64,000 bases of DNA from [Lactobacillus] rogosae (GTDB lineage Bacteria; Bacillota; Clostridia; Lachnospirales; Lachnospiraceae), in NCBI GenBank assembly GCA_900112995.1, contig FONU01000003.1, forward strand, positions 1-64,000, written 5' to 3'. The notes beneath the pieces were generated by a model. That model searched no databases, was not told where the DNA came from, and saw only the letters and a program-made list of their open reading frames with translations. The position numbers and the translations under genes are program-made. Positions 1-64,000 of this stretch are shown here, piece after piece. The stretch's first letter is position 1, and each line of letters opens with the position of its first letter.

Positions 1-162
1 GACTTCTTCAGACCAGCAGAGGTTGAACTTCTTATTGGTAACCCAGCTAAGGCAGAAGCAAAGCTTGGCTGGAAGAGAGAGATTTCTTTCCAGGAATTAG
101 TTGAGAGAATGGTTAAGAATGACCTTGAATTAGTAAAGAAAGAAGCAGAAGCTAATAACTAA
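1..162 (+). CDS. gmd: GDP-mannose 4,6-dehydratase, C-terminal end (partial)
   Basis: This is the last 53 codons of a gene cut by the window edge. The frame reads [20 protein letters not shown] and continues [10 protein letters not shown], which matches the conserved C-terminal end of GDP-mannose 4,6-dehydratases (RP-x-EV-x-LLIG-x-P-x-KA and LGW). The enzyme converts GDP-mannose to GDP-4-keto-6-deoxymannose in the cytoplasm. The next gene is the matching reductase, 77 bases downstream, which supports the call and suggests GDP-D-rhamnose synthesis. The N-terminal Rossmann part is outside the window. Confidence 0.85.
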
Positions 163-239
163 TAAATGTTAAATGTTACGAGGAGTCAGGGCAGAGATTC
201 TGTCCTGACAATATTTGATTATCAGAAATGAGGTAATAT

Positions 240-1178
240 ATGAAAGCATTAGTAATTGGCGGAGGCGGTTTTGTCGGTCCATATCTTGTAAGACATCTTA
301 CTGATGATTGTGGATACGAGGTTACAGTTACTAAGACAGAGAAAGAACAGCTTGTTATGGATAATGCAGTTGTTAAGAATCTTGATATTCTTGACATTGG
401 ACAGATAGTAGAATTGCTTAAGGCTGAACAGCCTGATTATATATTTCATCTTGCTGCACAGTCATCAGTTGCATATTCGTGGAAGAATCCAACGCTTACA
501 ATTGATGTTAATATAAAAGGCTGTGTTAATCTTCTTGATGCTGTAAGACAGCTTGATAAAAAGCCAAGAGTACTTCTTATAGGTTCGGGTGAAGAATACG
601 GACATATCAAAGAGGGTGAATGTCCGATTGTTGAAGATAATACAGTTCGTCCAGGCAATATATATGCCGCTACAAAGGCATGCCAGAATATGTTGGGAAA
701 GATATATTCTGATGCTTATGGCCTTGATATAATGATGGTAAGGGCATTTAACCATATAGGTCCTAACCAGACACCTATGTTTGTTGTAGCTGATTTCTGC
801 AAGCAGGTTGCAGATATTGAGAAAGGCAGACAGGAGCCAGTTATATATGTTGGTAATCTAAGTGCCAAGAGAGATTTTACAGATGTAAGAGATGTAGTAA
901 AGGCCTATGCACTTCTTGTTGAACATGGCAGACGTGGAGAGACATATAATGTAGGAACTGGACACGCAATTGCAATCAGTCAGATACTTGATGAGATAGT
1001 AGCAATGTCTGATACAGCCATTGAGGTTAAGGTTGATGAGAATAAGCTACGCCCTGTAGATGTTCCAATTATAGAACCTGACATAGACAAGATTAAGAGT
1101 GAAGTCGGCTGGCAGCCGGTTATTTCATTAGAGCAGACTCTTAAAGAAACACTTGAGCATTGGAGAAGTGTGGATTGA
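240..1178 (+). CDS. rmd: GDP-6-deoxy-D-mannose reductase (GDP-4-keto-6-deoxymannose reductase)
   Basis: A 312-residue extended short-chain dehydrogenase that would reduce GDP-4-keto-6-deoxy-D-mannose to GDP-D-rhamnose. The Rossmann glycine motif GGGGFVGPYL is at residues 8-17. LAAQSSVAYSW, the catalytic YAATK (Y142, K146), and the stretches RAFNHIGPNQ and KRDFTDVRDVVKAY are characteristic of the RMD subfamily rather than of GDP-fucose synthase. The start follows a GAGG-type ribosome binding site. It lies just behind gmd and ahead of the CDP-sugar genes, all on one strand. A general NAD-dependent epimerase is the fallback call. Confidence 0.85.
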   Translation: MKALVIGGGGFVGPYLVRHLTDDCGYEVTVTKTEKEQLVMDNAVVKNLDILDIGQIVELLKAEQPDYIFHLAAQSSVAYSWKNPTLTIDVNIKGCVNLLDAVRQLDKKPRVLLIGSGEEYGHIKEGECPIVEDNTVRPGNIYAATKACQNMLGKIYSDAYGLDIMMVRAFNHIGPNQTPMFVVADFCKQVADIEKGRQEPVIYVGNLSAKRDFTDVRDVVKAYALLVEHGRRGETYNVGTGHAIAISQILDEIVAMSDTAIEVKVDENKLRPVDVPIIEPDIDKIKSEVGWQPVISLEQTLKETLEHWRSVD

Positions 1179-1230
1179 TGAAAAATATAAAAGAATATTA
1201 AATATACTTAAAAAAGACTGGAGGAACAGT

Positions 1231-2007
1231 ATGAAGGTTGTATTATTAGCTGGTGGTTTCGGAACAAGAATAAGTGAAGAAAGCCAGTTTAAGCCAAAGC
1301 CAATGATTGAGATTGGCGGTAAGCCAATTCTTTGGCATATTATGAAAGAATATGAATATTATGGATTTAATGAATTTATTATATGTGCTGGTTATAAGCA
1401 GTATGTAATAAAGGAATGGTTCGCTGATTATTTCCTTCATAATAGTGATATTACATTTGACTTTACTAAAGGTTCTAATGATATGATAATCCACGAACAG
1501 CATTGTGAGCCTTGGAAGGTAACTGTAGTTGATACAGGACTTAATACTATGACAGGTGGAAGAATTAAGAGAGTACAGAAGTATGTAGGTAATGAACCTT
1601 TCCTTATGACTTATGGTGATGGCGTATGTGATGTTGATATATCAAAGCTTGTAGAGTTCCATAAGGAACACGGAAAGATTGCTACTCTTACATCAGTTAT
1701 GCTTGAACAGCAGAAGGGTGTTCTTGATATTGGCGGAGATAATGCTGTTAAGTCTTTCAGAGAGAAGAGTGTTATGGATGGTGCACCAATCAATGCTGGT
1801 TATATGGTACTTAATCCTGAAATATTTGATTATATTGAAGGTGATAACACAGTATTTGAGAAAGATCCACTTGAGAAGCTTGCTAAGGAAGGACAACTTA
1901 TGTCTTATATGCACAATGGCTTCTGGCAGTGTATGGATAACAAGAGAGAAATGGATATGCTTGAGAAGTATCTTAGCACAGGAACAGCTCCTTGGAAAAA
2001 ATGGTAA
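1231..2007 (+). CDS. rfbF: Glucose-1-phosphate cytidylyltransferase
   Basis: A 258-residue nucleotidyltransferase making CDP-glucose from glucose-1-phosphate and CTP, the first step to CDP-3,6-dideoxyhexoses. The N-terminus VVLLAGGFGTRISEES followed by KPKPMIEIGGKPILWH is the family signature. MTYGDGVCDVD carries the metal-binding aspartate. The ATG at 1231 was chosen over an in-frame ATG at 1153 because GGAGG lies six bases before it and the protein then has the usual length of about 257 residues; the upstream ATG would overlap rmd. rfbG follows 29 bases downstream, and the trio rfbF-rfbG-rfbH is in canonical order. Confidence 0.93.
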   Translation: MKVVLLAGGFGTRISEESQFKPKPMIEIGGKPILWHIMKEYEYYGFNEFIICAGYKQYVIKEWFADYFLHNSDITFDFTKGSNDMIIHEQHCEPWKVTVVDTGLNTMTGGRIKRVQKYVGNEPFLMTYGDGVCDVDISKLVEFHKEHGKIATLTSVMLEQQKGVLDIGGDNAVKSFREKSVMDGAPINAGYMVLNPEIFDYIEGDNTVFEKDPLEKLAKEGQLMSYMHNGFWQCMDNKREMDMLEKYLSTGTAPWKKW

Positions 2008-2036
2008 TTATTATCAGGAAGGGATAAGATATAAAG

Positions 2037-3086
2037 ATGGATTTAAGTTTTTATAAAGGCAAAAAAGTTCTTGTTACAGGACATACAGGATTTAAGGGTT
2101 CTTGGCTTTGCAGAATTCTTGTAAAAGCAGGAGCAGAGGTTACAGGATATTCACTTGAAGCACCTACGGATCCTAATCTTTTTTCAATGGCAGACGTTGA
2201 GAACAATATTAATTCTGTTATAGGTGATATAAGAGATTTAGCACATTTAAAGGAAGTGTTTAAGGAAGTACAGCCTGAGATAGTATTACATCTTGCTGCA
2301 CAGCCTATTGTAAGGGATTCATATAAAGACCCTGTATACACTTATGAAACTAATGTTATGGGTACAGTTAATATATGTGAATGTGTAAGACTTAACCCTT
2401 GTGTTAAATCATTCCTTAATGTAACTACTGATAAGGTATACCATAATAATGAATGGGCATGGGGTTATAGGGAAAATGAACCACTTGACGGATATGATCC
2501 ATATTCTAACAGTAAATCCTGCTCAGAGCTTGTTACACACAGTTATATCAATTCATTCTTCAATGATATGGATGTATCTGTATCAACAGCAAGAGCTGGT
2601 AATGTAATCGGCGGCGGTGATTTTGCCAATGACAGAATTGTGCCAGATTGTGTAAGAGCAGCTATTAAGAAGGAAGATATAGTTGTACGTAACCCACATT
2701 CAACAAGACCATACCAGCACGTATTAGAACCACTTGCAGCTTATCTTATGATAGCTATGGAACAGTTCAAAGATAAGAAGTATGCTGATTTCTATAACGT
2801 AGGTCCAGATGAAAGCGATTGTATAACAACAGGAGTTCTTGTAGACACATTTTGTAATAAATGGGGCGAAGGACTTAAATGGGTTAACAAGTATGACGGA
2901 GGTCCACACGAGGCTAATTTCTTAAAGCTTGACTGCTCTAAGTTAAAGACAACATTTGGCTGGAAACCACGCTGGAACTTTGATACAGCTATTGAAAAGT
3001 CAGTTGAATGGTCAAAGGTATATGCGGCTAATGGCGATGTAGTTAAATGTATGGATATGCAGATAGACGAATTCTTTGCAGAATAA
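2037..3086 (+). CDS. rfbG: CDP-glucose 4,6-dehydratase
   Basis: A 349-residue extended SDR enzyme converting CDP-glucose to CDP-4-keto-6-deoxyglucose. The NAD-binding motif TGHTGFKGSWL spans residues 14-24. The catalytic residues lie in YSNSK (Y156, K160), and LNVTTDKVYHNNEW is the typical active-site strand of CDP-glucose dehydratases. Length is normal for the family. It lies between rfbF and rfbH, with a 29-base gap upstream and 20 bases downstream, so the three are probably cotranscribed. Confidence 0.93.
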   Translation: MDLSFYKGKKVLVTGHTGFKGSWLCRILVKAGAEVTGYSLEAPTDPNLFSMADVENNINSVIGDIRDLAHLKEVFKEVQPEIVLHLAAQPIVRDSYKDPVYTYETNVMGTVNICECVRLNPCVKSFLNVTTDKVYHNNEWAWGYRENEPLDGYDPYSNSKSCSELVTHSYINSFFNDMDVSVSTARAGNVIGGGDFANDRIVPDCVRAAIKKEDIVVRNPHSTRPYQHVLEPLAAYLMIAMEQFKDKKYADFYNVGPDESDCITTGVLVDTFCNKWGEGLKWVNKYDGGPHEANFLKLDCSKLKTTFGWKPRWNFDTAIEKSVEWSKVYAANGDVVKCMDMQIDEFFAE

Positions 3087-3106
3087 TTAATTATGGAGGA
3101 TAAATA

Positions 3107-4444
3107 ATGTTTGATAATAAGAATGAATTAGAAGCAAGAGAAGAAATTCTTGCAATGGTAGATGAGTACTGCAAGAAGTATCATAACCAGAAACAGTACA
3201 AAGAGGGAGACAGAATATCATACGCAAGCCGTGTGTATGACAGCAAGGAAATGATGAATCTTGTTGATTCAGCACTTGAATTCTGGCTTACATCAGGACG
3301 TTATACAGATGAGTTTGAAAAGAAGCTCGGTGAATACCTTAATGTAAAGTATGTATCAGTTGTCAACTCAGGTTCATCAGCTAACCTTAACGCATTTATG
3401 GCACTTACATCACCACTTCTTGGTGAGAGAAGAATTAACAGAGGTGATGAGATTATCACTGTTGCTGCTGGTTTCCCAACTACAGTTACTCCAGCTATCC
3501 AGTATGGTGCAGTTCCTGTATTTGTAGACGTTACAATTCCACAGTACAATATTGATGTAACAAAGCTTGAAGAAGCATATTCAGATAAGACAAAAGCTGT
3601 TATGATTGCACATACACTTGGTAATCCATTTGATTTATCAGCAGTTAAGGAATTCTGTGATAAGCACAATCTCTGGTTAGTAGAAGATAACTGTGATGCA
3701 CTTGGTTCAAAATATACAATTAATGGAGAAGAGAAGTTCACAGGTACAATCGGTGATATAGGAACAAGCAGCTTCTATCCTCCACACCATATGACAATGG
3801 GTGAAGGTGGTGCCGTATATACTAACAACCCACTTCTTAACAAGTGTATCCGTTCATTCAGAGACTGGGGACGTGACTGCGTATGTCCTTCTGGTAAGGA
3901 TAATCTCTGTGGACACAGATTTGATAAGCAGTATGGCGAGCTTCCATTAGGATATGACCATAAGTATGTATATTCACATTTTGGTTATAATCTCAAGGCA
4001 ACAGATATGCAGACAGCAGTAGGCTGTGCACAGCTTGAGAAGTTCCCTTCATTTGTTGAGAGAAGAAGACATAACTTTGACAGATTAAGAGCAGCACTTG
4101 CTGATATTGAAGATAAGGTAATTCTTCCAGTTCCTTGTGATAATTCAAGACCAAGCTGGTTTGGTTTCCTTATTACAGTAAGAGAAGGTCTTGACAGAAA
4201 GGCAATCGTAGAATATATCGAAAGCCACGGTGTCCAGACAAGAAACCTCTTTGCTGGTAACCTTATAAAGCACCCTTGCTTTGATGAGATGAGAGCAACA
4301 GGAGAAGGCTACAGAGTAGTAGGAACTCTTGACAACACAGACAGAATTATGAGAGATACATTCTGGGTAGGTGTATATCCAGGAATGACAGATGAGATGA
4401 TTGATTATATGGCTAAGACAATCAAGGAAGCTGTTAATCAGTAA
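3107..4444 (+). CDS. rfbH: CDP-4-keto-6-deoxy-D-glucose 3-dehydrase (E1, RfbH type)
   Basis: A 445-residue PMP-dependent aminotransferase-fold dehydratase that removes the C3 hydroxyl of CDP-4-keto-6-deoxyglucose, giving the 3,6-dideoxy sugar. At the normal lysine position it has histidine (PPHHMTMGEGG, H227/H228), the hallmark of E1 dehydrases that replace transamination by dehydration. The cysteine cluster CVCPSGKDNLC (C-x-C-x7-C), with an earlier cysteine in EDNCDALG, is the [2Fe-2S] site of this family. E1 enzymes normally need a flavin/iron-sulfur reductase (E3, RfbI/AscD); none is encoded in this window. GGAGG precedes the ATG. Confidence 0.93.
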   Translation: MFDNKNELEAREEILAMVDEYCKKYHNQKQYKEGDRISYASRVYDSKEMMNLVDSALEFWLTSGRYTDEFEKKLGEYLNVKYVSVVNSGSSANLNAFMALTSPLLGERRINRGDEIITVAAGFPTTVTPAIQYGAVPVFVDVTIPQYNIDVTKLEEAYSDKTKAVMIAHTLGNPFDLSAVKEFCDKHNLWLVEDNCDALGSKYTINGEEKFTGTIGDIGTSSFYPPHHMTMGEGGAVYTNNPLLNKCIRSFRDWGRDCVCPSGKDNLCGHRFDKQYGELPLGYDHKYVYSHFGYNLKATDMQTAVGCAQLEKFPSFVERRRHNFDRLRAALADIEDKVILPVPCDNSRPSWFGFLITVREGLDRKAIVEYIESHGVQTRNLFAGNLIKHPCFDEMRATGEGYRVVGTLDNTDRIMRDTFWVGVYPGMTDEMIDYMAKTIKEAVNQ

Positions 4445-4472
4445 TTTATGGTCATAAGGAAAGTACATTAAT

Positions 4473-4979
4473 ATGGGTAAGACAATATACGGTTTTATTG
4501 AAAAAATTTATATGTTTTTTGTTGAGCTGCTTTTTAAGATTATCAAAAAGGACTTAACAGACAAGAAAAGACAGACATTCAAGGAATTCTTACAGTTTGG
4601 ATTAGTAGGTGTGTCTAATACAATTATTTCTTATTTACTTTATGTTGTAACACTTTTGCTTGTATCTAAGAGCGGTGTAAAGTTTGATTATATCATTGCG
4701 AACATTGTTTCCTGGTTACTTAGTGTTCTTTGGTCATTTTACTGGAATAACAAGTTTGTATTTAAGAAAGAAGAAGGCGAAAAAAGAAATATATGGGCAG
4801 CATTATTTAAGACATATGTTTCTTATGGATTTACAGGATTGATTCTTAATAATATATTATCAGTATTGTGGGTATCAGTTCTTCATATAAGCAAGATGTT
4901 AGCACCTATTATTAATCTTGTTATAAGTATTCCTATCAACTTCTTTATGAATAAGCTTTGGGCATTTGGCAAAAAGTAA
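4473..4979 (+). CDS. GtrA-family membrane protein (putative polyprenyl-phosphate sugar flippase)
   Basis: A 168-residue protein with about four hydrophobic segments. FLQFGLVGVSNTIISYLLY in the first segment, SFYWNNKFVF after the second, and INFFMNKLWAF at the C-terminus are the GtrA signature. GtrA proteins are thought to flip undecaprenyl-phosphate-linked sugars made by a GtrB-type glycosyltransferase. Such a glycosyltransferase is encoded at the end of the same cluster (10124-11080), separated by four enzyme genes. It is 28 bases behind rfbH. The first 38 residues form a basic cytoplasmic arm. Confidence 0.85.
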   Translation: MGKTIYGFIEKIYMFFVELLFKIIKKDLTDKKRQTFKEFLQFGLVGVSNTIISYLLYVVTLLLVSKSGVKFDYIIANIVSWLLSVLWSFYWNNKFVFKKEEGEKRNIWAALFKTYVSYGFTGLILNNILSVLWVSVLHISKMLAPIINLVISIPINFFMNKLWAFGKK

Positions 4980-5008
4980 TTAACTAATTATGATGGAAGG
5001 TAAGTAAC

Positions 5009-6520
5009 TTGGGTAGAATTCAGCTATTAGATTGTACATTACGAGATGGTGGATATGTTAATGACTGGAATTTCGGTCATAATAATTTAATAAGTATATT
5101 TGAAAGGCTTGTAAATGCCAGAATTGATATAGTAGAAGTTGGATTTATTGATGAAAGAAGAAAGTTCGACATCAATAGAAGTATCCTTCCTGATACCAGA
5201 AGCTTTGAAGAAGTATATGGTAAATGTAACCATAAAGATACTATGGTTGTAGGTATGATAGACTACGGTACTTGTAGTCTGTCTAACCTTCAGCCTTGTA
5301 ATGAGTCCATATTAGATGGAATAAGGGTAATATTTAAAAAAGATAAGAGAAAAGAAGCTGTTGAATACTGTGCCAAGGTAAAAGCACTTGGTTATAAGGT
5401 ATTTGTACAGCTTGTTTCAATTACAAGCTATAATGATGAAGAATTGCAGGATTTAATAAAGCTTGCTAATGATATAGAGCCATATGCAGTATCAATGGTT
5501 GACACATATGGTCTGTTGCAGAAGGATAGTCTTTTGCATTATTTTTATATGCTTGATGAGGGGTTAAAGGAAAATATAAGTCTTGGATACCATTCGCACA
5601 ATAATTTCCAGAGAGCATTTGCTAATTGTCAGGAAATGCTTCTATGTAATACGAAAAGAGATGTACTTGTAGATGCTACAGTATATGGGATGGGGAAAAG
5701 TGCAGGTAATTGTCCGATAGAGCTTCTGGCTATGCACCTTAATGATTATTATAATAAGAATTATGATATAAGCCAGATTTTGGAAGCCTTGAACTGTAAT
5801 ATTATGGATATTTACAGAACTAAGCCTTGGGGCTATAATATGTTCTTTTATATGGCGGCATTTAACAGCTGTCATCCAAGCTATGTTTCATATCTTATGG
5901 ATAAGGAAAACTTATCAATAAGGCAGATTAATGAAATATTATCTGAACTTGCTAAGAGTGAAGATAAGCAGCTTATGTATGATGAGCAGTTTATAAAGCA
6001 GTTATATGATAATTACAAGAAAATAATTACAGATATTTCAGATGAATCATATAATAATTTAAAGAAAGATTTATATAATCAGAATATCATTATAAAAAGT
6101 GCTGGGGTTAATCAGGATATTATGGTTAAGCCTGATGTAGATGACAGCAAAGTAACAGTATCAGATGATAACAGAATTTATAAGGGAACGGTAATATGGG
6201 TTAACAGTCTTGCTAAAGATATTACGATATCGTTTGACAGTCTGACTGATAAAGGCATAGATGATAAATCAGACCAGCTGGATGAGTATGTATTTATCAG
6301 TGACAGTAAAAGCTATGTTAATCTGTCAGCACAGTTATCAGACAGACCAGATACAGTAAAGATTATTACATTAAGTGATGTTACGCCTAATAATGGTGAC
6401 CATTTTGATTATGTATTTGATAAAGAAGAATTCAAGAATACTACTGGCTCAGATGAAGCTGGTGATAATTCATTATATATATTAAAGTTGATTTTAGGAA
6501 AATGCGGTTTTATCATATAA
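5009..6520 (+). CDS. HMGL-like (DRE-TIM) aldolase with a C-terminal extension of unknown function
   Basis: A 503-residue protein whose first ~280 residues are an HMG-CoA-lyase/4-hydroxy-2-oxovalerate-aldolase-like metal-dependent TIM barrel. LLDCTLRDGG (D8, R12, D13) and GYHSHNN (H195, H197) are the catalytic and metal ligands, and VYGMGKSAGNCPIELL is the conserved barrel-end motif. Residues from about 300 on match no domain I recognise. The start is TTG at 5009, with GGAAGG eight bases upstream; the nearby ATG codons are out of frame. It lies among CDP-dideoxyhexose genes and ahead of a HAD phosphatase and a TPP enzyme. I infer it makes a keto-acid or aldehyde precursor for a sugar side chain; the substrate is unknown. 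Confidence 0.75.
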   Translation: MGRIQLLDCTLRDGGYVNDWNFGHNNLISIFERLVNARIDIVEVGFIDERRKFDINRSILPDTRSFEEVYGKCNHKDTMVVGMIDYGTCSLSNLQPCNESILDGIRVIFKKDKRKEAVEYCAKVKALGYKVFVQLVSITSYNDEELQDLIKLANDIEPYAVSMVDTYGLLQKDSLLHYFYMLDEGLKENISLGYHSHNNFQRAFANCQEMLLCNTKRDVLVDATVYGMGKSAGNCPIELLAMHLNDYYNKNYDISQILEALNCNIMDIYRTKPWGYNMFFYMAAFNSCHPSYVSYLMDKENLSIRQINEILSELAKSEDKQLMYDEQFIKQLYDNYKKIITDISDESYNNLKKDLYNQNIIIKSAGVNQDIMVKPDVDDSKVTVSDDNRIYKGTVIWVNSLAKDITISFDSLTDKGIDDKSDQLDEYVFISDSKSYVNLSAQLSDRPDTVKIITLSDVTPNNGDHFDYVFDKEEFKNTTGSDEAGDNSLYILKLILGKCGFII

Positions 6521-6545
6521 ATATCACAAGAAAAAGGAAATAACT

Positions 6546-7196
6546 ATGGGAAAATATGAGATAGCGGTATTTGATGTAGACGGAACACTTCTTGATACAA
6601 CAGAAGGAGTTCTTGCATCAGTAAAATATACAATAGATAAGATGGGATTTGAGCCATTAAGTGAGGATGTTTTAAAGACATTTATCGGACCACCAATTCA
6701 GGACTCATTCGCTAAAGCATATAATCTTAGTGGAGATATATTACAGGACATTGCAACCTGCTTTAGAAACAGATATAAGGATTATGAGCTTCTTAAGGCA
6801 GTTCCATATGATGGAATATATGAAGTGTTTGACAAGCTTATGGAAAGAAATGTAAAGCTTGCGGTAGCAACTTATAAAAGACAGGATTATGCTGAGGCAA
6901 TTTTAAAGCATTTTGGATTTGATAAGTATACTAATATATTATATGGTGCTGACCATAATAATAAGTTAAAAAAGGTTGATATTATCGAGAAATGTATGGT
7001 TGACTTAGGAGTTACTGATTATTCTAATGCAGTTATGATTGGTGACAGCAGTCACGATGCTATCGGTGCAGAAAAGATTGGTATGGATTTCATAGGTGTA
7101 ACCTATGGATTTGATTTCAGGGCACCAGAAGATGTATACAAGTTCAAGGCAGTAGGAGCGGCGGCAATGCCTTTAGACCTGCTTAATTTAATATAA
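6546..7196 (+). CDS. HAD-superfamily phosphatase (phosphoglycolate-phosphatase-like)
   Basis: A 216-residue HAD hydrolase. VFDVDGTLLDT (nucleophile D10, acid/base D12) is motif I, the lysine near KLKKVDII fits motif III, and MIGDSSHDAIGAEKIG is motif IV with its acidic pair. A helical cap lies between residues 15 and 90, as in the Gph/PGMB group. It starts 25 bases after the aldolase and ends 34 before the TPP enzyme, so it probably acts in the same pathway, perhaps dephosphorylating an aldol product. The substrate cannot be told from sequence. Confidence 0.85.
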   Translation: MGKYEIAVFDVDGTLLDTTEGVLASVKYTIDKMGFEPLSEDVLKTFIGPPIQDSFAKAYNLSGDILQDIATCFRNRYKDYELLKAVPYDGIYEVFDKLMERNVKLAVATYKRQDYAEAILKHFGFDKYTNILYGADHNNKLKKVDIIEKCMVDLGVTDYSNAVMIGDSSHDAIGAEKIGMDFIGVTYGFDFRAPEDVYKFKAVGAAAMPLDLLNLI

Positions 7197-7230
7197 AGAT
7201 AGAATATTATTAAAAGGATGGATAAACATT

Positions 7231-9048
7231 ATGAGAATGAAAGTTGCAAAATATATATCAGAATTCTTTGTTAAGCAGGGTGTAACCGATATGTTTATGA
7301 TAACTGGTGGAGCAGCTATGCACCTTAATGATGCATTTGGACATCAGGAAGGCTTAAAGATTACTTATAATCATCACGAACAGGCTTGTACAATTGCTGC
7401 AGAAGGTTATACAAGACAGACAGGAAAAATTGCTCCTGTATGTGTAACTGGTGGTCCTGGCGGAACTAATGCAATTACAGGTGTATTCGGTGCATATGTT
7501 GATTCTATTCCAATGTTTGTTGTTACCGGACAGGCTAAAAGAGAGACAACAGTATGGTCAACTAACCTTCCGCTTCGTCAGCTTGGTGATCAGGAAGTTA
7601 ATATTACATCAGCAGTATCTACTATGACTAAGTATGCCAAGATGATTACAGATCCTATGAGTATAAGAAAAGAAGTTGAGAAGGCTTGGTTTCTTATGCT
7701 TAATGGACGTCCGGGTCCGGTATGGCTCGATATTCCTGGCGATGTTGCCTCAACATTTATTGAAACAGACGATTTAGAGGGCTTTGACAAGCAGGGTTAT
7801 ATTGATGAGCACTGGGCATCATTTAATCAGGATAATCCGGTATATGATGAACAGTATACTAAGGATGTGCTTGCGAAGATTAAAGAAGCTAAAAGACCTG
7901 TAATACTTGCAGGAACAGCTATAAGACACGCTAACCAGCAGAATGAATTCATTAAATGTATAGATAAGCTTGGAATTCCAGTTGTTACAGCGTGGGACGC
8001 ACACGATATTATATGGGATGAGCACCCATTATATTGTGGAAGACCTGGTACAGTAGGTACAAGGGCAGGTAATTTCATAGTTCAGAACGCAGATTTACTT
8101 ATTGTATTAGGCTGTAGAATGAATATCCGTATGATAGGATATAATTTTGGCGATTTTGGCAAAAATGCTTATAAGATAGTTGTTGATATAGATGATGCAG
8201 AGCTTAATAAGCCAACAGTGAAGGTTGATTATCCTGTTCACGCAGATTTAAGGGATTTCTTCAAGTCTGTTAACGAGGCAGAATATGAGAAGAATAACAG
8301 CCATAAGGAATGGGTTGACTGGTGCAGACAATTAGATAAGAAGTATCCAGCCACACTTCCAGAATATTATGAAGATAAAGACGGCTTAAATCCATATGTG
8401 TTCACAACAAAGTTATTTGAGGAATTAAATGAAGATGACAGTGTTGTGTGCAGTAATGGTGCGGCGTGTGTTATAACATTTCAGGCGGCTGATATTAAGA
8501 AGGGTCAGAGATTATATACTAATTCGGGTTGTGCGGCAATGGGTTATGGACTTCCAGCAGCAGTAGGAGCAAGCGTGTCAGAACCAGATAAGAGAATTAT
8601 CTGTGTTGAGGGTGATGGAAGCTTTATGATGAATATGCAGGAGTTACAGACTATTGTATACAATAATCTTGATATCAAGATATTCCTTATTAATAATAAT
8701 GGATATCATTCTATCAGACAGACACAGACTAATCTGTTTAAGGGACAGCCATATGTAGGAATTGGTGGAGGATATGGTCTTAGCACACCAGACTTCTCAA
8801 GAGTAATACCAGCTTTTGATATTCCTTATTACAGAATAGACAGACTTGATGGCATTAATGAAACTATAGATGAAGTTATTAACCATAAGGGTCCTGTATT
8901 CTGTGAGGTAGTTGTAGACTGGCACCAGAATTTTGCACCAAAGTCAAGTTCAAAGGTACTTCCAGACGGAAAGATAGTATCAGCGGCAGTTGATGATATG
9001 GCACCATTCCTTGACAGGGAAGAATATGAAAGCAATCATCTTGCATAA
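7231..9048 (+). CDS. Thiamine-pyrophosphate-dependent enzyme, acetolactate-synthase-like (candidate YerE-type acyl transferase)
   Basis: A 605-residue three-domain TPP enzyme. The catalytic glutamate lies in NHHEQACTIAAEGY (E50), GGPGGTNAITG follows, a central Rossmann-like domain spans roughly 205-340, and the TPP/metal motif GDGSFMMN...INNNGY is at about 461-493. Full-length acetolactate-synthase-like proteins next to CDP-3,6-dideoxyhexose genes recall YerE of Yersinia, which adds an acetyl unit from pyruvate to C4 of CDP-4-keto-3,6-dideoxyglucose. Context is the main reason for that inference. A biosynthetic acetolactate synthase is less likely, because no ilv genes are near. Confidence 0.8.
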   Translation: MRMKVAKYISEFFVKQGVTDMFMITGGAAMHLNDAFGHQEGLKITYNHHEQACTIAAEGYTRQTGKIAPVCVTGGPGGTNAITGVFGAYVDSIPMFVVTGQAKRETTVWSTNLPLRQLGDQEVNITSAVSTMTKYAKMITDPMSIRKEVEKAWFLMLNGRPGPVWLDIPGDVASTFIETDDLEGFDKQGYIDEHWASFNQDNPVYDEQYTKDVLAKIKEAKRPVILAGTAIRHANQQNEFIKCIDKLGIPVVTAWDAHDIIWDEHPLYCGRPGTVGTRAGNFIVQNADLLIVLGCRMNIRMIGYNFGDFGKNAYKIVVDIDDAELNKPTVKVDYPVHADLRDFFKSVNEAEYEKNNSHKEWVDWCRQLDKKYPATLPEYYEDKDGLNPYVFTTKLFEELNEDDSVVCSNGAACVITFQAADIKKGQRLYTNSGCAAMGYGLPAAVGASVSEPDKRIICVEGDGSFMMNMQELQTIVYNNLDIKIFLINNNGYHSIRQTQTNLFKGQPYVGIGGGYGLSTPDFSRVIPAFDIPYYRIDRLDGINETIDEVINHKGPVFCEVVVDWHQNFAPKSSSKVLPDGKIVSAAVDDMAPFLDREEYESNHLA

Positions 9049-9076
9049 CTGTAATTGATAATTTATAATCATTCAT

Positions 9077-9118
9077 TGGGACAGCGTAAATATCAGTAAT
9101 GATAGTCTTGCTGTCCCA
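9077..9118 (+). other. Inverted repeat between two cluster genes
   Basis: TGGGACAGC at 9077-9085 is repeated exactly as its complement GCTGTCCCA at 9110-9118 with a 24-base spacer. It could form a hairpin in the mRNA after the TPP gene. No T-run follows, so a terminator is doubtful. Partial attenuation or mRNA processing between the aldolase-HAD-TPP block and the downstream reductase is possible. Confidence 0.4.
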
Positions 9119-9163
9119 TATCAGGATAAATATAGAAACCAGTATATAGAAATGGGGATTTTA

Positions 9164-10084
9164 ATGAAAAGAGCGGTAATTACAGGACCTACAGGTTCTA
9201 TTGGATTAGCACTGATTAATGAACTTGTATCTAACGGAGTAGAGGTTGTTGCTGTTGTAAGACCGGGTTCAAGACGTGCAGACAGAATTAAGACAAGTGA
9301 TATGGTAAAGCGTGTTGACTGCGATTTGTCAGAGCTTAATAAACTGCCAGAGCTTATTCGAGAGGGAGCTGATGTGTTCTATCATTTTGGCTGGGACGGA
9401 ACATTTGGCAACAGCAGAAATAATATGTATGGACAAAATCTTAATGTAAAATATGCACTTGATGCGGTTGAAGCTGCTTTTGCACTTGGCTGTGATACTT
9501 TTATAGGTGCTGGTTCACAGGCTGAATATGGCAGATATGAAGGCTCTTTGAATGAGAGTGTTCCTGCATTTCCTGAAAATGGTTATGGGATTGCCAAGTT
9601 ATGTGCTGGACAGATGACAAGAATTGCCTGTAAGCAGAAGGGAATGCGTCATATATGGACAAGGATACTTAGCATATATGGTCCTTATGATGGTGAGAAT
9701 ACAATGGTTATGAGCACTATTTACAAGCTTCTTAATTCAGAAAAGCCATCTTGTACTAAGGGTGAGCAGATGTGGGATTTCCTTTATTCAAAGGATGCAG
9801 CATTAGCAATGAGATTACTTGGTGAGAAAGGTACAGACGGTAGAACATACTGCATAGGAAGCGGTAAAGCAAGACCATTAAAAGAATATATTGATATTAT
9901 AGGACAAAATGCCAATAAAAATGTCACAATAGGATATGGAGATATTCCATATGGTCCTTTACAGGTAATGTACTTGTGTGCAGATATTACAGCGTTAAGA
10001 GAAGACACTGGATTTGAGCCAAGGTATTCTTTTGAAGATGGTATAAAAGAGACAATAGAATGGTGTAGAACACAGAATTTATAA
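9164..10084 (+). CDS. NAD(P)-dependent epimerase/dehydratase, candidate CDP-sugar reductase
   Basis: A 306-residue extended SDR protein. The Rossmann motif TGPTGSIG (G8, G11, G14) is at the N-terminus and the catalytic YGIAK (Y141, K145) is present. YHFGWDGTFGNSRNN and AGSQAEYGRYEG resemble the abequose/paratose-synthase-like and YerF-like group, but I cannot place it in one subfamily. Start ATG 9164 is preferred over the in-frame ATG at 9152, which has no ribosome site; GGGGA lies five bases before 9164. It probably reduces the keto group of the CDP-dideoxysugar made upstream. Confidence 0.75.
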   Translation: MKRAVITGPTGSIGLALINELVSNGVEVVAVVRPGSRRADRIKTSDMVKRVDCDLSELNKLPELIREGADVFYHFGWDGTFGNSRNNMYGQNLNVKYALDAVEAAFALGCDTFIGAGSQAEYGRYEGSLNESVPAFPENGYGIAKLCAGQMTRIACKQKGMRHIWTRILSIYGPYDGENTMVMSTIYKLLNSEKPSCTKGEQMWDFLYSKDAALAMRLLGEKGTDGRTYCIGSGKARPLKEYIDIIGQNANKNVTIGYGDIPYGPLQVMYLCADITALREDTGFEPRYSFEDGIKETIEWCRTQNL

Positions 10085-10123
10085 TATCTTAGATGTAATA
10101 AAGAAGTAAGAATGGAGATTAAG

Positions 10124-11080
10124 ATGAAGAAGATTAGTATTATGGTACCTTGTTATAATGAGGAAGAAAATGTTATACCTCTCAGCGAAGCGTTGATAGA
10201 GATGTTTGCAAAGGATCTGCCACAGTATGATTATGACATAACATTTATTGATAACGACTCAACTGATACAACAAGAGTTAAGTTAAGACAGTTATGTGAG
10301 GGTAATAAGAAGATTAAGGCAATATTTAATGCTAAGAATTTTGGACAGTTTAATTCTCCATATTATGGTATTATTAATACAGATGGCGATTGTACAATAC
10401 CAGTATGTGCAGACTTTCAGGACCCTATTGATGTAATTCCAAGACTTGTAGCAGAATGGGAAAAGGGCTATAAGATAGTATGTGCAGTAAAGTCAAGCAG
10501 TAAAGAAAGCAAGATAATGTATTTCTTAAGAACCTGTTATTACAAGCTTATTAAAAAAATGTCTTCTGTTGAACAGATAGAGCATTTTACAGGTTTTGGT
10601 TTATATGACAAGTCATTTGTACAGGTTATGAGGGACTTGAAAGATCCAATCCCATTTTTAAGAGGTGTTGTTGGAGAATTAGGGTTTAAGAGAACTGAGA
10701 TTGAGTATACACAGGCACAGAGAAGAGCAGGAAAGACACATAATAATTTCTTTACCCTTTATGATGCTGCAATGTTAAGCTTTACATCATATACTAAGCT
10801 TGGATTAAGACTTGCAACATTTGTTGGTGGATTCTTTGGTCTTGTCAGCATAATTGTTGGAATTGTATACCTTGTTCTTAAGCTTGTATACTGGAACAGA
10901 TTTACAGCTGGGATGGTTCCTCTTATTCTCCTTGTCAGCATATTAGGTTCATTACAGCTTATATTCATAGGTCTTATGGGAGAATATATATTAAGTATGA
11001 ACCAGCGACTTATGAACAGACCATTAGTTGTTGAGGAAGAAAGATTAAATTTTGATGATGCTGATAAGTCAGATAAGTAA
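10124..11080 (+). CDS. Family 2 glycosyltransferase, GtrB/DPM1-like
   Basis: A 318-residue membrane-anchored glycosyltransferase. The GT2 fold begins with ISIMVPCYNEEENV, the acidic centre is FIDNDSTD, and CADFQDPIDV matches the ADLQDP motif of GtrB and polyprenyl-phosphate glycosyltransferases. Two hydrophobic segments near residues 225-290 anchor it. It would load a sugar onto undecaprenyl phosphate at the inner membrane face, for the GtrA-like protein earlier in the cluster to flip. Start ATG 10124 has GGAG six bases before it; the ATG at 10112 overlaps that site. A terminator follows. Confidence 0.85.
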   Translation: MKKISIMVPCYNEEENVIPLSEALIEMFAKDLPQYDYDITFIDNDSTDTTRVKLRQLCEGNKKIKAIFNAKNFGQFNSPYYGIINTDGDCTIPVCADFQDPIDVIPRLVAEWEKGYKIVCAVKSSSKESKIMYFLRTCYYKLIKKMSSVEQIEHFTGFGLYDKSFVQVMRDLKDPIPFLRGVVGELGFKRTEIEYTQAQRRAGKTHNNFFTLYDAAMLSFTSYTKLGLRLATFVGGFFGLVSIIVGIVYLVLKLVYWNRFTAGMVPLILLVSILGSLQLIFIGLMGEYILSMNQRLMNRPLVVEEERLNFDDADKSDK

Positions 11081-11162
11081 TAGCTGATTAACAAGATAAG
11101 CAGTATCATCTAAATTACTGGATATATAGTAGGAATAATATCAGATAATATATTAAATAATT

Positions 11163-11219
11163 AAGCCACGTCAGAGGAAATGTTCCTGATTACAGGAATA
11201 GCTTTGATGTGGCTTTTAT
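11163..11219 (+). terminator. Rho-independent terminator ending the polysaccharide cluster
   Basis: AAGCCACGTCA pairs with TGATGTGGCTT (one G-U) and is followed by TTTTA. The loop contains further short self-complementary pieces. It lies between the glycosyltransferase and the polyphosphate enzyme and probably ends the cluster transcript. Confidence 0.75.
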
Positions 11220-11286
11220 ACTGTTAATTTGTCTTATATTCTGTTATAATACTTATAAAAAGTGGGTTAGATTGGAGGATTTGATT

Positions 11287-12759
11287 ATGTTAAAAGATTG
11301 GAACAAGGTAGAACAGCCAACAGCAGAGGAAGTGGATAAAAGACTTGCCAATGCAAAGAACAGCCTTTTACAACAGCAGATTGCTATGAAAGAAAAGAAG
11401 CTTCCAGTAATCGTACTGCTTGAGGGCTGGGGTGCGGCAGGAAAAGGAAGTGTGCTTGGAAAGTTAATTAAGAATATAGATCCACGTTTTTTCAAGGTTG
11501 CAGTTATGGACGAACCGACAGAGGAGGAGAAAAGAAAGCCGTTCCTTTACAGACATTTTGTAAAAATTCCAGAGGCAGGAAAGTTCGTGTTTATGGACAG
11601 CGGCTGGATGTCAGAGGTTACAAGCCAGAAGTTAAGCGGCGAGCTTTCAGAGGAAGAATATAAGAAGAGGATAGAGAGTATTAAAAGATTTGAACGACAG
11701 CTTACGGATAATGGATATCTCCTGCTTAAGTTCTTCTTTAATATTGATAAGAAGGAGCAGAAGAAGCGATTAAAGAAGTTAGTGGAAGATAAGAATACAG
11801 CATGGAGAGTAAGTAAGCACGACAGATGGCAGAATAAGCATTATGATGAATGTATGGAAGTGTATGACCAGTTTCTGTGTGATACCAATCATTCGACAGC
11901 ACCCTGGTATATAGTAGATGCGAAGGATAAGAAGTGGGCACAGTTACAGATACTAGAGACTATAGTACAGGGCATTGACACAGCATTTGCCAACAGTGCA
12001 CTGTCAGTTCCGCTTCTTCAGAATGCATTCCCATTAAAGCCAATAAGCAGGTTAGATGAGGTTAGCCTTGATAAAAGCCTTACAGATGAGGAATACGAAA
12101 GGCTTCTTGACCTTTATCAGAAGCGTTTAAAGGAGCTTCATAATGAATTATATAGAAAGAAGATACCAGTTATAATTGCATATGAAGGCTGGGACGCGGC
12201 AGGAAAAGGCGGCAATATCAAGAGAATAACAGAAGCACTTGACCCAAGAGGTTATGAAGTGCACCCAATAGCAAGTCCTGAACCACACGAGAAATCAAGA
12301 CATTACCTTTGGAGATTCTGGAACCGGCTTCCAAAGACAGGACACGTTGCAATATTTGACAGGACCTGGTATGGACGGGTTATGGTTGAACGTCTTGAGG
12401 GTTTTTGCAGTAAGAATGACTGGCAGAGAGCCTATGTTGAGATTAATGAATTTGAGAAAGAACTTTCCGACTGGGGAGCAATTATTGTAAAGTTCTGGGT
12501 TCAGATAGATAAGGATACACAGCTTGCCAGATTTAAGGAAAGAGAGAATACACCAGAGAAACGTTGGAAAATCACTGATGAGGACTGGCGTAACAGGGAG
12601 AAATGGGACAGCTATGAGGAAGCCGTTAATGAGATGTTAGAAAAGACTAACACGTCATATGCTCCGTGGCACATACTTGAGTCTAACGATAAGAAGTATG
12701 CAAGAATAAAAGCACTTAAGACAGTAATTGAGGCAATTGAAAAGTATGAAGCTAAATAA
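11287..12759 (+). CDS. pap: Polyphosphate:AMP phosphotransferase (tandem PPK2 domains)
   Basis: A 490-residue protein with two PPK2 domains, the layout of class II polyphosphate:AMP phosphotransferase, which makes ADP from AMP and polyphosphate. Walker A motifs are EGWGAAGKGS (residues 46-55) and EGWDAAGKGG (300-309). The second domain has the full lid motif FDRTWYGRV; in the first it has become FMDSGWMSEV, so the first domain is probably non-catalytic, as known for this family. The start is ATG 11287 with GGAGG eight bases upstream; an in-frame ATG at 11209 lies in the preceding terminator. A TATAAT at 11245-11250 may be its -10. Confidence 0.88.
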   Translation: MLKDWNKVEQPTAEEVDKRLANAKNSLLQQQIAMKEKKLPVIVLLEGWGAAGKGSVLGKLIKNIDPRFFKVAVMDEPTEEEKRKPFLYRHFVKIPEAGKFVFMDSGWMSEVTSQKLSGELSEEEYKKRIESIKRFERQLTDNGYLLLKFFFNIDKKEQKKRLKKLVEDKNTAWRVSKHDRWQNKHYDECMEVYDQFLCDTNHSTAPWYIVDAKDKKWAQLQILETIVQGIDTAFANSALSVPLLQNAFPLKPISRLDEVSLDKSLTDEEYERLLDLYQKRLKELHNELYRKKIPVIIAYEGWDAAGKGGNIKRITEALDPRGYEVHPIASPEPHEKSRHYLWRFWNRLPKTGHVAIFDRTWYGRVMVERLEGFCSKNDWQRAYVEINEFEKELSDWGAIIVKFWVQIDKDTQLARFKERENTPEKRWKITDEDWRNREKWDSYEEAVNEMLEKTNTSYAPWHILESNDKKYARIKALKTVIEAIEKYEAK

Positions 12760-12891
12760 GAAAAGATTATAACAGGCATATTAATAGCAGTATTAGTATG
12801 TATAATAGCAGGAAGTGCAATGTATGTTAATGATTGTTATCACACAGATACAGATAACTGCACAGCATATATACGATTGTATTTCTTGTAA
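12746..12891 (+). pseudogene. Frameshifted relic of an exported-protein gene
   Basis: ATG at 12746 (overlapping the end of the polyphosphate gene) opens MKLNKKRL and then stops. After a one-base shift the text continues ITGILIAVLVCIIAG, then AMYVNDCYHTDTDNC, and stops at 12889. Joined, this is a typical signal peptide or membrane anchor followed by an extracytoplasmic start. The VNDYYHAD-like sequence recalls exported alpha/beta-hydrolases of Lachnospiraceae, but only about 48 codons survive. One missing base near 12770 plus a later stop would explain it. The relic call is good; the family is a guess. Confidence 0.5.
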
Positions 12892-12908
12892 ATAATTCAC
12901 TTTTTGAT

Positions 12909-12941
12909 AGTTAATATAATTAAGTAAAAGTTAATATAATT
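12909..12941. repeat. Two 13-bp direct repeats upstream of a promoter
   Basis: AGTTAATATAATT occurs at 12909-12921 and again at 12929-12941, a period of 20 bases, about two helical turns. The copies end 14 bases before a TTGACA box, where an activator or repressor dimer could bind. AT-richness raises the chance of coincidence. Confidence 0.4.
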
Positions 12942-12955
12942 GTAAGATTATAATG

Positions 12956-12984
12956 TTGACATACAATATATTGTGTGTTATTTT
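12956..12984 (+). promoter_or_regulatory. Promoter upstream of the aminotransferase gene
   Basis: TTGACA at 12956-12961, a 17-base spacer, then TATTTT at 12979-12984. The expected transcription start is near 12991. The transcript would meet a terminator-like hairpin at 13015-13065 before reaching the aminotransferase start at 13120. Confidence 0.6.
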
Positions 12985-13014
12985 ATCAGTGTTAAATAAA
13001 TATACGAATTAATT

Positions 13015-13065
13015 AAAGGCAAAGGCGCCGTTACAACGAAAGTTGTTCGAGCCTTTGCCTTTTTG
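13015..13065 (+). terminator. Intrinsic terminator or attenuator in the aminotransferase leader
   Basis: AAAGGCAAAGGC at 13015-13026 pairs with GCCTTTGCCTTT at 13051-13062, followed by more T residues. Inside the loop ACAAC-GAAA-GTTGT forms a second small hairpin. It begins only about 25 bases after the predicted start of transcription, so it either ends a very short RNA or acts as an attenuator. Confidence 0.75.
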
Positions 13066-13119
13066 ATTTGTAAAAAACGTATATGTGCCATACCAATGAC
13101 ACAGGAATGGAGGATTATT

Positions 13120-14340
13120 ATGAAGTTAAAGGATACAGGATTGACAGCACAGGATATTAAGGACAAGGTTAACAAGTATATGATTGAAACTTATGAGCGT
13201 TTCGATTTTCTTGCTGAAACCGCAAAAGATATGTATCTTTATGATGAGAATAAGACACCATATCTTGACTTTTACGCAGGTATTGCAGTTAATAATGCAG
13301 GAAGCTGTAATGAAAAGGTTGTTGCCGCAGTTAAGGATCAGGTTGAGGACATAATGCATACATTTAATTATCCTTATACAATTCCACAGGCATTACTTGC
13401 TGAGAAGGTATGTAAGACAATTGGTATGGATAAAATATTTTACCAGAACTCAGGTACAGAGGCTAATGAGGCAATGATTAAGATGGCTCGTAAGTATGGT
13501 GTTGAAAAATACGGACCAAACCGTTATCATATAGTAACAGCTAAGGACGGTTTCCACGGAAGAACATTCGGTGCTATGTCTGCAACAGGTCAGCCAGGCA
13601 ATGCTTGTCAGGTAGGTTTCGGACCTATGACTTATGGATTTTCATATGCACCATACAATGATCTTAAGGCATTTGAAGATGCCTGCACAGAGAATACAAT
13701 CGCTATAATGATTGAACCTGTACAGGGCGAGGGCGGTGTACACCCGGCAACTAAGGAATTTATGACAGGTCTTAGAAAGTTCTGTGATGAACACGATATG
13801 CTTCTTCTTATCGATGAGGTTCAGACAGGCTGGTGCAGAACAGGTGCAGTAATGTCATATATGAATTATGGCATTAAGCCAGATATTGTATCTATGGCAA
13901 AAGGTCTTGGCGGTGGTATGCCAATAGGTGCTATATGTGCAACAGAAGAAGTATCAAAGGCATTTACAGCAGGTTCACACGGAACAACATTTGGTGGACA
14001 TCCTGTATCATGCGCAGCAGCTTTAGCAGAGGTTAATGAGCTTCTTGACAGAAATCTTGCTGACAATGCCAAGAAAATGGGTGATTACTTCAGTGCAAAG
14101 TTAGAGAAGCTTCCACACGTTAAGGAAGTAAGACATCAGGGACTTCTTGTTGGTGTGGAATTCGATGATACAATAAGCGGCGTAGATGTAAAGCACGGTT
14201 GTTTTGACAGAAAGCTTCTTATAACAGCTATCGGATCACATATAATCCGTATGGTACCACCTCTTATTCTTACAGAGGCAGACTGCGATAAAGCATATGA
14301 AATCATCAAGGAAACAGTAGAAAGCCTTAGCACAAAATAG
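13120..14340 (+). CDS. Class III aminotransferase, acetylornithine/4-aminobutyrate type
   Basis: A 406-residue PLP-dependent omega-aminotransferase. The family fingerprints are FYQNSGTEANEAMIKMARKYG, read in two parts, IDEVQTGWCRTG and the PLP lysine in SMAKGLGGGMPIGA (K261). It resembles ArgD and GabT; no arg genes are nearby, and the next gene is an iron alcohol dehydrogenase. Amino-group removal followed by aldehyde reduction (for example 4-aminobutyrate to 4-hydroxybutyrate) is possible but not proven. Start ATG 13120 has GGAGG seven bases upstream; an in-frame codon at 13063 lies in the terminator tail. Confidence 0.85.
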   Translation: MKLKDTGLTAQDIKDKVNKYMIETYERFDFLAETAKDMYLYDENKTPYLDFYAGIAVNNAGSCNEKVVAAVKDQVEDIMHTFNYPYTIPQALLAEKVCKTIGMDKIFYQNSGTEANEAMIKMARKYGVEKYGPNRYHIVTAKDGFHGRTFGAMSATGQPGNACQVGFGPMTYGFSYAPYNDLKAFEDACTENTIAIMIEPVQGEGGVHPATKEFMTGLRKFCDEHDMLLLIDEVQTGWCRTGAVMSYMNYGIKPDIVSMAKGLGGGMPIGAICATEEVSKAFTAGSHGTTFGGHPVSCAAALAEVNELLDRNLADNAKKMGDYFSAKLEKLPHVKEVRHQGLLVGVEFDDTISGVDVKHGCFDRKLLITAIGSHIIRMVPPLILTEADCDKAYEIIKETVESLSTK

Positions 14341-14354
14341 GCACAGATTAATAT

Positions 14355-14390
14355 AACAGCCACAATTATATAATTGTAATTGTGGCTGTT
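14355..14390 (+). other. Perfect 14-bp hairpin between aminotransferase and dehydrogenase
   Basis: AACAGCCACAATTA at 14355-14368 is followed, after 8 bases, by its exact complement at 14377-14390. No T-run follows. It may partly terminate transcription or stabilise the upstream mRNA, setting different levels of the two enzymes. Confidence 0.6.
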
Positions 14391-14423
14391 AATAGTAATT
14401 ACTTGAAAGAATGGAGAATGATA

Positions 14424-15590
14424 ATGGAAAATGTAATTACACAGGAAAGCAGTAAAGCTATAGAATTTAATTACTACCTTCCAGTTAATATTGTATTTGG
14501 TTCAGGAAAAGTTAATAAGGCCGGCGAACTTGCTAAGCCTTATGGCAAAAAGGCTCTTATTGTAACAGGAAAAAGCAGTGCCAAGAAGTCGGGGCTTTAT
14601 GATAAGGTTAATGACAGCTTAAAGAAGGCAGGGCTTGAAACAGAGCTTTTTGATAAGGTATCTCAAAATCCACTTACAACAACAGCCGGTGAAGGAGCAG
14701 CTTACGCTAAAGAAAAAGGCTGTGATGTTGTAGTTGCAATAGGCGGCGGAAGCATAATGGACTGTGCTAAGGCAATAGCATTTCTTGCAGTAAATGACGG
14801 CGATGTAAGTGATTATATATTTGGAAAGAAGTCAGGTGATAAGGCACTTCCATTAATACTTATACCAACAACATGCGGTACAGGTTCAGAAGGCAACGGA
14901 TTTGCAGTTCTTACCAATCCTGATAATGGTGATAAAAAGTCACTTAGATGTAATGCAATTGTTGCCAAAGTATCAATTGTAGACCCTGAATGTATGATGA
15001 CAATGCCTAAATCAGTGCTTGCTTCTGTAGGCTTTGATGCTCTGTGTCATTGTATGGAAGCATATACTTCAAGGATTGCACAGCCATTTACAGATGCACT
15101 TAGTCTTTATGCAATAGGGCTTATAGCTGGTAATCTGGTAAATGTATACAGTGATAATGCAGGTAAAGATGGCTGGGAGAAGATAACACTTGCCAGCACA
15201 ATAGGCGGAATGGTTATTAATACAGCAGGAGTTACTCTTGCACACGGAATGGAACACCCTGCAAGCGGACTTCGTGATATCGTACACGGAAAAGGTCTTG
15301 CGGCTCTTACTCCGGCAATTATTGAAGCATCTTATACTGGCAATGAAAGCAAATTTGCTGATATTGCAAAGTTATTTGGCGGTAAGGAAGCTAAGGATCT
15401 GGCCTTGAAGATAAGAGAGCTTCTTAAGAGTATTAATCTTAATTGTACACTTTCAGATTTAGGAATAGAAGAAAAGGATATTCCTTGGATGGCAGAGAAC
15501 TGTATGAAGGTATCTGCTGCAAGTGTTGCGAATAATCCAGTTGTATTCACGCAGGAACAGATAGCAGATATTTATAAGAAAGCATTATAA
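14424..15590 (+). CDS. Iron-containing alcohol dehydrogenase
   Basis: A 388-residue group III iron alcohol dehydrogenase (butanol dehydrogenase-like). IGGGSIMDCAKAIA is the NAD-binding motif and PTTCGTGSEGNGFAV follows. GFDALCHCMEAYTS, GMEHPASG and IVHGKGLAAL carry the metal-binding histidines. The start is ATG 14424 with GGAG seven bases upstream. It follows the aminotransferase after a hairpin, so the two may share a pathway that reduces the aldehyde left by transamination. Its exact substrate is unclear; members of this family take butanal, 4-hydroxybutyrate semialdehyde or lactaldehyde. Confidence 0.88.
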   Translation: MENVITQESSKAIEFNYYLPVNIVFGSGKVNKAGELAKPYGKKALIVTGKSSAKKSGLYDKVNDSLKKAGLETELFDKVSQNPLTTTAGEGAAYAKEKGCDVVVAIGGGSIMDCAKAIAFLAVNDGDVSDYIFGKKSGDKALPLILIPTTCGTGSEGNGFAVLTNPDNGDKKSLRCNAIVAKVSIVDPECMMTMPKSVLASVGFDALCHCMEAYTSRIAQPFTDALSLYAIGLIAGNLVNVYSDNAGKDGWEKITLASTIGGMVINTAGVTLAHGMEHPASGLRDIVHGKGLAALTPAIIEASYTGNESKFADIAKLFGGKEAKDLALKIRELLKSINLNCTLSDLGIEEKDIPWMAENCMKVSAASVANNPVVFTQEQIADIYKKAL

Positions 15591-15664
15591 GGATATTACA
15601 ATAAATAATATTGAGTATGTAATCTAAACGGATATAGTACAGCTATAACTGGATAGAATTTGTT

Positions 15665-15711
15665 ATCCCCCACCGGTATAAAAGCTTACAGGTGGGGGAT
15701 TTCTTATTTTT
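15665..15711 (+). terminator. Terminator after the iron alcohol dehydrogenase
   Basis: ATCCCCCACC at 15665-15674 pairs exactly with GGTGGGGGAT at 15691-15700, and a T-rich run follows. It lies between convergent genes and ends the plus-strand aminotransferase-dehydrogenase transcript. Confidence 0.9.
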
Positions 15712-15747
15712 CTTATTTTTAAAATTTTTTATTGTTTTCTTGTATTA

Positions 15748-16236
15748 TTATATTAATTCATAAGCGATTCTTTCAGAACCGTCTTTAACATATATAATTC
15801 CACACTTTTTAAAGCCATTTTTCTCTATAACGTGCTGCATAATTTTATTGTCGTGGTGAGTATCTATTCTTAAGTGAGGTATCTGGTCCTTGCAGTAATT
15901 AACAGCGATTTCAAGTACGCCGTGAATAGTTCCGTCACCAGCAATTCTGTGGATTGTGCCGTAAGATTCATCAGACAACCAGTGTCCGTTGTCAATTATA
16001 TGATATGTAGAATCATCACCAATATGGAAATAAAATACTGCGTGAACGCCGCCGTCTGCTTCAATTACATACATTTGCCGGTTGGCAATATCGTTGTCGA
16101 TTGTTTCCTCAGAAGGATTGTTATTCTTCCACTGGTTAGGATTGCCGTGTTCAGCCATAAATTGTCTTGCGTAAGCGTAGATTTCCATAATGCGTGTTTT
16201 ATCATTGACCGTAGCTTTTCTTATAGTTGTCAGCAT
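15748..16236 (-). CDS. GNAT-family N-acetyltransferase
   Basis: A 162-residue GNAT protein. IRKATVNDKTRIMEIY at the start, VFYFHIGDD in the middle strand, AGDGTIHGVLEIAVNYC in place of the acetyl-CoA loop, and VIEKNGFKKCGIIY near the end follow the family layout. The substrate is unknown. GAGG lies seven bases before its ATG. The gene is 26 bases downstream of the PTS membrane protein on the same strand, so it is probably cotranscribed with it. Confidence 0.8.
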   Translation of the reverse strand: MLTTIRKATVNDKTRIMEIYAYARQFMAEHGNPNQWKNNNPSEETIDNDIANRQMYVIEADGGVHAVFYFHIGDDSTYHIIDNGHWLSDESYGTIHRIAGDGTIHGVLEIAVNYCKDQIPHLRIDTHHDNKIMQHVIEKNGFKKCGIIYVKDGSERIAYELI

Positions 16237-16262
16237 AGTTAAACCTCATTTCCTGTATTATT

Positions 16263-17357
16263 TTATGAAAGTTTCATATCTCCATCTTTTACCCAGCCTA
16301 ATTTCTTTAAGAACATATTAATAAGTGGACATATAACTGCTGGAAGTACGAATGATATAAGTATAAGTCCAGCCCAGTCCATAGCGGTAATAGAGGCTTT
16401 AGTCCCTGCTGCCACATCATTTACCCAGCCGGAATATACACCAATCTGTCCGACAAGACCACAAGTTCCCATACCGGAAGATACGGCAGTTCCATTCATA
16501 TTAAGCTTGAAGATGCAGGTTGCAAGAGGTCCAGTAATTGCTGATGTTATAATAGGGGCTATCCATATTCTAGGATTCTTGATTATGTTGCCCATCTGTA
16601 ACATAGAAGTTCCTATTCCCTGCGATACAAGTCCGCCCCAGCGGTTTTCCTTAAATGACATTACAGCAAAGCCAACCATCTGTGCACAACATCCAGCCAC
16701 GGCAGCACCGCCTGCAAGACCAGTAAGTCCAAATGCGGCACATATGGCAGCAGATGATATTGGAAGTGTAAGTGCAATACCGACTAATACTGATACAGCA
16801 ATACCCATAAGGAAAGGCTGTAAGTTAGTTGCAAGCATTATAAGTTCGCCGATTTTCATTGCAGCTTTTCCAAGGGCAGGTGCAATAAGTGCGGCAACGC
16901 CTGTTCCAACACCTATAGTTATTAGAGGTGTTACAAGTATATCTACTTTGGTTTCCTTTGAAATCATCTTGCCAGCCTCGGCGGCAATAATTGCTACAAA
17001 ATATACAGCCAGAGGTCCGCCGGCACCGCCAAGTGCATTGGAGGCAAAACCAACTGTTATAAGCGAGAACAGTACAAGAGGTGGGCATTTGAGTGCATAA
17101 CCGATTGCAACAGCCATAGCAGGACCACTCATAGCAGAGGCAAGTCCTCCGACAGTATAACTAACGCCGCTTACAGTAGCAACAGTGTCTGTAAGGAAGC
17201 CAAGATGAAGCTGTGTACCGAGCGTATTAAGTATTGTTCCGATAAGAAGAGAGCAGAACAGACCCTGTGCCATAGCACCAAGTGCATCAATTCCGTATCT
17301 TTTTACAGATACTTCAATGTCTTTTTTCTTTAGAAATGCTTTTAATTTGTCTTTCAT
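16263..17357 (-). CDS. PTS IIC-like membrane protein (PfoR family)
   Basis: A 364-residue, very hydrophobic protein with about nine or ten membrane segments, rich in Gly and Ala (GGLASAMSGPAMAVAIGYAL, GFASNALGGAGGPLAVYFV). It belongs to the PTS IIC-like family that includes PfoR, once called a toxin regulator in Clostridium perfringens. It has no IIA or IIB domain, so transport by PTS phosphorylation would need partners from elsewhere. AAGGAG lies before the start. It is downstream of a LysR gene on the same strand and may be controlled by it. Confidence 0.8.
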   Translation of the reverse strand: MKDKLKAFLKKKDIEVSVKRYGIDALGAMAQGLFCSLLIGTILNTLGTQLHLGFLTDTVATVSGVSYTVGGLASAMSGPAMAVAIGYALKCPPLVLFSLITVGFASNALGGAGGPLAVYFVAIIAAEAGKMISKETKVDILVTPLITIGVGTGVAALIAPALGKAAMKIGELIMLATNLQPFLMGIAVSVLVGIALTLPISSAAICAAFGLTGLAGGAAVAGCCAQMVGFAVMSFKENRWGGLVSQGIGTSMLQMGNIIKNPRIWIAPIITSAITGPLATCIFKLNMNGTAVSSGMGTCGLVGQIGVYSGWVNDVAAGTKASITAMDWAGLILISFVLPAVICPLINMFLKKLGWVKDGDMKLS

Positions 17358-17463
17358 TGATTAACTCCTTGTTATTTTATATTTGTATTTTTAATAATAC
17401 TAATAAGTGATTAATTATATAAAATAATAACTATATAATTAATGTCATATAAATCTATTGTAT

Positions 17464-18339
17464 TTAATTACTATATTTATTAATGATATAAGTTATAAAC
17501 TTTTCTGCACTGTCGGTTGTATAACTGCCTTTCTTCCATACTATGCCTATATTCTGGTTAATAACAGGACTTATAGGAATTCCTGTAGTACCAGAAAGAT
17601 TTTTTTGCAGTGATGAATAAAGAAATGCACCACCAAGATTATTACATATAAAGTTCCTTATTGTATATAGCTGACTTGCATGAAGAATGACATTCGGATT
17701 CACTCCAGCCCGCTTAAATGCGGTATCAAGTGTTTCATTCTGTACGGAGTCAGTATTATACATAATAAGAGGTTCGTTCTTAATCATCTCAATTGTCACC
17801 TCGTGGCATTTGGCAAGCGGGTGGCTTTTGGACACACAGAATACTATTTTGTCATTCATAACAGTGAAGGAATTAAGTTTGTCTATCTCATAAAAGTGCA
17901 TATTAACAAGGGCAAGGTCAAGTTTACCCTCCTGAACCATATTAGCAGCTCTTATAGAACCATACTCAAATAATTCAAATGATATATCTGGATATAATTC
18001 TTTAAAATCTGTTATTAACTGCGGAAAGAATATTGTGCTTAATAGCGGTGGTATTCCAATCTTTACAGTTGCTTTGCACTGTCCTAAGTCGTATAGCTGT
18101 TCTAAAGTATTATTATATTGTTCTAAAAGCACAACTGCCTTCTGGTAGAATAATTCCCCTTCTTTAGTAAGGGTTAAATGGTTCTTGGTCCTGTTAAACA
18201 GATTAATGGAAAACTCTTTCTCTAATTCTTTGATTGCACTTGATATGGCAGGCTGAGTCACATAAAGCTCAGCTGCTGCCTTTGTTATGCTGTGAAGTCT
18301 TGTAACAGCACAGAAATATTGTAACTGTACGATTTTCAT
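17464..18339 (-). CDS. LysR-family transcriptional regulator (probably of the tartrate genes)
   Basis: A 291-residue LysR regulator with an N-terminal winged helix (TKAAAELYVTQPAISSAIKE, residues 19-38) and a periplasmic-binding-like effector domain. It is divergent from the SLC13 carrier and tartrate dehydratase genes across a 309-base spacer, the usual arrangement for a LysR activator and its target. By analogy with TtdR of Escherichia coli I infer control of L-tartrate use. The PfoR-like gene 106 bases downstream could be a second target. Confidence 0.85.
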   Translation of the reverse strand: MKIVQLQYFCAVTRLHSITKAAAELYVTQPAISSAIKELEKEFSINLFNRTKNHLTLTKEGELFYQKAVVLLEQYNNTLEQLYDLGQCKATVKIGIPPLLSTIFFPQLITDFKELYPDISFELFEYGSIRAANMVQEGKLDLALVNMHFYEIDKLNSFTVMNDKIVFCVSKSHPLAKCHEVTIEMIKNEPLIMYNTDSVQNETLDTAFKRAGVNPNVILHASQLYTIRNFICNNLGGAFLYSSLQKNLSGTTGIPISPVINQNIGIVWKKGSYTTDSAEKFITYIINKYSN

Positions 18340-18648
18340 AGAATTTTGCTCCTGTTAAATGTATTAATAAGCTCATATAGCTCATATAAGGTAATATTTA
18401 TTTATAGTGTATACAGAACACATTTGTTAAGTATATATAAAATTATAATTAATTTGTTAAATATTATAGCATATATTTGGTGGTTTTGTCTAAAATTGGT
18501 TAAAAGTTATAAATTTTACTTATGAAAGTATTTCTTTTTGTAAATTTACAACAAGAAAATGTCTTTATATAATAAAATCAAGCAAAGGAAATAGAAAAGC
18601 CGGTAATAATATTTCTTAAGTAAATATATAGTAAATGGAGGAATTTTG
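18340..18648. other. Divergent regulatory spacer between LysR and SLC13 genes
   Basis: This 309-base AT-rich spacer has no open reading frame worth calling. It should hold the promoters of both genes and the LysR operator. TTGTTAA occurs twice (near 18426 and 18452) without a matching second half, so no Rex box is called. I see no clear T-N11-A dyad that stands out from the AT-rich background. Confidence 0.5.
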
Positions 18649-19914
18649 ATGAGTCACGCAACAATAACGTTAATATTTTTGTTGTTTGCAATCATAATGT
18701 TCATATGGGAGAAACTTCCACTTGGAGTAACATCAATGATAGTCTGCGTGGGGCTGGTTATCACAGGGGTTCTTGATTGGAAAACAGCTTTTTCAGGATT
18801 TATAGACAGTAATGTAATATTATTTGTAGCAATGTTTATAGTAGGTGGAGCATTATTTGAAACAGGAATGGCTAATAAGATAGGTGGAGTTGTAACACAT
18901 TTTGCTAAGTCAGAGAAACAGCTCATAATTGCAATTATGGTAATTGTAGGTGTTATGAGCGGGGTGTTATCAAACACTGGAACAGCAGCAGTTCTTATTC
19001 CGGTAGTAATCGGAATAGCAGCAAAGTCAGGTTATTCAAGGTCTAAACTTTTAATGCCGCTTGTATTTGCAGCTGCTATGGGAGGTAATCTCTCACTTAT
19101 AGGTGCACCGGGTAATCTTATCGCACAGTCAACTATGCAGGAGATTGGCAAGTCGTTTGGATTTTTCGATTATGCCAAGGTAGGCGTTCCAATATTAATA
19201 GCTGGAATAATATTCTTCGCATTAGTAGGATACAAATTATTACCAGATACAAAGCCAAGTGAGGACTCAGGTTATGGTAATAAGACAGATTTCAGTGATG
19301 TTCAAAAATGGAAGCAGTGGTTATCGCTTATAATACTTATCCTTACATTACTGGGGATGATATTTGAGGACAAGATTGGAATAAAGCTTTGCATAACAGG
19401 ATGTATCGGAGCTTTAGCATTGATAGTAACTGGTGTAATATCAGAAAAGCAGGCATTAAAGTCAATTGATTTAAAGACAATATTCTTATTCGGTGGAACA
19501 CTTTCATTAGCATCTGCACTTTCCAAATCAGGTGCAGGTGAGATGATAGCCAATAAGGTAATAGGACTTTTAGGAGATAATCCATCGCCATACCTTTTAA
19601 CATTTGTAGTATTTATGCTCTGCTGTGTATTAACTAACTTTATGAGTAACACAGCAACAACAGCACTTATGGCTCCTATATGTTTATCAATTGCCACAGG
19701 AATAGGTGCTGACCCAAGTGCAGTGCTTATGGCTTGTGTAATCGGCGGCTCTTGTGCATATGCAACACCTATTGGAATGCCAGCTAACACAATGGTAATA
19801 GGTGCAGGAGGTTATACATTTAAAGATTATGCCAAGGCAGGAATACCACTTATAGTAGTATCAACAATAGTAAGTATGATATTACTCCCAATTATGTATC
19901 CATTCTTCCCTTAA
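18649..19914 (+). CDS. SLC13/DASS-type anion permease, candidate tartrate or dicarboxylate carrier
   Basis: A 421-residue integral membrane protein with about 11 segments. The two SNT-like signatures of the DASS family are visible: VLSNTGTAAVLIPVV near residue 107 and MSNTATTALMAPICLS near residue 331; GAPGNLIAQS and PIGMPANTMVIG follow them. Members move di- or tricarboxylates or sulfate. Its position before ttdA-ttdB points to L-tartrate (compare TtdT). GGAGG lies seven bases before ATG 18649. The gap to ttdA is 174 bases, so an internal promoter is possible. Confidence 0.85.
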   Translation: MSHATITLIFLLFAIIMFIWEKLPLGVTSMIVCVGLVITGVLDWKTAFSGFIDSNVILFVAMFIVGGALFETGMANKIGGVVTHFAKSEKQLIIAIMVIVGVMSGVLSNTGTAAVLIPVVIGIAAKSGYSRSKLLMPLVFAAAMGGNLSLIGAPGNLIAQSTMQEIGKSFGFFDYAKVGVPILIAGIIFFALVGYKLLPDTKPSEDSGYGNKTDFSDVQKWKQWLSLIILILTLLGMIFEDKIGIKLCITGCIGALALIVTGVISEKQALKSIDLKTIFLFGGTLSLASALSKSGAGEMIANKVIGLLGDNPSPYLLTFVVFMLCCVLTNFMSNTATTALMAPICLSIATGIGADPSAVLMACVIGGSCAYATPIGMPANTMVIGAGGYTFKDYAKAGIPLIVVSTIVSMILLPIMYPFFP

Positions 19915-20088
19915 GCTTAGCAGATTAAGTCAGGTATTATGCAAATTAAGATAAGCATAAAGCTGATTGAACTGAATATAATAATCAGGTTTAAAGCAAG
20001 AGAAGATTGATAAATATTACAACATAAAAGATAAAAAGACTAATTAAATTAACAAAATATTTTATAAGGATTTGAAGGAGGAATTAAT

Positions 20089-20988
20089 ATGTCAAAAGAA
20101 GCACAGGTAAAACAGCTTACAGATTATATGGCAAAGTTTATTGCCTATACAGCTAAGAAATTACCAGATGATGTAATTGCAAAGCTTGAGGAGTTAAGAG
20201 ATAAGGAAGATAGTCCGTTATCGAAGACAATCTACAACACAATGTTTGAGAACCAGAAGTTAGCAGTAGAGCTTAACAGGCCAAGCTGTCAGGATACAGG
20301 TGTGTTACAGTTCTGGGTAAAATGTGGAACTAAGTTCCCACTTATAGATGAACTTGAGGGACTTCTTAAAGAAGCAGTTGTACAGGCAACATTTGAAGCA
20401 CCATTAAGACATAATAGTGTAGAAACATTTGATGAATATAATACAGGTAAGAATGTTGGTAAGGGAACACCTACAGTATTCTGGGATATTGTTCCTGACA
20501 GCGACCAGTGTGAAATCTATACATATATGGCTGGCGGTGGCTGTACACTTCCAGGTAAGGCTATGGTACTTATGCCAGGTGAAGGTTACGAAGGTGTTAC
20601 TAAATTCGTATTAGATGTAATGACAAGCTATGGACTTAATGCATGTCCTCCACTTTTAGTTGGTGTTGGTGTTGCAACTTCTGTAGAGACAGCTGCATTA
20701 CTTTCAAAGAAAGCACTTATGAGACCAATTGGATCACATAATGATAATGAGAGAGCTGCCAAGATGGAAAGACTTCTTGAAGATGGAATTAACTCTATAG
20801 GCTTAGGACCTCAGGGTATGGGCGGAAAATATTCTGTTATGGGTGTTAATATTGAAAATACAGCACGCCACCCATCAGCAATAGGTGTAGCCGTTAATGT
20901 TGGCTGCTGGAGCCATAGAAGAGGCCATATTATCTTTGATAAAGACCTTAATTATACAATTACAACACATTCGGAGGTGACTTTATAA
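20089..20988 (+). CDS. ttdA: L(+)-tartrate dehydratase, alpha subunit
   Basis: A 299-residue class I fumarase-type alpha subunit. It follows TtdA almost throughout: RPSCQDTG, the stretch [29 protein letters not shown] and [14 protein letters not shown]. The [4Fe-4S] ligands would be C67, C186 and C273. With the beta subunit it turns L-tartrate into oxaloacetate, anaerobically and oxygen-sensitively. The related fumarase alpha subunit is the alternative; the likeness to TtdA and the adjacent carrier and LysR gene favour tartrate. AAGGAGG precedes the start. Confidence 0.85.
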
Positions 20989-21614
20989 TGGTAGAGATGA
21001 GAAATGGTAAAAAGGTACTTATTACTCCTGTATCTGCAGAGGATTTAAAGGATATTAAAGTTGGTGACATCGTATATCTTGATGGCAGTATGACAACCTG
21101 CCGTGATGTTGCACACAGAAGATTGGTGGAAGAAGGAAGAGAACTTCCTGTAGATGTAAGAAATAATGCTATATTCCACGCAGGTCCAATTATCAGACCA
21201 TTAGAGAATGACAAGTTCGAGATGGTATCTGTAGGACCAACAACAAGTATGAGAATGGAGAAGTTCGAGTACGAATTTGTTAAGCTTACAGGAGTAAGAG
21301 TTATTATTGGAAAAGGAGGTATGAAAGAGAACACAGAGAGAGCCTGCAAAGAATTCGGTGCTATTCATTGTGTATTTCCAGCAGGAAATGCAGTTGTGGC
21401 AGCTACAGAAGTAGAAGAAATTGTAAGAGCAGAATGGCGTGATTTGGGAATGCCTGAAACACTCTGGAACTGCCGAGTTAAGGAATTTGGCCCACTTATC
21501 GTATCAATAGATACACAGGGCAACAATATGTTCGAGGAGAACAAAGTTATATTCAACCAGAAGAAAGATAAAGCTATAGAGGAAATCTCTAAGCAGGTTG
21601 GATTTATTAAATAA
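20988..21614 (+). CDS. ttdB: L(+)-tartrate dehydratase, beta subunit
   Basis: A 208-residue beta subunit (swivelling Fe-S hydro-lyase domain). [45 protein letters not shown] and [17 protein letters not shown] follow TtdB. The ATG overlaps the last base of the ttdA stop codon (TAATG) and GGAGGTGA lies seven bases upstream inside ttdA, so translation is probably coupled for 1:1 assembly. A second in-frame ATG at 20997 is less likely. Confidence 0.87.
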
Positions 21615-21826
21615 TTCAGCTGAATAACAGCGATATCTGACAAATAATCAAACTGATTATGAAGGATATATACGTTGTGTATAATGTGCAATACACAATG
21701 TTTATATATAGAACGAGCATAGGTTATATAGCAATGTGATTATTTATATAACATATGTTTGTTCAAAATATAATAATGCTGGTGCAAACAACTTCTAACC
21801 AGTAATAAATGGTGTATAATCATCGG

Positions 21827-21864
21827 TAAATTATGGTTTGTAATTGCCAATAAACCATAATTTA
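21827..21864. other. Perfect 13-bp inverted repeat
   Basis: TAAATTATGGTTT at 21827-21839 and its exact complement at 21852-21864, with a 12-base loop. An A-rich stretch follows on the plus strand, so it is not a plus-strand terminator. It could be a protein-binding dyad or part of a small RNA. Confidence 0.5.
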
Positions 21865-21940
21865 TAAAAACACAATACAAAAGATAAAGTATTAATCTAT
21901 ATTTATACTTACATTAAACCTAAACCTAATATTAAAGGCA

Positions 21941-21988
21941 GAGGGCTGTTGCATCAAAGTCAAAAGATGTAACAGTCCTTTGTTTTAT
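21941..21988 (+). terminator. Terminator-like hairpin
   Basis: GGGCTGTTGCATC pairs with GATGTAACAGTCC using two G-U pairs, followed by TTTGTTTTAT. It ends whatever is transcribed from the tartrate operon or from the region between. Confidence 0.75.
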
Positions 21989-22071
21989 ATAATGTATATA
22001 AAATGATTAAGATTAATAGTGTATACAAAAATGCATAAAAAAGATGGATAGAAAAAGAACAATAAAAAAGA

Positions 22072-23088
22072 ATGGGGGTATGTTATATTAATAGATATAG
22101 GAAAATAATATTATTATCTCTTAAAATAGGAATAGGCAGCAGTCTTTCACTTTATACGGCACAGAAATTGGGACTTAATTACGCAGTATCGGCTGGAACT
22201 ATAACGTTGCTTTCACTTATGAATTCAAAGTGGGAAACAATAAGACTTTCTGGAAGCAGGATAGCTTCATTTTTAATAACAGTACTTGCAGGATGGATTT
22301 TATTTACCAATATTAGCAGTATGTGGATAGCATATGGAATATTGCTGATATTTAGTGTGTTTATGGCGGAGATACTTAACTGGAGAGCGACAATATCCGT
22401 TAATGGTGTTATAGCGGCACACCTTGTTACTTATGAGAATTTTAATGATATGGCGGTATGGAACGAACTGGGGATTGTTCTTGTTGGAGTTGGTTTTGCA
22501 ATAGTGTTTAATCTTTTTAATGGCAATTATGAGCATAAAAAGCATATTGTTGTTAATATGAGGGAGATTGAAAATAAAATGCAGATGTTTATATACGCAC
22601 TTTCAGCTTATTTATCAAATAAAAAAATGGAGATAAATGTATGGGACAATATAAAAACATTGGAAGAGGATATACAGGATTGCATAAAAGAAGCATATGA
22701 GTACCAGAATAATACATTTTATTCACATCCGGAATATTATATATCATACTTTGAATTAAGAAAGAACCAGTGTCAGATATTACATAATCTTCATTATGAA
22801 ATGAAAAAGATGCGAACTATGCCGAAAAATGCTAAAATAGTTGCAGAGTATTTATTGTATCTGGCTGATAACATAACAGAATTTAATAATCCAGAGGAAC
22901 AGCTTGTTAGGTTAAAAGGCTTGATTTCGCATTTAAAGAATGAAGAACTGCCAGTGACAAGAGAAGAATTTGAAAGTGGTGCGTTGTTATATCATGTGTT
23001 AATGGATATAGAAGATTTTCTGTTATACAAACAGCATTTTATAAATAATCTTGATAAGATACAAAGAAAACATTACTGGAAAGGTTAA
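22072..23088 (+). CDS. Aromatic acid exporter (ArAE/FUSC-like) family membrane protein
   Basis: A 338-residue protein. Residues 10-155 hold about five hydrophobic segments (TLLSLMNSKWETIRLSGSR is the conserved cytoplasmic loop). Residues 160-338 form a soluble helical domain with conserved FYSHPEYYISYFELRKNQ. This is the ArAE_1 plus ArAE_1-C architecture seen in Firmicutes; the substrate is unknown. The start is uncertain: ATG 22072 overlaps a GGGGG run that could itself be the ribosome site for a later non-ATG start. The two-component genes begin six bases after its stop, so they may be cotranscribed. Confidence 0.78.
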   Translation: MGVCYINRYRKIILLSLKIGIGSSLSLYTAQKLGLNYAVSAGTITLLSLMNSKWETIRLSGSRIASFLITVLAGWILFTNISSMWIAYGILLIFSVFMAEILNWRATISVNGVIAAHLVTYENFNDMAVWNELGIVLVGVGFAIVFNLFNGNYEHKKHIVVNMREIENKMQMFIYALSAYLSNKKMEINVWDNIKTLEEDIQDCIKEAYEYQNNTFYSHPEYYISYFELRKNQCQILHNLHYEMKKMRTMPKNAKIVAEYLLYLADNITEFNNPEEQLVRLKGLISHLKNEELPVTREEFESGALLYHVLMDIEDFLLYKQHFINNLDKIQRKHYWKG

Positions 23089-23094
23089 GGGATA

Positions 23095-23805
23095 ATGGCA
23101 GTAATAAATATATTAGAAGATGATGAAGTTATAAGAGGACAGTTATCACAGCTTCTGCGTGATAAAGGATATGAGGTTATAGAAAGTGCTGATATCAGTA
23201 GTTTTAATAAAATTGATAGGGAGAATACAGACTTATACCTTTTAGATGTGTATTTACCAGACGGAGATGGATTTAGTGTATGCGAAAAGCTTCGCAGTGA
23301 AGGCTGTGTGACACCGGTTATATTCTTAACTTCGTGCGATGATGAGGACAGCATAACAAAAGGGCTTGATATAGGCGGTGATGATTATATAACGAAGCCT
23401 TTCAGGGTATCTGAGCTTTTATCAAGAATAAGTGCCAATTTAAGAAGACAGGCTATGCTTGATAAAAGTATTTCCAATATGGATAAAAGCAATTCTAATA
23501 TATATACATTAGGTTCGCTTGTTATTAATTTTGATAATCTTACAATAAAGAAAGCTGCGAAGGATATACAGTTATCACCTACAGAATTTGCATTATTAGA
23601 GATACTTGTATGTAACCGCGGCCTTATTGTGAGAAGAGAAGTATTTTTTCAGAAATTATGGGACAGGACGGGAACATTTGTTGAGGATAATACTTTGACA
23701 GTAACAGTGAGCAGGTTAAAGACCAAGCTTGGGAAAATGGATAATTCGGACAAGAATTATATAGATACTATAAGAGGAGTGGGATACAGATGGAGAGAGC
23801 GTTAA
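23095..23805 (+). CDS. OmpR-family response regulator
   Basis: A 236-residue response regulator. The receiver has acidic residues in LEDDE, phospho-acceptor D51 in LLDVYLPD, and the conserved KPF at the end of the domain. The C-terminal winged helix carries LSPTEFALLEILVCNRG and TLTVTVSRLKTKLG. Its stop overlaps the start of the histidine kinase by 16 bases. The pair is followed by an ABC exporter, and tandem 11-bp-spaced repeats in front of the exporter are its probable binding site. Confidence 0.92.
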   Translation: MAVINILEDDEVIRGQLSQLLRDKGYEVIESADISSFNKIDRENTDLYLLDVYLPDGDGFSVCEKLRSEGCVTPVIFLTSCDDEDSITKGLDIGGDDYITKPFRVSELLSRISANLRRQAMLDKSISNMDKSNSNIYTLGSLVINFDNLTIKKAAKDIQLSPTEFALLEILVCNRGLIVRREVFFQKLWDRTGTFVEDNTLTVTVSRLKTKLGKMDNSDKNYIDTIRGVGYRWRER

Positions 23806-25013
23806 AAAAGAGATTATATGTGTATACAATAGGTATGTTTCTTGCAACTGTGGTGGTAGTATCAGTTATCACAATATATTATGAATACAGGGTAAGATAT
23901 ATGGCGACAACCCTGTATGGTGTCAATAAAGAAGCAGGCAAACAGCTTCTGTACATATTATTTTATGGAAGACAAGGCAACACAGTTACAGCAGATTATT
24001 CGGCTATATTGCAGGAGGCAGGTTATACAAGAAATGGTGCGTGGTATATGTTCTTATATGGTGGGGAATATATTCCATTTGCTGTAATTATTGGAATTAT
24101 GGTTATACTGCTTGCTTTTACAATATATAATATTGTAAAAATCGGATATAATGATGTGTACTCATATATGAATAAATTAAAGGAAGATAATGAGAATATA
24201 TCAAAAGAACTTGGTGCGTACAGAACATATATGGAGAAGCGTAGCAGACAGTTACAGGATTTTACGGAAAATATAGCACATCAGATAAAGACACCGCTTA
24301 CAGCGTTAAGCCTGTCGCTTGATATGATGGAGGAACAGCTTAACGCCAATATGTCACAGTTACAGATTAATTCCGATATGTCAGGGGAAAAGTCAGAAGC
24401 GGAGACTGGAAAAGGGTTTACAGATACAGGTCTGTCCAATAATGAAAAGCTTATTAATAATCTGAATGAATGTTTCAGGCAGACATACAGGATAAGGGAT
24501 TTTATCACAAGGCTGTTGAAATTAAGCCGAATGGAGTCGGGGAAGATTGTATTAACAGAAGATGATATTAATGTTAATGAATTTATTAATGAAGTCATAT
24601 CAGAAGTGCCTGTTGTTAATAATTGTAATATAACTTCATATTGTAATGATGAATATTACTTTATTAATGCAGATGAGGAGTGGCTGTTGGAAGCATTTAT
24701 TAATATAGTACAGAATTGCAGTGAAGAAGCAGAAAATGTGGATATAAATGCCGTATGCAATGCTGATAAGTGCATTATAACAATAAAAGATGATGGAAAT
24801 GGAATTGCTAAGGATAAGCTTGATAATATATTTAACAGGTTCGAGAGTGGAAAAAGCTATAATTCCCTGCATACAGGAATAGGCCTTAATCTTTCAAAGC
24901 TTATAATTGAGGCACATCACGGAAGCGTAAGTGTCAATAATAATGAAGACGGCAGGGGAGTAAGCTTCAGGATAATTATACCTAAATATAATATGAAAAG
25001 AAAAGCAAAATAA
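23790..25013 (+). CDS. Membrane sensor histidine kinase
   Basis: A 407-residue kinase with two membrane segments (about 10-30 and 95-117) around a short extracellular loop of some 65 residues. The dimerisation helix carries H164 in ENIAHQIKTPLTAL. The ATPase domain has N-box FINIVQNCSEEA, G1 DDGNGIAKDKL and G2 TGIGLNLSKLI. The ~35-residue stretch LNANMSQLQINSDMSGEKSE onward is an insertion inside the HisKA helices. It overlaps the regulator gene and precedes an ABC exporter, like systems sensing cell-envelope peptides. Confidence 0.9.
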   Translation: MERALKKRLYVYTIGMFLATVVVVSVITIYYEYRVRYMATTLYGVNKEAGKQLLYILFYGRQGNTVTADYSAILQEAGYTRNGAWYMFLYGGEYIPFAVIIGIMVILLAFTIYNIVKIGYNDVYSYMNKLKEDNENISKELGAYRTYMEKRSRQLQDFTENIAHQIKTPLTALSLSLDMMEEQLNANMSQLQINSDMSGEKSEAETGKGFTDTGLSNNEKLINNLNECFRQTYRIRDFITRLLKLSRMESGKIVLTEDDINVNEFINEVISEVPVVNNCNITSYCNDEYYFINADEEWLLEAFINIVQNCSEEAENVDINAVCNADKCIITIKDDGNGIAKDKLDNIFNRFESGKSYNSLHTGIGLNLSKLIIEAHHGSVSVNNNEDGRGVSFRIIIPKYNMKRKAK

Positions 25014-25037
25014 TAACTATACCAATATAATAACGAT

Positions 25038-25057
25038 TGTAAGATTGCTGTAAGATT
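25038..25057 (+). promoter_or_regulatory. Tandem response-regulator binding repeats before the exporter genes
   Basis: TGTAAGATT occurs at 25038-25046 and again at 25049-25057, exactly 11 bases apart, the spacing used by OmpR-family dimers on one face of the helix. A TATAAC box follows near 25074. It lies between the kinase and the ABC permease, so the regulator probably controls the exporter. Confidence 0.6.
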
Positions 25058-25121
25058 CATAGGGTATTCTAGTTATAACCTAAAAGAAAGGAGTGGCTGG
25101 TATTAATATCAGAGTAATGAC

Positions 25122-28037
25122 GTGAATATTCTAAAAATAACATTTAAAAGCGTAAAAAGAAGATACAGGCAGATTATAAGAGCTGCACTTACAACATTAT
25201 TTGCAGTATTTTTTGTAACAGCAGTTCTTATATTTCAGGAAAATATGTATCAGTGGCAGATGCAGTCCAATAAAGACAGATTTGGCGACTGGTTTATTAT
25301 GGATATAGGAAGCAGGCAGCCAGATAGTAATCTTACAGACCACATTTATATTGAACAGCCGGTAAAGGTGTCAAGAAGCGTTAATGTTCTTAACGATGAC
25401 TGGCAGAGTACAGGCTTTTATGTAGGAAGCTTTTCATCAGAGTTTCTTGCACAGTCACATATAAAGCTTGATGAAGGAAGACAGCCAGAAAATAGTGGTG
25501 AGATAGCAATGGACTGGAACACCCTTCTGACACTCGGTTATAACGGTGAGATTGGTGAGAGCATTAATCTTAAATATTGTGACAATAACAGCATAGGCAA
25601 CAAAGAGAAAAGAAACACAAAGACTTATACACTTGTTGGTATATACAGAAATTATACTAATATATGGAATAATGGAAAGCAGATACCATCAGCAGTTGTA
25701 GTGAACAGTGAATTATCACAATTTAATTATGATATACGTTCGGTGTTCTTATATCCTATAAAGCCTTCAATAAAAACTGATGACTACAAAGCAGTATTTG
25801 ACTCTATAAAGGAGAAGACATCAAAAAGTTATACATATAATTCAGGTGTATATGATTATAAGCCTTGGGGTTCAACAAGCATATACCTTTATATGTATTT
25901 AATAGTTATGGCAATAGGAATAACAGCACTTTCTTACCAGCTTATTGAGTATAAGAATACAAGAAAGTCATCTTATAAGAAATATGCTTCCTTAGGTGCA
26001 GACAGTTCACAGCTTAGAAGAATGTATATTATTGAAAATGCTTTGATAATAGTTCCAGCAGCATTGATAGGAATAATTGCAGCATTTTTGGCTGGAGGAA
26101 TTGCAGGAGGCATACTTGAAGGCAAGGCAGGATTTTCATTTTATACAATTAATGTTTCTATTGTGTTAAAAAGTATTGCTTCTGTTGTAATAGCAGTTGT
26201 AGTTGAGGAGATAGTAGGACTGTTATCTAATGTTATGGATACAGTTAAAGAGAAGCGTCTTAAGGCAAGAAGCAAAAAGCAGATAGTTAATATTGAGGTT
26301 CGTAATAAGAATACATCAGGCAGAAAATCCAACCTTAAGGTATCTAATCTAAGCCGTGTAATTACAAGCAGGCTTATGAAGCGTGATGGTGTAGGAATGA
26401 TAATAGGTGTAAGATTATTTTCACTGTTTATCTGTGTTGTACTTGTATTCAGCGTTATGAAGATAGCTACATCATTTGATAAATATAAGAAAAATAATTC
26501 ACTTCCTGATATATATGGATATCTGGACATACCATCATCTAATTATAGAACTGATATGATATATATATCTTACCTTAAAGATTTTGATAACTATCCAGCT
26601 AAGTCGTTAAATATGGACGAATTTACACAGGTTGATCTTATCAATAAAGAATACAACAGCAGGAATAGATATAATATTCCGTATGATGAATTACGCCAGT
26701 TGATATTAGATAATGGTATGACAGCATTATTTACATCTATACCATATAATTCACCAGATAGAATTATAAAGTCTAATTGTGCAATAATGAATTCGCCTTT
26801 GGCTAAAGATGGTAATAATAGCATTATAGAAGGTGTGTCATCTGATGTTATAGATGGTTTAAATGAAATACCGGGTATAATTTCAATTGATTATTCTATA
26901 TTTGAGTCAGAAAGAACATGGTACTGGGATAACCAGGACTATCATAAGATGGGAATTGACAAGATTATAGCTGCACAGAAGGCTTCATCTATAGCTAAAA
27001 CTATGAAAGATCCGACTTATGGAAGCCGGTATTTATTTGCAACAGAATATGTAAATCCAACAAAGGAAATATATGATATAGCCAGCAAATATATTGATAA
27101 ATCCAATATTAATTATGATGACTTTGCAAGTGGAAAACAGGTTATAGTATTTATACAGGATAACTGTGAGGGTGATTATGATGATACATTAAAAGCTGGT
27201 GATACATTATATTATAATTATTATAACGTTCCATTTGGACAGTGTAATAAAGGAGGGTATATTACATCAAGCAATGCAGTGTATCCATATGATATTCCAT
27301 TTTTCAATAAATATAATAATAGTGGAAAAATAGATTTACAGGTAGAACTGAAAGATGACGATAATCCTAATACAGCAAGTACAACATATAGTTTCACACA
27401 GACTGATTTAGAGGTAGAAACGATGTTTGGTGCCTGTGTAGCACCTCAGGTGGCAGCAGTTATTAAAGTTACAGATGAAGTTAAGGAAGATTTTAATGGT
27501 ATAATGCCAGATTATGGTTATTATACAGCACTTGCAAGTACGCAACTTGCTAAGCAGGCGGTTGATAACCAGAAAGATCTTATGCTAAGAATTACGGGAG
27601 AAGGACTGACAGACGGAATAGATTTTGAATTACAGTATAATCAGATAAAGATAGATTACGACCTGTCATCAACATTTTCTGCTACTAACAACAAAGTTGC
27701 ACTTTATCTTAAGAGTAATAATATAACTTATAAGTCAAATGTTGACAGCAAGAATGTATACAGAACGCAGCTTGTCAATAATATACTGCAATATGGAATA
27801 ACTATAATGGCGGTAATAATTATCCAGCTTCTTATAATGGCAATAATTATAAGAAACAGGATAGAAAGCAGACACGGCAAGTTCATTCTCTTTAGAAAAA
27901 TGGGGATGACAAGAGGGAAATTACTTGGAATATGTATGCGTGAAGCACTTAGGGAATCACTGTGGTGCATAGTAACACTTCCGCTTATGCTTATATTGGA
28001 AGTGCTGATATATTCAAGTAATATAAGGAAATTATAG
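25122..28037 (+). CDS. FtsX-type ABC transporter permease, apparently short at the C-terminus
   Basis: A 971-residue permease. One membrane segment lies at about 15-37, a ~220-residue extracellular domain follows, and then three segments with the FtsX core (YKKYASLGADSSQLRRMYIIEN) at about 260-370. A second module starts with a segment near 425-445, has an extracellular domain of over 400 residues, and a segment near 885-905. It ends with FRKMGMTRGKLLGICMREAL and one more segment. A full second FtsX core would have one further segment, so the C-terminus looks truncated. The start is GTG 25122 with a weak ribosome site. Its ATPase follows. Confidence 0.82.
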   Translation: MNILKITFKSVKRRYRQIIRAALTTLFAVFFVTAVLIFQENMYQWQMQSNKDRFGDWFIMDIGSRQPDSNLTDHIYIEQPVKVSRSVNVLNDDWQSTGFYVGSFSSEFLAQSHIKLDEGRQPENSGEIAMDWNTLLTLGYNGEIGESINLKYCDNNSIGNKEKRNTKTYTLVGIYRNYTNIWNNGKQIPSAVVVNSELSQFNYDIRSVFLYPIKPSIKTDDYKAVFDSIKEKTSKSYTYNSGVYDYKPWGSTSIYLYMYLIVMAIGITALSYQLIEYKNTRKSSYKKYASLGADSSQLRRMYIIENALIIVPAALIGIIAAFLAGGIAGGILEGKAGFSFYTINVSIVLKSIASVVIAVVVEEIVGLLSNVMDTVKEKRLKARSKKQIVNIEVRNKNTSGRKSNLKVSNLSRVITSRLMKRDGVGMIIGVRLFSLFICVVLVFSVMKIATSFDKYKKNNSLPDIYGYLDIPSSNYRTDMIYISYLKDFDNYPAKSLNMDEFTQVDLINKEYNSRNRYNIPYDELRQLILDNGMTALFTSIPYNSPDRIIKSNCAIMNSPLAKDGNNSIIEGVSSDVIDGLNEIPGIISIDYSIFESERTWYWDNQDYHKMGIDKIIAAQKASSIAKTMKDPTYGSRYLFATEYVNPTKEIYDIASKYIDKSNINYDDFASGKQVIVFIQDNCEGDYDDTLKAGDTLYYNYYNVPFGQCNKGGYITSSNAVYPYDIPFFNKYNNSGKIDLQVELKDDDNPNTASTTYSFTQTDLEVETMFGACVAPQVAAVIKVTDEVKEDFNGIMPDYGYYTALASTQLAKQAVDNQKDLMLRITGEGLTDGIDFELQYNQIKIDYDLSSTFSATNNKVALYLKSNNITYKSNVDSKNVYRTQLVNNILQYGITIMAVIIIQLLIMAIIIRNRIESRHGKFILFRKMGMTRGKLLGICMREALRESLWCIVTLPLMLILEVLIYSSNIRKL

Positions 28038-28187
28038 TTATATAGGCGCTAAGTAGCTTGATAATGAATAGTTATTATTGAACAAAGTATGCAGCTTATA
28101 AATATATATTTGATTAGGTAATATTTAAAAATAATAATATATGGAATTACATATATGCAATTAGAGATATAGAAATGGAGGATAAGT

Positions 28188-28853
28188 ATGGAGGCTATAT
28201 TACAGGCTAAAGAGATATCCAAGACATATCATACAGGAAGTGTAGATGTTCCTGCATTAAAGCAGTGTTCCCTTGAATTCGGGAAAGGCGAATTTACAGC
28301 TATTATAGGAAAGAGTGGTTCGGGAAAATCTACATTATTAAGAATACTTGGAAGTATGGATACACCAGATACAGGCAGTATATTAATAAAAGGCGAGGAC
28401 ATAACACATATGAAGGACAAGAAGCTGTCAGGTTTCAGAAGAAGAAATATAGGCTTTATATATCAGGATTACAGCCTGTTTCCAGAATTTACATCATATG
28501 AAAATATAGTTATGCCAATTCTACTTGATGGAAAAAAGCCAGATGATGCAAAGGTTGACGAGATATTATCAGAATTAGAGATAAGCCATTGCAAGAATAA
28601 ATATCCATCAGAAATGTCAGGTGGAGAACAGCAGAGAGTGGCAATTGCCAGAGCACTTATTACAAGTCCGGCGGTTATATTTGCTGATGAGCCTACAGGA
28701 AATCTTGATGCGGGAAGTGCAGAAACAGTTGCAAAGATGTTATCAAAAGCAAGTCAGAAATACGAGCAGACAATAATAATGGTAACACACGACAGACAGA
28801 TGGCTGATTACGCAGACAGGATAATTACTATTTCAGATGGACAGATACAGTAA
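28188..28853 (+). CDS. ABC transporter ATP-binding protein (LolD/MacB/BceA class)
   Basis: A 221-residue ATPase with Walker A GKSGSGKST, Q-loop YQDYSLFPEFT, signature MSGGEQQRVAIARAL, Walker B VIFADEPTGNLD and H-loop VTHD. The LDA-x-S spacing is typical of ATPases partnering FtsX-type permeases. GGAGG lies before ATG 28188. It is 150 bases after the permease and the last gene of the regulator-kinase-permease-ATPase set. The likely role is resistance to, or sensing of, cell-wall-active peptides; the substrate is unknown. Confidence 0.92.
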   Translation: MEAILQAKEISKTYHTGSVDVPALKQCSLEFGKGEFTAIIGKSGSGKSTLLRILGSMDTPDTGSILIKGEDITHMKDKKLSGFRRRNIGFIYQDYSLFPEFTSYENIVMPILLDGKKPDDAKVDEILSELEISHCKNKYPSEMSGGEQQRVAIARALITSPAVIFADEPTGNLDAGSAETVAKMLSKASQKYEQTIIMVTHDRQMADYADRIITISDGQIQ

Positions 28854-28980
28854 TATTACATAGCAATAATAAATTGTGGCAGTATATTTCAAGCTGTAGC
28901 TCATATAGGATTGTGAATTGCTGTTGTATGATTTGCTATTGATTATATATTATAAGTATATTTCACAATGGTATGAAAAT

Positions 28981-29038
28981 AAGTGCTTAGTGTTAATCTA
29001 TTCGGGGGAATGATAGATAACGCTAAGCACTTTATTTT
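28981..29038. terminator. Bidirectional terminator
   Basis: AAGTGCTTAGTGTTA pairs with TAACGCTAAGCACTT and continues into ATCTAT/ATAGAT pairing, with GGGGGAA in the loop and a T-rich end. It lies between convergent genes (ABC ATPase and prolyl-tRNA editing protein) and could serve both. Confidence 0.85.
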
Positions 29039-29059
29039 AAGTGTTAGAGATTAATATAC

Positions 29060-29611
29060 TTAAATATTTTCGTATCGTGGAAGTTCAACTATTATGGTTT
29101 CGTGGTGGACAGCCGGGAGAAACTTATCCATAACTTCGCTTGTCTTTAACTTAAGGCTTGAAGTATTGATACAAGGGTGACAGCCAAGAGAAGCTTCTTC
29201 AAGTACTTCCTTGTCAATAAGTAACTGGACGTGGTTGTCAGTATCATTCATAAGCCCCATAATAGATACTGAACCCGGTGTTATATCAAGATATTCTTTC
29301 ATATATTCCTCATCGGCGAATGAAAGTCGTGCAGAGTTAATCTGCTGGCTTAAATCTTTAGTCTTAAATACTTTATCTCCCGGCATCATAAGAAGATAGA
29401 ATTGTGTTTTCTGTCGGTTGCATAAGAAAAGGTTCTTGCATATAAGTGTGCCAAGAATTTTATCAATATCGTTGCATACTTCCATTGTTGTTGCTGGTTC
29501 GTGGTCGGTTCTGTAATATTCCATTCCTAACTGGTCAAGTAAATCATATACTCTGATTTCTTTATCAAGTCTGTCAGCTTCATTGGCTGGTCTGCCTTTT
29601 ATTAGTTCCAT
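29060..29611 (-). CDS. Prolyl-tRNA editing protein (YbaK/ProX-type deacylase)
   Basis: A 183-residue free-standing editing domain that hydrolyses mischarged Ala-tRNA(Pro) or similar. Conserved features are YRTDHEPATTMEV, the lysine in ICKNLFLCN, RLSFADEEYMKEYL, TPGSVSIMGL and the GCHPC motif near the C-terminus. Length is normal for bacterial ProX/PrdX. A weak AAAGGA lies about 12 bases before its ATG. It stands alone between a terminator and the toxin-antitoxin region. Confidence 0.85.
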   Translation of the reverse strand: MELIKGRPANEADRLDKEIRVYDLLDQLGMEYYRTDHEPATTMEVCNDIDKILGTLICKNLFLCNRQKTQFYLLMMPGDKVFKTKDLSQQINSARLSFADEEYMKEYLDITPGSVSIMGLMNDTDNHVQLLIDKEVLEEASLGCHPCINTSSLKLKTSEVMDKFLPAVHHETIIVELPRYENI

Positions 29612-29784
29612 AGTGTTCTTGTAGTCCTTTCTTATGATTATAGTGTATATAATTGATTATAATGTATATAATAATTTATTTTAGTATATTGATTTATTGT
29701 GGGGAATGCAAGTTATATAGTGAGGTATTAGTTGTCTGCAATATAATATAGAGTATGGTGTTTGATGTAGATAAGGTTAAAAAT

Positions 29785-29808
29785 AATACATTGTTATAAC
29801 AATGTATT
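29785..29808. promoter_or_regulatory. Perfect 24-bp palindrome overlapping the -35 of the toxin-antitoxin promoter
   Basis: AATACATTGTTA at 29785-29796 is followed directly by its exact reverse complement up to 29808, with no spacer. Its right end overlaps the TTGACA box at 29807-29812. A palindrome of this length at a toxin-antitoxin promoter is most simply the operator for autorepression by the antitoxin. Confidence 0.75.
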
Positions 29809-29835
29809 GACAAAACAACAGGAAAGGCATATTCT
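29807..29835 (+). promoter_or_regulatory. Promoter of the toxin-antitoxin operon
   Basis: TTGACA at 29807-29812, a 17-base spacer and TATTCT at 29830-29835. A second, 12-bp palindrome (TCTAATATTAGA, 29833-29844) overlaps the -10 end and the expected start, so the promoter is flanked by dyads at both boxes. Confidence 0.65.
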
Positions 29836-29875
29836 AATATTAGAGTAAATTTATAATTTGAAAGGGATGGTAATT

Positions 29876-30193
29876 ATGGCTAATACTAATGTGACTATGA
29901 GAATAGACGAGAATTTAAAAAGTCAGTTGCAGGAGTTAGTATCAAATCTTGGAATGGATATGACAACATTTTTTACTATGGCGGCTAAACAGGCAGTAAG
30001 AGAGCAGGCTTTACCATTTCACCCGGATATGAATGTTGGGAGATATAGCGATAAAGCATATCAAATGGCAATGGCAAATACTAATTATAATGCTGATGGT
30101 AAAGCTGTAATAGCATCAGATGATGAATGGGTAGAAGAAACTGAATGGGATGATATGTTTGAGCAAATGAAAAAAGAAAGAGAGGCAGAATGA
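29876..30193 (+). CDS. RelB/DinJ-family antitoxin
   Basis: A 105-residue protein. The N-terminal ribbon-helix-helix (VTMRIDENLKSQLQELVSNL, then GMDMTTFFTMAAKQAVRE) binds DNA and matches RelB/DinJ, including the typical continuation PFHPD. The acidic tail (DDEWVEETEWDDMFEQ) would wrap the toxin. Start ATG 29876 has AAAGGGATGG upstream; a TTG at 29858 is less likely. The stop overlaps the toxin start as ATGA, so translation is coupled. Confidence 0.88.
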   Translation: MANTNVTMRIDENLKSQLQELVSNLGMDMTTFFTMAAKQAVREQALPFHPDMNVGRYSDKAYQMAMANTNYNADGKAVIASDDEWVEETEWDDMFEQMKKEREAE

Positions 30194-30525
30194 GAAAAGG
30201 AGAAGTATGGTTTGTAGAATTTCCGTTGGAGGAAGATGCGAGTAGAATAATAAATAGACCAGTTATTGTACTTGATGAAAATGTATTAGGGGTATTATCA
30301 GTGAAGATAACTAAACATAAAGTAAGAAAGGAAGACCCTTATGATATTCCAATTATATATTGGAGTGAAGCAGGGCTGAGATTAGCTTCAACTGCTAGAG
30401 TATCAAAGGTTACAGTGCTTAATAAAGACAGCTTTATATTTAAAATAGGAAATCTTCACAATGATGATATGGATAGAATAGAAGCTATGTATAGCAAATT
30501 TCTTGAAGATAATAATATTATATAA
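30190..30525 (+). CDS. MazF/PemK-like toxin
   Basis: A 111-residue protein with the start RKGEVWFVEFPLEEDASRIINRP, read in two parts, which is the MazF/PemK beta-barrel opening (G-x-V-W-x-V-x-F...RP-x-IV). RVSKVTVLNKDSF fits the second conserved strand, and the C-terminal helix is typical. MazF proteins are mRNA endoribonucleases, but several catalytic positions vary, so activity is inferred. Pairing a RelB/DinJ-type antitoxin with a MazF-type toxin is a mixed combination. A strong terminator follows. Confidence 0.8.
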   Translation: MRKGEVWFVEFPLEEDASRIINRPVIVLDENVLGVLSVKITKHKVRKEDPYDIPIIYWSEAGLRLASTARVSKVTVLNKDSFIFKIGNLHNDDMDRIEAMYSKFLEDNNII

Positions 30526-30533
30526 AATATAAT

Positions 30534-30595
30534 AAAACCAGCCATATGATGTCATTTCCCATAAAGGAGGCAGGGGTATCATATGGCTGGTTTTA
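30534..30595. terminator. Bidirectional terminator after the toxin gene
   Basis: AAAACCAGCCATATGAT at 30534-30550 pairs perfectly (17 bp) with ATCATATGGCTGGTTTT at 30578-30594. The A-run on one side and T-run on the other let it serve both the toxin operon and the convergent phosphotransferase gene. Confidence 0.9.
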
Positions 30596-30660
30596 TAAAG
30601 TTGAACAATGAAGAATATTAATACATTTGATTAACAGATGTATCGTAAGTTAATATCTGA

Positions 30661-31416
30661 TTACTGGAAATCACATATGTCAATCATAGCCTCAAGCATT
30701 TCCTTTTCTTCTGGCTTTTTCTTAGTAAGTCTTGCGGCGGCTACGATAGGTATCCACTTATCAACGTAACGCTTATCAGTAGAAGTCTTTTCACAGAACA
30801 TTGATATGTACTTATCGGCAAGGGCTTCATCGCTAAGCTTAAGTGTAAGGTAAGTATTAGCCGCATCGGCAGAAGCATTACCTTTAGTAGCGTGTACCCA
30901 GTCAACAGCGGTAATTGCAATTATCTGGTTGTTGTCATCAGTCTGTACGATAATATTTTCTGGACAATAATCACCGTGGCATAATTTAGTATGATAAGGA
31001 AGCTCTGAAAGTCTTGAGTCCAGCTCATATTTCGTGTCAGCAGGAATATTAAGCTCATTAATCTGTCGCTCAAGCTTACTTTTCATATCGACTAAAAGAG
31101 GGTTGCTGTGCTTATTAATAGCTATCTGGTAGTCAACCATAGCCTCTATGTAAGCATCTGCATTTTCAGGGTGTTTAGCTAACAGCTCTTTTAAAGTTTC
31201 TCCTTTGGCATATTCGCTTGTGATAGTCCATTTGCCATCTACTACAGATACATTAAGAAGTCGTGGTATATCAAGTCCTGTATCTTCAACTCTTGCAGTG
31301 TTAAGTGCTTCATATAATACATCGGATTTGCTGTAAGATAGTGCAAATACTTTCTCAGCCTTATCCTTATCAACGTATACAGATTTTAGAGTTCCTTTAT
31401 ATATACATTTTTTCAT
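30661..31416 (-). CDS. Aminoglycoside-phosphotransferase-like kinase of unknown substrate
   Basis: A protein of 251 residues with the APH/choline-kinase fold. CHGDYCPENIIV is the catalytic loop (HGD...N) and AVDWVHATKGN is the metal-binding DxxW region; KVFALSYSKSDVLYEAL carries the N-lobe part. Members of this small-molecule kinase group are widespread in Clostridia and Fibrobacter and usually have no proven role; drug resistance should not be assumed. The start ATG at 31416 has GGAGG six bases before it. A hairpin-rich leader (31432-31508) lies upstream. Confidence 0.8.
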   Translation of the reverse strand: MKKCIYKGTLKSVYVDKDKAEKVFALSYSKSDVLYEALNTARVEDTGLDIPRLLNVSVVDGKWTITSEYAKGETLKELLAKHPENADAYIEAMVDYQIAINKHSNPLLVDMKSKLERQINELNIPADTKYELDSRLSELPYHTKLCHGDYCPENIIVQTDDNNQIIAITAVDWVHATKGNASADAANTYLTLKLSDEALADKYISMFCEKTSTDKRYVDKWIPIVAAARLTKKKPEEKEMLEAMIDICDFQ

Positions 31417-31431
31417 AATAACCTCCATTCC

Positions 31432-31508
31432 TGCCTATTACTATGTAGGCATTCAAGTTCATACGCAGATGTCAATTCTGCGAGAGGGCAATCTTTATAA
31501 AGATTGCC
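31432..31508 (-). promoter_or_regulatory. Structured leader of the phosphotransferase gene
   Basis: Read on the minus strand there are three hairpins in order. A perfect 11-bp palindromic hairpin (GGCAATCTTTA and complement, 31487-31508) comes first. Then CGCAGA-N7-TCTGCG around a TTGACA. Last is TGCCTA-N8-TAGGCA (31432-31451), which ends four bases before the GGAGG region. This suggests control at transcription or ribosome access. Confidence 0.45.
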
Positions 31509-31653
31509 ACATATCCATTCATATCTTTATATAACGGGACAAGTGGTATTGTACATATCACAAGCCCGTTGTGTCTGTCAGTGAGAATAATGTTATCTGA
31601 CATTGACAATATATCATCATAATAATATATATAATTTATATTGATTATTTATA

Positions 31654-34290
31654 TTACTTAGTCTTTATATCCTCTGGATTAACCTCTTTTCCATAGTAAG
31701 CCTTAAGATACATAGCCTTTATCTCACTCATAAGAGGATATCTTGGGTTAGCACCTGTGCACTGGTCATCAAATGCATTTTCAACCATCTCATCAAGTGT
31801 AGCAAGGAAGTCTTTCTCATCAATGCCGTAGTCTTTGATAGTCTTCTTAATTCCAACCTTATCCTTAAGCTCCTCGATAGCCTTTAAGAAGTTCTCAAAC
31901 TTCTCATCATCGTTCTTGCCGGCAATACCAAGGAAGTTAGCACATTCAACATATCGTTCCTTGCAGTGAGGATAAGCATACTGTGAGAATGTTCCCATCT
32001 TAGCTGGGACTTCTGCGGCATTAAAGCGCATTACATCTGTAATAAGAAGTGCGTTAGCAATGCCGTGAGGTATATGGTGGTAAGCACCAAGCTTGTGAGC
32101 CATAGAGTGGCATACACCAAGGAATGCGTTGGCAAATGCCATACCAGCCATAGTAGAAGCGGTAGCCATCTGTTCTCTTGCCTTGGCATCGTGAGGTCCA
32201 TTCTCATATGCCGCTGGAAGATATTCAAATATATTCTTCATAGCCTTAAGTGCAAGACCATCAGTATAATCTGTAGCCATAATAGAAGCATATGCTTCAA
32301 GAGCATGTGTTAATGCATCTATACCAGAAGCGGCTGTAAGTCCCTTAGGCTGATCCATACACATATCAGCATCAATAATAGCCATCTTAGGGAGCAGTTC
32401 GTAATCGGCAAGAGGATACTTTATGCCAGTCTTTTCATCAGTGATAACTGCGAAAGGTGTAACCTCTGAACCAGTACCAGAAGAAGTAGGAATAGCTATA
32501 AAGTAAGCCTTTTCGCCCATCTTAGGGAATGTGTAGATACGTTTTCTTATATCCATAAATCTCATAGCCATATCCATAAAGTCAACTTCAGGATGTTCAT
32601 ACATAACCCACATAATCTTGGCAGCATCCATAGCAGAACCACCACCGATAGCGATGATACAGTCAGGCTCAAAGCTGTTAATAGCTTTAGTTCCTTCGAT
32701 AGCACATTGTAATGTAGGGTCTGGTGCAACATTGAAGAAGGTTGTGTGTGTTATGCCAAGTTCATCAAGCTTGTCGGTAACGCACTTAGTGTAGCCATTC
32801 TTATATAAGAACTGGTCTGTAACAATAAATGCTTTCTTCTTGCCTAATACAGTCTTTACCTCGTTAAGTGCAACAGGAAGGCAGCCTTTCTTAAAGTATA
32901 CCTTTTCAGGTGCTCTGAACCACAGCATATTTTCTCTCCTCTCAGCAACAGTCTTAATATTAATAAGGTGCTTTACGCCTACATTTTCAGATACAGAGTT
33001 ACCGCCCCACGAACCACAGCCAAGTGTAAGAGAAGGTGCTAACTTAAAGTTATAAAGGTCACCGATACCGCCTTGTGAAGAAGGTGTATTAATAAGAATA
33101 CGGCAGGTCTTCATAGCTTCCTCGAACTTAGCAAGCTTGTAGTTTTCAGTTGCAGAATTAATATATATAGAAGAAGTATGACCAAATCCGCCATCAGCTA
33201 TTAGACGCTCAGCTTTACTTATGGCATCATCAAAATCCTTTGCTTTATACATAGCAAGAACTGGAGATAACTTCTCGTGTGCGAATTCTTCTGAAAGGTC
33301 AACAGAAGTAACTTCACCAATGAGAATCTTTGTGCTTTCAGGTACTTCTATGCCGGAAAGCTTTCCGATATTATAAGCACTCTGACCGACAATCTTGGCA
33401 TTTAACGAGCCATTGATAATGATAGTCTTTCTTACTTTATCAAGTTCAGTCTTATTAAGGAAGTGACAGCCACGCTTAGTGAATTCCTCTTTAACCTGCT
33501 TATATATAGATGAGTCAACAATTACTGACTGCTCAGAAGCACATATCATACCATTATCAAATGTCTTAGAATGGATAATAGAGTTGACGGCAAGTATAAC
33601 ATCGGCAGTACTGTCGATAATAGCTGGAGTGTTACCAGCACCTACGCCAAGTGCAGGCTTTCCAGATGAATAAGCTGCCTTAACCATACCAGGACCACCA
33701 GTTGCAAGTATAATGTCGGCTTCTTTCATAAGAGTGTTGGTAAGTTCAAGGCTTGGAACATCAACCCAGCCGATTATGCCTTCTGGTGCACCAGCGGCAA
33801 CAGCAGCCTCAAGTACAACCTTAGCAGCAGCTATTGTGCTTTCCTTAGCACGGGGATGTGGACTTATGATAATGCCATTACGTGTCTTTAATGAAATAAG
33901 AGTCTTGAATATAGCAGTAGAAGTTGGATTAGTTGTAGGAATAACAGCGGCAACAACACCGATAGGCTCTGCGATCTTCTTAATGCCATAGGCTTTATCT
34001 TCCTCGATAACACCGCAGGTTCTGGTATCACGGTATGCGTTGTAAATGTATTCAGCGGCATAGTGATTTTTGATTACCTTGTCTTCAACAATTCCCATAC
34101 CAGTTTCTTTGACAGCCATCTTGGCAAGAGGTATTCTTGCCTTATTAGCAGCAAGGGCAGCAGCGGTAAATATCTTATCAACCTGTTCCTGCGAATATGC
34201 TGAGAAGATACGCTGTGCCTCTTTTACAGAGCTTATAAGCTCTTCAAGAGACTGGATGTTGTTAACTACTAAAGATTTTTCTTTGCTCAT
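31654..34290 (-). CDS. adhE: Bifunctional acetaldehyde-CoA/alcohol dehydrogenase
   Basis: An 878-residue AdhE reducing acetyl-CoA to ethanol with two NADH. The N-terminal aldehyde dehydrogenase half has PTTNPTSTAIFKTLISL and the catalytic cysteine in NGMICASEQSV. The C-terminal iron alcohol dehydrogenase half has IAIGGGSAMDAAKIMW, PTSSGTGSEVTPFAV, ASGIDALTHALEAYAS and CHSMAHKLGAYHHIPHG. AAGGGG lies eight bases before ATG 34290; an in-frame codon at 34323 has none. AdhE assembles into long filaments (spirosomes). A Rex-type operator and a promoter lie 90-150 bases upstream, so NADH-dependent control is likely. Confidence 0.95.
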   Translation of the reverse strand: MSKEKSLVVNNIQSLEELISSVKEAQRIFSAYSQEQVDKIFTAAALAANKARIPLAKMAVKETGMGIVEDKVIKNHYAAEYIYNAYRDTRTCGVIEEDKAYGIKKIAEPIGVVAAVIPTTNPTSTAIFKTLISLKTRNGIIISPHPRAKESTIAAAKVVLEAAVAAGAPEGIIGWVDVPSLELTNTLMKEADIILATGGPGMVKAAYSSGKPALGVGAGNTPAIIDSTADVILAVNSIIHSKTFDNGMICASEQSVIVDSSIYKQVKEEFTKRGCHFLNKTELDKVRKTIIINGSLNAKIVGQSAYNIGKLSGIEVPESTKILIGEVTSVDLSEEFAHEKLSPVLAMYKAKDFDDAISKAERLIADGGFGHTSSIYINSATENYKLAKFEEAMKTCRILINTPSSQGGIGDLYNFKLAPSLTLGCGSWGGNSVSENVGVKHLINIKTVAERRENMLWFRAPEKVYFKKGCLPVALNEVKTVLGKKKAFIVTDQFLYKNGYTKCVTDKLDELGITHTTFFNVAPDPTLQCAIEGTKAINSFEPDCIIAIGGGSAMDAAKIMWVMYEHPEVDFMDMAMRFMDIRKRIYTFPKMGEKAYFIAIPTSSGTGSEVTPFAVITDEKTGIKYPLADYELLPKMAIIDADMCMDQPKGLTAASGIDALTHALEAYASIMATDYTDGLALKAMKNIFEYLPAAYENGPHDAKAREQMATASTMAGMAFANAFLGVCHSMAHKLGAYHHIPHGIANALLITDVMRFNAAEVPAKMGTFSQYAYPHCKERYVECANFLGIAGKNDDEKFENFLKAIEELKDKVGIKKTIKDYGIDEKDFLATLDEMVENAFDDQCTGANPRYPLMSEIKAMYLKAYYGKEVNPEDIKTK

Positions 34291-34380
34291 AACTAGTTCC
34301 CCTTTTCTTAGATAATCATACATATACTTTGTTAGTGATGTATAGTGTTACACGAAGTAACTATCTTAATAAAAATAAGA

Positions 34381-34398
34381 TTGATAATTAATTAACAA
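34381..34398. promoter_or_regulatory. Rex-type redox operator upstream of adhE
   Basis: TTGATAATTAATTAACAA differs from the clostridial Rex consensus TTGTTAA-N4-TTAACAA at one base. It lies just downstream of the predicted adhE start of transcription, where a bound Rex protein would block elongation. Rex represses adhE in many Firmicutes and leaves DNA when NADH is high. Confidence 0.75.
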
Positions 34399-34411
34399 TC
34401 ATTATGGTCAC

Positions 34412-34440
34412 ACTTTAACACTTATATATGCAGATGTCAA
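34412..34440 (-). promoter_or_regulatory. adhE promoter
   Basis: On the minus strand, TTGACA (34440-34435), a 17-base spacer, then TAAAGT (34417-34412). The start of transcription would be near 34405, and the Rex-type box lies immediately downstream. Confidence 0.6.
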
Positions 34441-34545
34441 TAAATTATTGCCGTTTTATAGAAAGTTTAGAAGTTAATAATTTATCAGTTCCCAATTTAG
34501 ATATGGATAATCAGGTATTTGAAGTCTGAAGGCTGAAAATATAAG

Positions 34546-34573
34546 TTGACAGTGCAAAAATTGATGTTACAAT
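34546..34573 (+). promoter_or_regulatory. Promoter of the heterodimeric ABC exporter operon with a dyad
   Basis: TTGACA at 34546-34551, a 16-base spacer and TACAAT at 34568-34573. An imperfect dyad CAATAGTTG...CAACAATTG overlaps the -10 and start region, as expected for a MarR-type operator. The MarR gene at 41249 is a candidate regulator. Confidence 0.65.
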
Positions 34574-34606
34574 AGTTGCAGATACAACAATTGGAGGTGC
34601 ATTTTA

Positions 34607-36334
34607 ATGCTTAAAAGAATATTTTCTTATATGAAACAGTATAAGAAATATGCCTGTCTGGCACTTTTATGTATTGCTGTTGAGGCAGTGCTTGAACTTA
34701 TGGTGCCTATGATTATGGCTGATTTAATTGATAATGGTGTTGCTAATGGCGACACAGCTTATATTTATACTAAGGGCTTGCAGATGGCAGGATGTGCGGT
34801 TCTGGCACTTATCCTTGGCATTGGAAGTGCAAGATTTTCAGCACTTGCAGGACAGGGACTTGGCGCTAATATAAGGCAGGCAGAATATGAGAAATTACAA
34901 TCATATTCATTTGCCAATATAGACCATTTCAGGGTTTCTTCGCTGGTTACTCGTCTGACAAGTGATGTTACGAATATACAGAATTCGGTATCAACAGGTA
35001 TGAGACCATTTGGCAGAAGCCCGGTTATGCTTATATTTGCATCGTCAGTAGCATTTACAATTAACAGAACACTTGCATTCGTGTTTTTCGTGGCACTGCC
35101 TATACTTGCCGTGCTTCTCATAATTATTATTTTGAATGTCCGTCCACTTTATGGACGTATGCAGAATGCAATAGATTTAGTCAACAGAAGCATTCAGGAA
35201 AATCTTACTGCGATAAGAGTAGTTAAAGCATATGTAAGAGGTGATTACGAGGTTTCTAAGTTTGAGGAAGTTAATGCTAATCTTAAGAAAGAGTCAGAGA
35301 AAGCATTCGGTATAGCAGTTCTTAATATGCCAGCTATGCAGTTTGTTATGTATGGAACGATTATATCAATTCTCTTTATCGGCGGACATCTTATTAATGC
35401 AGGACAGTTAAAGATTGGTGAGCTTACAAGCTTTTTAAGTTATGTTCTTCTTATACTTAATTCACTTATGATGATGTCAAATGTATTTCTTATGATGACA
35501 CGTTCTTTAGCCTCAGCTTCAAGAATTGTCGAAGTTCTTGATGAAAAAATAGACATAACAGATGAACAGGCAGAGGATATAAGTGTTAAAAAGGGTTCAA
35601 TTGAGTTTGACCACGTATGGTTTAAATACAAGAAAGAGGCAAAAGAATATGTTCTTTCTGATGTTTCATTTAATATAGAAGCAGGACAGACTATTGGAAT
35701 AATAGGACAGACGGGTTCAGCCAAGACAACGCTTGTATCACTTATTCCAAGATTATACGATGCAACCAAAGGAACGGTGAGAATAGACGGAATAGATGTA
35801 AAAAAATATCCTATGAGACATTTAAGGGATGCTATTGCAGTTGTATTGCAGAAGAATACATTATTCTCAGGTTCACTTCTTTCTAACCTCTACTGGGGTA
35901 ATGAGAATGCTTCTATGGGGGAGATAGATGAGGCCTGCCATATTGCCTGTGTAGACGAATTCTTAGACAGACTTCCACAGGGATATGATACTGATATGGG
36001 ACAGGGTGGTGTCAATGTATCTGGTGGACAGAAGCAGAGAATATGTATTGCGAGAGCTATATTAAAAAAGCCAAAGGTGCTTATTCTTGATGACTCAACA
36101 AGTGCGGTAGATACAGCGACAGAAGCTAAGATAAGAGAGGAACTTGCTAATAAGCTTCCAGATATGACCAAGATTGTAATAGCACAGAGAATATCTTCGG
36201 TAAAGCACGCTGACCAGATTATCATACTGGACAGGGGAAAGGTAGCTGCGATAGGCACACACGAAACACTTCTTGCCAATAACAGGATATATCAGGAAAT
36301 ATATGAATCACAGAAGGAAGGAGTGGATTTATAA
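34607..36334 (+). CDS. ABC exporter half-transporter A (degenerate ATP site)
   Basis: A 575-residue six-helix exporter with a C-terminal ATPase. The Walker A is GQTGSAKTT, with Ala in place of the last glycine. The signature is VSGGQKQR. Walker B is LILDDSTSAVD, where the catalytic glutamate is replaced by aspartate. This is the non-catalytic partner of a heterodimeric type IV (BmrCD/TM287-288-like) multidrug exporter. GGAGGTG precedes the ATG. It overlaps its partner by one base (TAATG). Confidence 0.9.
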   Translation: MLKRIFSYMKQYKKYACLALLCIAVEAVLELMVPMIMADLIDNGVANGDTAYIYTKGLQMAGCAVLALILGIGSARFSALAGQGLGANIRQAEYEKLQSYSFANIDHFRVSSLVTRLTSDVTNIQNSVSTGMRPFGRSPVMLIFASSVAFTINRTLAFVFFVALPILAVLLIIIILNVRPLYGRMQNAIDLVNRSIQENLTAIRVVKAYVRGDYEVSKFEEVNANLKKESEKAFGIAVLNMPAMQFVMYGTIISILFIGGHLINAGQLKIGELTSFLSYVLLILNSLMMMSNVFLMMTRSLASASRIVEVLDEKIDITDEQAEDISVKKGSIEFDHVWFKYKKEAKEYVLSDVSFNIEAGQTIGIIGQTGSAKTTLVSLIPRLYDATKGTVRIDGIDVKKYPMRHLRDAIAVVLQKNTLFSGSLLSNLYWGNENASMGEIDEACHIACVDEFLDRLPQGYDTDMGQGGVNVSGGQKQRICIARAILKKPKVLILDDSTSAVDTATEAKIREELANKLPDMTKIVIAQRISSVKHADQIIILDRGKVAAIGTHETLLANNRIYQEIYESQKEGVDL

Positions 36335-38196
36335 TGGCTAAATATGTTGGATATAAAAGACCTAAAGATACCAAGAAGACATTGAAACAGTTATTCGTAT
36401 ATCTTGGACATTATAAATGGATGCTTATATTAGTAGCATTTCTTGTATTCATAAGTGCAGGAGCTAATGTTACAGGAACATATCTTATTAAGCCTGTTGT
36501 CAATAGATTTATTGTTCCGGGCAATATGACAGGGCTTTTAAAGGCTGTTATAGCAATGGGTGTGATGTATGCGTGCGGAGCGTTGTCAACACTTGGATAT
36601 AACCGCATTATGGTGAAAATGTCACAGAAGGTTATACAGGATATAAGAAATGATTTATTTAAGCATACACAGAAGCTTCCATTAAAATATTTCGATGCAC
36701 ATACACACGGCGAACTTATGAGCCGTTTTACTAATGATGTTGATACAGTTCAGGAAGCTATGAATAACAGTTTTGCTATGATAATACAGAGTTTTATTAT
36801 GCTGTTTGGTACACTTACGATGATGATGGTATTAAGCATACGTCTTTCTATGATAGTTGTCGTATTTCTTATTATAATGTTCTTCTTTATCAAATTTAAC
36901 AGTAAGCACAGTAAGAAATATTTTAACAGACAGCAGGAAGAGCTTGGTAAAATCAATGGATTCGTTCAGGAGATGATGGCTGGACAGAAGGTTGAGAAGG
37001 TATTTAACCACGAGGAAAAGGATTACGGGAAATTCTGTGAAATGAATGAGAATTTCAGAAAAGAGTCAACTAATGCACTGGCATTTGCTGGAATGATGAT
37101 TCCTACAATAGTAAGTCTTTCTTATCTTAATTATGCAATATCAGCCTGTGTTGGCGGTATATTTACATTAAAGGGACTTATGGATTTAGGTACGCTTTCG
37201 GCTTATCTTGTATATGTAAGACAAAGTGCAATGCCACTTAACCAGTTCACACAACAGGTTAATTTCCTGCTTTCAGCCTTATCAGGTGCAGAGCGTATAT
37301 TTGATATGATGAACGAAGAACCTGAGGTTGATGAAGGCAGTGTTACATTATGTAATGTTACGAAAAATGAAGCGGGTGAACTTATGGAAGCTTCAGGTAA
37401 TACAGGCATATACGCCTGGAAGGTTCCAGCGACGAAAGATAAAGCAGGCTATCTTGTTGAGTTAAAGGGAGATGTGCGATTTAAAGATGTTGTGTTTGGA
37501 TATGTAAAAGAAAAGACTATTCTTAATGATGTAACTTTATATGCAAAGCCGGGACAGAAGATAGCATTTGTAGGCTCAACCGGTGCAGGAAAGACAACAA
37601 TAGTTAATCTTATTAACAGATTTTATGATATCCAGTCAGGAACAATAACTTATGACGGAATAGACATTAAGGATATAAGTAAAGATGATTTAAGAAGGTC
37701 AATGGCAATGGTTATACAGGAAACACATCTGTTTACAGGAACTATTGCGGACAATATACGATATGGAAAGCTTGATGCAACAGATGAGGAAGTAAGGGAG
37801 GCAGCTGTAATAGCTAATGCAGATTCATTTATAAGAAGGCTTCCAGATGGTTATGATACAATGCTTTATTCCGATGGAAGCAATCTTTCACAGGGACAGC
37901 GCCAGCTTCTTGCCATTGCGAGGGCAGCAGTAGCCAAGCCACCTGTACTTATTCTTGATGAGGCGACAAGCTCAGTAGATACAAGAACAGAAAGACTTAT
38001 CGAGAATGGTATGGATGCAATAATGGAAGGCAGAACAGTATTCGTTATTGCACACAGATTGTCAACTGTAAGAAATTCCAAGGCAATTATGGTACTTGAG
38101 AAAGGACAGATTACTGAGCGTGGAAGCCACGATGAGCTGATAGAGCAGAAAGGAAGATATTATCAGCTCTATACGGGACAGTTCGAGCTTGAATAA
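36334..38196 (+). CDS. ABC exporter half-transporter B (catalytic ATP site)
   Basis: A 620-residue partner exporter with six membrane helices, Walker A GSTGAGKTT, signature LSQGQRQLLAIARA, Walker B LILDEATSSVD with the catalytic glutamate, and the H-loop IAHRLSTVR. A roughly 35-residue insert (TLCNVTKNEAGELMEASGN onward) lies between the membrane and ATPase domains and is typical for the larger subunit of these pairs. Translation is coupled to subunit A. Export of drugs or lipids is likely; the substrate is unknown. Confidence 0.9.
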   Translation: MAKYVGYKRPKDTKKTLKQLFVYLGHYKWMLILVAFLVFISAGANVTGTYLIKPVVNRFIVPGNMTGLLKAVIAMGVMYACGALSTLGYNRIMVKMSQKVIQDIRNDLFKHTQKLPLKYFDAHTHGELMSRFTNDVDTVQEAMNNSFAMIIQSFIMLFGTLTMMMVLSIRLSMIVVVFLIIMFFFIKFNSKHSKKYFNRQQEELGKINGFVQEMMAGQKVEKVFNHEEKDYGKFCEMNENFRKESTNALAFAGMMIPTIVSLSYLNYAISACVGGIFTLKGLMDLGTLSAYLVYVRQSAMPLNQFTQQVNFLLSALSGAERIFDMMNEEPEVDEGSVTLCNVTKNEAGELMEASGNTGIYAWKVPATKDKAGYLVELKGDVRFKDVVFGYVKEKTILNDVTLYAKPGQKIAFVGSTGAGKTTIVNLINRFYDIQSGTITYDGIDIKDISKDDLRRSMAMVIQETHLFTGTIADNIRYGKLDATDEEVREAAVIANADSFIRRLPDGYDTMLYSDGSNLSQGQRQLLAIARAAVAKPPVLILDEATSSVDTRTERLIENGMDAIMEGRTVFVIAHRLSTVRNSKAIMVLEKGQITERGSHDELIEQKGRYYQLYTGQFELE

Positions 38197-38293
38197 ATCG
38201 GACATTAATATAGCTTGAATTATTGTAATTTGAAATAAATAAATAAAAAGAATATAATCAAAATATAAAAAAATAGTTAAAGAGGTGTTGGTA

Positions 38294-39214
38294 TTGAATA
38301 ATCTGATTGAGTTTTTGAAGCAGGAAGGTGTTTCTGCACAGCTTGTAGAAGAAGTCCGGCATTATTCAGAAGAACATACTGTAGATGAAGCATTAAAAAA
38401 ACGTATTCCTGTACCACATTTTCATTATTATGGCAATAAGGTATGGGAAGAGGCTCTTGCAGTGCTTCTGTGTGGCAGAAATCTTTTGCTGGCAGGAGAG
38501 AAGGCAACGGGAAAAAATGTGCTTGCACAGAATCTTGCAGCAGTTTTTGAACGTCCGGCATGGGATATTTCCTTCCATGTTAATATGGATGCGGCTGCGC
38601 TGATAGGTTCTGATACATTTCACGATGGCAGGGTTACATTCAGACCCGGACCGGTGTATTGCTGTGCACAAAGTGGCGGCTTTGGGATTCTCGATGAAAT
38701 CAATATGGCAAGGAATGAAGCACTTGCAGTCTTACATTCTGTACTTGATTTCAGACGTGTAATTGATGTTCCAGGATATGACAGGATAGAGGTTGCAGAT
38801 GATACACGTTTTATTGCTACGATGAATTATAATTATGCAGGTACAAGGGAATTAAATGAGGCACTTGCCTCAAGATTTGTAGTTATACAGATGCCGCCAC
38901 TGGCAAAGGAAGATCTTGAGAGACTGTTAAAGGATCAGTTCCCTTCACTGGTTACTAAGTATAACAAACAGTTTGCACTTTTATTTAATGAACTTCAGAA
39001 AAAATGTGAAAATGGTGAACTTACAGAGAAAGCTTTGGATCTGCGTGGATTAATTGATGCTGTAAGTCTTATAAAAAAGGGTATTCCAATCAGGGATGCA
39101 TTGGATCTTGGAATTACCAATAAGATATTTGACAGTTATGAAAAAGAGCTTATACGTGATGTCATAGCTTCAAGGTTTCCCTTAAAGCTGCATAATACGG
39201 AGGTGTTTGAATAA
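38294..39214 (+). CDS. MoxR-like AAA+ ATPase
   Basis: A 306-residue AAA+ protein. The Walker A region reads GEKATGKNVLA, with Asn where Thr or Ser is usual after the lysine. Walker B is GILDEINMA, and sensor 1 lies in FIATMNYNYAGTRELNEALASRF. The family (MoxR/NorQ/RavA) works with a VWA protein to remodel or load metal into target enzymes. The start is set at TTG 38294, with AGAGGTG six bases before it; GTG 38285 is part of that site. The stop overlaps the VWA gene start (TAATG). Arginine codons here are more often CGN than in flanking genes. Confidence 0.82.
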   Translation: MNNLIEFLKQEGVSAQLVEEVRHYSEEHTVDEALKKRIPVPHFHYYGNKVWEEALAVLLCGRNLLLAGEKATGKNVLAQNLAAVFERPAWDISFHVNMDAAALIGSDTFHDGRVTFRPGPVYCCAQSGGFGILDEINMARNEALAVLHSVLDFRRVIDVPGYDRIEVADDTRFIATMNYNYAGTRELNEALASRFVVIQMPPLAKEDLERLLKDQFPSLVTKYNKQFALLFNELQKKCENGELTEKALDLRGLIDAVSLIKKGIPIRDALDLGITNKIFDSYEKELIRDVIASRFPLKLHNTEVFE

Positions 39215-40968
39215 TGCGTACCATTTCTTATACTGCTAAGGAAAGACGGGCTGCTAATCAGGTATGGAATGCGGCGGAACGCTATAATTTTGATCCATTG
39301 TTTCTGGCTGTTGAAACAGGGGATTTAGATTCAGATTTATATATGAATCTTATAATTGGACTGGCATATAAGTATTATGGTGAAAAGGCAATCAGCACTT
39401 TATTTGGTTATTGGAACGGAGATATCAGTCAGGCTATGCTGGATGATCTGACATGGCTTTATCTGGAACATGTACTGTATACAGAGGAAGCATTAAAACG
39501 TCCGTCTATGACTGATTTACGGGTTTATTATGGAAAGGCTTTTTTTGCAGGTGAATATAAGCTGTCGAGGCAGGAGTGGATGAGTAAAAACCGGCTTGTA
39601 TATAATATGCAGTCAGCCAGATGGAGCAGTGTGTCAGGGAAAAAGAAGGTTCTGCTGACACCAAATGAACAAAAGCTGTATGCAGAACTGACACCACAGA
39701 TAATGCCTGAAACAGACCGGTTGATAGATGCTGTGCTGGCAATTTATCGCAAATTTAATCTTTTTGATGGCGTAAAACATGAAAAAAAAGCGTTGCGACT
39801 GCATTTTACAGGGGCATTTGCCCGGATAATGACAAGAATAATGCCTGTCAGCTCTGTAAGAAATAATCATGTAATGGTTATGCGTTCTTCTGCGGCGGAC
39901 AATATGACTGGTGAAGCAGCTTACAGTAAAAAGAAAGATAATATAACATATAAGAAAGAAAATGATGACTGCTCTTATATTGAGAATTGTTTTGGAAGAT
40001 CTGTTATATCAGAGCAGACTCTTATTAAAATAGAAAAAGAACTGTGTACAGGCAGTCATACAGGATGCCATTTATGGTTTACAGATGGAAAATATATAAC
40101 AAATAAAAATATACCGAAGGAATTTCTTCATTTAAGAGAACAGTCACAGCTGCAGGTTGAAAGAAATCATTCATATTATAATAAAAATGTACGGCTTTAT
40201 GATAGTCTTATTGCACATATAGTCGAACAAATCCGTAATAGCGAATATATAAGTCAGAAGACAGATGTAATATCAGGTCAGAGAGGAAGGCTTGATACAA
40301 CCAAAGTATGGCGTGCAGAATATATAGAAGATAACAGGATTTTTCACACATATGAAGATGATAATCAACCGTCCTTTACAGTGGATCTGCTTCTTGATGC
40401 ATCTGCTTCAAGGCTTCAGTATCAGGAAATGCTTGCTGCGCAGGGAGTAATTATTTCCAAAAGCCTCGTGAAATGTAATATACCGGTCAGGGTAACAAGA
40501 TTTTGCAGTGTTAGAGGATATACAGTTTTTCATATATTGAAGTCTTTTAGGGATAAGAAGTGCGACAATATTTTCAATTATTATGCTGCCGGTTGGAATC
40601 GTGATGGTCTTGCTTTTCGGGGAATTGGTAAAATCCTTGATATGAACCCGGGGGTGGCTGACAGGCATCTTGTGATTATTTTAACAGATGCTGCGCCTAA
40701 TGACAGCCAGCGTATTCTGCCATCACAGGACAGCCCGTTTGGACATGATTATAGCGACGATATTTCTGTTAATGATGCAGCCGAAGAGGTACGTGCACTG
40801 CGTGCTAAAGGAATACATGTATCAGCCGTTTTTATGGGAAATGATGCGGCGGCCAATAGCGCAGAAAAGATTTATGGAAAAGAATTTACAAGAATACGTC
40901 GTATTGATGAGCTGGCAAAGGCGGCAGGAAGACTTATACAAAAAGAGATTCAGTCGTTGACAAGATAA
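39214..40968 (+). CDS. VWA-domain protein, NorD/CobT-like partner of the MoxR ATPase
   Basis: A 584-residue protein. The C-terminal ~200 residues are a von Willebrand A domain with MIDAS motif LLLDASASRLQ (DxSxS) and a late LTDAAPND; the first ~370 residues are helical and unassigned. Such proteins pair with MoxR ATPases to activate metalloenzymes. Of the first 16 arginine codons 11 are CGN, against 4 of 16 in rfbH of this window, which suggests recent acquisition. Its client enzyme is not evident here. Confidence 0.8.
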   Translation: MRTISYTAKERRAANQVWNAAERYNFDPLFLAVETGDLDSDLYMNLIIGLAYKYYGEKAISTLFGYWNGDISQAMLDDLTWLYLEHVLYTEEALKRPSMTDLRVYYGKAFFAGEYKLSRQEWMSKNRLVYNMQSARWSSVSGKKKVLLTPNEQKLYAELTPQIMPETDRLIDAVLAIYRKFNLFDGVKHEKKALRLHFTGAFARIMTRIMPVSSVRNNHVMVMRSSAADNMTGEAAYSKKKDNITYKKENDDCSYIENCFGRSVISEQTLIKIEKELCTGSHTGCHLWFTDGKYITNKNIPKEFLHLREQSQLQVERNHSYYNKNVRLYDSLIAHIVEQIRNSEYISQKTDVISGQRGRLDTTKVWRAEYIEDNRIFHTYEDDNQPSFTVDLLLDASASRLQYQEMLAAQGVIISKSLVKCNIPVRVTRFCSVRGYTVFHILKSFRDKKCDNIFNYYAAGWNRDGLAFRGIGKILDMNPGVADRHLVIILTDAAPNDSQRILPSQDSPFGHDYSDDISVNDAAEEVRALRAKGIHVSAVFMGNDAAANSAEKIYGKEFTRIRRIDELAKAAGRLIQKEIQSLTR

Positions 40969-41104
40969 TTGCAAATGTGTATGTGATTAGGAATGGAGAT
41001 AATAGGGTGTTGGTATTTTATATTTTTATATAATTGTGAAAATGTATATATACATAAAATGACAACTAATATAAAATAAAAAAACAAAAGAAATGGAGAA
41101 TGTA

Positions 41105-41197
41105 ATGTACTGTAAAAATTGCGGAATGAAACTGGAGAATGGGACTAAGTTCTGCGGCGGATGTGGAATGCCAGTCGATAATGAGATTTTTGAATGA
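41105..41197 (+). CDS. 30-residue zinc-ribbon peptide, possibly a truncated protein
   Basis: The short frame reads MYCKNCGMKLENG then TKFCGGCGMPVDNEIFE and stops. Two CxxC pairs form a complete zinc ribbon of the kind found at the N-terminus of many Firmicutes membrane proteins. A GGAG lies upstream of the ATG. It may be a genuine small protein or the N-terminal remainder of a larger gene whose membrane part was lost. It lies between the VWA and MarR genes. Confidence 0.5.
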   Translation: MYCKNCGMKLENGTKFCGGCGMPVDNEIFE

Positions 41198-41248
41198 AAA
41201 AATACTTGATTATATGGAGAGGACAATAATTAAGAAAAGAGGGTCATT

Positions 41249-41710
41249 ATGAAAAGTAAGCAGAATGTAAGACATTACCTGTTTGACGTGGAAATGCTAA
41301 GACGAAGATTATTAAGACCATATTTTATAGAACTTGGACTGACAGTTGGACAGGGGCAGCCACGCATATTATATGAGTTAAGAAAATGTGATGGAATGAG
41401 CCAGAAAGAATTGTCAGATGCCTGCCTTATAGAGGTGACTACGATGTCAAGAACGCTTGACAGATTAGAGAGTATGGGACTTATTAAAAGACAGAATAAT
41501 CCAGAGTGTAGGCGTTCGTGGATTATATCTTTAACAGAAGAAGGAAAGGAAAAAGCTGACAGGGTATCTGATATATTTGATATGGCTGAGGAAGTGTTCC
41601 GCAAAGGTATAGGCGAAGAAGAGCTTAACAGTATGTGTGCAACGCTTGAAAAGATAGAGAATAATCTTAATGAAGCTATAGAGGAGCAAAGCACGGAGGG
41701 GAATAATTAA
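41249..41710 (+). CDS. MarR-family transcriptional regulator
   Basis: A 153-residue winged-helix dimer. MSQKELSDACLIEVTTMSRT is the recognition helix region, followed by LDRLESMGLIKRQ and the wing (NNPECRRSWIISLTEEG). In related bacteria this type of MarR usually lies directly before a heterodimeric ABC exporter pair. Here the exporter (34607-38196) is separated from it by the MoxR-VWA genes, and an operator-like dyad is found at the exporter promoter. A perfect terminator follows. Confidence 0.88.
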   Translation: MKSKQNVRHYLFDVEMLRRRLLRPYFIELGLTVGQGQPRILYELRKCDGMSQKELSDACLIEVTTMSRTLDRLESMGLIKRQNNPECRRSWIISLTEEGKEKADRVSDIFDMAEEVFRKGIGEEELNSMCATLEKIENNLNEAIEEQSTEGNN

Positions 41711-41765
41711 CAGGTAATAGTATCTGATAATAGTATTCAATTATATTATTTTCAAATTATATTGC

Positions 41766-41818
41766 AAAGTAGTATTATTTGTATTACAATAACTAATACA
41801 AATAATACTACTTTTTTA
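41766..41818. terminator. Terminator with a perfect 21-bp stem
   Basis: The stem at 41766-41786 (starting AAAGTAGTATT) is exactly complementary to 41794-41814, with the 7-base loop CAATAAC and a T-run after it. It separates the MarR gene from the GntR operon. Confidence 0.9.
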
Positions 41819-41933
41819 TTTGCCTTATTAATAAGATTGTGAAAAGGTTATATTTGTTTAATGTAAGGTTCATAAGATATCGGTTAGGTCAATTCTATGT
41901 TGTGAATATTGTGTCAGGAAAGGAGTTAATACA

Positions 41934-42335
41934 ATGATTATTGAATTAGATATGAATAGCAGTACACCTATATATGTCCAGCTTCGTAATCAGATTGTAA
42001 TGGGAATTGGGCGTGGTGAATTAAAGCTTGGTGAGAGCCTGCCAACGGTAAGACAGCTTGCACAGGATATTGGAGTTAATACAATGACGGTGAATAAAGC
42101 GTACCAGATATTAAAGACAGAAGGATATATTAAAATAGACCGCAGGCACGGAGCAATAGTATCAGACAATATTGATATGGATATTGTATTCAGGGAAAAG
42201 CTTGAAAATGAACTTGAATTATTATTAGCAGAAGCAGCTATCAATGGAATGGATAAGAACGATTTTCTTAGTATGTGCAATGAAATATATTCAAAAATGA
42301 AAGTGTCAGGTGACAGTGAACCAAAGACAACATAA
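41934..42335 (+). CDS. GntR-family regulator, YtrA subfamily
   Basis: A 133-residue regulator. The winged helix (PIYVQLRNQIVMGIGRGELK, then LPTVRQLAQDIGVNTMTVNKAY) is followed by only a short C-terminal dimerisation helix, as in the YtrA group. GGAG precedes the ATG. It is 47 bases ahead of a membrane protein gene, and such GntR regulators usually control the downstream membrane or ABC genes of their own operon. Confidence 0.9.
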   Translation: MIIELDMNSSTPIYVQLRNQIVMGIGRGELKLGESLPTVRQLAQDIGVNTMTVNKAYQILKTEGYIKIDRRHGAIVSDNIDMDIVFREKLENELELLLAEAAINGMDKNDFLSMCNEIYSKMKVSGDSEPKTT

Positions 42336-42382
42336 ATACAAAAGTAAAAGCATTTCGGTGACTGGACAGGGAGGATAATATT

Positions 42383-43789
42383 ATGGGAATAGCATTGTTT
42401 GTGATAGCATTGGTAAGCAATATATTTATAATTTTAATTATGAGATACGGATTTACTGGTAATTATGAATATAAGCAGGGGATGCTTCTTGGTGTTCATA
42501 TACCACAGGAGAATATTGGTGATGAAGAAGTAGTAAGCCTTATGGAAAAGGCAAAGCGTAATTATAAAATATTCCAGAATGTTAATGTGGTTCTTGGTAT
42601 AGTGATATGTTTTGTGAATTTTCTTAATATGATAATATTTGTGCTTATCTGGTGTGTGTGGCTGATTGGTTATGCTGTAGGCATAGAATTACTGATTATT
42701 ATGCCACATAGGAAAATGTATGATATAAAGATTAAGAATAAATGGGTTATAGAAAGCCAGAAAAGGATATATGCAGATACTTCCCTGTCAGCGGGCAGAG
42801 GAGAAGTTAAGCTGTATTATCATTTAATACCGATATGTTCTGAGATTGTTACAGGTATTATTCTGTGGGCAGTAAGTGGCAGAACAAAGGATTTTAATCA
42901 GGCACTTATATTATTACTTAATACGTTGCTGGTATCGCTGATATCATTTGTATTTAATGTGGCATTTAATAAAAGAGAAAGAAATGTATACAGTAAAGAT
43001 ACGGCTGTTAATCAGGCAGTCAATAAGATGGTTAAAAAATATATATTTAAAGGAGTGTTAATAACTAACATAATCAATGCTTTCTCGTGGCTATATATAT
43101 TTATTGAATATATAGGACATAGCAGAATAACAGATGCCAACTATTATGTATATATAGGAATTCAATTTATGTATACACTTGCTATTTTATGGATGATTAT
43201 TGTTATTGGAAAGAAGAAAGAGGAGATACTTAACAGAGATGACGAGCCGTTATATGTAGATGATGATGAGTATTGGAAAACTGGATTCTATAATAACCCT
43301 GCTGATCCTAAAGTATTAGTCAAGAACAGACTGAGTGATATGAATTATTCCTTCAATCTTGGTAATAAAGCTGGAAAAGCAATTATGTGGTCACTTGAGG
43401 CTGTCGTTGCTGGATTTATTATATGGTTTGTGGCTATTATGATACCATATATTAATGTCCATATAGATACAGAAATTAAAGATAATTACTTCACGGTAAA
43501 AGCTGTGGGATATGAGTTCTCAATCAATATTGATGATATTGAGGAAGTACAGCTTATGGATAAAATGCCTAAAGACAGCTTTACAAGAACTAATGGCGGG
43601 GCAACAGAAGAGTATAATATAGGTAATTATAAAGGCAATACATATGGAAAATGTATGCTTTTTATATGGAATGGCTATGGACCTGTGGTTATGATAAAGG
43701 GAGATAACAAGATAGTATTTGTTAATTATAAGGAAGATGGAGCGGCATTAAAGCTTTATGAGCAGTTGTCTGGTGCAGGCACAATATGA
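42383..43789 (+). CDS. Multi-pass membrane protein with a DUF5808-like motif
   Basis: A 468-residue protein with about eight hydrophobic segments. Between residues 280 and 330 it has YWKTGFYNNPADPKVLVKNR followed by SFNLGNKAGKAI, the conserved W-x-G...YNP-DP...R...N-x-G pattern of DUF1648/DUF5808-type proteins. After the last segment comes a ~110-residue soluble domain resembling a bacterial PH domain (YFTVKAVGYEFSINIDDIEE). The function of the family is unknown. It is the second gene of the GntR operon and probably under its control. Confidence 0.7.
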   Translation: MGIALFVIALVSNIFIILIMRYGFTGNYEYKQGMLLGVHIPQENIGDEEVVSLMEKAKRNYKIFQNVNVVLGIVICFVNFLNMIIFVLIWCVWLIGYAVGIELLIIMPHRKMYDIKIKNKWVIESQKRIYADTSLSAGRGEVKLYYHLIPICSEIVTGIILWAVSGRTKDFNQALILLLNTLLVSLISFVFNVAFNKRERNVYSKDTAVNQAVNKMVKKYIFKGVLITNIINAFSWLYIFIEYIGHSRITDANYYVYIGIQFMYTLAILWMIIVIGKKKEEILNRDDEPLYVDDDEYWKTGFYNNPADPKVLVKNRLSDMNYSFNLGNKAGKAIMWSLEAVVAGFIIWFVAIMIPYINVHIDTEIKDNYFTVKAVGYEFSINIDDIEEVQLMDKMPKDSFTRTNGGATEEYNIGNYKGNTYGKCMLFIWNGYGPVVMIKGDNKIVFVNYKEDGAALKLYEQLSGAGTI

Positions 43790-43826
43790 CTACTTGGTAG
43801 TCACTTAGAAGTTTCTACGAAACTTC
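43787..43826 (+). other. Two small tandem hairpins
   Basis: TGACTAC-TTG-GTAGTCA begins on the stop codon of the membrane protein gene, and GAAGTTT-CTACG-AAACTTC follows five bases later. Neither is followed by a T-run. They may protect the 3' end or form a weak terminator. Confidence 0.45.
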
Positions 43827-43984
43827 ATATGTGCTGAAAAACGCGCAGAATATAATGAGCATATCAAAATAACATTTTACATTTAATGATAAAAGATGTA
43901 TAATCTGTGTTAATGAAAACCTAATTAATAAATATCGCGATAGATTAGATTTCACTATTTATATTTATAAGGGAGGAATCTGAT

Positions 43985-44326
43985 ATGTTATTTAAGAAGG
44001 ATATTAACAAAAAAATCGAACATCTTGTAAAGAAGAATGATTTCTATGCAGTTGCAGATTATGTGTATGGAACTAAGGAAGAGAAGCTTGACCTGGCTAA
44101 AGCCTTAGGAACTAACGATAATAACAGCAGTGTTGATTTATTGTTAAGACTTGTTGATGATAAAGATGATGATGTTGTATATGCGGCTTGTGAGGCATTA
44201 AGAAATGTCGGATCAGAACATAATACTGCGGATTTACTTGAGAAGCTTAATAATCTTCCAAAAGAAAAAGAGCATTTAAGGGAAGAAATCAGCAGGACTG
44301 TACAGGAATTACATCATAGAAATTAA
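43985..44326 (+). CDS. Small HEAT-repeat protein
   Basis: A 113-residue acidic/basic helical protein. SSVDLLLRLVDDKDDDVVYAACEALRNVG is one clear HEAT repeat (read across a break after DDKDD), with a weaker repeat before it (KLDLAKALGT). HEAT proteins are protein-protein adaptors; no catalytic residues are seen. GGGAGG lies before the ATG. It stands alone with its own terminator, and its role is unknown. Confidence 0.75.
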   Translation: MLFKKDINKKIEHLVKKNDFYAVADYVYGTKEEKLDLAKALGTNDNNSSVDLLLRLVDDKDDDVVYAACEALRNVGSEHNTADLLEKLNNLPKEKEHLREEISRTVQELHHRN

Positions 44327-44438
44327 TATATATGATATATAAAACATATTTAAGTATATCAAAAGTATAAATTGCATAATAAAACATATGGAGAATGTAT
44401 AATGAAGTGTATATATAGCTGGTATATTACTCTATAAT

Positions 44439-44476
44439 AAAAAGGTACTGAAATTATGTTTTCAGTACCTTTTTTA
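44439..44476. terminator. Bidirectional terminator after the HEAT-repeat gene
   Basis: AAAAAGGTACTGAAA pairs with TTTCAGTACCTTTTT around a short TTATG-type loop, with A-run and T-run on either side. It lies between convergent genes. Confidence 0.88.
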
Positions 44477-44574
44477 ATGAGTTCCTATTGTATAACCAGC
44501 TTTAATAATATGGCAAAGAACTTTTCAGGATTACCAGATATACTGGCTGACACTTTACCGCCAGCGGGCATTAA

Positions 44575-45375
44575 CTATGGACGCTGTCCAAGTCCACCCT
44601 CAAGTGTGAGAGTTTCACCTGTCATATACTTAAAGTCTGGAGATGCAAGCTGTACGCATACACGTCCGATTTCAAGCTCAGCATCACCGAAATGGCCTGC
44701 TGGTGGAGTATGAACATTTTTATCAAATGCCTCTGGATAAGCGTTCTTGAACTGCTCAAGCTGTGATGTCCACGCAAGAGGGCATATAATATTAACATTA
44801 ATTCCATCTTTAGCCCATTCAGTTGCAGCAACTCTTGTAAGACCTCTTATACCTTCCTTAGCGGCGGCATAGGCACACTGTCCAAAGTTACCAAAAAGTC
44901 CAGCACCAGAAGCAAAGTTAATTACAGAGCCATTACTTTCCTTAAGATAAGGATAGCAGGCTTTCATATAATAAAATGCGGCATAAAGACCTGAATACAT
45001 AGCAAGATTGAACTGCTCTGTAGTATGTTCAGCAAGTGGAACGCCGGAAGCAGAGGCCTGTGCGTTATTGATAAGCACATCAATATGTCCAAATGTATCA
45101 ATTGTCTGCTTAACGACATTAGCTACAACAGCTTCATTATCAGCAGAGGCATTAACATCTGCCTGAATTGTAAGAACCTTGATATTGTAAAGCTTTTCTA
45201 ATTCTTCTTTAGCGGCGGCAAGCTTGCTTTCATTACGTCCTGTAATGACAATATTAGCACCCTCCTTAGCATAAGCTGTAGCAATTCCATATCCGATAGA
45301 ACCACATCTTCCGTCACTTAATACGGCACGGCCAGCCCCTGTTATAATGGCGGTTTTACCTGTTAAAAATCCCAT
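44575..45375 (-). CDS. Short-chain dehydrogenase/reductase
   Basis: A 266-residue classical SDR oxidoreductase. Cofactor motif TGAGRAVLSDGRCGSIGYGIA has a longer glycine loop than usual (only the ends are typical). NNAQAS is the conserved NNAG variant, the catalytic serine is in NFASGAG, and YAAAK is present. It is closest to 3-oxoacyl-ACP-reductase-like or sugar-alcohol SDRs; the substrate is unknown. GGGAGA precedes ATG 45375; an in-frame ATG at 45432 lacks a ribosome site. A Rex-type box lies about 230 bases upstream, beside a minus-strand TATAAT. Confidence 0.83.
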   Translation of the reverse strand: MGFLTGKTAIITGAGRAVLSDGRCGSIGYGIATAYAKEGANIVITGRNESKLAAAKEELEKLYNIKVLTIQADVNASADNEAVVANVVKQTIDTFGHIDVLINNAQASASGVPLAEHTTEQFNLAMYSGLYAAFYYMKACYPYLKESNGSVINFASGAGLFGNFGQCAYAAAKEGIRGLTRVAATEWAKDGINVNIICPLAWTSQLEQFKNAYPEAFDKNVHTPPAGHFGDAELEIGRVCVQLASPDFKYMTGETLTLEGGLGQRP

Positions 45376-45601
45376 AAATCTAATCTCCCTGTCTGTGATA
45401 TTTACGATAATCAGGAATAAGTTAAAGCACACAATGTACTTTCGATAAATTCCAGTCGTGGATTTATAATAACATAGTCAGACTAAACAAACAATATAAT
45501 TATGCGAAAATTATTATCAAAAAGAAGAAAAATACTAAAAACTATTTAAAATAACAGCAATGTTAAAAAAATATCAAAATTATATCACAAAATACTGTTA
45601 A

Positions 45602-45619
45602 TTGATAATTTGTTAACAA
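45602..45619. promoter_or_regulatory. Second Rex-type operator
   Basis: TTGATAATTTGTTAACAA has the same two half-sites (TTGATAA and TTAACAA) as the box before adhE and differs only in the middle. It covers the -35 position for a minus-strand TATAAT at 45584-45579, so the SDR gene is the more likely target than the distant pflA. Confidence 0.6.
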
Positions 45620-45892
45620 AAAGTAGTTCAGCACAAAACAATGTGCAAGATACAGTAATTAGCAGAGCTGATAGAGGAGTTACCTGATATTAATAATGTG
45701 TATACATAAAAATTAATGTTGAATTAATAAAGAGGATATTAAAGAAGTCAAGAATTGAATAATATAATTAAATGGCAGAATAATGAGGTAAAATAATTAA
45801 TTGGTTTACTGAACACCGGATAATATTATGTGATTCATTAGATTTATGGAAAAGAGGATAATTTTAACAAAGATGGTGAATTCTTTTTGTTT

Positions 45893-45921
45893 TTGACACT
45901 TATATCATATTAATGTAGAAT
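45893..45921 (+). promoter_or_regulatory. Promoter of pflA-larB
   Basis: TTGACA at 45893-45898, a 17-base spacer and TAGAAT at 45916-45921. The predicted leader is about 120 bases long and contains the pseudoknot-like structure before the pflA start. Confidence 0.65.
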
Positions 45922-45982
45922 AAAATGGTTTATTATGATAATATCTTGTATACACTATTGTTGTATAATATTCCACGAAAGC

Positions 45983-46043
45983 TTCATACCGGCGCGCATA
46001 GGGTATGAATGATTATGGACAGAGGATATGCGCAGAAATGAGG
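45983..46043 (+). promoter_or_regulatory. Pseudoknot-like leader at the pflA ribosome binding site
   Basis: TTCATACC (45983-45990) pairs with GGTATGAA (46002-46009). Its 11-base loop contains GCGCATA (45994-46000), which is exactly complementary to TATGCGC (46027-46033) six bases before the Shine-Dalgarno GAGG. Together these make an H-type pseudoknot next to the ribosome site, the geometry used by several small riboswitches. No known riboswitch consensus was recognised. Confidence 0.45.
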
Positions 46044-46049
46044 ATTATT

Positions 46050-46808
46050 ATGTCAGATATAAAAGGAAGAATTCATTCAGTAGAAAGTTTTGGTTCAGTT
46101 GACGGACCTGGTGTAAGATATATAGTATTTCTTCAGGGATGTCATATGAGATGTAAATATTGCCATAATCCAGAGACCTGGAAGTTAGAGGATGGCGAAC
46201 TCCAGACACCACAGGAAGTATTTGATAAGGCTTACAGATACCATAACTACTGGAAAGATAATGGAGGCATAACTGTGAGTGGTGGAGAAGCACTTCTTCA
46301 GATTGAATTTGTTACAGAGCTTTTTAAGATAGCCAAGAAAGAAGGAGTTCATACAACTCTTGATACATCAGGCAATCCATTTACATTTGAAGAACCATTT
46401 ATAAGCAAGTTCAATGAGCTTATGGCAGTTACAGATCTTTTTATGCTCGATATTAAGCATATTGACGATGAAAAGCATAAGAAACTTACAGGCTGGACTA
46501 ATAAGAATATATTAGATATGGCAAAATATCTTTCGGATAATAACAAGGATATGTGGATACGTCACGTACTTGTGCCAAAGGTTACAGATGATAAGGAAGA
46601 TTTACAGGCACTTTCAGATTTCGTTAAGTCATTAAAGACAGTTAAGAGATTTGAAATTCTTCCATATCATACACTTGGTGTATTTAAGTGGCACGATCTT
46701 GGTGTGAAATATGAGCTTGAAGATATTATGCCTCCAACTAAGGAAGAAATACAGAGAGCTGATGATATACTTCATACAGGTGATTACAAGGGATATCTTG
46801 AAAAATGA
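46050..46808 (+). CDS. pflA: Pyruvate formate-lyase activating enzyme (radical SAM)
   Basis: A 252-residue radical SAM enzyme that installs the glycyl radical in pyruvate formate-lyase. The [4Fe-4S] cysteines are C31, C35 and C38 in GCHMRCKYCHNPE. SVDGPGVRYIVFLQG, TVSGGEALLQ, DTSGNPF and LMLDIKH follow the PflA pattern. Start ATG 46050 has GAGG upstream; the in-frame ATG at 46005 lies inside the leader structure. pflB is not adjacent, which is unusual. larB follows ten bases after the stop. Confidence 0.9.
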   Translation: MSDIKGRIHSVESFGSVDGPGVRYIVFLQGCHMRCKYCHNPETWKLEDGELQTPQEVFDKAYRYHNYWKDNGGITVSGGEALLQIEFVTELFKIAKKEGVHTTLDTSGNPFTFEEPFISKFNELMAVTDLFMLDIKHIDDEKHKKLTGWTNKNILDMAKYLSDNNKDMWIRHVLVPKVTDDKEDLQALSDFVKSLKTVKRFEILPYHTLGVFKWHDLGVKYELEDIMPPTKEEIQRADDILHTGDYKGYLEK

Positions 46809-46818
46809 GGAAAATGCC

Positions 46819-47565
46819 GTGAACAAAGAGGAACTTAACAATTTATTGGAAAATGTTGCCTCTGGTGCTATTTCTCCGAAAGAGGCGGCAGATAGTATTA
46901 AATTAGAATCATTTAAGGATTTAGGCTTTGCCAAGGTTGATACCAACAGGGAATTAAGACAGGGAATGTCGGAAGTTATATATGGCAAAAGCAAGACTAA
47001 AGAGCAGATTGCCGGTATAGTTGGTGCAATGCTTGAAGAAAAAGAAAAGACAATCCTTATAACCAGAATGAGCAGGGAAGCCGCTGATTATGTGGCACAG
47101 CAATATAACCTGAATTATGATGAATTATCGCAGATTGGAATAATTGGCGATATGCCAGAAAAGAATGGCAAGGGCAGGATTGTTGTAGCAACAGGCGGAA
47201 CAAGTGATATACCAGTTGCCGAGGAAGCAGCCAGGACAGCAGAAGTATATGGCAATGAAGTTGTAAGGCTGTATGATGTTGGCGTTGCAGGAATGCACAG
47301 GCTTATGAACCATATTGATGCTATAATGAATGCAAGAGTTATAATTGCAATTGCTGGTATGGAGGGCGCACTTGCAAGTGTCATAGGCGGTATGGCTGAC
47401 TGCCCTGTTATAGCTGTTCCAACAAGTGTTGGTTATGGAGCTAATTTTGGCGGTTTGTCAGCACTGCTTTCAATGCTTAATTCCTGTGCAAGCGGTGTAA
47501 GCGTTGTTAATATTGACAATGGCTTTGGTGCGGGATATCTGGCGAGTATGATAAATCATATGTGA
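46819..47565 (+). CDS. larB: LarB-type nickel-pincer cofactor biosynthesis protein (PurE-like)
   Basis: A 248-residue protein with an N-terminal helical part and a C-terminal AIR-carboxylase-like (PurE) domain. VATGGTSDIPVAEEAA, AGMEGALASVIGGM, VPTSVGYGANFGG and NSCASGVSVVNIDNGFGAG are LarB signatures, the cysteine in NSCASG being the likely catalytic one. LarB carboxylates and hydrolyses NaAD in making the nickel-pincer nucleotide. LarC and LarE are not in this window. The start is GTG 46819 with TGAGG eight bases upstream. It is probably cotranscribed with pflA. Confidence 0.85.
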   Translation: MNKEELNNLLENVASGAISPKEAADSIKLESFKDLGFAKVDTNRELRQGMSEVIYGKSKTKEQIAGIVGAMLEEKEKTILITRMSREAADYVAQQYNLNYDELSQIGIIGDMPEKNGKGRIVVATGGTSDIPVAEEAARTAEVYGNEVVRLYDVGVAGMHRLMNHIDAIMNARVIIAIAGMEGALASVIGGMADCPVIAVPTSVGYGANFGGLSALLSMLNSCASGVSVVNIDNGFGAGYLASMINHM

Positions 47566-47716
47566 TGTGGATTATACAATGTAGATTATATGTGATGGCA
47601 AGTGGTATCGGTCGGTGCCGGTGTGATTGCAGGTAGTATTATATATTATTTTTGTAATTAATTATAATGCATATCATATAGTGAAACCGAGTTATATATT
47701 ATATATAAGACATAAT

Positions 47717-47766
47717 AACCCCCAGGCAGATTATGAAAATGTTTATTCATAATTTACTTGGGGGTT
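47717..47766. terminator. Bidirectional terminator
   Basis: AACCCCCA pairs with TGGGGGTT, and the stem continues through GATTATGAA/TTCATAATT-like pairing. It lies just behind the stop of the gene relic on the minus strand and could also end the pflA-larB transcript. Confidence 0.75.
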
Positions 47767-47780
47767 GTTTGATGAAAATA

Positions 47781-47984
47781 TTAATATTTAAGCTTCAGAG
47801 TTTCTTCTGCTTTATTAAATATAAGATCGATGATCTCCGGGTCAACATCATCAGACTGATACTGAGAATAAATAGCTTCTATATTTTCTTTGTAAATGTT
47901 CTGGGTAATATTAAGTAGATTTTTTACATCATCATTATAAAATGTATATTTGTCGGAATCAAGTATCTGAATAAGATTTAGAAA
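47781..47984 (-). pseudogene. 3' remnant of a minus-strand gene lacking its start
   Basis: The minus strand has about 67 clean codons ending in a stop at 47781: NLIQILDSDKYTFYNDDVKN, then LLNITQNIYKENIEAIYSQY and so on to EETLKLKY. Codon choice is normal for the region and a terminator follows, but the frame is closed by a stop upstream at 47985 and no start codon is present. It looks like the C-terminal tail of a helical protein whose 5' part was deleted. Family not recognised. Confidence 0.5.
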
Positions 47985-48183
47985 TTAAAACAATCATAAG
48001 TGTTAATATTAATTCAATTAAATGGTATAATTCTACATAAAATTCTGATAATAAATCTTATATATGTACAATCTGCACAAAATAGAATATGAATGTTTGT
48101 GAATGATAATAATTGATTATGGATGAATATGGAGTTATTATAATGATAACAAAAGCAACGTGACCAGAAGGGAGGGATATAAA

Positions 48184-49098
48184 GTGATATATACCGTAAC
48201 ATTTAATCCATCACTTGATTATATTGTATCTGTTAAAGATTTCAGACCAGGTATGACTAACAGGACGAGCAGTGAGTTAATGCTTGCCGGAGGTAAAGGA
48301 ATTAATGTATCTATAGTTCTTGGCAATCTTGGAATAAAGAGTACAGCGTTAGGTTTTATTGCTGGATTTACTGGAGATGAGATTGTAAGAAGACTGCATA
48401 ATGGTGGCATTAATTCAGAATTTATCAAAATTAATGACGGAATTTCAAGAATTAATATTAAGTTAAAGTCGATTGATGGAACGGAGATTAATGGACAAGG
48501 ACCACATATAGATAGTTCTCATATTGAACAGCTTATGAACAGATTAAGAAGACTTGAAAGCGGTGATGTTCTTGTTCTTGCGGGTAGCATACCGGCAGGC
48601 ATATCAGATAATATATATAAAGACATTATGGATATGTTAAAGGACAAAGGTGTTCAGATTGTGGTTGATGCAACAAGCAGGCTGTTGACTAATGTATTGG
48701 AATATAATCCATTTTTTATAAAGCCTAACCAGCACGAGCTTGGAGATATATTTAATGTGACACTTAATACACAGGAAGAAGTTATTCCGTATGCTTTGGA
48801 ATTAAAGAAAATGGGTGCTGTTAATGTATGTGTATCAATGGGTGGAAAAGGTGCAATACTTGTAGCAGATGATGGCAATGTGTATAAAGCAAAGGCTCCG
48901 GACGGGATACTTAAGAATTCAGTGGGGGCAGGAGATTCACTTGTAGCGGGCTTCCTTTCAGGCTGGATTGAAAAGAAAGATTATGAGTATGCGTTCAGGA
49001 AAGGTGTTGCAACAGGAAGTGCCAGTGCATTTTCGGAAAGATTGGCAACTAACGGAGAAGTTAATGATCTTATAGGTAAAGTTACTATAATCAGATAA
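48184..49098 (+). CDS. fruK: 1-phosphofructokinase
   Basis: A 304-residue PfkB-family kinase turning fructose-1-phosphate into fructose-1,6-bisphosphate. The start VIYTVTFNPSLDYIV is diagnostic for FruK. AGGKGINVSIVLGNLG and SVGAGDSLVAGFLSGW are the two PfkB signatures, with the catalytic aspartate in GAGD. The start is GTG 48184, with GGGAGGG seven bases upstream; an upstream GTG at 48160 overlaps that site. It is the first gene of the PTS operon, 45 bases before fruA. Confidence 0.94.
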   Translation: MIYTVTFNPSLDYIVSVKDFRPGMTNRTSSELMLAGGKGINVSIVLGNLGIKSTALGFIAGFTGDEIVRRLHNGGINSEFIKINDGISRINIKLKSIDGTEINGQGPHIDSSHIEQLMNRLRRLESGDVLVLAGSIPAGISDNIYKDIMDMLKDKGVQIVVDATSRLLTNVLEYNPFFIKPNQHELGDIFNVTLNTQEEVIPYALELKKMGAVNVCVSMGGKGAILVADDGNVYKAKAPDGILKNSVGAGDSLVAGFLSGWIEKKDYEYAFRKGVATGSASAFSERLATNGEVNDLIGKVTIIR

Positions 49099-49143
49099 TT
49101 ATTACAGAGTGTTTAAACTTATTATAAATATGGAGGTATGTAT

Positions 49144-51099
49144 ATGAGGATTACCGATTTATTAAGTGCTTCAAGTATAGATCTTAATGCAAAGCCTTTA
49201 AATAAAAAAGAGGCAATAGAGCAGGCTGTGAAGCTTATGGCGGCCAGCGGTAATATTACAGATATTGAAGCGTATACGAAGCAGGTTATTGCAAGAGAAG
49301 AAGAAAGCACAACTGGTGTTGGAGAGGGAATTGCCATACCACACGGCAAATGCAGTGCGGTAAGCAGACCGGGACTTGCAGCTATGATTATAAGGGATGG
49401 AGTTGATTATGATTCATTAGATGGTGAACCTGTTAATGTATTGTTTCTTATAGCAGCTCCGGATAGTGAGGATAATGTTCATCTAGATGTATTAAGCAAG
49501 CTTTCGGTGCTTCTAATGGATGAAGAATTTATCAGAAAGTTAAAAGCAGCTAAGGATATTGGGGAATTTCTTGAAGTTATCGATAATGCAGACAGTGAAA
49601 GCAAGAGCATTGATGAAAGATTGCAGGATACAGGCACATATAATGCTGGCAATAGTGATACGAATCCGGCTGACAGGTATATAGTGGCTGTAACTTCGTG
49701 TCCTACAGGTATTGCACATACGTATATGGCAGCTGAGGGTCTGGAAAAAGCAGCTAAAAAGGCAGGCTGTACAATTAAGATAGAGACAAGAGGTTCAGCA
49801 GGTGCTAAAAATGTGCTTACAGATGAAGATATAGAAAAAGCGGAATGTATAATAGTTGCGGCAGATGCCAAAGTGCCAATGGCAAGGTTTGAAGGACATA
49901 AGGTTATAGAATGTCAGGTATCAGACGGAATTAATAAAGCTGATGAATTAATAAGTCAGGCACTTAGCGGTGATGTTCCCGAATATCAGGTACATGGGAT
50001 GGGCAGATCTTCTGATGATAGTCAGGCAGCTGCGGTTAAGAAGAATAAATCAGGCGGAGTTGGACATCAGATATATACACAGCTTATGAATGGTGTTTCG
50101 CATATGCTTCCATTTGTAGTTGGCGGTGGTATTCTGATTGCCATAGCATTTCTTATTGATGGAATTAATGTTGATATGAACAGTCTTTCTGAAGCGGAAA
50201 GAGCTAATTTTGGTACTATAACACCAGTTGCAGCTTTGTTTAAGAATATAGGTGGAGCAGCATTTGGATTTATGCTTCCTGTGCTTGCAGGATATATTGC
50301 AATGGCGATAGGTGACAGACCGGCACTGGCACTGGGTTTTGTCGGAGGATATATTGCAGCTAATGGAAAGTCTGGATTTTTAGGTGCTTTAGTTGCAGGC
50401 TTTGCGGCTGGATACATTATTTTAGGTTTAAGAAAATTGTGTGACAAGCTTCCAGAAGCACTTGAAAAGATTGCACCTGTGCTTATATATCCGGTTGTGG
50501 GAATTCTTGTTATAGGACTTGGAATGAACTATGTAATAGAGCCTGTTATGGGGGCGATTAATACAGGGCTTAATTCATTCCTTGTTGGAATGGGAAGTTC
50601 AAGCCGTATAATTCTTGGATTTGTGCTTGCAGCAATGATGGCAATTGATATGGGTGGTCCATTTAATAAAGCAGCATATGTATTTGGAACAGCTTCAATT
50701 GCATATGGTAATTACGATATTATGGCAGCAGTTATGATTGGTGGTATGGTTCCACCTTGTGCTATTGCACTTGCTACAATGTTATTTAAGAATAAGTTCA
50801 CTAAGGAAGAAAGAGAGGCAGGACCAACCAACTTTATTATGGGACTTGCATTTATAACAGAAGGTGCCATTCCATATGCGGCGGCAGATCCGCTTCACGT
50901 TATACCAGCATGCCTTATTGGTTCTGGAATAGCAGGAGCAATAAGTATGTTATTTAAGTGCACGTTAATGGCTCCACACGGTGGAATATTCGTGTTCCCG
51001 GTTGTCGGCAACCCATTATATTATCTTTTAGCATTAGTTGTTGGAACAATCGTTTCTTGTTTCCTTCTTGGAGTATTAAAGAAGAAGGTTAATGAATAG
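49144..51099 (+). CDS. fruA: Fructose PTS permease EIIABC
   Basis: A 651-residue fused transporter with domain order IIA-IIB-IIC. IIA covers about 1-150 with phospho-histidine H67 in IAIPHGKC. IIB covers about 175-275 with phospho-cysteine C186 in TSCPTGIAHTYMAAEGL. IIC, from about 300, has some ten membrane segments, including IDMGGPFNKAAYVFG and PPCAIALATMLF. It takes up fructose as fructose-1-phosphate. Start ATG 49144 is chosen because GGAGG is seven bases upstream; ATG 49138 is too close to it. HPr and Enzyme I follow. Confidence 0.94.
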   Translation: MRITDLLSASSIDLNAKPLNKKEAIEQAVKLMAASGNITDIEAYTKQVIAREEESTTGVGEGIAIPHGKCSAVSRPGLAAMIIRDGVDYDSLDGEPVNVLFLIAAPDSEDNVHLDVLSKLSVLLMDEEFIRKLKAAKDIGEFLEVIDNADSESKSIDERLQDTGTYNAGNSDTNPADRYIVAVTSCPTGIAHTYMAAEGLEKAAKKAGCTIKIETRGSAGAKNVLTDEDIEKAECIIVAADAKVPMARFEGHKVIECQVSDGINKADELISQALSGDVPEYQVHGMGRSSDDSQAAAVKKNKSGGVGHQIYTQLMNGVSHMLPFVVGGGILIAIAFLIDGINVDMNSLSEAERANFGTITPVAALFKNIGGAAFGFMLPVLAGYIAMAIGDRPALALGFVGGYIAANGKSGFLGALVAGFAAGYIILGLRKLCDKLPEALEKIAPVLIYPVVGILVIGLGMNYVIEPVMGAINTGLNSFLVGMGSSSRIILGFVLAAMMAIDMGGPFNKAAYVFGTASIAYGNYDIMAAVMIGGMVPPCAIALATMLFKNKFTKEEREAGPTNFIMGLAFITEGAIPYAAADPLHVIPACLIGSGIAGAISMLFKCTLMAPHGGIFVFPVVGNPLYYLLALVVGTIVSCFLLGVLKKKVNE

Positions 51100-51148
51100 A
51101 TTTGTTAATAAAATATAATTTTAAAATAAAGTATATGACTGTAGCCTG

Positions 51149-51240
51149 GCGTATCTGGTATGGTCCTGTTAAAAACACAATATATAAATATAAAAAACAC
51201 AAAATATACCAAAACGAAACGTTTAAAATAAAAGATACGC
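51149..51240 (+). promoter_or_regulatory. Long-range stem in the HPr leader
   Basis: GCGTATCT at 51149-51156 is exactly complementary to AGATACGC at 51233-51240, which abuts AGAAAAGAGG, the ribosome site of the HPr gene. A nested GGTAT/ATACC pair strengthens the stem. The 15 bases TACGCAGAAAAGAGG also occur before the adenosine deaminase gene, and a close variant before pflA. Confidence 0.4.
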
Positions 51241-51256
51241 AGAAAAGAGGTTTATT

Positions 51257-51514
51257 ATGAAAGAATTTAATTATACAATTACAGACAAAGAAGGAATCCA
51301 TATGAGACCAGCAGGTGAGCTTGTAAAAGCAGCTAAGCAGTTTGAGAGTAGTATATTAATTAAGAAAGACGGAAAGACTGCTGACTGCAAGAAGGTATTT
51401 ACAATAATGTCATTAGCAGTAAAATGTGGACAGGAAGTAACAGTAAATGTAGAAGGTACAGACGAAGAACAGGCAGCTGCAAAGATTGAAGAATTTATGA
51501 AAGCTAATATGTAA
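51257..51514 (+). CDS. HPr-family phosphocarrier protein lacking Ser46
   Basis: An 85-residue HPr. Phospho-histidine H15 lies in KEGIHMRPAGEL, so phosphotransfer from Enzyme I to fruA is expected. At the regulatory site, where Gram-positive HPr has KSIMGVMSLG, this protein reads KKVFTIMSLA, putting lysine at residue 46. HPr kinase could not phosphorylate it there, so it should not act as a CcpA corepressor. GAGG precedes the start. It lies between fruA and ptsI, so it may be a fructose-dedicated HPr. Confidence 0.92.
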   Translation: MKEFNYTITDKEGIHMRPAGELVKAAKQFESSILIKKDGKTADCKKVFTIMSLAVKCGQEVTVNVEGTDEEQAAAKIEEFMKANM

Positions 51515-51591
51515 ATTAAAGTGCCAGGGTTAAAGTATATAAATTAAAATACCTAATTAAAGGGCTGAAATTAAAGAAAGGAGGGGCTGTT

Positions 51592-53223
51592 ATGTATGAA
51601 TATAAAGGAAAAAGCGTGTTTGGCGGGATAGCCATAGGCAGAATTAAAGTGTACAGTAAAGAACAACAGCAGGTTAAGCGGATGCATATTGATGATTGTG
51701 AGAGCGAGAAGCAAAGATATATTAATGCCGTTGATAAAGCAGTTGAACAGTTAGGTATGCTTTATGATAAGGCTTTAAAGGAAGTCGGTGAAGCCAATGC
51801 GGCAATATTTGAAATGCACCAGATAATGCTTGAAGATGACGATTATAAAGAGTCGGTTCTTAATATAATTGATAATCAGAATGTTAATGCTGAATATGCA
51901 GTTGCACAGACCTCGGATAACTTTTCATCAATGTTTGCGGCTATGGACGATGAATATATGAGAGGCAGGGCTTTAGATGTAAGAGATATTTCTGAAAGAC
52001 TTATAACTATTCTTAGTGGTGGTAAAAGCAGTACAATAGAATCTGATGAGCCGTCAATAATCATTGCAGAAGATTTGGCACCATCGGAAACTGTACAGAT
52101 GGATAAAGAAAAGATATTATCATTTGTAAGTGTTAAGGGTTCGGTTAATTCACATACAGCTATACTTGCAAGGACAATGGGGATACCAGCCCTTATAGGA
52201 ACAAAAGGTGTTCTTGATGAAGATATAGACGGCTTAACAGGCATTGTTGACGGCTTTAATGGAGTTGTGTATATCAATCCTGATAGCGAGACACTTGACC
52301 GCTACAAGAAAGAACAGGCGAAGTATATAGAACAGAAGGAACTTTTAAACAGACTTAAGGGAAAAGAAGATGTAACGCTTGATGGAACAAAGATAAAGTT
52401 GTATGCTAATATTGGTAATGTTAAGGATATAGCGTTAGTTCTTGCTAATGATGCGGCAGGAATAGGATTGTTCAGGAGTGAATTCATCTATCTTGAGAGA
52501 ACTGATTTTCCGACAGAAGAGGAACAGTTTAATATATATAAGACTGTTGCGGAAAATATGGCTGGAAAGCCGGCTATAATAAGAACACTTGATATAGGTG
52601 CAGACAAGCAGTGTGACTATTTTAATCTTGATAAAGAGGACAATCCGGCATTAGGTGTGAGAGCTATCAGAATATGCCTTACAAGAACGGATATATTTAA
52701 GACACAGTTAAGAGCTTTATACAGGGCGAGTGCATATGGCAATATTCATATTATGTATCCGATGATTGCTAATATGTGGGAGATAGACCGCATAAAAGAG
52801 ATTGAAAATGAGGTGAAGGCTGAGCTTGCGGCTCAGGAGATTAAGATAGGAAGCCCAAAGACAGGAATAATGATAGAGACACCGGCGGCTGCAATGATTA
52901 GCGATGAGCTTGCAAAAAAGGTTGATTTCTTTAGTATTGGAACTAATGATTTGACACAGTACACATTGGCTGTTGACAGGCAGAATCCTAAGCTGGATAC
53001 ATTTTTTGATGCACATCACCCAGCAGTGCTAAAGATGATTAAAATGGTTGTCGATAATGCACATAGAGCCGGGATATGGGCAGGAATATGTGGAGAGCTT
53101 GGAGCTGATACAAGCCTTACACAGAAGTTTCTTGAAATGGGTGTTGATGAATTGTCGGTTTCGCCGGGGAGAATTCTTCCAATCAGAAAGATTATCCGTG
53201 ACACTGATGTATCTGAATTATAA
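51592..53223 (+). CDS. ptsI: PTS Enzyme I (phosphoenolpyruvate-protein phosphotransferase)
   Basis: A 543-residue Enzyme I. The phospho-histidine is H188 in VNSHTAILARTMGIPALIG. PEP-binding motifs include GLFRSEFIYL, RTLDIGADKQCDY, FSIGTNDLTQYTLAVDR and ICGELGAD with the active-site cysteine. It moves phosphate from PEP to HPr. The length is slightly under the usual 570 residues, mostly from loops. GGAGG precedes the ATG. Placement inside the fructose operon, after HPr, makes one transcript carry the whole phosphorelay. Confidence 0.94.
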   Translation: MYEYKGKSVFGGIAIGRIKVYSKEQQQVKRMHIDDCESEKQRYINAVDKAVEQLGMLYDKALKEVGEANAAIFEMHQIMLEDDDYKESVLNIIDNQNVNAEYAVAQTSDNFSSMFAAMDDEYMRGRALDVRDISERLITILSGGKSSTIESDEPSIIIAEDLAPSETVQMDKEKILSFVSVKGSVNSHTAILARTMGIPALIGTKGVLDEDIDGLTGIVDGFNGVVYINPDSETLDRYKKEQAKYIEQKELLNRLKGKEDVTLDGTKIKLYANIGNVKDIALVLANDAAGIGLFRSEFIYLERTDFPTEEEQFNIYKTVAENMAGKPAIIRTLDIGADKQCDYFNLDKEDNPALGVRAIRICLTRTDIFKTQLRALYRASAYGNIHIMYPMIANMWEIDRIKEIENEVKAELAAQEIKIGSPKTGIMIETPAAAMISDELAKKVDFFSIGTNDLTQYTLAVDRQNPKLDTFFDAHHPAVLKMIKMVVDNAHRAGIWAGICGELGADTSLTQKFLEMGVDELSVSPGRILPIRKIIRDTDVSEL

Positions 53224-53249
53224 TTGGTATATTGGAAAAGGTGATTGTT

Positions 53250-53996
53250 ATGCTTGCAGAGAAAAGACACGAATATATACTTCAGGAGTTGAAACGCAAG
53301 GGAAGTATAACTGTCAATGAGATTAAAGAAGAACTTGGAATTTCAGAATCTACAATTAGAAGAGATTTGAATTTGCTTGATGAAGAAGGCAAGCTTGTCA
53401 AGGTATTTGGAGGTGCAGTATCAGCAGGTTTTGAAGTTTCAGGCAGTGAACCAAGCGTTACGCAGAAGCGTGAAATAAATATTAATGGCAAGAAGCTTAT
53501 TGCAAAATATGCGGCAGGACTTATAGAACCTGATGATTTTGTATATATGGATGCAGGCACTACAACAGGTTGTATGATTGATTATATAACAGAAAAGCGG
53601 GCGGTATATGTGACTAATGCTGTTACACACGCAAGAAATCTTGCGGCGTTAGGTTTCAGGGTTATACTTATAGGTGGTGAGCTTAAGGGTTCAACAGAAG
53701 CAGTAGTAGGTGCTAATGCTATTGAAATGTTAAGAAATTATAATTTCAACAAAGGATTTTTTGGTACAAATGGCATAAGTATTAAATGTGGATTTACGAC
53801 GCCTGATATTAATGAGGCAGAAGTTAAGAAAATGGCGATGTGCCATTGCAATCACAAAATAATTCTTGCAGACAGCACCAAATTCGATAATGTAAGTTCA
53901 GTGACATTTGCAAGGATTGATACAGCTAAGATAATAACTGATGAAGAAGTGCCTGCTGGTTATAGGGATTATAATATTTATAAGGTGAATGGATGA
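53250..53996 (+). CDS. DeoR-family regulator, probably of the fructose operon
   Basis: A 248-residue regulator with the DeoR winged helix (MLAEKRHEYILQELKRKGSI, then SESTIRRDLNLLDEEGKL) and the sugar-phosphate-binding domain (MDAGTTTGCMIDYI, then GGELKGSTEAVVG and FFGTNGI). Start ATG 53250 has AAAGGTG seven bases upstream; TTG 53232 is weaker. Last gene of the fructose operon. By analogy with FruR of other Firmicutes it would respond to fructose-1-phosphate. A terminator follows. Confidence 0.9.
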   Translation: MLAEKRHEYILQELKRKGSITVNEIKEELGISESTIRRDLNLLDEEGKLVKVFGGAVSAGFEVSGSEPSVTQKREININGKKLIAKYAAGLIEPDDFVYMDAGTTTGCMIDYITEKRAVYVTNAVTHARNLAALGFRVILIGGELKGSTEAVVGANAIEMLRNYNFNKGFFGTNGISIKCGFTTPDINEAEVKKMAMCHCNHKIILADSTKFDNVSSVTFARIDTAKIITDEEVPAGYRDYNIYKVNG

Positions 53997-54023
53997 TGTT
54001 ATAATTAAAAAATGAACAATATT

Positions 54024-54050
54024 AAAAGGGACTTTTTAAGTCCCTTTTTT
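54024..54050. terminator. Bidirectional terminator of the fructose PTS operon
   Basis: AAAAGGGACTT-TTTA-AGTCCCTTTT followed by TT. It lies between the convergent DeoR and DtxR-type genes and can serve both strands. Confidence 0.93.
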
Positions 54051-54056
54051 AGTAAG

Positions 54057-54440
54057 TTATTTCTGTCTGTTGCTAAGCTGTTCAGATATAGCCTGTTTAA
54101 TGGCATTGAAAGACTCTTTGCTTATATCGTGTTCGATACGGCACGCATCCTCCTCGGCAGTCTGCTTATTGACACCAAGCTGTATTAACCAAGAAGAAAG
54201 TATCTGATGTCTTTCATAAATCATCTCGGCAATTTCCCTGCCAGAGTCTGTAAGGTATATATAACCTTCTTTAGTTACGCGTATATGTTCTGATTCACGA
54301 AGATTCTTCATAGCAATGCTGACGCTTGACTTCTTATAGCCCATTTCGTTGGCAATATCAATTGAACGCACAACAGGCAGTTTCTTGCTAAGCATAAGTA
54401 TTGTTTCTAAATAATCTTCAGCTGATTCGTGGATGACCAT
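54057..54440 (-). CDS. DtxR/MntR-family metal-dependent regulator
   Basis: A 127-residue regulator with the family start ESAEDYLETILML, a winged helix (SIDIANEMGYKKSSVSIAMKN) and a metal-binding dimerisation domain (ERHQILSSWLIQLGV, then DACRIEHDISKESF, where His, Cys and Glu ligands lie). The short length without an SH3 domain fits the MntR type (Mn or Fe). GGGGG precedes the ATG. No metal transporter lies next to it, so its targets are elsewhere. Confidence 0.9.
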   Translation of the reverse strand: MVIHESAEDYLETILMLSKKLPVVRSIDIANEMGYKKSSVSIAMKNLRESEHIRVTKEGYIYLTDSGREIAEMIYERHQILSSWLIQLGVNKQTAEEDACRIEHDISKESFNAIKQAISEQLSNRQK

Positions 54441-54696
54441 AATTATTCCCCCTGACTAACATTTATGTGAATTAATAAATAATTGTAGATTATAAAGCAA
54501 TTAATAAATAATTAATGTAAATATAATACTAATAAGTATAATAAGTATAACATAAACCTGGCAAATAATCAAACTTATAGTTAGTGCGAATTATCTATGC
54601 CTTTCAAAGCTGTATAAATATGTGCTATAATAAAGCTGTACATAGTGGGAGATTTGAAAAAAGCTAGAGCTGCCCTTACAAGGCACCAGATTGATA

Positions 54697-54713
54697 TGCG
54701 TAAAATGTACGCA
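54697..54713 (+). promoter_or_regulatory. Hairpin abutting the adenosine deaminase ribosome site
   Basis: TGCGTA-AAATG-TACGCA forms a 6-bp hairpin. Its 3' strand is followed at once by GAAAAGAGG and ATTATTATG. The 15 bases TACGCAGAAAAGAGG are identical to those before the HPr gene. Confidence 0.4.
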
Positions 54714-54728
54714 GAAAAGAGGATTATT

Positions 54729-55742
54729 ATGAATATTAATATAGATAAATTACACTGCCTTATAGATTTACACGTTCACCTTGATGGTTCAGTCAGTATT
54801 CCAATGGCTAAGAGGCTGGCTCTTATCAATGGTATTGAACTTAATGAAAGTGAAGAAGACCTGAAAGAAAGATTACAGGTGTCCAAAGACTGCAGGGATT
54901 TGAATGAATATCTGGAAAAATTTGAATTTCCACTGACACTTTTGCAGAAAGCTGAAGCTATTACTGAATGTGTGAGAATGTTAATAGCTGGGCAGGATAG
55001 TCAGGGGATAATGTACAGTGAGATAAGATTTGCACCACAGCTTCATATGCAGAAGGGGTTGACACAGGAAGAGGTTGTGCAGGCGGCAATAAAAGGACTC
55101 GGTAATTCAGATTATCACAAGCTTATATTATGCTGTATGAGGGGAAGTGATAATGAGGAGCTTAATAAAGAAACGATAAGGATTGCCCATACATATCTTG
55201 GACGTGGAGTTGTGGCACTAGATCTTGCCGGTGCAGAAAAATTATATCCAACAAAGCAGTTTGTTGGAATATTTAAAGAAGCTTTGGCATATAATATTCC
55301 GTTTACAATACACGCAGGTGAAGCAGATGGAGAAGAAAGCATAAAGACGGCAATATATATGGGAGCTGAAAGAATAGGACACGGAATAATGGCAGCCTGG
55401 TCAGAGGATATGATTAAGGAGCTGGCAGATAAGAATATTCCGTTAGAATTGTGTCCTACAAGTAACCTTAATACGAAAGTTGTTGATAATATTGCTGATT
55501 ATCCAATTATGAAACTTATTAATAATGGTGTTAAAGTTACCATAAATACGGACAATATGATGGTTTCAGGCACAAGTATTAAAAATGAGCTTAAATTACT
55601 TGTGCAAACATTTCCTATAAATGGTATAATATTAAAGAATTTGCTTATTAATTCAGCAGAAGCTGCATTTGCCAAGGATAGCATTAAAGAACAGCTTAAA
55701 AGAAAGATATATGAAGAATTGGATGGGGTTACTTATGAATGA
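54729..55742 (+). CDS. add: Adenosine deaminase
   Basis: A 337-residue amidohydrolase converting adenosine (or deoxyadenosine) to inosine. LIDLHVHLDGS carries the first zinc histidines (H15, H17). IHAGEADGEESI holds the next histidine and the catalytic glutamate, ERIGHGI the general-base histidine, and TINTDNMMVSGT the last metal aspartate. CPTSNLNTKVV is the family signature. Start ATG 54729 follows GAGG; an in-frame codon at 54645 lies upstream of the leader hairpin. The stop overlaps the next gene by eight bases, implying coupled translation. Confidence 0.92.
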   Translation: MNINIDKLHCLIDLHVHLDGSVSIPMAKRLALINGIELNESEEDLKERLQVSKDCRDLNEYLEKFEFPLTLLQKAEAITECVRMLIAGQDSQGIMYSEIRFAPQLHMQKGLTQEEVVQAAIKGLGNSDYHKLILCCMRGSDNEELNKETIRIAHTYLGRGVVALDLAGAEKLYPTKQFVGIFKEALAYNIPFTIHAGEADGEESIKTAIYMGAERIGHGIMAAWSEDMIKELADKNIPLELCPTSNLNTKVVDNIADYPIMKLINNGVKVTINTDNMMVSGTSIKNELKLLVQTFPINGIILKNLLINSAEAAFAKDSIKEQLKRKIYEELDGVTYE

Positions 55743-57573
55743 AGTTAATGAGTTATTTACAAAGGAGAATGTTGAACAGATAGTTGTTCCACAGGTTGTA
55801 AAAGATGATTTACTAAGCATTATAGAGGAAAAGCTAAAAAGAGCAGGATTTTACTACAGAATTGCATACAGGGTCAAGGCAGTTGATTCTATGGTGAATA
55901 AGCTTATATTTAAAGATTACAGACGTCCGGGTACGGAGAATGAAGATAAGAAAATGCAGGATCTTGTAGGAATAAGAATAATCCTATATTTTGTTGATGA
56001 TGTAGATATATGCAGAAAGCTTTTAGATACATTATTTATATCTCCAGGAATGTGGGAGACTACGGAGAATAATGAATATGAATTCAAGGCTATGAAGGTC
56101 AATGGAATATTCAAGCTTCCAGCATATCTTAGCAAGACAATTGTCAATCCATATCTGTCAGATTATGTTGACGATACATTTGAGGTTCAGGTAAGGACGA
56201 ACTCATTTGAGGGCTGGCACGAGATTGAGCACGATATGAGATATAAAGGCTCGGCGTTTGGAATAGGTAACGAAGCACTGGCAAGAAAGATGAACAGTAT
56301 TCTTGCTACATTTGAACTGTGTGATGATTCGATAGCAGGGCTGCTTGAAGATTTAGGACACCAGCATTACAAAGACAAGAAATGGAATGATATGTTAAGG
56401 TGTCACTACAGGTTAAAGTTTGAGAATGAACCACTGCATCCATACATAGAGGAGCTGTTTGACTCAGACACAGAGCTTGCAAAGATATTTTATAAGGCAC
56501 CAAGACAAGGGGCTATTGAACAGTTATGGCTTGATACTTCAGAGAATGGAATAGAGCTTACACTTAATAATATAGTAAAGATTGTCAATCAGATAGGCCC
56601 TGATGATGAAAGGCTTAACGAGGCATTTAGAAAGATAGAGCAGGAGCATAAGAATAAACAGGAATTCGAGGCTGGCGGTAAAAGACGCCGCTTTGAGCCG
56701 TTTAAACCGCTTGGCAATTATAAGGTATTCCAGTCACATTCCTGCATTGATCTTACTAATCTTTCTATGGAGGACGCATTTAAAAAGGCAGTTAATTACA
56801 TATATTCGTGGGTACATTCAAGATTTAATGAAGTATTTGATGATATGCCGGGCAGTGTGGATACATATGATAATGAAAGACCGGGGTATAAGGTATCGCT
56901 TGAATATGATAATGAGAATTTATATTTCAAGGAGATTACAACGCACCTTGATTCTAAGGTCGCTAACAGACTGTGGATATCGGTTGCTACTATTAAGAAA
57001 GATGGTGACAGGCTTTTATTTGACGTAAGTAATGAATATGCTGAGCCAGCAGATAAGTACAGAGATAATGAAAATGTATTGTTCAGCCGTCCTAACTTCT
57101 ATGGAGAGATAGCAGATAATATTGGAATCTGTGATGTGGAGAGGTTAAGACAGAATGTAAGGGGTATTGATAATGAAGAAGAATACAATACATTAAAGGA
57201 TCTTATTAAAGATGATAATAGGCAGTTCCCTGTAGTTGTATTTGTGGCATCAGATGATTATTGGATAGAAAAGTTTGATGTGGACTATTTTGCATATCTT
57301 GTGGGGTATTATGCACATATTAAGAGGATTACAACAGATGAACTTTCTGAGCAGTTTGCTAAAGATTATGATTTGGACGAAGACGAGTTTAGGGATTCGA
57401 TCACTGTATTTTATCCAGGCAGAGAACCTAACACAAGTTATAAGTCGCATATCTTAAATACTACATTTGAGGTTATAAAGATAGAGAAAAGAAAATACTG
57501 GAATGAGAATGGGTGTAGGGCGTTCAGGCGACAACTTGTTTCAGATATAAGAGAGAATAATGTCATTATGTAG
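55735..57573 (+). CDS. Divergent RelA/SpoT-domain protein with a large unknown C-terminal region
   Basis: A 612-residue protein. Residues about 20-200 resemble the (p)ppGpp synthetase fold: KDYRRPGTENEDKKMQDLVGI-like (K60 to I80, read in parts), RIILYFVDDVD, and FEVQVRTNSFEGWHEIEHDM, read as FEVQVRT plus WHEIEHDMRYK. The canonical G-loop GYRSLH, whose tyrosine stacks on GDP/GTP, is not visible (MKVNGIFKLPAYL stands there), so activity or substrate may differ. Residues ~320-612 match nothing I recognise; one stretch is FPVVVFVASDDYWIEKF. Start ATG 55735 overlaps the adenosine deaminase gene, and GGATGGGG lies upstream. A hybrid kinase follows after 21 bases. Confidence 0.7.
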   Translation: MNEVNELFTKENVEQIVVPQVVKDDLLSIIEEKLKRAGFYYRIAYRVKAVDSMVNKLIFKDYRRPGTENEDKKMQDLVGIRIILYFVDDVDICRKLLDTLFISPGMWETTENNEYEFKAMKVNGIFKLPAYLSKTIVNPYLSDYVDDTFEVQVRTNSFEGWHEIEHDMRYKGSAFGIGNEALARKMNSILATFELCDDSIAGLLEDLGHQHYKDKKWNDMLRCHYRLKFENEPLHPYIEELFDSDTELAKIFYKAPRQGAIEQLWLDTSENGIELTLNNIVKIVNQIGPDDERLNEAFRKIEQEHKNKQEFEAGGKRRRFEPFKPLGNYKVFQSHSCIDLTNLSMEDAFKKAVNYIYSWVHSRFNEVFDDMPGSVDTYDNERPGYKVSLEYDNENLYFKEITTHLDSKVANRLWISVATIKKDGDRLLFDVSNEYAEPADKYRDNENVLFSRPNFYGEIADNIGICDVERLRQNVRGIDNEEEYNTLKDLIKDDNRQFPVVVFVASDDYWIEKFDVDYFAYLVGYYAHIKRITTDELSEQFAKDYDLDEDEFRDSITVFYPGREPNTSYKSHILNTTFEVIKIEKRKYWNENGCRAFRRQLVSDIRENNVIM

Positions 57574-57594
57574 ATAACAGAGGGGTAGAAAGTT

Positions 57595-59253
57595 ATGAGT
57601 AGAGGGAATAATAAAAGCAGTATTGCTGCAGAAGGAACACAATGGTATGGAAATGTTGTATCAAGCACGCTTCAGGCATATTACGAGGTGTACTATGTCA
57701 ATCTTTCTGATAATACCTGCAAAAGAATATATCCGTGGTATATCGAGGATAATGAGTTTATAGATTATACTAACGAGGTCAACCGTAGAATATCAGGTAA
57801 TATCATATGTAATAATTCGGAGGAAGATGTGTCAACGCTTCTTGCAGTTGATAATCTTAAATGTGAATTAAAACATAAAGATAAGACAGAGTACAGATAC
57901 AAAAGACAGGTAACCAATGGAGTATTCAGGTGGTGTCTTGTAAGTGTTGTCGTTGAGAAGCGAAAAAATGGTGAGCCTGTAAGTGTTATTCTTATGATAA
58001 GGGACATAGAAGATGTTATAAAGAAAGAGATTGAACAACAGCTTCTTATAGAAGAAGCACTTGCACAGGCTGAAAGTGCTAGCAGGGCAAAGGGAAAGTT
58101 CCTTTCTGATATGTCGCACGAAATCAGGACACCTATGAATGTGATTCTTGGATATGCCTCAATTGCACAGAATAATATGGATAATCGGGATCAGGATAAG
58201 GTTAAGGATTGCCTTGAAAAGATTAAAGAAGCTGGAAATCATCTGATTGGTATTATTAATGATGTGCTTGAGGTGTCAAGGATAGAGCAGGGAAAGATTA
58301 ATATAGAAAATGAAGAAAGCGACATTTATGAGCTTATGACAGATTTCTATAATCTTGTAGAAATTCAGGCGGCAGTAAAGAAACAAAAGATGACAATTGA
58401 TCTAGAGGGTATAACTGATAAATATGTGTATATGGATTGGACGAGAATAAGCCAGGTGCTTATTAATCTTATTAACAATGCAATCAAATATACGCCGGTT
58501 GGCGGACATATAGATGTTATTGTGAAAGAAGACTGCAATAATAATATAGGGGATAATATACATAATTATATTATTATAGTGAAGGATAATGGCAGGGGAA
58601 TAGATGAAAAGGATATGCCATCATTATTTGATTTGTATACAAGGGGAGCATACGATAATGATATATCAGTAGAGGGAACAGGGCTTGGACTGTCTATATC
58701 CAAGCAGATAATTGAACTTATGAATGGAACAATAGATGTTGACAGTAAGTTAGGCGAAGGTACAACATTTACAGTAAAGTTACCGCTTCAATATGTTGTC
58801 AGGACACAGGCCGATAAAAATATAACTGACAACGGGACAGATAATAATATAATAGAGAATGATCAGAGCCTGTCAGATATAAAGGTAATGGTTGTTGATG
58901 ATAATCAGTATAACAGGGAAATTGCCTGCGAGCTTTTACGGGAAAATGGTGCTCATATAATTGAGTGTGCCAGTGGAAGTGAAGCTGTAGATTATATAAA
59001 ATATAAAAAAGGTATTGTGGATATTATTCTTATGGACGTGTGTATGCCAGATATGGATGGTTTTGAGGCTACACGTTTAATAAGACAGTTAGAAAAAGAC
59101 AGATGGCAGGATATTCCGATTGTAGCAATGACAGCTAATGCATTTGATGAGGACAGGAAGAAGGCACTGGAGCACGGAATGAATGGACATATAGCCAAAC
59201 CATTCGATATAGATACATTTGCAGAAACAGTATTAGAATATGTAAAATATTAA
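57595..59253 (+). CDS. Soluble hybrid sensor histidine kinase with receiver domain
   Basis: A 552-residue kinase without membrane segments. An N-terminal PAS-like region (about 20-140) is followed by a coiled linker, the HisKA helix with H175 in DMSHEIRTPMNVILGYA, an ATPase domain (LINNAIKYTP, DNGRGIDEKDM, GTGLGLSISKQI) and a C-terminal receiver with D481 in ILMDVCMPDMDGF. The output of the receiver is unknown, as no HPt or DNA-binding domain is attached. AGGGG precedes the ATG. It is 21 bases behind the RelA/SpoT-like gene, so the three genes from 54729 on are probably one operon. Confidence 0.9.
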   Translation: MSRGNNKSSIAAEGTQWYGNVVSSTLQAYYEVYYVNLSDNTCKRIYPWYIEDNEFIDYTNEVNRRISGNIICNNSEEDVSTLLAVDNLKCELKHKDKTEYRYKRQVTNGVFRWCLVSVVVEKRKNGEPVSVILMIRDIEDVIKKEIEQQLLIEEALAQAESASRAKGKFLSDMSHEIRTPMNVILGYASIAQNNMDNRDQDKVKDCLEKIKEAGNHLIGIINDVLEVSRIEQGKINIENEESDIYELMTDFYNLVEIQAAVKKQKMTIDLEGITDKYVYMDWTRISQVLINLINNAIKYTPVGGHIDVIVKEDCNNNIGDNIHNYIIIVKDNGRGIDEKDMPSLFDLYTRGAYDNDISVEGTGLGLSISKQIIELMNGTIDVDSKLGEGTTFTVKLPLQYVVRTQADKNITDNGTDNNIIENDQSLSDIKVMVVDDNQYNREIACELLRENGAHIIECASGSEAVDYIKYKKGIVDIILMDVCMPDMDGFEATRLIRQLEKDRWQDIPIVAMTANAFDEDRKKALEHGMNGHIAKPFDIDTFAETVLEYVKY

Positions 59254-59353
59254 GTTGACATAAGTGCATAAGTAGGGTACGATTTAGTGTATTAAAGTAA
59301 TAAAATATTCACGTATTAGAGAAGTGAATTGCAAGAACAGAATGGAGATTAAT

Positions 59354-60874
59354 ATGAGGAACTGTACCAACACGCAATTATTAAGGAAAATGCTTATTGT
59401 ACTTTTATTATGCTCTTTTATAGCAGGTACATTTACTGCCTGTTCAGATAAGAAGCAGTCAGACGGCAAGACAACATTTACAGTGGGTTTTGATGCGGAA
59501 TTTCCACCTTATGGTTACAAAGATGAGAGTGGAGAATATGTTGGATTTGACTTATCTTTAGCAGAAGAAGTATGCAGACGTAATGGCTGGGAACTTGTCA
59601 AACAGCCAATCGACTGGGATTCTAAAGATATGGAACTTTCATCTGGAAGCATAGATTGTATATGGAATGGATTTACTATGGACGGAAGGGAGTCCGATTA
59701 TACATGGACAACTCCATATATTGATAATTCACAGGTTGTAATAGTAAAGTCAGATTCAAGCATTAATTCATTATCAGACTTAGCAGGAAAAGTTGTTGTT
59801 GTGCAGTCAGACTCATCTGCACTTGCAGCATTTACCGGTGAAGATGCAGAACCGGAAAATGTTGCACTTGCTAAAAGCTTTGCCTCATTACAGCAGGTTG
59901 GTGATTATAATGGTGCATTTATGAATCTTGAGGCTGGTTCAGTTGATGCGATATGTATGGATATGGGTGTTGCCAATTATGAACTTAATGCAAGAGGCGG
60001 CAGATTCAGAATGTTGTCACAGCATGTATCTAATGAACAGTATGGAATAGGCTTTAAACTTGGCAATACAGAATTAAGAGATAAAGTACAATCAACACTT
60101 CTTGATATGCTTGATGATGGAACATTTCTTTCGATAGCTGAAGAATGGGGACTTGAGGAAAGCATATGCTTAAGTGCTGATAATGTTGTAAATGATAGTG
60201 ATTTAGCTGTTGATAAAGGTAATTTCTTTGTTGAACTTGGAAGCGTTGTATCCAAGCTTGCAGAAGGTATGCTTGCATCACTTGCAATATTCGTACTTAC
60301 ACTTGTATTCTCACTTCCACTAGGACTTTTACTTATGTTTGTAAGATTGTCAAAGGTAAATGTAATAAGATGGATTGCAAAGATATACATATCAATAATG
60401 AGAGGAACACCCCTTATGTTACAGCTTTTAGTTGTGTTCTTTGGTCCATATTATGTATTTGGAATTTCGCTTTCTTACAGTTATAGATTTTATGCGGTAA
60501 TTATAGGATTTGCACTTAATTATGCGGCATATTTTGCAGAGATATTCAGATCGGGAATTCAGGCGATACCAGCAGGACAGAGTGAAGCTGCAACAGTTCT
60601 TGGTTACACAAGGGCACAGACATTTGTAAGAATTATACTTCCCCAGATGACAAGAATTGTGCTTCCACCAGTTACTAATGAAGTAATAACTCTTGTAAAA
60701 GATACATCTTTAGCATTTGCACTTGCGTATACAGAAATGTTCACGCTCGCTAAGCAGATTGCGGCGGCAAGTGCAAGCATAATGCCATTATTTATTGCAG
60801 GAGCATTTTATTATATATTCAACTTTATAGTTGCCTGGATAATGGAATATATAGAAAAGAAAATGCGTTATTAA
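59354..60874 (+). CDS. Amino-acid ABC transporter, fused lipoprotein binding domain and permease
   Basis: A 506-residue fusion. A lipoprotein signal ends in FTAC (C30). Residues 40-270 are a family 3 solute-binding domain (FTVGFDAEFPPYGYKDESGE, then GFDLSLAEEVCRR). Residues 295-506 are a permease with about five segments and the EAA-like loop AGQSEAATVLGYTRAQTFVRI. It imports a polar amino acid; the downstream LysR gene and nearby cysK make cystine a guess. Start ATG 59354 has GGAG seven bases upstream; GTG 59324 lacks one. The ATPase follows after 15 bases. Confidence 0.92.
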   Translation: MRNCTNTQLLRKMLIVLLLCSFIAGTFTACSDKKQSDGKTTFTVGFDAEFPPYGYKDESGEYVGFDLSLAEEVCRRNGWELVKQPIDWDSKDMELSSGSIDCIWNGFTMDGRESDYTWTTPYIDNSQVVIVKSDSSINSLSDLAGKVVVVQSDSSALAAFTGEDAEPENVALAKSFASLQQVGDYNGAFMNLEAGSVDAICMDMGVANYELNARGGRFRMLSQHVSNEQYGIGFKLGNTELRDKVQSTLLDMLDDGTFLSIAEEWGLEESICLSADNVVNDSDLAVDKGNFFVELGSVVSKLAEGMLASLAIFVLTLVFSLPLGLLLMFVRLSKVNVIRWIAKIYISIMRGTPLMLQLLVVFFGPYYVFGISLSYSYRFYAVIIGFALNYAAYFAEIFRSGIQAIPAGQSEAATVLGYTRAQTFVRIILPQMTRIVLPPVTNEVITLVKDTSLAFALAYTEMFTLAKQIAAASASIMPLFIAGAFYYIFNFIVAWIMEYIEKKMRY

Positions 60875-60889
60875 ACAGATGGAGGCAGT

Positions 60890-61654
60890 ATGAGCAGTAC
60901 AAGTTTACTTGAAATGAAACATGTAAAAAAGACATTTGGAAGTCTAGAAGTGTTAAAGGATATATCAATAGAAGTTAATGAGGGAGAGGTTGTTGCAATA
61001 ATCGGACCATCAGGTTCTGGTAAATCAACATTTTTAAGATGTGCAACTCTCCTAGAGAATATGGATGAGGGAACATTGTCATATTGTGGTGAGAGTGCAA
61101 CGCTTAATGAGTCAGGTGCAGCACAGTACGTAGACAAGAAGAAGTTACACAGCATAAGAAATAATTTTGGACTTGTATTCCAGAATTTCAACCTTTTCCC
61201 ACATTTTTCAGTGCTTAAAAATGTAATTGATGCACCAATTAATGTGCAGAAACGTGATAAAGCTGAGGTGACTGCCGAGGCACGCGAGCTTTTAAAGAAG
61301 GTTGGACTTGAGAATAAAGAAGACAGCTACCCAGGCCAGTTATCAGGCGGACAACAGCAGAGAGTTGCTATTGCGAGGGCACTTGCTATGAATCCAAAGA
61401 TGCTGTTCTTTGATGAGCCAACATCTGCACTTGACCCAGAGATAACAGCAGGAATTCTTAAGCTTTTAAGAGAACTTGCCAATGAAAAGATGACAATGGT
61501 TATAGTTACACACGAGATAGATTTTGCCAGAAATGTAGCTGACAGAGTTATATTTATGGATGGTGGCGTAATAGTCGAAGAGGGTAAGCCGCAAGACGTT
61601 ATAGATAACCCTAAGAGTGAAAGAACTAAAGCCTTCCTTCAGAAAATGGCATAA
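60890..61654 (+). CDS. Amino-acid ABC transporter ATP-binding protein
   Basis: A 254-residue GlnQ/HisP-type ATPase with Walker A GPSGSGKST, Q-loop VFQNFNLFPHFSVL, signature LSGGQQQRVAIARAL, Walker B MLFFDEPTSALDPE and H-loop VTHEIDFAR. It powers the fused binding-protein/permease encoded just upstream. A ~15-residue insertion (SATLNESGAAQYVDKK) follows Walker A and is common in ATPases of cystine/polar amino acid importers. GGAGG precedes the ATG. Confidence 0.94.
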   Translation: MSSTSLLEMKHVKKTFGSLEVLKDISIEVNEGEVVAIIGPSGSGKSTFLRCATLLENMDEGTLSYCGESATLNESGAAQYVDKKKLHSIRNNFGLVFQNFNLFPHFSVLKNVIDAPINVQKRDKAEVTAEARELLKKVGLENKEDSYPGQLSGGQQQRVAIARALAMNPKMLFFDEPTSALDPEITAGILKLLRELANEKMTMVIVTHEIDFARNVADRVIFMDGGVIVEEGKPQDVIDNPKSERTKAFLQKMA

Positions 61655-61697
61655 AAGGAATGGTATAAAAAGAATAGCATAATATGGAGATTAAGGT

Positions 61698-62600
61698 ATG
61701 ACATTAAACCAGTTAAAATATGCGATAATTGTTGCAGAGTCAGAGTCTTTTAATGAAGCAGCCAAGAAGCTTTTTATATCACAGCCAAGTCTTTCAACTT
61801 CAATACATTCCTTAGAGGAGGAGATTGGAGTACAGATATTCAGACGTTCACAGAATGGTATTGCAGTAACACCTGATGGCAAGGAATTTATCGGTTATGC
61901 AAGACAGGTTATGGAGCAGTATGAGCTTTTAGATGCAAGATACATCACTAAATCAGAAGTCAAGAAAAGATTCAGTGTGTCAATGCAGCATTATTCTTTT
62001 GCGGTTAATGCTTTTGTGCATATGGTTAAGCAGTATGGTATGGACGAATATGAGTTTGCTGTACACGAAACCAAGACACACGAGGTTATAGAAGATGTGA
62101 AGAATGGCAAAAGTGAAATTGGCATACTGTACATTAACAGCTTTAATAAAAATGTGCTTGAGAAAATCTTCAATGATAATTATCTTGAGTTCCATAAGCT
62201 GTTAGAATGTGAAATATATGTATATATGTACAAGGGACACCCGCTTGCTGGTAAAAAGCTTATTAAGCTTGAGGAGTTAAAAGATTATCCGTGTCTTTCA
62301 TTTGACCAGGGGGATTATAATTCATTTTATTATGCAGAAGAAGTATTAAGCACATATGAATATAAGCAGCTTATTAAGGCTAATGACAGGGCAACTATGC
62401 TTAATCTTATGGTTGGACTTAATGGATATACGCTGTGTTCAGGAATTATATGTGAGGAGCTTAATGGTGATGAATATTGTGCAGTAAAGCTTGATGCTAA
62501 GGAAGTTATGGATATTGGTTATATTTCAAGAAAAGGAATTGCGTTAAGTACGATAGGGCAGCAGTATCTTGAAGAAATATCCAAGTATAAAGCGTTGTAA
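61698..62600 (+). CDS. LysR-family regulator, probably of the amino-acid importer
   Basis: A 300-residue LysR regulator. The winged helix holds SFNEAAKKLFISQPSLSTSI, followed by EEEIGVQIFRRSQNGIAVTP. The effector domain has the usual two-lobe pattern, with KGHPLAGKKLIKLEEL. It starts 43 bases after the importer ATPase on the same strand, so it may control the importer operon. With cysK nearby, a sulfur-amino-acid role (compare YtlI) is possible but only inferred from position. GGAG precedes the ATG. Confidence 0.88.
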   Translation: MTLNQLKYAIIVAESESFNEAAKKLFISQPSLSTSIHSLEEEIGVQIFRRSQNGIAVTPDGKEFIGYARQVMEQYELLDARYITKSEVKKRFSVSMQHYSFAVNAFVHMVKQYGMDEYEFAVHETKTHEVIEDVKNGKSEIGILYINSFNKNVLEKIFNDNYLEFHKLLECEIYVYMYKGHPLAGKKLIKLEELKDYPCLSFDQGDYNSFYYAEEVLSTYEYKQLIKANDRATMLNLMVGLNGYTLCSGIICEELNGDEYCAVKLDAKEVMDIGYISRKGIALSTIGQQYLEEISKYKAL

Positions 62601-62737
62601 ATATAGGGCTTCGTGAATGTAAGAACTGGTAATTATAAAGTTTATATAAGCTTTGTAATAGTTTGATTGACAGATGATATGTATATTTTATATAATAAAA
62701 TATAAGAACGTATGGTTGGAAAGTGAGCGGGTTTTAT

Positions 62738-63478
62738 ATGAGAAAGATGAGTGAAGAACCTGTATGTACAGGTTTTACAGATATACATAATCATATTTTA
62801 TTTGGAGTTGATGATGGTTCGCCGGATATAAAGACAAGTATGGAAATGTTGCGAATGGCATATGAAGATGGTATAAGAGATGTCATATTGACACCACATT
62901 TTCATCCTAAGAGAGGTATGGCACATTACAGCAAGATAGTAGAGCATTATGAGATACTTGCTGACGAGGCGGCTAAGACATTTCCTGATATGGGGGTATA
63001 TCTTGGCAGGGAAGTGTATTTCAGGTCAGAGATATTAGACGATCTGGATAAGCTTGATGAAAAGACAATGTGCGGAACTGACACAATTCTTATAGAGTTC
63101 TCCTCAGGGGTTGAGCAGGACAAGGTAAGAGGAGCTGTACTTGATGTTATAATGGCTGGCTATCACCCAATTGTGGCACATGTTGAAAGATATGTGTGTA
63201 CGGTTAAGGATTGGGACTATATATATGAGTTAAAGAGAATGGGTGCTGACATACAGATTAACGCAGACTCAGTTACCGGCGATAATGGCTGGGCAGTACA
63301 GAGATGTACTAAGGCACTTCTTAAAGACCATATTGTAGATTATATTGCATCTGATGCACACGATTTGAAGTCAAGAACACCTCAGTTATCAAAGTGCTAT
63401 AAGTATGTTGTGAAAAAATATGGCGTGGAATATGCTGACAAGATAATGAAGGCAGATGTAACGAAGAAATTCGGTTGA
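62738..63478 (+). CDS. CpsB/CapC-type protein-tyrosine phosphatase (PHP fold)
   Basis: A 246-residue manganese-dependent phosphatase of the PHP superfamily. DIHNHILFGVDDG (H17, H19), LTPHFHPKRGM, VAHVERY and IASDAHDLKSRTP give the metal ligands and are typical of CpsB/YwqE, which dephosphorylate tyrosine kinases controlling capsule and exopolysaccharide export. No CpsC/CpsD-like kinase lies next to it here. The start is uncertain: ATG 62738 (GCGGG six bases upstream) is preferred to GTG 62723. It stands alone, with a terminator after it. Confidence 0.88.
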   Translation: MRKMSEEPVCTGFTDIHNHILFGVDDGSPDIKTSMEMLRMAYEDGIRDVILTPHFHPKRGMAHYSKIVEHYEILADEAAKTFPDMGVYLGREVYFRSEILDDLDKLDEKTMCGTDTILIEFSSGVEQDKVRGAVLDVIMAGYHPIVAHVERYVCTVKDWDYIYELKRMGADIQINADSVTGDNGWAVQRCTKALLKDHIVDYIASDAHDLKSRTPQLSKCYKYVVKKYGVEYADKIMKADVTKKFG

Positions 63479-63521
63479 TATATATGATATATATTAATAA
63501 GTTATATAAAGATAATAAGAT

Positions 63522-63586
63522 AGAAGTCTGGAATACGGCAATGTTATTAAATTAATGACACTGGCTGTGGTACAGGCTTCTTTTTA
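63522..63586 (+). terminator. Terminator after the CpsB-type gene
   Basis: AGAAGTCTG at 63522-63530 pairs with CAGGCTTCT at 63573-63581 (one G-U) and a T-run follows. The loop is long (42 bases), so the call is moderate. Confidence 0.55.
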
Positions 63587-63659
63587 ATTTAATTATTATG
63601 GATATATGGAAGGATAATACGGGGCATAATAAAAATTATAAGAATTTAAAAATTAGTGG

Positions 63660-63688
63660 TTGACAGATTACTAATCAGAGGATATAAT
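63660..63688 (+). promoter_or_regulatory. Consensus promoter of cysK with a flanking dyad
   Basis: TTGACA at 63660-63665, a 17-base spacer and TATAAT at 63683-63688: a perfect sigma-A promoter. ATTAGT (63652-63657) and ACTAAT (63670-63675) form an inverted repeat around the -35 box, a likely repressor site such as a CymR-type sulfur regulator would use. Confidence 0.85.
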
Positions 63689-63762
63689 GCAATCATAAAA
63701 CACATTAAACATATAGGTTTATAGGAAAACAATAATAAAACATTTTCAGGAGGATTAATAAT

Positions 63763-64000
63763 ATGAGTAATTATGTAGAGAGTGCAGCAGAATTAGTAGG
63801 AAAGACACCATTACTTAAGCTTAATGGATATTCTAAGAAGGCAGGGGTTACAGAGGCTAACATATTTGGTAAGCTTGAATATCTCAACCCAGCAGGTTCT
63901 GTAAAGGACAGAATTGCATTAGCAATGATTAAGGATGCAGAAGATAAGGGATTATTAAAGCCTGGTGCAACAATCATCGAGCCAACAAGTGGTAATACAG
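63763..64000 (+). CDS. cysK: Cysteine synthase (O-acetylserine sulfhydrylase), N-terminal part
   Basis: The first 79 codons of a PLP enzyme that makes cysteine from O-acetylserine and sulfide, cut by the window end. [12 protein letters not shown], the PLP lysine in [15 protein letters not shown], and IIEPTSGNT, the substrate-binding loop, are diagnostic. AGGAGG lies before the ATG. A consensus promoter with a dyad lies 75 bases upstream. Confidence 0.93.

Follow-up and report, generated by a model that had tools for sequence, protein, structure and literature searches.

A candidate aldolase-fed route to a C4-branched CDP-3,6-dideoxysugar in [Lactobacillus] rogosae

A closely related described system is the yersiniose A route, in which the ThDP carboligase YerE of Yersinia pseudotuberculosis takes pyruvate as donor and CDP-4-keto-3,6-dideoxyglucose as acceptor (available text of PMC12247030). 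Related enzymes are described there as preferring hydroxylated 2-oxo acid donors, giving branches of more than two carbons. These are ErwE from Pectobacterium, which favors 4-hydroxy-2-oxo acids and makes erwiniose, and MMAR_2332 from Mycobacterium, which acts in caryophyllose; no source of their keto acids is named in the available text (PMC12247030). According to the same text, YerE-like carboligases are also of interest in the synthesis of chiral tertiary alcohols (PMC12247030). Longer branches are thus already in the literature, and a route fed by an aldolase would be a variant of a known sugar-branching reaction. The KDO route (KdsA-KdsC-KdsB) and NeuB-type nonulosonate routes have a common logic of a condensing enzyme, a phosphatase, and the use of a 3-deoxy-2-ulosonic acid.

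Here we describe an operon in the first 64,000 nucleotides of contig FONU01000003.1 from [Lactobacillus] rogosae (GCA_900112995.1), the whole of which we call the window. As shown in Table 1, the genes rfbF, rfbG, rfbH, GtrA, ALD, HAD, TPP, SDR2 and a GtrB-like transferase are all open frames on the plus strand with mostly short gaps. The proposed pathway would share its acceptor, a ThDP carboligase and an SDR reductase (YerF) with the yersiniose A route, but the operon also has ALD and HAD, whereas no aldolase or phosphatase partner of YerE is named in the available text of PMC12247030. The sequence-only reading had the order from rfbF to the SDR on one strand, which open frames and family models bore out, although the span it assigned, 3107..10084, begins at rfbH and leaves rfbF and rfbG outside. 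Its description of gaps mostly under 40 bases held: those from RfbF to TPP are 20-34 bases, and the one before SDR2 is about 100 bases. It also placed the aldolase after rfbH, correctly in strand and order, without mention of the intervening GtrA gene or of the GtrB-like gene. The nearest relative, L002, has the order rfbF-G-H, ALD, HAD, TPP, SDR, GT2, as in the window minus GtrA, which argues that the gene order is not due to chance. Cultured relatives that carry the operon include [Clostridium] fimetarium DSM 9179 (L008) and Lachnospiraceae bacterium A4 (L004).

Table 1. Coordinates and family evidence for features at the start of the window.
Feature	Coordinates	Strand	Evidence
GDP-mannose 4,6-dehydratase (GMD) gene, 3' end, cut by contig start	4..159	+	88% identity to residues 300-351 of L002 gene
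SDR1	240..1178	+	Pfam GDP_Man_Dehyd; no NCBIfam model above cut-off
RfbF, glucose-1-phosphate cytidylyltransferase	1231..2007	+	TIGR02623 367 bits, cut-off 300
RfbG, CDP-glucose 4,6-dehydratase	2037..3086	+	TIGR02622 446 bits, cut-off 278
RfbH, CDP-6-deoxy-4-keto-glucose 3-dehydrase	3107..4444	+	NF011936 720 bits, cut-off 423
GtrA-type membrane protein, presumed flippase for lipid-linked sugar	4473..4979	+	PF04138 78 bits
ALD, HMGL-type aldolase, two domains	5009..6520	+	PF00682
HAD phosphatase, proposed ulosonate-phosphate phosphatase	6546..7196	+	HAD_2 121 bits
TPP, YerE-like ThDP carboligase	7231..9048	+	three TPP Pfam domains
SDR2, proposed ketoreductase of added branch	9164..10084 (alternative start 9152)	+	PF01370 119 bits
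GtrB/DPMS-like glycosyltransferase, presumed sugar loading on undecaprenyl phosphate	10112..11080	+	PF00535

We consider it likely, from the gene content, that this operon makes a C4-branched CDP-3,6-dideoxysugar and draws the branch from a sugar acid made for the purpose. RfbF, RfbG and RfbH would supply CDP-4-keto-3,6-dideoxyglucose. ALD would join pyruvate to an aldehyde, probably phosphorylated, to give a 3-deoxy-2-ulosonic acid, from which HAD would strip the phosphate in parallel with KdsA and KdsC. TPP would then decarboxylate the ulosonic acid and, as ErwE is reported to do, transfer the resulting acyl anion to the keto sugar at C4. SDR2 would reduce the new ketone, the role that YerF has in yersiniose A; a relative of SDR2 is found close to TPP in many related loci. 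Two points set this scheme apart from the KDO and nonulosonate routes: KdsA and NeuB are PEP-dependent synthases whereas ALD is a DmpG-fold aldolase, and those routes CMP-activate the acid that this one is proposed to decarboxylate. The GtrB-like transferase, whose best NCBIfam matches are below cut-off (PgfS, 149 bits; ArnC type, 112 bits), would attach the sugar to undecaprenyl phosphate for GtrA to flip. The loaded sugar would then form a side chain on a surface polysaccharide that also has genes for a GDP-deoxymannose route. The L002 counterpart of the truncated first gene is a GMD (TIGR01472, 476 bits, cut-off 415). The start of contig C15 codes residues 9-135 of the GMD gene at 95% identity, so C15 and the window's contig probably adjoin. 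An SDR1 relative (77%) comes after the GMD gene in L002; SDR1 is outside the branched-sugar route and, judging from its position, probably acts as the GDP-4-keto-6-deoxymannose reductase in a branch leading to GDP-D-rhamnose.

RfbF, RfbG and RfbH all exceed curated cut-offs, completing the CDP-3,6-dideoxyhexose set, and this solid family assignment predicts CDP-4-keto-3,6-dideoxyglucose as their product. RfbH has cysteines at 196, 258, 260 and 268, at about the spacing expected of its Fe-S cluster. A point against the scheme is that no RfbI-type reductase partner was found in the 49-contig draft genome, which has only two PF00175 matches: one resembles PyrK (239 bits, below the cut-off of 314), and the other, at 430 bits, passes the threshold of 220 for a sulfide/dihydroorotate-dehydrogenase-like family.

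By family, TPP is a YerE-like ThDP carboligase. Among solved structures, AHAS (6lpi) matched at 234 bits, and 5ahk, which we take to be a Pseudomonas YerE, scored below it at 209 bits. The best match, at 381 bits, was 8rph, which is the YerE-like enzyme JanthE (available text of PMC12188165). JanthE differs in having a CDG cofactor motif where TPP has the usual GDG. To place TPP, we built a quick tree, without bootstrap and with long-branch warnings, in which YpYerE, ErwE and MMAR_2332 are not among the rows. Thinning the AHAS-like rows reduced 135 different rows to 114, and 112 were used after omitting L177 and L218 as far rows. TPP fell within a 38-row clade (SH-aLRT 99) and outside the eight AHAS-like rows. 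ALD was nearby in 34 of the 38 rows. In three of the others (L012, L016, L106) the contig ends on the flank expected to carry ALD; in the fourth, L099, it does not (1.5 kb seen). No two-domain ALD was found in the genomes of L099 (75% complete) or L106 (95% complete).

We next consider how often these genes occur together across 299 genomes. ALD matches were kept if they had an open frame of at least 500 aa and at least 150 bits, resulting in 69; this excluded shorter relatives with a single domain, as well as a 434-aa row located at the end of a contig. Of 24 close ALD homologues, counting the window's own, 23 had a YerE-like TPP no more than 6 kb away. Genomes with a close ALD had rfbH far more often (21/23) than genomes overall (98/299; Fisher P 2e-9, ignoring kinship). 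The neighbors of 23 of the 24 close ALDs were examined for cytidylyltransferases and phosphatases, as G286:C16 had no locus, and 14 of the 23 had a HAD or KdsC within 3.5 kb, the flank being mostly 1.5 kb. The sole close ALD without TPP (G179, L176) is accompanied by HAD and KdsB and lacks rfbH. G138 carries ALD and TPP together with rfbF and rfbG, but RfbH gave no match there. The sequence-only reading had proposed that aldolase and phosphatase make a keto acid other than pyruvate, which TPP adds to C4, and the co-occurrence of aldolase, HAD, TPP and rfbH lends this proposal genomic support. Of the three outcomes named as contrary to it, two could be set against the data: TPP stood apart from the AHAS-like rows rather than clustering with acetolactate synthases, and nearly all genomes with a close ALD had rfbH.

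The neighbors of more distant ALD relatives suggest what acid is made. Across the 45 distant two-domain relatives, 30 have a KdsB/NeuA-type cytidylyltransferase no more than 3.5 kb away, 23 have a KdsC or HAD phosphatase at up to the same distance, and nine are by a YerE-like TPP, with neighbor families confirmed on representatives. Seven of the 45 have neither a YerE-like TPP (300 bits, 6 kb) nor a cytidylyltransferase; four of these adjoin KdsC, two adjoin an AHAS-like TPP and HAD, and one (L217) has neither. Relatives of the window's HAD occur near ALD-KdsB pairs in L171, L173, L176, L180, L187, L189 and L194, and ALD relatives adjoin KdsB/PseF-like and KdsC-like genes. Given these cytidylyltransferase and phosphatase neighbors, the ALD family probably makes 3-deoxy-2-ulosonic acids, which gives the proposal independent genomic support. 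A literature search for such an aldolase with a cytidylyltransferase or ulosonic acid found no paper, which is weak as evidence.

The fold of ALD is that of pyruvate aldolases, and their metal and pyruvate residues are present. It differs from DmpG (1nvm, 4-hydroxy-2-oxovalerate aldolase) in its extra C-terminal domain, and the operon has no aldehyde dehydrogenase. TIGR03217 scored 66 bits, below its cut-off of 286, and Tyr16 occupies the place of catalytic His21 of DmpG, a substitution that counts against the scheme. We considered a simple DmpG role, with acetaldehyde and pyruvate as substrates, but HAD here and the KdsB/KdsC-type partners elsewhere in the family suggest a longer aldehyde that carries a phosphate.

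An unlikely alternative is that TPP takes pyruvate, giving a two-carbon branch of the yersiniose A type, and that ALD and HAD make an unrelated acid for the same polysaccharide. ALD relatives appear to serve CMP-ulosonate pathways, YpYerE is restricted to short donors (available text of PMC12247030), and the kin enzyme JanthE accepts both short and long donors (available text of PMC12188165). A likeness of TPP to ErwE and MMAR_2332 in preferring long donors, hydroxylated 2-oxo acids of more than about four carbons, is suggested by ALD linkage. Against the alternative, ALD and TPP are rarely apart among close homologues, and the locus has, a short way upstream, a second YerE-like TPP that has no aldolase nearby and could fill the pyruvate role. 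In addition, no PF02348 (KdsB/NeuA-type) cytidylyltransferase that could use such an acid was found in the window's genome. PF02348 also includes cytidylyltransferases for other substrates. Some PF02348 protein is present in 18 of the 23 genomes that carry a close ALD, so the argument that the acid has no other fate is valid for five of the 23, the window's included. ALD-linked and ALD-free TPPs also differ at fixed positions. For example, position 275, whose counterpart in the JanthE alignment is active-site Tyr268, is V in 34/34 ALD-linked TPPs and M in 16/17 ALD-free TPPs. ALD-specific positions were near JanthE hot spots in 4/19 cases within 3 residues (P 0.016) and 5/19 within 8 residues (P 0.07), a post hoc and weak signal.

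It is considerably less probable that the product of ALD, HAD and TPP is an acyloin or another small metabolite that is never joined to the dideoxysugar. This would fit L015 and L020, as well as the short contigs L013 and L030, where ALD and TPP are present without rfbF, rfbG or rfbH in the fetched flanks. It would also fit a far NeuB-linked TPP clade whose neighbors, in place of rfbFGH, include a short-chain reductase with an AMP-binding ligase in L043 and a FabA-like protein in L046. The frequency of rfbH among genomes with a close ALD and the short-gap operon that unites these genes in the window argue against it.

We give similarly little weight to ALD acting late, either by cleaving or by working on the sugar nucleotide itself to trim or extend the branch after TPP. 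Pyruvate aldolases are reversible. The ALD family has two domains; in the window, the DmpG-fold aldolase extends to about 6022, and the C-terminal domain (about 6023-6520) is degraded. It is intact in L002, where a fold search matched it to the HPPK (MptE-like)/Maf/GT42 fold, with no Pfam family and no significant PDB match by sequence. MptE-like models matched it weakly in 8 of the 69 relatives. CMP-sugar transferases share this fold, and the intact domain may bind a cytidine nucleotide. However, the domain that could hold the nucleotide is the one degraded in the window, and the ALD family would have to precede activation in loci with a cytidylyltransferase but without TPP.

It is hardly credible that TPP serves branched amino acid synthesis as an acetolactate synthase and is in the locus by chance: its best NCBIfam matches are indeed AHAS models (340-342 bits, TIGR00118 at 340), but these are far below the cut-offs of 538 (TIGR00118) and 976, the tree splits it from the AHAS-like rows, and a separate AHAS-like protein in the genome adjoins IlvD (TIGR00110, 687 bits, above cut-off).

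The second YerE-like TPP, having no aldolase nearby, probably uses pyruvate on the same keto sugar, so two branched sugars may come from a single locus. TPPs of other clades are near other keto-acid makers, with NeuB directly upstream in seven Acidocella-type loci and present in ten further loci, and an HpcH/HpaI-like protein in two loci. We regard as evenly balanced the broader proposal that YerE-like enzymes form the shared part of a modular arrangement, to which different bacteria add different keto-acid makers (HMGL aldolase plus HAD, NeuB-type synthase, or HpcH-type aldolase). Under this proposal, KDO-like or sialic-acid-like ulosonic acids would not undergo CMP activation but would lose their carboxyl group and be joined to another sugar. 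The products would be higher-carbon branched sugars with roughly 11 to 14 carbons, and the window's two enzymes, with and without aldolase, would derive two branched sugars from one CDP-keto sugar.

The operon would tie sugar-acid biosynthesis to ThDP carboligation, and it offers a concrete two-enzyme answer to where hydroxylated keto acids come from, a source left unstated in the available text of PMC12247030. Given that 94 of the 299 genomes have a YerE-like TPP, 87 of them with rfbH, we predict many unseen branched sugars in this Lachnospiraceae-like family.

The genes for the proposed branched sugar belong to one locus of eleven plus-strand features, which runs from the contig start to position 11080 and has intergenic gaps of 20 to 34 bases from RfbF through the ThDP enzyme (TPP). 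RfbF (glucose-1-phosphate cytidylyltransferase), RfbG (CDP-glucose 4,6-dehydratase) and RfbH all scored over the curated cut-offs of their models. This genome (G000) yielded no RfbI-type reductase to serve RfbH, and of its two PF00175 proteins one resembles PyrK and the other is sulfide/dihydroorotate-dehydrogenase-like.

Features of the operon and its surroundings, in window coordinates unless a locus is named
Feature	Coordinates	Strand	Description
GtrA gene		+	between RfbH and ALD; absent from the sequence-only reading
ALD	5009-6520	+	aldolase, 503 aa; HMGL-like domain
ALD C-terminal domain	6023-6520		degraded, shortened
HAD	6546-7196	+	HAD_2 phosphatase
TPP	7231-9048	+	three-domain member of the AHAS/decarboxylase superfamily
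SDR2	9164-10084	+	extended SDR
GtrB-like glycosyltransferase		+	directly after the SDR2 gene
PPK2 polyphosphate kinase	11287-12759		downstream of the operon; two PPK2 stretches
TPP2	L088 (G000:C15:1-20000), 6352-8190	minus	YerE-like ThDP enzyme; no aldolase nearby

TPP did not match as an acetolactate synthase (AHAS), and this identity was rejected. Its nearest solved structure was 8rph, at 381 bits versus 234 bits for the AHAS 6lpi; 8rph is JanthE, a YerE-like enzyme according to the accessible part of PMC12188165. NCBIfam AHAS models gave 340-342 bits, under their cut-offs of 538 and 976. A separate AHAS-like protein, 34% identical to TPP (227 bits), is encoded on another G000 contig and adjoins IlvD, itself over cut-off. 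TPP scored only 209 bits against 5ahk, which we take to be Pseudomonas YerE, so "YerE-like" denotes a loose group by sequence; the rows of our TPP tree exclude YpYerE, ErwE and MMAR_2332.

We next considered the company kept by TPP and ALD. Among 79 loci fetched for the best 80 of 318 relatives, ALD was present in 18 of the 20 whose TPP was at least 52% identical (L002-L020, L030), and the remaining pair (L012, L016) are ~5 kb contigs starting near or inside TPP. In 14 of these 20 loci the fetched flanks contained one or more of the RfbF, RfbG and RfbH genes; rfb genes were absent from the flanks of L015 and L020, both with ALD, and of the short contigs L013 and L030. We also counted across 299 genomes with one family code, spanning 298 genera and including the window's genome. 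YerE-like TPPs (at least 300 bits) occurred at 102 places in 94 genomes, and RfbH was over cut-off in 87 of these 94 versus 98 of 299 overall (Fisher P 8e-54, ignoring kinship, with nearly every genome from a different genus). Close ALD homologues (at least 400 bits) numbered 24 in 23 genomes, and 23 of the 24 had a YerE-like TPP within 6 kb. The co-occurrence of aldolase and rfbH expected by the sequence-only reading was borne out, with RfbH in 21 of the 23 genomes (P 2e-9, again ignoring kinship); the exceptions were G138, which has ALD, TPP, rfbF and rfbG, and G179.

What the ALD family makes can be judged from its more distant members, 45 two-domain relatives at 150-300 bits. A KdsB/NeuA/PseF-kind cytidylyltransferase lay within 3.5 kb of 30 of them and a KdsC or HAD phosphatase within 3.5 kb of 23, including 17 of the 29 that had a cytidylyltransferase but lacked a TPP. 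Most were not with a TPP, a YerE-like one lying within 6 kb of 9. Representative checks found KdsB in L168 (280 bits, cut-off 255), KdsC in L179 (153 bits, cut-off 107) and CTP_transf_3 in L168, L170, L174 and L179; the L172 representative had no Pfam match. KdsB- and NeuA-kind cytidylyltransferases activate 3-deoxy-2-ulosonic acids, and the ALD family therefore most likely makes such acids. The sole close ALD without a TPP, in G179 (L176), stands alongside HAD and KdsB without RfbH; here an aldolase-phosphatase pair of this type is partnered by KdsB in place of TPP. Pooling close and distant ALDs, 62 of 69 had a TPP or a cytidylyltransferase nearby, and two of these (the ALD of L180 and the first one in L179) had both. 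No PF02348 protein was found in the window's genome, one of 5 among the 23 close-ALD genomes that lack it; the other 18 have one somewhere. In the nearest relative's locus (L002), the C-terminal domain of the intact ALD has a fold common to MptE-like HPPK, Maf, CstII-type transferases and SteA. L211 and L212, from two genomes without rfbH, share a different conserved trio in which a HAD and a relative of ALD accompany a ThDP enzyme of AHAS-like type (~30% identical to TPP).

The sequence-only reading had proposed that aldolase and phosphatase make a non-pyruvate keto acid, which TPP decarboxylates and adds to C4 of CDP-4-keto-3,6-dideoxyglucose. This appears to be the best reading of the genes, and the neighbours of the ALD family independently support the type of acid. 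In the accessible part of PMC12247030, YerE transfers a two-carbon unit from pyruvate, ErwE refuses pyruvate and favours 4-hydroxy-2-oxo acids, leading to erwiniose, MMAR_2332 (for caryophyllose) is similar to ErwE, and more than 200 YerE-like enzymes are listed in silico. Because erwiniose and caryophyllose are reported, a longer branch on this dideoxysugar is of an already known kind. That part of PMC12247030 holds no description of an ALD-HAD pair as keto-acid source.

G000 encodes a second carboligase, TPP2, on contig C15 (50% identical to TPP, 628 bits). With the L002 gene as reference, the start of C15 encodes residues 9-135 of a GDP-mannose dehydratase and the start of the window residues 300-351; since these are pieces of one gene, the two contigs probably adjoin across a short gap. 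TPP2, ~6 kb beyond the C15 start and accompanied by ManC, three group-1 glycosyltransferases and a Wzm/Wzt-type ABC exporter, is thus probably in the same polysaccharide locus as the operon. Its clade of 28 rows neighbours the window's, with no donor gene seen in 17, ALD in 7 and ligase-like genes in 4, and the tree leaves sister relations among three neighbouring clades unsettled. TPP2-kind loci taken with 14-20 kb (L148-L159) had ALD in 0 of 12 and RfbH in 8. On the TPP tree, the ALD label required 14 changes versus 36 with shuffled labels. ALD accompanied 34 of 38 rows in the window's clade; of the other four, all except L099 start at a contig end (L012, L016 and L106), and no two-domain ALD was found in the genomes of L099 and L106. 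Nineteen nearly fixed positions separate ALD-linked (n = 34) from ALD-free (n = 17) TPPs, among them V275 in 34/34 versus M in 16/17. By eye, position 275 aligns with JanthE Tyr268, a residue tested in that enzyme (PMC12188165, accessible part).

Farther TPP relatives adjoin different keto-acid makers. A NeuB-type gene lies directly upstream of TPP in all seven Acidocella-type loci (L021-L026, L040). In L021-L024 and L040 the genes run NeuB-TPP-RfbF-RfbG-RfbH and no adjacent CMP-sugar synthetase was seen, which suggests that a decarboxylated ulosonate may be placed on the dideoxysugar. A separate YerE-like clade (L043-L051, L072) has a NeuB-type synthase nearby in 10/10 loci, without rfbFGH as a set; near TPP, L043 also encodes an AMP-binding ligase plus an SDR, and L046 a FabA-like protein. 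NeuB or PseI lay within ~7 kb of TPP in L034, L035, L037, L039, L041 and L042, mostly with other nonulosonate-type genes, and was over cut-off in the two scored (L034, L041). By BLAST, a KdsB/NeuA relative occurred in only 2 of 51 loci (L002-L051, L072), ~9 kb from TPP. An HpcH/HpaI-like gene scored 27.8 bits in L027 (cut-off 25) and 20.2, under cut-off, in L028. Paralogous CoA-ligase-like proteins of ~440 aa stand by TPP in L029, L031, L032 and L038, where no aldolase was seen; both L029 copies scored ~85 bits as AMP-dependent CoA ligase (cut-off 300). Neither kind of gene was seen in L033 and L036. The variety of keto-acid makers beside these carboligases suggests that the donor maker may be a replaceable module.
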